Of a stretch of DNA of 17,677 nucleotides, positions 1 to 17,677 are shown in pieces. The first letter of the stretch is position 1, and each line of letters opens with the position of its first letter. The stretch covers positions 1-17,677 of the forward strand of contig LKUE01000013.1 in NCBI GenBank assembly GCA_001412365.1, written 5' to 3'. The position numbers were made by a program, and so were the translations under genes. The notes beneath the pieces are model-generated. The model did not search any database, was not told where the DNA came from, and was given only the letters and a program-made list of their open reading frames with translations. The DNA comes from Desulfuromonas sp. SDB. Lineage in GTDB: Bacteria > SDB-A.

Positions 1-15
1 TAAGTAAACCTTGTT

Positions 16-43
16 ATTATAAAGGTTTTAAAAAAAATGTCAA
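16..43 (-). promoter_or_regulatory. Consensus sigma-70-type promoter reading out of the left edge
   Basis: On the minus strand there is a perfect TTGACA (43-38), a 16-base spacer containing an eight-T run, and a perfect TATAAT (21-16). The predicted transcript would start near position 9 and run leftward off the window, so an unseen gene probably lies there. The -10 box sits in the loop of an inverted repeat, AAACCTT (28-22 on the minus strand) and AAGGTTT (12-6), which could be an operator. No other gene in the 159 bases left of the first CDS was recognised. Confidence 0.6.
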
Positions 44-159
44 GGGTGAAATAAACCTATATAACGGATATTACGTGTTATCGATATATAAAAGGCAATA
101 AATAAACTAATTTTATTACTAATTATTATAAAATGTAATAATGCTAATGGTGTTTATAA

Positions 160-855
160 TTACTGTTTAGTCCAGTACTCATATCCCAAGCCATCATTGC
201 CATATAAAATCCAGGGACCGGATAAATTTTCTTCATCTTCCAGTTCCAGTAAGGAAACCCCGAACACCATCTGCTCCTGTTCAAACCAGCCTACTAAAAA
301 CTGGTCCTGATGACAAAGACCAAAACCAAATATTGAATAATCGTCAAGATAAAATTCAACTAAATATAATCCGTGATAATCCTTTAAAACAACTTCAGCT
401 AAATATTCAGAGCCATCGGGATTATTTCCTTCTACCTGGTAGGTGCCGGAAAGATCAGGATGGGTGGAAATAGACAGGGGAGTCACCTCAGGTTCTTCCC
501 CGGAATAAGCTACTTCTGTACCAATAACCGGAGGCTCTCCCGGAGCTGCCCAAAGACCGTTGAGGATATCCTCCCCAACTTTATAAAGTACAATGCCGAT
601 AGTAGAATAACCTTCATCATAATAAGCTACCGCCAGATAATCTTGCTGGGTTAATCCTATTCCATAATAAATTTCTCCGCTGGAGATTTCCCAGTATACC
701 TCATATCCTTCCCCGTAAGAATTAATCTCCAGGTTACCGTAATAATCACCATATTCGGTTTTTCCTGAAATTAAATACTCAGACTCCAGGGATACAGCTC
801 CCGATATCCCCAGTAACAGTATTAACAATATTGTACTTACAGTTAACAGCTTCAT
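160..855 (-). CDS. Secreted beta-rich protein with two internal repeats, function unknown
   Basis: This is a 231-residue protein with an N-terminal signal peptide (residues 1 to about 22: MK followed by a run of L, I and V, then a GISGA region). I do not recognise a named family. The mature part is rich in Tyr, Gly and acidic residues and consists of two copies of an 80-residue unit, about 26-105 and 138-219. Both copies carry the pattern G-[IF]-G-L-x2-Q-D, then an L-A-V or L-V stretch, then a G-V or G-I turn and a G-x-W motif near the end, which suggests alternating beta strands. The chosen start is the ATG at 855, preceded by GGGAGGG four bases away, rather than the TTG at 867, which would lie inside the ribosome binding site. 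It probably sits in the periplasm or outside the cell. It follows the YbjN-like gene on the same strand after a 123-base gap. Confidence 0.6.
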   Translation of the reverse strand: MKLLTVSTILLILLLGISGAVSLESEYLISGKTEYGDYYGNLEINSYGEGYEVYWEISSGEIYYGIGLTQQDYLAVAYYDEGYSTIGIVLYKVGEDILNGLWAAPGEPPVIGTEVAYSGEEPEVTPLSISTHPDLSGTYQVEGNNPDGSEYLAEVVLKDYHGLYLVEFYLDDYSIFGFGLCHQDQFLVGWFEQEQMVFGVSLLELEDEENLSGPWILYGNDGLGYEYWTKQ

Positions 856-912
856 TATCCCTCCCAAGCATGGGGTGAAATTAAATTTTATTTACATTCA
901 TTTCCATTTATC

Positions 913-944
913 TCGGTGTTCACAGTGTCTCTGTGTGATTTTTT
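913..944. repeat. Candidate dispersed CACAGAGA-type repeat fragment
   Basis: On the minus strand this gap reads TCACACAGAGACACTGTGAA followed by CACCGAG. It resembles the purine-rich CACAGAGACACAGAG-type intergenic repeats that I recall from many environmental bacterial genomes. It contains a 5-bp inverted repeat, CACAG/CTGTG. Only one copy lies in the window, so its repeated nature cannot be shown here. Confidence 0.25.
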
Positions 945-978
945 CCCCACATTTACAATTTACAGCAAAATCTGCATA

Positions 979-1434
979 TTATTCCAAACTCAATCCAAAC
1001 CAGGAAGCAATGGTCTCTAAATTTTCATCAACAGCGTAAGCAATGAACTCAATATTATCTATCAATTCTTGCTTGTTAACCAGGCGATAAGGTATTTCCA
1101 TCTGCAGAAAAATATAATTTTCCTCGGACAATCCAAGTTTCATCTGATTCATCTGATAGTTGGCTTGAGCCAGCTGCATAAATGCCTGGGAAGGATATTC
1201 ATCAGGCAATTCAAACAACGGCACCATGATCATAATCCACTTTTCTTCCACACTGAGTACTCCCACACTTATAGTTCCGCCCTGGCTGGAGTTATATGGA
1301 ATTATCCAGGTATTTGGTTCAGGCTGTTCATAGACAATTGAATCCTCATCCAGCCATGAAGAAATATCATAACCTTGTATAGATAAGGGCATTAAAATTA
1401 AAAAAATTATTAAAAGCGATGTGAATTTATTCAT
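979..1434 (-). CDS. Secreted YbjN / type III secretion chaperone-like domain protein
   Basis: This is a 151-residue protein with a clear signal peptide (MNKFTSLLIIFLILMPLSIQG). The mature part has the layout of the YbjN/CesT-like alpha-beta fold. A strand region rich in I, M and V (about 65-75) is followed by a helix with L-A-Q-A-N-Y, then G-L-S-E-E-N strands, then E-I-P-Y-R, and finally a long C-terminal helix running to the end. YbjN-like domains bind partner proteins and are not enzymes; the role here is unknown. The start at 1434 has AAGGGG five bases upstream. It begins 23 bases after the lipoprotein gene that precedes it on the same strand, so the two are probably co-transcribed and exported to the same compartment. 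The family assignment rests on pattern memory and is moderate. Confidence 0.5.
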   Translation of the reverse strand: MNKFTSLLIIFLILMPLSIQGYDISSWLDEDSIVYEQPEPNTWIIPYNSSQGGTISVGVLSVEEKWIMIMVPLFELPDEYPSQAFMQLAQANYQMNQMKLGLSEENYIFLQMEIPYRLVNKQELIDNIEFIAYAVDENLETIASWFGLSLE

Positions 1435-1457
1435 AAAAACCCCTTGTAAACAAATTT

Positions 1458-2456
1458 CTAGTTTACTTCAAAAACCCATTTTCTCAATTCATTTTGGGAG
1501 AAAGTAAGTTGATTTAAAGCTTGATTATAATTTCTGTGTAAATCAGAAGGTAAAATTACCGGTGTGGAACGATAGTAATTTTCACTGTAAAAATTTGTAA
1601 TCTGAGAATAAATAGTTAAAAAATTGGAAAAATCCTGTAAAACCAGTTTAAATTTTTGTTGATCTATTCCCGGCCAACTCTCCCAACCCTCAATTGAGTT
1701 TAATAAGTTGGTATATGCTGAGGATATACATATATAGGAATATGTCAGTAAAAAACTCTTGGCGGGTCTTCCTTCATTTACCGGACCCACAATACAGGTT
1801 GAATAATAATTTTCCGAGGTGTAAATCAAAATGGAAATTGAATCAATTATTTCCAATATCTTCGCCCTACTCTGGATTTCATTGTACAAGGTTTGATTTA
1901 ACTGAATACTGCCTTCAGTATCTTGTACATAAAGAGAATTTTTAAGTTGAGGAAATATTTCTTTAATTTTACTAAGCTCCTTTTGAGCATAAGATATAAC
2001 CATATCCTTGCGGGAAGACCAAAGTTCAACGGAATCTTCTTTAACGTACTGGCTTATCTTATACTCACAGTACAGAGCATAATTTAATGCATCTAAATAA
2101 TTTGCATAAGAAATTCCAAGCTGATTTATCTCCGCAGGATTATCCACAGTCAGCTGGAGCAGAAGATGAAAATGCCTGACTGATTCCATCCACATTGAAT
2201 CAATTGCCTCATCTCTCCCTGCCGAAGCGGTCAAACCTGCATTTGCAACCAGATCTACGGCGGTATCATAACTTAATACCGCTTTTTCCAGTTCAATTAA
2301 GATGACTTGTTGTTGATTTTGAGCTGAAGGCAGTATCCATAGAGAATCTTTGGTTCCGGGTAACGGTGAAAAATTACGGGAACAGGAAACAAAACCTGCC
2401 GCCAGGATTGCCATAAAAAATAATGAACTAATATAATTAATAAATTTACCGCTCAA
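1458..2456 (-). CDS. Probable lipoprotein of unknown function
   Basis: This is a 332-residue protein that I do not recognise. It has an N-terminal hydrophobic segment (about 5-22) ending in a lipobox-like G-F-V-S-C with the lipid-bearing Cys at residue 25, so it is probably anchored in a membrane. The rest is mostly helical in character and rich in Tyr, Asn, Gln and Ser, with no enzyme motif seen. The start chosen is a TTG at 2456, which has AAGGA seven bases upstream. The nearby ATG (at 2465) lies in a different frame and reaches a stop after five codons, so it cannot be the start. A promoter-like pair lies upstream at 2481-2510. It heads a likely two-gene transcript with the YbjN-like gene. 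Confidence 0.6.
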   Translation of the reverse strand: MSGKFINYISSLFFMAILAAGFVSCSRNFSPLPGTKDSLWILPSAQNQQQVILIELEKAVLSYDTAVDLVANAGLTASAGRDEAIDSMWMESVRHFHLLLQLTVDNPAEINQLGISYANYLDALNYALYCEYKISQYVKEDSVELWSSRKDMVISYAQKELSKIKEIFPQLKNSLYVQDTEGSIQLNQTLYNEIQSRAKILEIIDSISILIYTSENYYSTCIVGPVNEGRPAKSFLLTYSYICISSAYTNLLNSIEGWESWPGIDQQKFKLVLQDFSNFLTIYSQITNFYSENYYRSTPVILPSDLHRNYNQALNQLTFSQNELRKWVFEVN

Positions 2457-2480
2457 TTTTCATTCCTTAAAATCTGATTA

Positions 2481-2510
2481 AGAATAATTCAGGTTAAACC
2501 TTGATGTCAA
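2481..2510 (-). promoter_or_regulatory. Promoter for the lipoprotein gene, with palindrome in the spacer
   Basis: On the minus strand a perfect TTGACA (2510-2505) is followed after 18 bases by TATTCT (2486-2481), which matches four of six bases of the -10 consensus. The spacer holds the near-palindrome AGGTTTAACCT (2501-2491), whose arms AGGTT/AACCT could be an operator. The 9-mer CAAGGTTTA is shared with the promoter at the left edge of the window. Confidence 0.5.
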
Positions 2511-2535
2511 TTAATTCCTAAATTATTATTTTGTA

Positions 2536-2564
2536 TTGACAGACATATCAAAAAAAAATAAAAT
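2536..2564 (+). promoter_or_regulatory. Strong sigma-70-type promoter for the tRNA-Val gene
   Basis: TTGACA (2536-2541), a 17-base spacer with a nine-A run, and TAAAAT (2559-2564) form a near-perfect promoter. The predicted start is near 2571, about 18 bases before the tRNA. It stands back to back with the leftward promoter at 2481-2510. It may also drive thrS and the genes after it by read-through. Confidence 0.7.
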
Positions 2565-2588
2565 CACACATATTGAAAACGATTTCAC

Positions 2589-2665
<77 letters not shown>

Positions 2666-2669
2666 ATAT

Positions 2670-2694
2670 TACGGCGATTAATCGCCGTATTTTT
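2670..2694 (+). terminator. Intrinsic terminator or attenuator between tRNA-Val and thrS
   Basis: A perfect inverted repeat has the stem TACGGCGA (2670-2677) pairing with TCGCCGTA (2682-2689) around a TTAA loop, followed at once by five T residues (2690-2694). This is a textbook Rho-independent terminator. It lies only 23 bases before the thrS start and no separate thrS promoter is evident, so it may act as a partial attenuator. Confidence 0.75.
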
Positions 2695-2717
2695 ATTAGT
2701 ATTATAGAGGAGAACTC

Positions 2718-4568
2718 ATGAAGGCATTTGACTTAATTAAACATAATCAACAAATTGCAGTTCTATGCAATAACCACCTGGTTGATCTAGATCAGGAGAT
2801 TTCTGATGATCAACAGTGCAAACCAATTGATTTCAACCACCCTTTGGGAAAAGACGTTTATTGGCATACCAGTGCTCATATATTAGCTCACGCCGTACTC
2901 AATCTGTTCCCCGGAACCAAGCTGGGGGTAGGTCCAGCAGTGGAGGAAGGTTTTTATTACGACTTTATCCCTCCCCAACCGTTCACCCCTGAAGATTTGG
3001 AAAATATTGAACAGGAAATGAAAAAAATCATAGAAGAAAATATTGAGATTCACCGATTCGAAAAAACAACCAGGGAAACTATTGACTTACTGAATGAACA
3101 GCAACAGGAATTAAAAATTGAATTAATTGAGAATTTCCAAGAACCTTTCAGTTTTTACCAGCAGGGCAACTTCTGTGATTTATGCAGAGGACCCCATTTG
3201 AGATCTACCGGAAAGGTAAAAGCGGTGAAAATACTGTCAGTAGCTGCTGCTTATTGGAAAGGCGATGAAAAAAACAAATCCATGCAGAGAATATACGGAG
3301 TATCCTTCCCTTCCCCCAAAGAGCTGAAATCTCACCTGCACATGCTTGAAGAAGCTAAAAAGAGAGATCACCGGAAATTGGGGAAAAAGCTTGATATTTT
3401 TGGAATTTACGAAGAAGCCGGTCCCGGATTAATATACTGGCACAAGGGAGGAACAGTTATCCGCAAGGAAATAGAAAATCTGTGGATTTCCGAACACCGC
3501 CAACGAGGTTATAATTTTGTTACCACTCCCCACATCGCCAAAGCGGATTTGTGGAAAATTTCCGGACATCTTGACTACTACAAGGAAAACATGTATCTGC
3601 TTGAAGATGGGCAGTATGTTTTAAAACCGATGAATTGTCCGGAGCATATTTTAATTTTCAAGAACGAGCAGAAAAGCTACAAAGATCTTCCTTACAAGAT
3701 GGCTGAACTGGGAACAGTGTACCGCAAAGAACGTTCAGGAGTACTTCACGGAATGCTCAGAGTAAGGGGATTTACCCAGGATGATGCCCACATCTTCTGT
3801 ACCTACCCCCAGCTGCAAAATGAGATAATTGAAGTCCTTGAACTAGGATTAGGGTGGATCAAACGGTTTGGTTATGAAAAATTTCAACTAGACCTGTCCT
3901 TAAGAGATCCGGGTCAACAAGAAAAATATGCGGGAACAGAAGAGGATTGGCTTAAGGCAGAACAGGCATTAGCTTCGGCAATGGATGAAATGAATCTGGA
4001 ATACCGCCGGATGGAGGGTGAAGCAGTTTTTTACGGACCCAAAATTGATTTTCAACTTCAGGATGCCATCGGCAGAACCTGGCAGGGCACTACTTGTCAG
4101 GTTGATTTCAATCTGCCCCGCAGATTTGATCTTAAATATACCGGAGCGGATGGGCAGGATCACTATGTAATTATGATCCACAGGGCAATAATGGGGTCAG
4201 TGGAAAGATTTGTAGGAGGATTAATTGAACATTATTCAGGTAATTTCCCATTTTGGCTGGCTCCGGAACAACTGCGGATCATTCCCATAACCGATAATCA
4301 GCATAATTTCGCCGAGCAACTGAAAAATAAGTTGATTGATCAAGAAGTTAGGTGCACAATAGATAAAAGAAGTGAAAAAGTGGGATACAAGATCCGAGAT
4401 GCAGAAACTTCCCGGGTACCATTGATGGCTATAATTGGGGAAAGGGAAGTAGAGAGTGAATCTGTGTCCTTAAGAGTTCATCAGCAGGGAGACCAGGGGA
4501 CTGTAAATGCAGAAACCCTGGTGGGTATGTGCAAAGAAAAAATCGAAGAAGGACGGAAGCCATTATAA
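2718..4568 (+). CDS. thrS: Threonine-tRNA ligase
   Basis: ThrS charges tRNA-Thr with threonine and edits mischarged serine. At 616 residues it is slightly shorter than the usual 640 because the N-terminal TGS domain is cut down to about 40 residues. The editing domain is visible from the H50-x3-H54 pair and C156-R-G-P-H160. The class II catalytic core has motif 2 around Y-R-K-E-R-S-G (335-341). The zinc ligands are C307 (in M-N-C-P-E-H), H358 (in Q-D-D-A-H) and H488 (in M-I-H-R-A). Motif 3 is G-S-V-E-R-F (493-498). The anticodon-binding domain fills about 515-616. The start has GAGGAG five bases upstream, and an in-frame stop at 2697 rules out a longer N-terminus. It leads the cluster with infC 15 bases downstream. 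Confidence 0.97.
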   Translation: MKAFDLIKHNQQIAVLCNNHLVDLDQEISDDQQCKPIDFNHPLGKDVYWHTSAHILAHAVLNLFPGTKLGVGPAVEEGFYYDFIPPQPFTPEDLENIEQEMKKIIEENIEIHRFEKTTRETIDLLNEQQQELKIELIENFQEPFSFYQQGNFCDLCRGPHLRSTGKVKAVKILSVAAAYWKGDEKNKSMQRIYGVSFPSPKELKSHLHMLEEAKKRDHRKLGKKLDIFGIYEEAGPGLIYWHKGGTVIRKEIENLWISEHRQRGYNFVTTPHIAKADLWKISGHLDYYKENMYLLEDGQYVLKPMNCPEHILIFKNEQKSYKDLPYKMAELGTVYRKERSGVLHGMLRVRGFTQDDAHIFCTYPQLQNEIIEVLELGLGWIKRFGYEKFQLDLSLRDPGQQEKYAGTEEDWLKAEQALASAMDEMNLEYRRMEGEAVFYGPKIDFQLQDAIGRTWQGTTCQVDFNLPRRFDLKYTGADGQDHYVIMIHRAIMGSVERFVGGLIEHYSGNFPFWLAPEQLRIIPITDNQHNFAEQLKNKLIDQEVRCTIDKRSEKVGYKIRDAETSRVPLMAIIGEREVESESVSLRVHQQGDQGTVNAETLVGMCKEKIEEGRKPL

Positions 4569-4571
4569 ATT

Positions 4572-4586
4572 AAGGAGGGAATAATT
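4572..4586 (+). promoter_or_regulatory. Strong ribosome binding site with AUU start of infC
   Basis: AAGGAGGG at 4572-4579 lies four to five bases before ATT (4584-4586), in the frame that continues into IF-3. A strong site next to a poor start codon is the arrangement known from infC genes that are repressed by their own product. Confidence 0.75.
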
Positions 4587-5183
4587 AAAAAATTCAAACC
4601 GCATAGTAGATTACCTCGCACTGAAGTAAATCACAGTATTAAAGCATCAAAAATAAGAGTAATTGACGAACAGGGAAATAATTTAGGCATACTGGAAACT
4701 CCCCAGGCAATTGAAGTTGCTTTTGACCGGGGTTACGATCTGGTTATGATATCTAAAAATGCAAAGCCTCCAGTTTGCAAAATAATGGATTACGGTAAAT
4801 ATAAATATCAGGAAAGAAGAAAACTAAAGGAAGCTCAACAAAAACAAACTACGATTAAAGTAAAAGAATTGAGAATGAGACCAAGGATTGAAGAGCATGA
4901 TTATGAAGTAAAATTAGATAAAGCACGTAAATTTCTGGAAGTGGGAACGGATAGAACTAAAAGTAATTCACCTTTACAAAATAAAAGAAATAAAGTTAAA
5001 TTTCTGGTCCGATTGGTGGGCAGAGAAATTGCCCATGCAGATTTGGGGATCAAAGTTTTAAATAGATTCATTGAAGATCTAAGTGATATAGGAGAAGTAG
5101 AACAGCCACCAATTGTACAGGGAAATACAATCTCAATGGTTATTGCACCGAAAAAAACGGAGGTTCGACATGCCAAAAATTAA
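4584..5183 (+). CDS. infC: Translation initiation factor IF-3, starting at AUU
   Basis: IF-3 binds the 30S subunit, keeps 50S away and proofreads start codon and initiator tRNA choice. The reading frame has no usable ATG before 4746, which would delete the N-terminal domain. It extends upstream through typical IF-3 sequence (V-N-H-S-I-K, I-R-V-I-D-E) to an ATT at 4584 with AAGGAGGG ending five bases before it. This gives 199 residues. An ATA at 4581 is also in frame but too close to the ribosome binding site. E. coli infC is likewise AUU-initiated and self-controlled through this codon, so the same control is inferred. The N-domain covers about 12-80, a basic linker follows, and the C-domain covers about 90-195. 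Compared with typical IF-3 there is an extra stretch of about 14 residues near 120-136, between K-F-L-E and K-V-K-F. The 3' end overlaps rpmI by 14 bases. Confidence 0.93.
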   Translation: MKKFKPHSRLPRTEVNHSIKASKIRVIDEQGNNLGILETPQAIEVAFDRGYDLVMISKNAKPPVCKIMDYGKYKYQERRKLKEAQQKQTTIKVKELRMRPRIEEHDYEVKLDKARKFLEVGTDRTKSNSPLQNKRNKVKFLVRLVGREIAHADLGIKVLNRFIEDLSDIGEVEQPPIVQGNTISMVIAPKKTEVRHAKN

Positions 5184-5367
5184 AACTAATCGTTCTGCTG
5201 CAAAGCGATTAAAAACTACTAAGAAAGGAAAAATCAAGCGCTGGCATGCTTTTAGCGGACATATAAAAACAAAAAAAGGTCCTAAAAAGAGAAGAAAACT
5301 GTCTTCCAGCACTTTTATTGACAAAGCTGATGAAAAGAAATTTAAAAAGTTAATTCCTTATGCTTAA
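5170..5367 (+). CDS. rpmI: 50S ribosomal protein L35
   Basis: A 65-residue, very basic protein with the L35 signature: it begins M-P-K-I-K-T-N-R-S-A-A-K-R and continues with a Lys/Arg-rich stretch and a tail K-K-F-K-K-L-I-P-Y-A. L35 is a small structural protein of the large ribosomal subunit. The ATG at 5170 is chosen over the upstream in-frame ATG at 5113 because the protein then starts exactly where L35 proteins start and CGGAGG lies six bases upstream. The gene overlaps the end of infC by 14 bases, which points to translational coupling within the infC-rpmI-rplT group. Confidence 0.95.
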   Translation: MPKIKTNRSAAKRLKTTKKGKIKRWHAFSGHIKTKKGPKKRRKLSSSTFIDKADEKKFKKLIPYA

Positions 5368-5398
5368 AAATTGAGTTATTGGATTATTAGGAGGAAAA

Positions 5399-5755
5399 AT
5401 GCCACGAGCAACAAATAAACCTGCAAGTCACTCCCGGAGGAGGAAAGTCATTAAGCTTGCCAAAGGCTATTGGGGAGTGAGGAAGAATAGATTCAGAAGC
5501 GCAAAGCAAGCTATAATGAAAGCAGGAGTGAATGCATACCGTGACCGCAGGAGGAAAAAGAGAGATTTCAGAAGATTATGGATTACCCGAATCTCTGCTG
5601 CCTGTAAATCTGAGGGAATATCCTATTCAAAATTTCTATATGGATTGAGTAAAAAAGGTATCCTGATTAACCGGAAAATGCTGGCAGATATGGCAGTTAA
5701 CGATCAGGAAGCATTTTCAAAATTAATGGAAATAACCAGGAGCGCTGAACAGTAA
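5399..5755 (+). CDS. rplT: 50S ribosomal protein L20
   Basis: This 118-residue protein matches L20 over its whole length. It has the basic N-terminal extension (P-R-A-T-N, R-R-R-K-V-I-K-L-A-K-G-Y), then W-G-V-R-K-N-R-F-R, Y-R-D-R-R-R-K-K-R-D-F-R and W-I-T-R-I, and a globular C-terminus. L20 binds 23S rRNA and is required early in large-subunit assembly; in E. coli and Bacillus it also represses its own operon by binding mRNA. AGGAGG lies six bases before the ATG. It starts 31 bases after rpmI. No separate L20 leader structure was identified. Confidence 0.97.
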   Translation: MPRATNKPASHSRRRKVIKLAKGYWGVRKNRFRSAKQAIMKAGVNAYRDRRRKKRDFRRLWITRISAACKSEGISYSKFLYGLSKKGILINRKMLADMAVNDQEAFSKLMEITRSAEQ

Positions 5756-5757
5756 TT

Positions 5758-6552
5758 ATGATTAAAAGTGATGAAGTAAACCGGGAAAAAAAGAATTTAA
5801 GTTTGCTTTATCTGTTGTTATTTATCATCACTGCTTTAATCATATCCTGTTCAGGACCTCAAACCGAACAGGTACTATCTCAGCCCGGCAATATTCCTCA
5901 ATGGCAGGTTGGTCAATGGGCTGAATATGAAGTTCATCAGGGGTCCAGTCAATTGTCAATCAAGTACACTATCGTAGACAAGATAGTTGAACAGGACACC
6001 CTGTTTTGGGTAGAATCAGTGGTTAAAACTGAAAGTGATTCATTTTTATGGCAGGCTTTAGTACCGGAATATTTCAACGGCACTCCTGCTGAACTGGTGA
6101 TCGTAGATTTAACTCAAAAAGAGTGGGAAGCATTAGCCATGCCTCTGGGCAGAAGCTGCCGGTCTACTTTTTTACTGGGAAACTTTAACCCGGAAAATTT
6201 ACGTAAATTAGGCTTTGAAACTGACTACATCAACACCCCCGCGGGTGAATTCTACTGTCTGCACTGCCGACTGTCCATAAACCAACTGGAAGCAGATGTG
6301 TGGATAAGCGGAGCCATTCCCATTTTAGGTATTGCCAAGTGGGAATCCAGCGATCAGGTAAGAACTTTAACTGCCTACGGAAAAGAGGGGAGATCAATAT
6401 TGCCTGTTGATATTGTACGTAAACAAATCAGCCCTGCTGATTTTTCTAAACCGGTGTTTAAAGAAAATTTGATATCCTTTGTTAGAGTGAATATAGAAGA
6501 CAGTACCAAAGTTGACACTCTGTCTTCTTCTCCTGCCCCAGACTCACTTTAA
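5758..6552 (+). CDS. Probable lipoprotein of unknown function downstream of rplT
   Basis: This 264-residue protein has a charged N-terminus (1-13), a hydrophobic stretch (14-29) and a lipobox A-L-I-I-S-C with the modified Cys at 31, so it should be a membrane-anchored lipoprotein facing the periplasm. I do not recognise a family. After the anchor it contains W-Q-V-G-Q-W-A-E-Y-E-V, alternating beta-type strands, and a T-P-A-G-E-F-Y-C-L-H-C segment near 160-171. This beta-rich pattern recalls uncharacterised secreted DUF3108-like proteins, but the resemblance is loose. The C-terminus (from about 215) is polar and Ser/Pro-rich, probably disordered. It starts two bases after the rplT stop without a good ribosome binding site of its own, so translation is likely coupled to rplT. 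Confidence 0.6.
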   Translation: MIKSDEVNREKKNLSLLYLLLFIITALIISCSGPQTEQVLSQPGNIPQWQVGQWAEYEVHQGSSQLSIKYTIVDKIVEQDTLFWVESVVKTESDSFLWQALVPEYFNGTPAELVIVDLTQKEWEALAMPLGRSCRSTFLLGNFNPENLRKLGFETDYINTPAGEFYCLHCRLSINQLEADVWISGAIPILGIAKWESSDQVRTLTAYGKEGRSILPVDIVRKQISPADFSKPVFKENLISFVRVNIEDSTKVDTLSSSPAPDSL

Positions 6553-6564
6553 ACAGGAGGATTG

Positions 6565-6867
6565 ATGAGTAAGGATAAAATTTCCATCCTCTCCGATAAA
6601 ATTGACAGTTTAATTGAAAAAATGCAGTCACTGAAACAGGAAAATGACCGCCTGAAAGAGGTGATTGATGGCAGCGCTGACAATCAAAGAGGTTTCAACC
6701 AGGAATTAAATAATCTGGAAGAACAGATAAATTTTCTTCGCCATCAGCTGGCAGAAAAAGAAGAGCATATTCACAATATTGAAAAAGAACACCGGAATTT
6801 AATCAATAAATTTAAAAAGACTTCCCAGGCTGTGGAAAAAGTGATTGAAAAACTGGATTCAGTTTAA
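6565..6867 (+). CDS. Small coiled-coil protein, ZapB-like
   Basis: This 100-residue protein is almost entirely a predicted coiled coil. Leu and Ile recur at heptad spacing among Glu, Lys, Gln and Asn (I-D-S-L-I-E-K-M-Q-S-L-K-Q-E-N-D-R-L-K-E, and again from about 45 to 100). There is no enzyme motif or membrane segment. Its position directly before zapA suggests a cytoplasmic partner of the Z-ring, in the manner of ZapB, but a coiled coil alone does not prove the family. The ATG at 6565 has AGGAGG four bases upstream; the in-frame TTG just before it is too close to that site. It follows the lipoprotein gene by 12 bases and precedes zapA by three. Confidence 0.6.
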   Translation: MSKDKISILSDKIDSLIEKMQSLKQENDRLKEVIDGSADNQRGFNQELNNLEEQINFLRHQLAEKEEHIHNIEKEHRNLINKFKKTSQAVEKVIEKLDSV

Positions 6868-6870
6868 ACC

Positions 6871-7155
6871 ATGTCTGAAAAACACACCATTGAAGCGATA
6901 ATTGACGGAAAGAGGATGACCATTAAGGTTGAACATGATCTGGCTATCGCCCATCAAGCTATTGACATGGTTCAAAAACAAATAAAAGATATTAAAGAAA
7001 GTTCCTATGCTCCCATGAAAAGAGAGGATTTGTATTTAATAACCGCAATGAACCTGGCTGGAGAATTAATCAAAGCCATTCATAAAACCTCTACTTATGA
7101 GCAGGAATTTGATGCGGAATTAAAAAAAATTGATCAGGCAATAAAAAACAATTAA
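6871..7155 (+). CDS. zapA: Cell division protein ZapA
   Basis: ZapA binds FtsZ and cross-links protofilaments to stabilise the Z-ring. This 94-residue protein shows the family plan: a short beta hairpin at the N-terminus (I-E-A-I-I-D-G-K-R-M-T-I-K-V), a linker, then a long helix with Y-L-I-T-A-M-N-L-A-G-E-L (about 55-66), corresponding to the usual A-A-L-N-L-A-x-E-L segment, and a C-terminal coiled-coil tail. It starts three bases after the coiled-coil gene with no clear ribosome binding site, so translation is probably coupled. In many bacteria zapA lies near pheST and the ribosomal genes, and the position after rplT fits that. Its stop codon overlaps the convergent murI stop. Confidence 0.85.
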   Translation: MSEKHTIEAIIDGKRMTIKVEHDLAIAHQAIDMVQKQIKDIKESSYAPMKREDLYLITAMNLAGELIKAIHKTSTYEQEFDAELKKIDQAIKNN

Positions 7156-7964
7156 CCAGGAAAATTGCCTTCACGCTGGATATGCGAAATCGGCTCTCCT
7201 AAAAATCTTTCAGCCATTCCCACAAAGTTTGGAGGAATATCACTTAAATAAAATTTATGGCTTCCCCGGTTTTGCCTGGGGGAAATCAACTGGAGGTCAA
7301 CTAATAATTGCTTTACTTGACGGGCAGTCTGCTCTGCGGAATCAATTAATTCCACTTCATTTCCCGCTACTCTTTTAATTGTCTCCTTAAGCAGGGGATA
7401 ATGGGTACACCCTAAAACTAAAGTGTCAATTTTCTGAGCCAGTAAGGGGGCAAGATATTGACGGGCAGTTAATATAGCAATTTCAGTATTTTCCCATCCT
7501 TCTTCAACCAGAGGAACAAATAAGGGGCAAGCCTGGGAGAAAATCATTACTTCACTATTAAAGTTGCGTATTTTCTGAGGATAGGAATTAGTTTTAATTG
7601 TTGCGGTAGTCCCAATAACTCCCACTTTATTTTTCCTGGTATGTAATGCCGCTGCCTTTGCTCCCGGTTCCAAAACTCCGATTATGGGGAGAGAATAATT
7701 ATCTAATAAAATTTCCAGGGCAGTGGAAGATACCGTATTACACCCCACTACGATCAGCTTTACATCCTTGGAGATTAAAAACTCAGTATCCTCCCTGGCA
7801 AAATTTATAATAGTTTGAGTGGATTTTGTTCCATAAGGAACCCTGGCAGTATCACCAAAATACAGGATATCTTCATGGGGAAGTAATTCCCGCAATGCTT
7901 TTACTACAGTTAAGCCGCCCACCCCGGAGTCAAATACTCCAATTGGTTTTAGATCTATTCCCAT
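7152..7964 (-). CDS. murI: Glutamate racemase
   Basis: MurI converts L-glutamate to D-glutamate for peptidoglycan. The 270-residue protein has the full set of motifs. [12 protein letters not shown] (8-19) includes the active-site Asp12, G-D-T-A-R-V-P-Y-G (37-45) follows, the first catalytic Cys75 lies in G-C-N-T-V-S, and the second catalytic Cys186 lies in L-G-C-T-H-Y-P-L-L with the usual neighbouring His188. The first Cys motif has Val where many family members have Ala, which should be harmless. The start overlaps the end of smpB by 10 bases, so it is translated as the last gene of the leftward operon. The stop shares the bases TTAA with the end of zapA on the other strand. Confidence 0.95.
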
Positions 7965-8401
7965 TTTTTTCTTCTCAGAGACCTTTCCACATCTCTTTTC
8001 TTAATTGCTTCCCTTTTATCGTACAATTTTTTTCCTTTAGCCAGGGCAATTTCAACCTTAATTAAATTCCGGTCATTAATGTAGACAGATAAAGGTACGG
8101 CAGTAAGCCCCTGCAGTTCCAGTTTTTTTTTAATCTTTCTAATTTCCCTTTGATTCAACAGAAGTTTTCTTTTTCTGCGGGGATCGGGGGAATAAGCGGC
8201 AGATTTATCAAATACCGGTATGGTTACATCAATCAGCCATACTTCCTCATTGAGGATTCGGACATAGCCTTCCTGGAGACTGCATCCATGGGATCGAAGG
8301 GATTTGACCTCTGAACCAATTAATACAATCCCCGCCTCCATTGTTTCCATAATATGATAATTATGTCTGGCTTTCCTATTTCTGCTGATTACTTTCTTCA
8401 T
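7955..8401 (-). CDS. smpB: SsrA-binding protein (tmRNA-binding protein)
   Basis: SmpB brings tmRNA to stalled ribosomes for trans-translation. From the ATG at 8401 the protein has 148 residues, the normal length. It shows N-R-K-A-R-H-N-Y, the G-S-E-V-K-S-L-R motif, the P-R-R-K-R-K-L-L-L loop, [13 protein letters not shown], and a basic C-terminal tail that mimics the missing mRNA and anticodon arm. A TTG at 8437 would add 12 residues with no family support, so the ATG is preferred; a weak GAGAGAAG lies before it. It overlaps yhbY by 26 bases upstream and murI by 10 bases downstream. The tmRNA gene itself was not seen in this window. Confidence 0.93.
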
Positions 8402-8663
8402 CTTCTCTCTTGCGGTATAGTACAATTTTCCTGCCAATTAACTGCACAACTTGTGAATTTGTCTTATCTGCAATAAGGTCAGCGCAATCTCTGCAGTCCA
8501 GGGGGCAGTTCCTGCCCACTGCTATTTTAATAAGTTCTCTTGCTTTTAAAGCCCGGTCAATTTCTGACAGAAATATATCAGTAATTCCCATTTTACCAAT
8601 GGTGAAAATGGGCTGCACCTTCATCGCTTTAACCATGAGTTCCCTTCTTAACTTTTTATCCAT
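8376..8663 (-). CDS. yhbY: YhbY/CRM-domain RNA-binding protein
   Basis: This 95-residue protein is a single CRM domain, an RNA-binding fold associated with 50S precursor particles in bacteria. It contains the key loop I-G-K-M-G-I-T (22-28, the GxxG-type RNA-contact loop), then [10 protein letters not shown] and the closing [12 protein letters not shown]. Cys residues at about 53, 57 and 60 (C-P-L-D-C-R-D-C) are unusual for this small family. The start forms a TAATG junction with the stop of the lysine-ketoglutarate reductase gene, so translation is coupled. It sits in a run with smpB and murI, and the association of yhbY with smpB makes sense as ribosome assembly and rescue. Confidence 0.88.
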
Positions 8664-9976
8664 TAAACATTTTCCTCCGGTAAATATTCCCGAAGATGGT
8701 CATAGGGAGAAGTCAGCAATCCCTGGTGGGCAATTACTGCCTTTTTCAACTGATCAGACAGACTTAACTCTTCTAATTTTTTTTGATAATCAACTTTAAC
8801 CAGGTCCGGGATTAAATTAACCAGTACATGGCTAAACGCACCCGATGATTCAACCGGTAACTCACTGGGCAAAATATCGTTTGCCAGTACTACCGGACCG
8901 TGACCTTTGACTCCGTCAACTGTTTTTTGCAGTTGAGTATCAAAAACATAGACAGGATTGTCTGCTGAAGTAACCTTGGTATTTATTTCAATACCCCCTT
9001 CAATATCACAACTTATATCCCCAATGACCTGAAGTTTAGGCTCCGGCTGCTGATATAATCTAATGACCTGTTCCCTGGTAACAAGCCGGGGGTATCTTTC
9101 ATCCCAATAAGAACCATTTATAATGACATTTAATTTATCCAGGTACTTATCAAAAACACCACGGTATTTCTGGGGATAATCGTAGTATTCCTGCAGGTCG
9201 AATTCACCGGGATTATTAATATTTTCCACCAGGTCATATTCATGAAAAACGGTGGTGATGAAGTGATGATCAGACCAGGAATCAGGTGATTCCAGGATTG
9301 CTTCCGGTTTAACTCTGATTTCCGGAAGTAAGGATATTATCTCCTGAGCTCCTTCTGATACATGGCCGTAGCCTACAAAAGCAATAATCAGAGGTTTTAA
9401 ATTATCACTTATCCCACCCTCTGCAATTTTATTGCCAATGTGGTGGATATGCTGCTTTGCCTGGTTAAGGTTGTCATATTCCCAAGCCCGTTTAACTTCT
9501 ATCAGGGGGCTGTTCATTCCCAAATAAGCCAGGCGTTGTCCTAACCCCCACAGAGTATCAATAGCGCCGGCTAGACCAGCATAATGCCCAAAAAAGATCA
9601 GCCGTTGTCCTTTTGTATTGGAAATCAATTCATAGTCAATTAAAGTTATCTTTTTTGACAATATTTTCTTAAGCATGGGCATGTTGTAAGACTGACCTTT
9701 GATAGTATGGGAAAAGAACAGATAAACCTTATCTTCCAGCAATAATTCAGGTTTGACTTCCTTAATCCCTAAAATAATATCTGCAGGGGACAGATCATCT
9801 ACAATTTGAGCCCCCGCTTTTTTATATTGATGCTCTGGGAATATCCGGTATTCAGAAGGCTGCACCATAATTTTATAACCTTGAGCAGTTAATTTTTCCA
9901 CATCCTCAGGGATTAAGGGAGCGCGTTTCTCCCACAAGCCTTTATCTTCTCTTCTCATTCCAATTATTTTATCCAT
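8663..9976 (-). CDS. Lysine-ketoglutarate reductase (saccharopine-forming), LOR/SDH family
   Basis: This 437-residue protein matches the N-terminal half of animal and plant AASS/LKR-SDH, which joins L-lysine and 2-oxoglutarate into saccharopine using NADPH. Visible landmarks are the alanine-dehydrogenase-like N-domain (R-R-E-D-K-G-L-W-E-K-R-A-P-L, 8-21), F-F-S-H-T-I-K-G-Q (87-95), I-D-Y-E (113-116), F-G-x2-A-G-x-A-G (129-137), the nucleotide-binding loop V-G-Y-G-H-V-S-E-G-A (201-210), I-N-G-S-Y-W-D-E-R-Y-P-R-L-V-T (286-300) and I-G-D-I-S-C-D-I-E-G-G (318-328). The saccharopine-cleaving domain that is fused in eukaryotes is absent. GAGGAG lies six bases before the ATG. The gene follows the BatE-like gene by nine bases and shares an operon with the ALDH7-type gene, which supports lysine catabolism. 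Confidence 0.88.
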   Translation of the reverse strand: MDKIIGMRREDKGLWEKRAPLIPEDVEKLTAQGYKIMVQPSEYRIFPEHQYKKAGAQIVDDLSPADIILGIKEVKPELLLEDKVYLFFSHTIKGQSYNMPMLKKILSKKITLIDYELISNTKGQRLIFFGHYAGLAGAIDTLWGLGQRLAYLGMNSPLIEVKRAWEYDNLNQAKQHIHHIGNKIAEGGISDNLKPLIIAFVGYGHVSEGAQEIISLLPEIRVKPEAILESPDSWSDHHFITTVFHEYDLVENINNPGEFDLQEYYDYPQKYRGVFDKYLDKLNVIINGSYWDERYPRLVTREQVIRLYQQPEPKLQVIGDISCDIEGGIEINTKVTSADNPVYVFDTQLQKTVDGVKGHGPVVLANDILPSELPVESSGAFSHVLVNLIPDLVKVDYQKKLEELSLSDQLKKAVIAHQGLLTSPYDHLREYLPEENV

Positions 9977-9985
9977 TCCGTCTCC

Positions 9986-10588
9986 TCATAACAGCATTAG
10001 ATTACTTTCCACCATCCATCCCTGCTGACCACTGATTTCTATTTTTATCCATTCTCCTCTGATTTCTTCGACTTTTACTACTACTCCTGCATCTACGTGC
10101 ATATCAGTCCTGGCACCCTGGGCTGGCTGGCTGTGCATGAAATTATCCTCAGTTACCATGGCTTTGGGCATGCTGTAATATTTTGAAACTTGCCAGTATT
10201 CCAAAACTGCTGTAACCGAAAGAAACATCAGCAGGATAAAGGTTATCACAAAAACCCGGCGTGATTTCATGATATAAACAGATGCAAAAATCAAAGAAGC
10301 AACCAACAAAATTAAATGCAACCATAATAATAAATTTTTTACCGGCTGCAAATAAACGCGGTGATCTTCTTTTAAAGGTTGATCCAGTTTCAACAAAGTA
10401 GTCCTCAGTGATTCAGTTACTTTAGAATCATAGGGATTTCTAAGATATACATAATAAAAATATCCGGCTGCTGGTCCATATTGGGATTGGTTGTAATAGT
10501 TGACGCCTTGATTATAGTAATCAGACAATCTCCCCGCAGAAGATTCCTGATTTAATAATATCGGCGCTAACACCAACAGCCAAATCAT
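9986..10588 (-). CDS. BatE-like protein: TPR, two membrane helices, SH3 domain
   Basis: This 200-residue protein has the order signal peptide (1-19), a TPR-like pair of helices (about 22-70, with Y-Y-N-Q-G-V-N-Y-Y-N-Q-S-Q-Y), two membrane helices (85-107 and 111-130) and a C-terminal bacterial SH3 domain (about 140-200, ending G-E-W-I-K-I-E-I with G-W-M-V-E). This is the architecture of BatE from the Bat aerotolerance operons of Bacteroidetes and relatives, where it is an inner-membrane protein with its soluble parts in the periplasm. Here no batA-batD neighbours are present. Instead it lies between two lysine-catabolism genes, 32 bases after the ALDH gene and nine before the LKR gene. AGGAG precedes the ATG. 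The function in this setting is unknown. Confidence 0.7.
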   Translation of the reverse strand: MIWLLVLAPILLNQESSAGRLSDYYNQGVNYYNQSQYGPAAGYFYYVYLRNPYDSKVTESLRTTLLKLDQPLKEDHRVYLQPVKNLLLWLHLILLVASLIFASVYIMKSRRVFVITFILLMFLSVTAVLEYWQVSKYYSMPKAMVTEDNFMHSQPAQGARTDMHVDAGVVVKVEEIRGEWIKIEISGQQGWMVESNLMLL

Positions 10589-10620
10589 GATTAAACTCTC
10601 CTCATAAATATATTAGATTA

Positions 10621-12147
10621 TCAGTCTTTTATAAATTCAATGCCTTGAGCCAGAGGAAGCTCTTCACCGTAGTTAATGCTAACTGTCTGCCTTCTCATAT
10701 ACCCTTTCCAGGCATCTGAACCGGATTCTCTTCCTCCTCCTGTTTCTTTTTCTCCTCCGAACGCACCGCCGATTTCCGCTCCGCTGGTGGATGTATTGAC
10801 ATTAGCAATACCGCAATCACTTCCCTGGGCAGAAAGGAATTTTTCAGAATATCTAAGGTTATTGGTAATTATTGCTGAAGATAATCCTTGAGGGACATCA
10901 TTGTGATATTGCAGTGCTTCTTCCACAGAGGATACCTTCATAACATAAAGAATTGGCACAAATGTTTCTTCTTTGGTGATGGGAGCTCCTTTTTCAATTT
11001 CCACGATGGTAGGTTCAACATAAAAACCTGGATTATCTACAACCTTGCCTCCCTGGATGATCTTTCCATTCTGAGTTTTTATCTTATCTAAAGCATGGAG
11101 GTATTGATCCACCGCCCCCTGATTAATTAAAGGTCCGCAGGTGGTTTTCTCATCCAGGGGATCCCCTATTACCGTCCACTGCTGATAAGCCCTGATTAAT
11201 TTATCCATAAACTGATCATAAATTTTTTCATGGAGAAAAATTCTCCGGGTAGTTGTACATCTCTGTCCGGCGGTTCCCACCGCCCCAAAAAATATTGCTC
11301 TCCGGGCGATTTCCAAATCTGCATCTTCCATCACTATTGCAGCATTATTACCGCCTAATTCCAGAATTGTTCTTCCCAATCTTGCCGCAACTCTCTGCGC
11401 CACTTTTTTCCCGGTGGGAATTGAGCCAGTAACACTGACCATGGGAATCCTGATATCATCACTCATTTTATTGCCCACCAAACTACCCGCTCCCACCATC
11501 AAAGCGATAATGTCAGGATAACCCTGTTCGGTGATAACTTCAGATACAATGCGATGAGTGGCAATGGCGGTGAGAGGAGTCTGGGAAGAAGGTTTCCACA
11601 ACACAGTATCTCCGCAAACCAGAGCAATCATGGCATTCCATGCCCAAACTGCTACCGGAAAGTTAAATGCGGTTACCACCCCCACTGGTCCGATAGGAAG
11701 CCACTGTTCCAGAATTCTATGCTGCCGGCGTTCTGACTGCAAAGTGGGACCGGAAAGAGATCGGGATAAACCTACTGCATAATCAGCAATGTCAATCATC
11801 TCCTGAACTTCTCCCAGTCCCTCCTGGATTATTTTACCGCATTCCAAGGTTACTAATTTCCCCAATACTTCCTTGTTTTCTCTAAGCTTGAGACCGATTT
11901 TTCTTACCAGTTCTCCCCGTTCCGGTGCAGGGACCATCCTCCATACCTGAAAAGACTGCTGAAGTGACTGAACCGCCTGTTCATAGTCTTGTTCAGTGGC
12001 TAAACTTACCGAAGCTAATACCTGCTGGTTGGCTGGATTTAAAGACTTAATTGTCTGTTTTCCCTGAGCACTCACCCATTCCCCTAACTTATAGGAAACA
12101 CCGCTATTTAACTCAGAAATGCCAATCTTTTTCAGTACATCATTCAT
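10621..12147 (-). CDS. Alpha-aminoadipic semialdehyde / piperideine-6-carboxylate dehydrogenase (ALDH7 family)
   Basis: This 508-residue enzyme closely follows ALDH7A1 (antiquitin) and bacterial AmaB, which oxidise alpha-aminoadipic semialdehyde, the open form of piperideine-6-carboxylate, to alpha-aminoadipate with NAD+. Catalytic elements are F-N-F-P with Asn162, K-P-S-S for cofactor binding (185-188), Glu263 in L-E-L-G-G-N-N and the nucleophile Cys297 in G-Q-R-C-T-T. ALDH7-specific stretches are G-S-D-C-G-I-A-N-V-N, S-G-A-E-I-G-G-A-F-G-G-E-K and a C-terminal L-P-L-A-Q-G-I-E-F. GGAGG is seven bases before the ATG. It heads the leftward transcript with a BatE-like gene and LKR behind it, which strengthens the lysine-degradation assignment. 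Tandem 11-base repeats lie just upstream. Confidence 0.9.
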   Translation of the reverse strand: MNDVLKKIGISELNSGVSYKLGEWVSAQGKQTIKSLNPANQQVLASVSLATEQDYEQAVQSLQQSFQVWRMVPAPERGELVRKIGLKLRENKEVLGKLVTLECGKIIQEGLGEVQEMIDIADYAVGLSRSLSGPTLQSERRQHRILEQWLPIGPVGVVTAFNFPVAVWAWNAMIALVCGDTVLWKPSSQTPLTAIATHRIVSEVITEQGYPDIIALMVGAGSLVGNKMSDDIRIPMVSVTGSIPTGKKVAQRVAARLGRTILELGGNNAAIVMEDADLEIARRAIFFGAVGTAGQRCTTTRRIFLHEKIYDQFMDKLIRAYQQWTVIGDPLDEKTTCGPLINQGAVDQYLHALDKIKTQNGKIIQGGKVVDNPGFYVEPTIVEIEKGAPITKEETFVPILYVMKVSSVEEALQYHNDVPQGLSSAIITNNLRYSEKFLSAQGSDCGIANVNTSTSGAEIGGAFGGEKETGGGRESGSDAWKGYMRRQTVSINYGEELPLAQGIEFIKD

Positions 12148-12164
12148 AGGTCCTCCCGGTTGAT

Positions 12165-12188
12165 TTATGAGTTTTAATTATGAGTTTT
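12165..12188. repeat. Perfect tandem 11-base direct repeat (operator candidate)
   Basis: TTATGAGTTTT occurs at 12165-12175 and again at 12178-12188, separated by AA, giving a 13-base period. It lies between the ALDH7 start codon and its predicted -10 box, across the expected transcription start, where a repressor could bind. Confidence 0.6.
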
Positions 12189-12189
12189 C

Positions 12190-12219
12190 ATTTTAAGTTA
12201 TAATAATCTCCAGTGACAA
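12190..12219 (-). promoter_or_regulatory. Probable promoter of the ALDH7-LKR-murI transcript
   Basis: On the minus strand TTGTCA (12219-12214), an 18-base spacer and TAAAAT (12195-12190) resemble a sigma-70 promoter. The predicted start is near 12183, within the tandem repeat. It stands divergently beside the rfaE1 promoter. Confidence 0.45.
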
Positions 12220-12265
12220 GTAAAATAAATGTTAATCACATTGATCTAATTTTTTCAAATACAAT

Positions 12266-12293
12266 TTGGCAATTTCTGGAATTGTATTATAAA
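12266..12293 (+). promoter_or_regulatory. Promoter of rfaE1, with little or no leader
   Basis: TTGGCA (12266-12271), a 16-base spacer and TATAAA (12288-12293) form a good sigma-70-like promoter. The transcript would begin about 12299-12301, only two to four bases before the rfaE1 ATG at 12303. Confidence 0.5.
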
Positions 12294-12302
12294 ATCAAAG
12301 CT

Positions 12303-13295
12303 ATGGAAATTGCCAAAGTCAAACAAATTGTCAATAAATTCAATTCCAAGCAGGTTATGGTGATTGGGGATATTATGCTGGATGAATATATCTGGGGTAA
12401 AGTTGAGCGGATATCTCCGGAAGCACCGGTTCCAGTGGTGGATGTAATCAAGCAGTCCTTTCATTTAGGAGGAGCAGGCAATGTAGCTCATAATCTCAGA
12501 GCAATGAATGCCCAGGTTAGCTTGATTGGAGTTTTAGGAAATGATCTGGCGGGGGAACAGACCCTGGAAAAACTCAGGAATATAGGTATCTCTGAACAAG
12601 GAATTTTCATTGATGCTAACCGGACCACTACCCAAAAAACCAGGATAATCGCCCATTCCCAACATGTGGTCAGGGTGGACCGGGAAAAGAGATCCACGGT
12701 TGCTGAATCTGTTCAAAAAAAGATTTTGAACTATCTGAATAAATCAATCCACCATATTGATGGATTAATATTTGAGGATTACAACAAAGGTTTACTCTCC
12801 AAAGATCTCATCTCTGAAATTTTAAATATTGCGCAAAATCGAGACATACCTACTTTTGTAGACCCCAAGTTCGAAAATTTCTTCTCTTTTCAAAATGTGA
12901 CCTGCTTTAAACCCAATCTGAAGGAGCTGGCTCAAGCTACCGGGATAAGCACAGATAACCGATCTCAAGTAATTAAAGCCTGTCATCAGGTTATTGGAAA
13001 ACTAAACTGCAAATACCTGCTGCTCACTCTGGGGGAAAAAGGGATGCTGGTGTTTACTCCGGATCGAAAAGATCCCATTGAAGTACCCACAAAGGCAAAC
13101 CAGGTTTATGATGTAAGCGGAGCAGGAGATACAGTTATCAGCGCATTTTCCATGTCTTTTATCAGCGGAGCAGATATTCTGGAATCGGCAGTCATCGCCA
13201 GTCACGCAGCAGCAGTTCAGGTAGGCAAAATTGGAGCACAAACCGTGATCATTGATGAAATAATTGATAATTTTCATCATGATTTAAATTATTAG
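12303..13295 (+). CDS. rfaE1: D-beta-D-heptose 7-phosphate kinase (HldE N-terminal domain type)
   Basis: This PfkB-family kinase phosphorylates D-glycero-D-manno-heptose 7-phosphate at C1, a step towards ADP-heptose for the LPS core. The 330-residue protein shows V-M-V-I-G-D-I-M-L-D-E-Y (18-29), R-I-S-P-E-A-P-V-P-V (37-46), G-G-A-G-N-V-A-H-N-L (56-65), E-D-Y-N-K-G (158-163) and the C-terminal PfkB signature D-V-S-G-A-G-D-T with catalytic Asp276. The ATG at 12303 puts the first motif at the normal distance. A GTG at 12213 would add 30 residues with no family support. Neither start has a ribosome binding site, which fits a leaderless message from the promoter just upstream. The partner nucleotidyltransferase follows after eight bases. 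Confidence 0.9.
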   Translation: MEIAKVKQIVNKFNSKQVMVIGDIMLDEYIWGKVERISPEAPVPVVDVIKQSFHLGGAGNVAHNLRAMNAQVSLIGVLGNDLAGEQTLEKLRNIGISEQGIFIDANRTTTQKTRIIAHSQHVVRVDREKRSTVAESVQKKILNYLNKSIHHIDGLIFEDYNKGLLSKDLISEILNIAQNRDIPTFVDPKFENFFSFQNVTCFKPNLKELAQATGISTDNRSQVIKACHQVIGKLNCKYLLLTLGEKGMLVFTPDRKDPIEVPTKANQVYDVSGAGDTVISAFSMSFISGADILESAVIASHAAAVQVGKIGAQTVIIDEIIDNFHHDLNY

Positions 13296-13303
13296 CAGGA
13301 ACC

Positions 13304-13780
13304 ATGATAGATTTAATCTATAATTTCGATAAGCTGGATAATTTTGATGATTTGCTTCCTGAAAATGTTGAAATAGCATTTACCAATGGTTGTTATGATA
13401 TATTACATTCAGGACATGTCAGTATTTTCAAGTACTGCAAAACTTTAGCTGATTTTGTGGTGGTTGGAATAAACAGCGATACCTCGGTAACCCGATTAAA
13501 AGGACTTCTCAGACCTATTGTTGATCAACAACAACGGGCTCAAGTTGTTGCCTCGGTAAGATATGTGGATATGGTGGTGATTTTCTCAGAAGATACCCCC
13601 TATAACCTGATCAAGGCAGTTCAGCCTGATTATCTGGTCAAAGGAGGAGACTACCAGGAATCAGAAGTAGTGGGACATGATTTGGTTCCCCATACAAAAA
13701 TTTTTCCCCTTATAGAAAACTTAGGAACTACAAATATTGTTGAAAAGATTGTTCATAGATACTGTAAAAAGGAGTGTTGA
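13304..13780 (+). CDS. rfaE2: Heptose 1-phosphate adenylyltransferase (HldE C-terminal domain type)
   Basis: This 158-residue nucleotidyltransferase transfers AMP to heptose 1-phosphate, giving ADP-heptose. It shows the family motif T-N-G-C-Y-D-I-L-H-S-G-H-V (27-39) with the H-x-G-H pair at His35 and His38, then G-I-N-S-D-T-S-V (56-63), L-K-G, R-P-I-V-D and R-A-x-V-V-A-S-V-R-Y-V-D, and the later K-G-G-D-Y. In E. coli this activity is fused to the kinase as HldE. Here the two are separate adjacent genes, as in many diderms outside the Gammaproteobacteria. AGGA precedes the ATG. The stop overlaps the start of the next gene as TGATG. Confidence 0.9.
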   Translation: MIDLIYNFDKLDNFDDLLPENVEIAFTNGCYDILHSGHVSIFKYCKTLADFVVVGINSDTSVTRLKGLLRPIVDQQQRAQVVASVRYVDMVVIFSEDTPYNLIKAVQPDYLVKGGDYQESEVVGHDLVPHTKIFPLIENLGTTNIVEKIVHRYCKKEC

Positions 13781-14085
13781 TGAGAATTAAAAAACATCCC
13801 ATTCTTGAATTTCCTGTTAAAAAGAAAATCGAATTTTATTTCGAGGATAAAAAATTAGAAGCCAGAGATGGAGAATCAATTGCCGCTGCATTAATTGCCA
13901 ATAACATCAGAATTTTTCGTTTCTCTGAAAAAAAACAACGTCCCAGAGGTTTATACTGCGCGGTGGGGAAATGCGCCAGCTGTTTGATGGAAGTTGACGG
14001 CAAGCCCAATATTATGACCTGTATAACCCCGGTTAAACAGGGAATGAAAGTGAAAAGACAAAAAGGGCGGGGTGATCTGATATGA
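13780..14085 (+). CDS. 2Fe-2S subunit of a flavin amino-acid dehydrogenase complex (HcnA/SoxA N-terminal type)
   Basis: A 101-residue 2Fe-2S protein of the Fer2_4 type. The cysteines stand in a C-x4-C-x2-C-x12-C pattern (C-A-V-G-K-C-A-S-C and a later M-T-C). The upstream part has the ubiquitin-like beta-grasp sequence typical of HcnA and the N-terminal domain of sarcosine oxidase alpha subunits. It should pass electrons within the complex encoded by the next four genes. AAGGAG lies five bases before the ATG at 13780; the in-frame GTG and TTG just upstream are within the binding site. The start overlaps the rfaE2 stop, and the end overlaps the next gene by four bases (ATGA). Confidence 0.85.
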   Translation: MRIKKHPILEFPVKKKIEFYFEDKKLEARDGESIAAALIANNIRIFRFSEKKQRPRGLYCAVGKCASCLMEVDGKPNIMTCITPVKQGMKVKRQKGRGDLI

Positions 14086-15179
14086 TCAGAAAAGTACAAA
14101 TGGCAGTAATCGGAGGAGGTCCCGCCGGTTTGTCTGCGGCAGTAGCTGCAGCCAGTCAAGGAGTGACTGTGGAAATCTTTGACGATAATTTCATCCCCGG
14201 AGGACAGCTAATTAAACAGACTCATAAATTCTTCGGAGCAAAGCAGCATCTGTGCGGAACCAGGGGAATGGATATTGCCCAAATTCTCTTAGACCGGTGC
14301 ACCCAGCATAACGTCATCATCAATCAACAGGCAACAGTAACCGGAGTTTACGCAAACACTTTAGGAGTCCTCTATCCTGATAAATTTGAAGAAGTGGAAT
14401 TTAAGAGTTTAGTAGTGGCTACCGGCGCTTCTGAAAACATGATTAGATTTGTCAACAACGAATTACCGGGCATTTACGGGGCAGGAGCAATACAAACCCT
14501 GATGAATGTATTCGGGATCAGACCAGCACAGAATGTTTTAATGGTGGGTTCAGGCAACATAGGATTAATTGTCTCCTACCAGTTAAAGCAGGCTGAAGTA
14601 GAGGTTGAATGTATTGTGGAAGCCCTTCCCCAGGTGGGCGGTTATCAGGTACACGCTTCTAAAATTCAAAGAATGGGTATACCTATACTCACCAATCACA
14701 CTATTATCCGGGCAGAGGGCAATGAACAGGAAGGAGTCACCGGAGCAATTATATCTGAAATTGACAAAGATTTCAGACCAGTGCCGGGGACAGAAAAATA
14801 TTTATCTGTAGATACAATCTGTTTAGCAGTAGGATTAACTCCTCTGGCTGATCTCCTGGAACAATGTGGATGCAAAATGACTACCATCAGTGAACTTGGA
14901 GGCAGAGTGGCAGTTCACAATCACTACATGCAGACTTCACGACCTGATGTATTTCTGGCGGGAGATGTCAGCGGAATTGAAGAAGCGGTAACTGCCACCC
15001 TGGAAGGACAGCTGGCCGGTTTGGCTGCTGCTAAATATATGAACATCGGCAATCCCCTGATCATACAAAATAAGATGAATGAAATCCTGATTCAGCTCAA
15101 TGAATTCAGGGACGGTCCTTTTGGAGAAAAAGCTACTTACGGTTCACAAAGATTGCTGAAGGAGTACTCTTATGAGTGA
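14082..15179 (+). CDS. FAD/NAD(P)-binding subunit of the dehydrogenase complex (HcnB / proline dehydrogenase alpha type)
   Basis: This 365-residue two-dinucleotide-binding flavoprotein has an N-terminal FAD motif V-I-G-G-G-P-A-G-L-S-A-A (9-20), P-G-G-Q-L (39-43), A-T-G-A (113-116), a second nucleotide motif M-V-G-S-G-N-I-G (154-161), and the FAD-contacting L-A-G-D-V-S-G near the C-terminus. It resembles HcnB, the octopine oxidase subunit OoxA and the alpha subunit of archaeal dye-linked L-proline dehydrogenase. Those relatives are usually longer and often carry a C-terminal BFD iron-sulfur domain; here that domain is a separate gene at 15691. It overlaps its neighbours by four and eight bases. 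The natural electron acceptor is not evident from sequence. Confidence 0.85.
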   Translation: MIRKVQMAVIGGGPAGLSAAVAAASQGVTVEIFDDNFIPGGQLIKQTHKFFGAKQHLCGTRGMDIAQILLDRCTQHNVIINQQATVTGVYANTLGVLYPDKFEEVEFKSLVVATGASENMIRFVNNELPGIYGAGAIQTLMNVFGIRPAQNVLMVGSGNIGLIVSYQLKQAEVEVECIVEALPQVGGYQVHASKIQRMGIPILTNHTIIRAEGNEQEGVTGAIISEIDKDFRPVPGTEKYLSVDTICLAVGLTPLADLLEQCGCKMTTISELGGRVAVHNHYMQTSRPDVFLAGDVSGIEEAVTATLEGQLAGLAAAKYMNIGNPLIIQNKMNEILIQLNEFRDGPFGEKATYGSQRLLKEYSYE

Positions 15180-15681
15180 AGATCAAAACAATTTAAACCA
15201 TTCAACTATACCGGAATTTTTAACCGATATTTTGCCCCCGGAAGAAAGAATATTAAAAAGACCGGTGGCAATCATTGAATGTTTTCAAGAAATTCCCTGT
15301 AACCCCTGTGTGGATTCATGTCCCCAGAATGCAATCAGTATAGACGAGGGTATAAATCGTATACCCCAAATTGATTATGACCTTTGTACCGGATGCACCC
15401 TGTGTGTGCCTAAATGTCCCGGCTTGGCAATTTTTGTGGTGGGAGTAGATAAAGAAGATAAAACCAAAGGCAGTGTAACTATTCCCTATGAATTTAATGA
15501 TCTTCCCCAAATAGGCGAAGAAGTTATAGGGTTGAACCGCCAGGGTAAACCAGTTACTCCAGCTGTAGTGAAAAAAGTGATTGTAAGTAAAATTACCGAT
15601 AAAACTGCAGTAATAACTTTATCACTGCCATCTGAATTTATCCATGAAGTAAGATTCTTTAAAAGACAATCAAGTAAATGA
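15172..15681 (+). CDS. Dicluster 4Fe-4S ferredoxin subunit
   Basis: A 169-residue subunit with a central ferredoxin domain. The second cluster has the normal spacing C72-x2-C75-x2-C78-x3-C82-P. The first is unusual, C37-x5-C43-x2-C46-x3-C50-P. After it there is a C-terminal beta-rich extension (about 95-169) of unknown role. Its place between the FAD subunit and the BFD subunit, with an eight-base overlap upstream and a nine-base gap downstream, marks it as the electron-carrying ferredoxin of the complex, comparable to the PdhF subunit of archaeal four-subunit L-proline dehydrogenase. No membrane segment or signal peptide is present, so it is cytoplasmic. Confidence 0.85.
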   Translation: MSEDQNNLNHSTIPEFLTDILPPEERILKRPVAIIECFQEIPCNPCVDSCPQNAISIDEGINRIPQIDYDLCTGCTLCVPKCPGLAIFVVGVDKEDKTKGSVTIPYEFNDLPQIGEEVIGLNRQGKPVTPAVVKKVIVSKITDKTAVITLSLPSEFIHEVRFFKRQSSK

Positions 15682-15690
15682 GAGGAATTG

Positions 15691-16008
15691 ATGAAAGACG
15701 ATATAATTATCTGCAGATGCCAGGATGTAACTGAACAGGAAATTGTTGACGCTATAAAAAAATACAATCTTTCCACTGTAGATGAGGTAAAAAGAGTGAC
15801 CAGAGCAGGCATGGGGCACTGTCAAGGCAAAACCTGCCGGAAACTGGTTGAACAGATTTTAAGCAGAGAATTAAGCAGACCGGTAAGCGCTGACCAGTAT
15901 ACAACCTTACGTCCTCCCACCAGGGCAGTACCTCTTGATTTATTGGCAAATGCTGAGCAATCCTTTGATAAGGTGGTATCCAGAGGAAGAGGTGGGCATA
16001 ATGAGTAA
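15691..16008 (+). CDS. BFD-like 2Fe-2S subunit of the dehydrogenase complex
   Basis: This 105-residue protein begins with a BFD-type iron-sulfur domain. The cluster cysteines are C8-x-C10 (I-I-C-R-C-Q-D-V) and C44-x4-C49 (G-M-G-H-C-Q-G-K-T-C), the usual arrangement. The remaining 50 residues are a linker ending in R-A-V-P-L-D-L-L. In HcnB and OoxA this domain is the C-terminal part of the FAD subunit, so here the gene looks like a split-off piece with its own start. The ATG at 15691 has GAGGA four bases upstream, better placed than the in-frame TTG before it. It overlaps the next gene by eight bases. Confidence 0.87.
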   Translation: MKDDIIICRCQDVTEQEIVDAIKKYNLSTVDEVKRVTRAGMGHCQGKTCRKLVEQILSRELSRPVSADQYTTLRPPTRAVPLDLLANAEQSFDKVVSRGRGGHNE

Positions 16009-17155
16009 TCTTCCCAAAACTGCAGAGTTGGTAATTATTGGAGGAGGAGTAATAGGGACCTCTATCGCTTATGAACTTGCCAAAAGAGGGATGAAAGATA
16101 TTGTGCTGGTAGAGGGAGATACTATTTCCTCGGGTAGTACCGGACGCTGCGGAGGAGGAATTAGAGCCCAATGGTCAACTCCGGAAAATGTAAGATTGGC
16201 TATGGCTTCAGTGGAGAGATTTAAAAGCCTGGAATCCGAGCTGGAAACTGAACTGGAATTTGAGCAGGGTGGTTATCTGATTCTGGCTCATTCTGATCAG
16301 GAACTACAGCAATTTGAAAGCAATGTTAAGATGCAGAAGTCCTTAAATCTTGATGTTGATTTGATAACCCCTTCTCAAGCTAAGGAAATTGTTCCCAGTC
16401 TTAATATTGAAAAAATTACCGGAGCCACCTGGTGTCCATCCGACGGATCAATAAATCCCTTTTTGCTGAATTTTGCTTATGCCCGGGCAGCCAGGCAAAA
16501 AGGAGTCAAGATATTTCAGCACACCAAAGTTATTGGAATTGAACATAAAGCCCAAAAAATAACCGGGATTAATACTGACCAGGGCAAAATATCCACTAAT
16601 CAACTGGTTAACGCTGCAGGGGGCTATGCCGGTTTTATCGGCAAACTGGCAGGATTAGATCTCCCCGTAGTTCCCCACCGCCACGAAATTTTAGCTACTG
16701 AACAAATTAACCGATTTTTTAAAAATATGATAATGTCTTTTGAGTACAACTTGTATTTCCGTCAGGTCATGGATGGAGGGATCGTAGGCGGTCAAACCAA
16801 TCCGGGGGAATTACCCGGAACTGACATAAAATCCGGGCTGACTTTCCTCAAGGAAATGTCGGTTAAATTAACTCATTTCATACCAAAATTAAAACAAGTT
16901 AAAGTAATCCGCCAATGGGCAGGACTTTACTGCACTTCCCCTGATGCTCAACCTATACTGGGGAAAATTGAGAATTTAGCAGGATACTATCAAGCCATAG
17001 GATTCTCCGGCCACGGTCTTATGCTGGCTCCCCGCACTGCAGTATTGATGGCTAATTGCATTGCGGATCCGGATTTTCAAGATGAAGATTTATCCCGTTT
17101 AAATCTGGACAGATTTAAACATGGGATAGTCAGCGGAGAAAGATCAGTAGTATGA
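16001..17155 (+). CDS. DAO-family FAD-dependent amino-acid dehydrogenase subunit (HcnC / PDH beta type)
   Basis: This 384-residue flavoprotein of the D-amino-acid oxidase/glycine oxidase fold should be the substrate-oxidising subunit. It shows V-I-I-G-G-G-V-I-G-T-S (11-21), E38 for the ribose, G-S-T-G-R-C-G-G-G-I-R (45-55), and near the C-terminus R-Q-W-A-G and G-F-S-G-H-G-L-M-L-A-P, typical of sarcosine oxidase beta, glycine oxidase and dye-linked L-proline dehydrogenase. The G-R-C-G-G-G-I-R stretch is most like the proline dehydrogenase beta group. The substrate is probably a secondary or imino amino acid (proline, sarcosine, pipecolate, saccharopine or similar), which sequence cannot decide. 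The ATG at 16001 gives the normal N-terminus; an ORF start at 15935 lies inside the previous gene. It overlaps rbfA by four bases. Confidence 0.88.
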   Translation: MSNLPKTAELVIIGGGVIGTSIAYELAKRGMKDIVLVEGDTISSGSTGRCGGGIRAQWSTPENVRLAMASVERFKSLESELETELEFEQGGYLILAHSDQELQQFESNVKMQKSLNLDVDLITPSQAKEIVPSLNIEKITGATWCPSDGSINPFLLNFAYARAARQKGVKIFQHTKVIGIEHKAQKITGINTDQGKISTNQLVNAAGGYAGFIGKLAGLDLPVVPHRHEILATEQINRFFKNMIMSFEYNLYFRQVMDGGIVGGQTNPGELPGTDIKSGLTFLKEMSVKLTHFIPKLKQVKVIRQWAGLYCTSPDAQPILGKIENLAGYYQAIGFSGHGLMLAPRTAVLMANCIADPDFQDEDLSRLNLDRFKHGIVSGERSVV

Positions 17156-17511
17156 AAAAATCATTAAGAGTTAAAAGAGTCGAAGAAACAATTTTCAAGC
17201 AGCTTTCCTTGATTTTGGAAAATTATCTCCGGGATTTGGATTTCCCCATAACCACTATCGTGGGGGTTAATAGCGATCCCGGGCTGCAGCTGGTTAAAGT
17301 TAAAGTAAGTGTATATGGAGATAAACTGCAAAAAGAAAAAGTATTGGACTATCTCACTCAAAAAAAGAAACACATTCGCTACTTGCTGGCGGGGAAAATA
17401 AGAATTAAATATATGCCCGACCTGGAATTTTTAGAAGATACTAGTATAGACATGCTCAATAAAATCGAAAAAATCATTGAAGCTGAAAAAAAATCTGACC
17501 AGGATAATTAA
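17152..17511 (+). CDS. rbfA: Ribosome-binding factor A
   Basis: RbfA is a KH-fold protein needed for late maturation of the 30S subunit and 16S rRNA 5' end. The 119-residue protein has the usual opening K-K-S-L-R-V-K-R-V-E-E-T-I-F, the middle V-N-S-D-P-G-L-Q-L-V-K-V-K-V-S-V-Y-G, and the closing K-I-R-I-K-Y-M-P-D-L-E-F-L-E-D-T-S, all typical of RbfA. It starts inside the stop of the dehydrogenase subunit gene (ATGA) and its own stop overlaps the next start (TAATG). Normally infB lies just upstream; here the dehydrogenase gene takes that place. Confidence 0.92.
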   Translation: MKKSLRVKRVEETIFKQLSLILENYLRDLDFPITTIVGVNSDPGLQLVKVKVSVYGDKLQKEKVLDYLTQKKKHIRYLLAGKIRIKYMPDLEFLEDTSIDMLNKIEKIIEAEKKSDQDN

Positions 17512-17677
17512 TGTTCAATTTAACCGATATCTTCCAAGTAGAAAAATTGTTTGCCAACTCCAACTGCCGCAATGAATTATTTTCCTACCTTGATAACTGT
17601 GAAGGAGTGGATATATATACCCATGCTTCTCCAGATGGAGACGCCATAGGTTCGGCATTAGGTCTTTATTTTTTTAT
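17511..17677 (+). CDS. nrnA: DHH-family phosphoesterase, NrnA-like (partial, cut by window edge)
   Basis: The first 55 codons of this gene are present. After an N-terminal helix (L-F-S-Y-L-D-N-C) there is T-H-A-S-P-D-G-D-A-I-G-S-A-L-G-L (about 38-53), the first DHH-family motif with the metal-binding H and D residues. NrnA degrades short oligoribonucleotides and dephosphorylates pAp. The position immediately after rbfA, with a TAATG junction, is the common arrangement rbfA-nrnA-truB, which supports this assignment over other DHH proteins. The remaining catalytic motifs (DHH and DHHA1 domain) are outside the window. Confidence 0.8.
   Translation, partial: MFNLTDIFQVEKLFANSNCRNELFSYLDNCEGVDIYTHASPDGDAIGSALGLYFF

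Follow-up and report, generated by a model that had tools for sequence, protein, structure and literature searches.

The 17,677-nucleotide stretch of DNA analysed here (the window; contig LKUE01000013.1 of Desulfuromonas sp. SDB) contains five close-set open reading frames encoding a Fer2 protein, a Pyr_redox flavoprotein (PYR), a dicluster ferredoxin (FER4), a BFD protein and a DAO-family protein, and the question raised by this locus is which enzyme, if any, these parts form and upon what substrate it would act. We infer that the five genes encode a single oxidoreductase complex, a bacterial five-chain form of the alpha-beta-gamma-delta (PDH2-type) L-proline dehydrogenase (L-ProDH), and we place the probability of this assignment at roughly 0.7. 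We call it a five-chain variant because Fer2 is encoded by a separate gene, and not as the N-terminus of the alpha subunit.

Gene organization and distribution

The original prediction had described five separate genes in the order given above, with an unfused BFD domain, and open reading frame and Pfam searches confirmed the coordinates, strand and domains in full (Table 1).

Table 1. Genes of the five-gene operon in the window (positions 13780-17155), with their Pfam matches.
Feature	Positions	Strand	Pfam match
Fer2 subunit, 101 aa, one [2Fe-2S]	13780..14085	+	Fer2_4, E 1.3e-29
Pyr_redox FAD subunit (PYR), 365 aa, alpha-type, second NAD-type Rossmann motif	14082..15179	+	Pyr_redox_2, E 3.1e-32
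Dicluster ferredoxin subunit (FER4), 169 aa, two 4Fe-4S motifs and a C-terminal beta-barrel of ~80 residues	15172..15681	+	Fer4_7, E 2.4e-9
BFD subunit, 105 aa, one [2Fe-2S], unfused	15691..16008	+	Fer2_BFD, E 2.3e-17; SO_alpha_A3, E 5.3e-13
DAO catalytic subunit, 384 aa, FAD, beta-type, likely L-proline oxidising	16001..17155	+	DAO, E 1.1e-73

The operon is flanked by housekeeping genes (rfaE1 and rfaE2 before, rbfA after) and is packed tightly against them, with one base common to the rfaE2 stop and the Fer2 start, and the DAO stop overlapping the rbfA start (17152) by 4 bases. Internally, the genes overlap by 4 bases (Fer2/PYR) or 8 bases (PYR/FER4 and BFD/DAO), and FER4 and BFD are separated by a gap of 9. 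The ATG of the Fer2 gene follows a good Shine-Dalgarno sequence (AAGGAG), and a longer reading from a GTG at 13774 is possible. The series of gene sizes around the operon is matched at a locus of a WOR-3 MAG (L009), which apparently belongs to genome G002, as the places of the aldehyde ferredoxin oxidoreductase genes discussed below are identical in both; G002 and the window genome fall in one family.

A distribution scan, with the FER4 ferredoxin as sole query and one genome per species, returned 80 loci, and the five-gene set was complete within the fetched stretch in 63 of these, usually in identical order, which rules out a unique arrangement. The hosts belong to Bacillota, Synergistota, Thermotogota, Spirochaetota and WOR-3, and their genes are mostly unfused. 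When the scan loci were combined with loci from added genome searches, giving 68 five-part loci, the commonest state was that in which all five parts are separate (48), and as such the novelty which the original prediction had implied for this layout does not hold. The other loci showed fusions of FER4 with BFD (14), PYR with FER4 (4), Fer2 with PYR (1), or all four non-DAO parts (1). The DAO remains a separate chain in the fused loci, and each of the non-DAO parts is joined to a neighbour in some genome; fusions of this kind, linking neighbouring parts, support the formation of one complex by the five. Among plasmids, the same ferredoxin query matched a single large Parabacteroides protein, a fused one. 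The profile libraries searched provide no name for the set, the best NCBIfam matches lying far under cut-off, and a literature search, mostly of open-access papers, found no description of a bacterial five-gene proline dehydrogenase.

Iron-sulfur ligands and flavins

The four iron-sulfur clusters that had been predicted are borne out as an expectation, since all 16 cysteines that would ligate them are invariant over 47 to 79 relatives, which is far above chance. These are C60-x4-C65-x2-C68-x12-C81 of Fer2 (100% conserved, 78 sequences), C37-x5-C43-x2-C46-x3-C50 and C72-x2-C75-x2-C78-x3-C82 of FER4 (47 sequences), and C8-x-C10-x33-C44-x4-C49 of BFD (100%, 79 sequences). The spacing of the first FER4 motif is unusual. 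The AlphaFold model of this subunit has a pLDDT of 88, and a fold search with the model returned weak, mixed matches and no significant one for the C-terminal barrel.

Both large subunits, PYR and DAO, are expected to carry FAD, and to the two flavin subunits of the original prediction a further flavin can probably be added. An Arg-x-Trp sequence has been described as an FMN motif of this superfamily (PMC4575208), and the window DAO has this motif as R304-Q-W306 (98% conserved among aligned relatives), such that a third flavin, an FMN held between DAO and Pyr_redox and contacted through these residues, is likely. In PYR, the second Rossmann GxGxxG (residues 156-161) is 96-100% conserved among aligned relatives. 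In a fold search, the PYR model aligned with 1y56_A at Z 25.1 (rmsd 2.8 for 287 residues), and its many other matches included the Nfn large subunits and sarcosine oxidase alpha.

Relationship to known dehydrogenases

The closest relative of solved structure for the DAO subunit is the beta subunit of Pyrococcus L-ProDH, PH1364 (1y56_B; E 5.9e-83, 41% identity), and a maximum-likelihood tree places both in one group with WOR-3 sequences and the relative L096 (support 94/85; long branches, not starred). The window genome holds no second strong DAO-family protein, as judged by genome search. It is against PH1364, a PDH1-type beta chain, that the window DAO was judged to qualify as a PDH2-type beta subunit. 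The original prediction had looked to the DAO phylogeny, with placement inside a well-characterised enzyme group counting against it; such a placement was found in part, with PH1364 and at moderate support.

The nearest counterparts in composition are the alpha-beta-gamma-delta L-ProDHs of Thermococcus profundus and T. litoralis (pdhA, pdhF, pdhX, pdhB), dye-linked amino-acid dehydrogenase complexes of the same kind that we propose for the window. Their gamma and delta subunits are chains of their own, encoded between the Pyr_redox (alpha) and DAO (beta) genes, and the two small extra chains encoded there in the window, FER4 and BFD, would be putative one-to-one orthologues of PdhF and PdhX. 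The T. litoralis genes lie in series as alpha-gamma-delta-beta inside a proline cluster, the order being taken from gene numbers (PMC4364671). Where the two differ is the Fer2 region, a fifth chain in the window and part of the alpha subunit in the Thermococcus enzymes; an N-terminal Fer2 region has been described for L-ProDH alpha (PMC4575208), and a fused form occurs in the relative L096.

Other known systems share parts with the locus but not its composition. The alpha4-beta4 L-ProDH of Pyrococcus horikoshii (PH1363/PH1364; 1y56) has the same Fer2, Pyr_redox and BFD parts and the Arg-x-Trp motif, yet PH1363 unites the three parts in one chain, a dicluster ferredoxin is lacking, and the aligned PH1363 segment no longer shows the GxGxxG retained by the window PYR; with Fer2, Pyr_redox and BFD on three genes and a Fer4 gene besides, the window does not belong to this PDH1 type. 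The OdhABC, HcnABC and D-hydroxyproline dehydrogenase group likewise has separate Fer2, Pyr_redox and DAO chains, with FAD, FMN and [2Fe-2S], but its members have three subunits with a BFD-type cluster on alpha, in contrast to the five chains and separate BFD of the window, which excludes membership. The dicluster ferredoxin gene is absent from the Ti-plasmid loci of this group that were read, and in the tree the DAO proteins of the Ti plasmids lie apart from the window DAO. Heterotetrameric sarcosine oxidase (SoxBDAG) has a DAO beta subunit and, in SoxA, Pyr_redox, Fer2 and A3 parts homologous to those of the window; however, the operon lacks both SoxD and a fused SoxA, and it was rejected as a sarcosine oxidase, with 190.6 bits for the SoxB profile TIGR01373 against a cut-off of 529.45 and fragments only for TIGR01372.

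The substrate

Closeness to L-ProDH does not of itself prove the substrate, since BjOpnDH2 lies near archaeal L-ProDH and yet does not use proline (PMC4575208). Support for proline comes from the genomic context. A gene for 1-pyrroline-5-carboxylate (P5C) dehydrogenase (P5CDH; TIGR01236, a representative scoring far above cut-off) adjoins 19 of the 63 five-gene loci, and a few operons lie near genes for hydroxyproline dehydratase, its activase and proline racemase. The window genome has a P5CDH of its own (772 bits against a cut-off of 613.6), which is encoded elsewhere in the genome and not beside the operon. Furthermore, classical PRODH (Pro_dh, PF01619) is absent from the window genome and from all 54 genomes tested, in which control families were detected, and as the window proteins themselves match other families, membership in PRODH/PutA is ruled out. 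The likeness to archaeal four-subunit L-proline dehydrogenase that had been noted originally is thus upheld by the grouping of DAO with PH1364, the frequent P5CDH neighbour and the lack of PRODH.

It is conceivable, though we consider it unlikely, that a complex of this type acts in the window upon another secondary amine or imino acid (sarcosine, dimethylglycine, N-methylproline, D-proline, D-hydroxyproline or an opine). Homologous DAO subunits do accept D-hydroxyproline, nopaline or octopine (PMC4575208), genes for an MttB methyltransferase and a BCCT transporter adjoin some operons of the wider family, and soxB, while far under its cut-off, is the profile closest to DAO. The association with P5CDH, the P5CDH of the window genome, the absence of PRODH and the grouping of DAO with L-ProDH rather than NoxB or SoxB all argue for proline instead. 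The chance of a pipecolate dehydrogenase is very small. Such an enzyme would be paired with the piperidine-6-carboxylate dehydrogenase whose gene lies 1.6 kb upstream on the other strand (10621-12147; 731.7 against the NF050084 cut-off of 730), which is one of two aldehyde dehydrogenases (ALDHs) in the window genome, the other being the P5CDH. However, the nearest relatives (DAO 66% identical) have no ALDH at all, L009 has no such gene at the corresponding position, and the window ALDH is accounted for by an adjoining lysine-ketoglutarate reductase together with a saccharopine-dehydrogenase-like gene elsewhere; as such, we rejected pipecolate as the main substrate.

Electron path and acceptor

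For a proline dehydrogenase of this composition, we infer that the FAD-containing DAO subunit would convert L-proline to P5C, and that electrons would then travel by way of the FMN where DAO meets Pyr_redox, and over the clusters of BFD, Fer2 and the dicluster ferredoxin, to the Pyr_redox FAD, from which they would go to an acceptor, either NAD or a ferredoxin-like carrier. The P5C would then be oxidised to glutamate by the P5CDH encoded elsewhere. The redox potential of the proline/P5C couple is about -120 mV (textbook value), and therefore the reduction of ferredoxin or NAD by proline alone is uphill; this applies also to the low-potential carrier, or the bifurcation, that had been suggested originally. 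Given the intact GxGxxG, NAD reduction, or ferredoxin-assisted NAD reduction, is possible. The window genome encodes RnfC-type and FeFe-hydrogenase-like proteins, in keeping with an anaerobic metabolism based on ferredoxin and NADH.

A bifurcating or confurcating complex, in which proline oxidation would be coupled to ferredoxin and NAD together, would be compatible with the proline dehydrogenase assignment, and several features would agree with it, namely the invariant dicluster ferredoxin subunit, the resemblance of the PYR model to Nfn large subunits as well as to PH1363, the conserved NAD-type GxGxxG and the RnfC-type and hydrogenase-like proteins. We nonetheless regard it as improbable, as the fold likeness of PYR is common to very many thioredoxin-reductase-like proteins, the archaeal relatives are described as dye-linked dehydrogenases only, and ferredoxin is beyond the reach of proline alone. 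The more specific form, in which proline and reduced ferredoxin would jointly reduce NAD by way of the extra dicluster ferredoxin, has a slightly slimmer chance still; if true, anaerobes could oxidise proline without quinone.

A tungsten enzyme in the place of P5CDH

At 14 further five-gene loci, the downstream place is held not by P5CDH but by a tungsten aldehyde ferredoxin oxidoreductase (AOR), usually with a ferredoxin of ~130 aa. No locus has both P5CDH and AOR (p = 0.003, or p = 0.03 for the nine AORs of ~700 aa only), and closely related Desulfosporosinus operons carry one or the other. In the adjacent cluster, six AORs (L042, L051, L053, L055, L070, L072) are shorter or truncated, some of them beside MttB/BCCT genes, and these six may act on a different aldehyde, for instance formaldehyde. 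Genome-wide (n = 52), P5CDH is present in 29 and the ~700-aa AOR in 22, with the two occurring together in 6 where 12 would be expected (Fisher p = 5e-4), a value to be read with an AOR threshold set after the scores were seen, relatedness ignored and incomplete MAGs. Within the family of the window, G001 and G002 have AOR without ALDH, and the window genome has P5CDH without AOR; G003, which lacks the five-gene operon, has both AOR and P5CDH.

The genome-wide anti-correlation suggests that the ~700-residue AOR replaces P5CDH, and oxidation of glutamate-semialdehyde by this enzyme would fit. Our literature search, mostly of open-access papers, found no description of an AOR acting with P5C or glutamate-semialdehyde, and a 2026 classification of tungsten enzymes assigns defined roles to only 5 of 92 clades (PMC13328260).

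Implications

The five-gene system of the window is widespread and belongs to an enzyme type already known, and the assignment made here offers a likely function for genes that occur together widely among anaerobic bacteria without PRODH. Which acceptor takes the electrons when proline is oxidised anaerobically thereby becomes testable in cultured hosts, and the interchange of P5CDH and AOR suggests a physiological role for a clade of tungsten enzymes.

Results and Discussion

In some of the five-gene operons that probably encode an L-proline dehydrogenase complex, the position that the P5C dehydrogenase gene holds in others is occupied by genes for a tungsten aldehyde ferredoxin oxidoreductase (AOR) of about 700 aa and a ferredoxin of about 130 aa. 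A single operon is adjoined by the AOR or by P5C dehydrogenase, never by both, and across whole genomes the two enzymes are anti-correlated. The substrate oxidised by this AOR may be glutamate semialdehyde.

The same AOR family also occurs in altered forms. In two Syntrophomonadaceae MAGs, both from soda-lake-type samples with similar names, the protein is divided at the AFOR_N/AFOR_C boundary into adjacent chains of 1065 aa (AFOR_N with NuoE-like and NuoF-like parts) and 671 aa (AFOR_C with Fer2 and 4Fe-4S parts). From one MAG to the other, these chains share 77% and 85% identity. For the inserted parts, the closest relatives are two subunits of an electron-bifurcating tungsten enzyme, chains B and A of 9mqx. 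In another member, about 120 residues are inserted in frame close to residue 468, and proteins of two further genomes (G080 and G086) share this insertion.

Within the operon of the window, the ferredoxin subunit shows an unusual but invariant spacing, C-x5-C-x2-C-x3-C, in its first 4Fe-4S motif, and the beta-barrel at its C-terminus resembles no solved structure clearly. Elsewhere, the genes for ferredoxin and BFD occur as a pair in WOR-3 and Hydrothermota MAGs, and neither a Pyr_redox nor a DAO gene was recognised within the three fetched stretches. In Edwardsbacteria and related MAGs, several kilobases coding for DUF6754 and for predicted but unnamed membrane proteins lie between the Fer2, Pyr_redox and ferredoxin genes on one side and BFD and DAO on the other, or else BFD and DAO were not seen.

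Coordinates of the genes and gene sets discussed (L, fetched loci; G, genomes)
Feature	Location	Strand	Remark
Tungsten AOR, ~700 aa	L015, L019, L029, L033, other loci		also genomes G001, G002, G003
Split AOR	L132 121-5333	-	G072
Split AOR	L134 4941-10153	-	G070
AOR with insertion	L133 22-2712	-	G081; 896 aa
Ferredoxin subunit	window 15172-15681
Ferredoxin-BFD pair	L062 10004-10769
Ferredoxin-BFD pair	L071 9742-10507
Ferredoxin-BFD pair	L087 1327-2128
Dispersed set	L010 8505-18776; L017 7782-18788; L043; L028		Edwardsbacteria and related MAGs
Lysine-ketoglutarate reductase	window 8663-9976	-	E 1.5e-76 to human-type AASS, 8dda
ALDH	window 10621-12147	-	score slightly above piperidine-6-carboxylate dehydrogenase cut-off
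Saccharopine-dehydrogenase-like gene	L104 517-1857	-	outside window

Finally, because the genome of the window encodes a lysine-ketoglutarate reductase, an ALDH of the piperidine-6-carboxylate type and a saccharopine-dehydrogenase-like protein, the gene content suggests that this organism, an apparent anaerobe, breaks down lysine by the saccharopine route.
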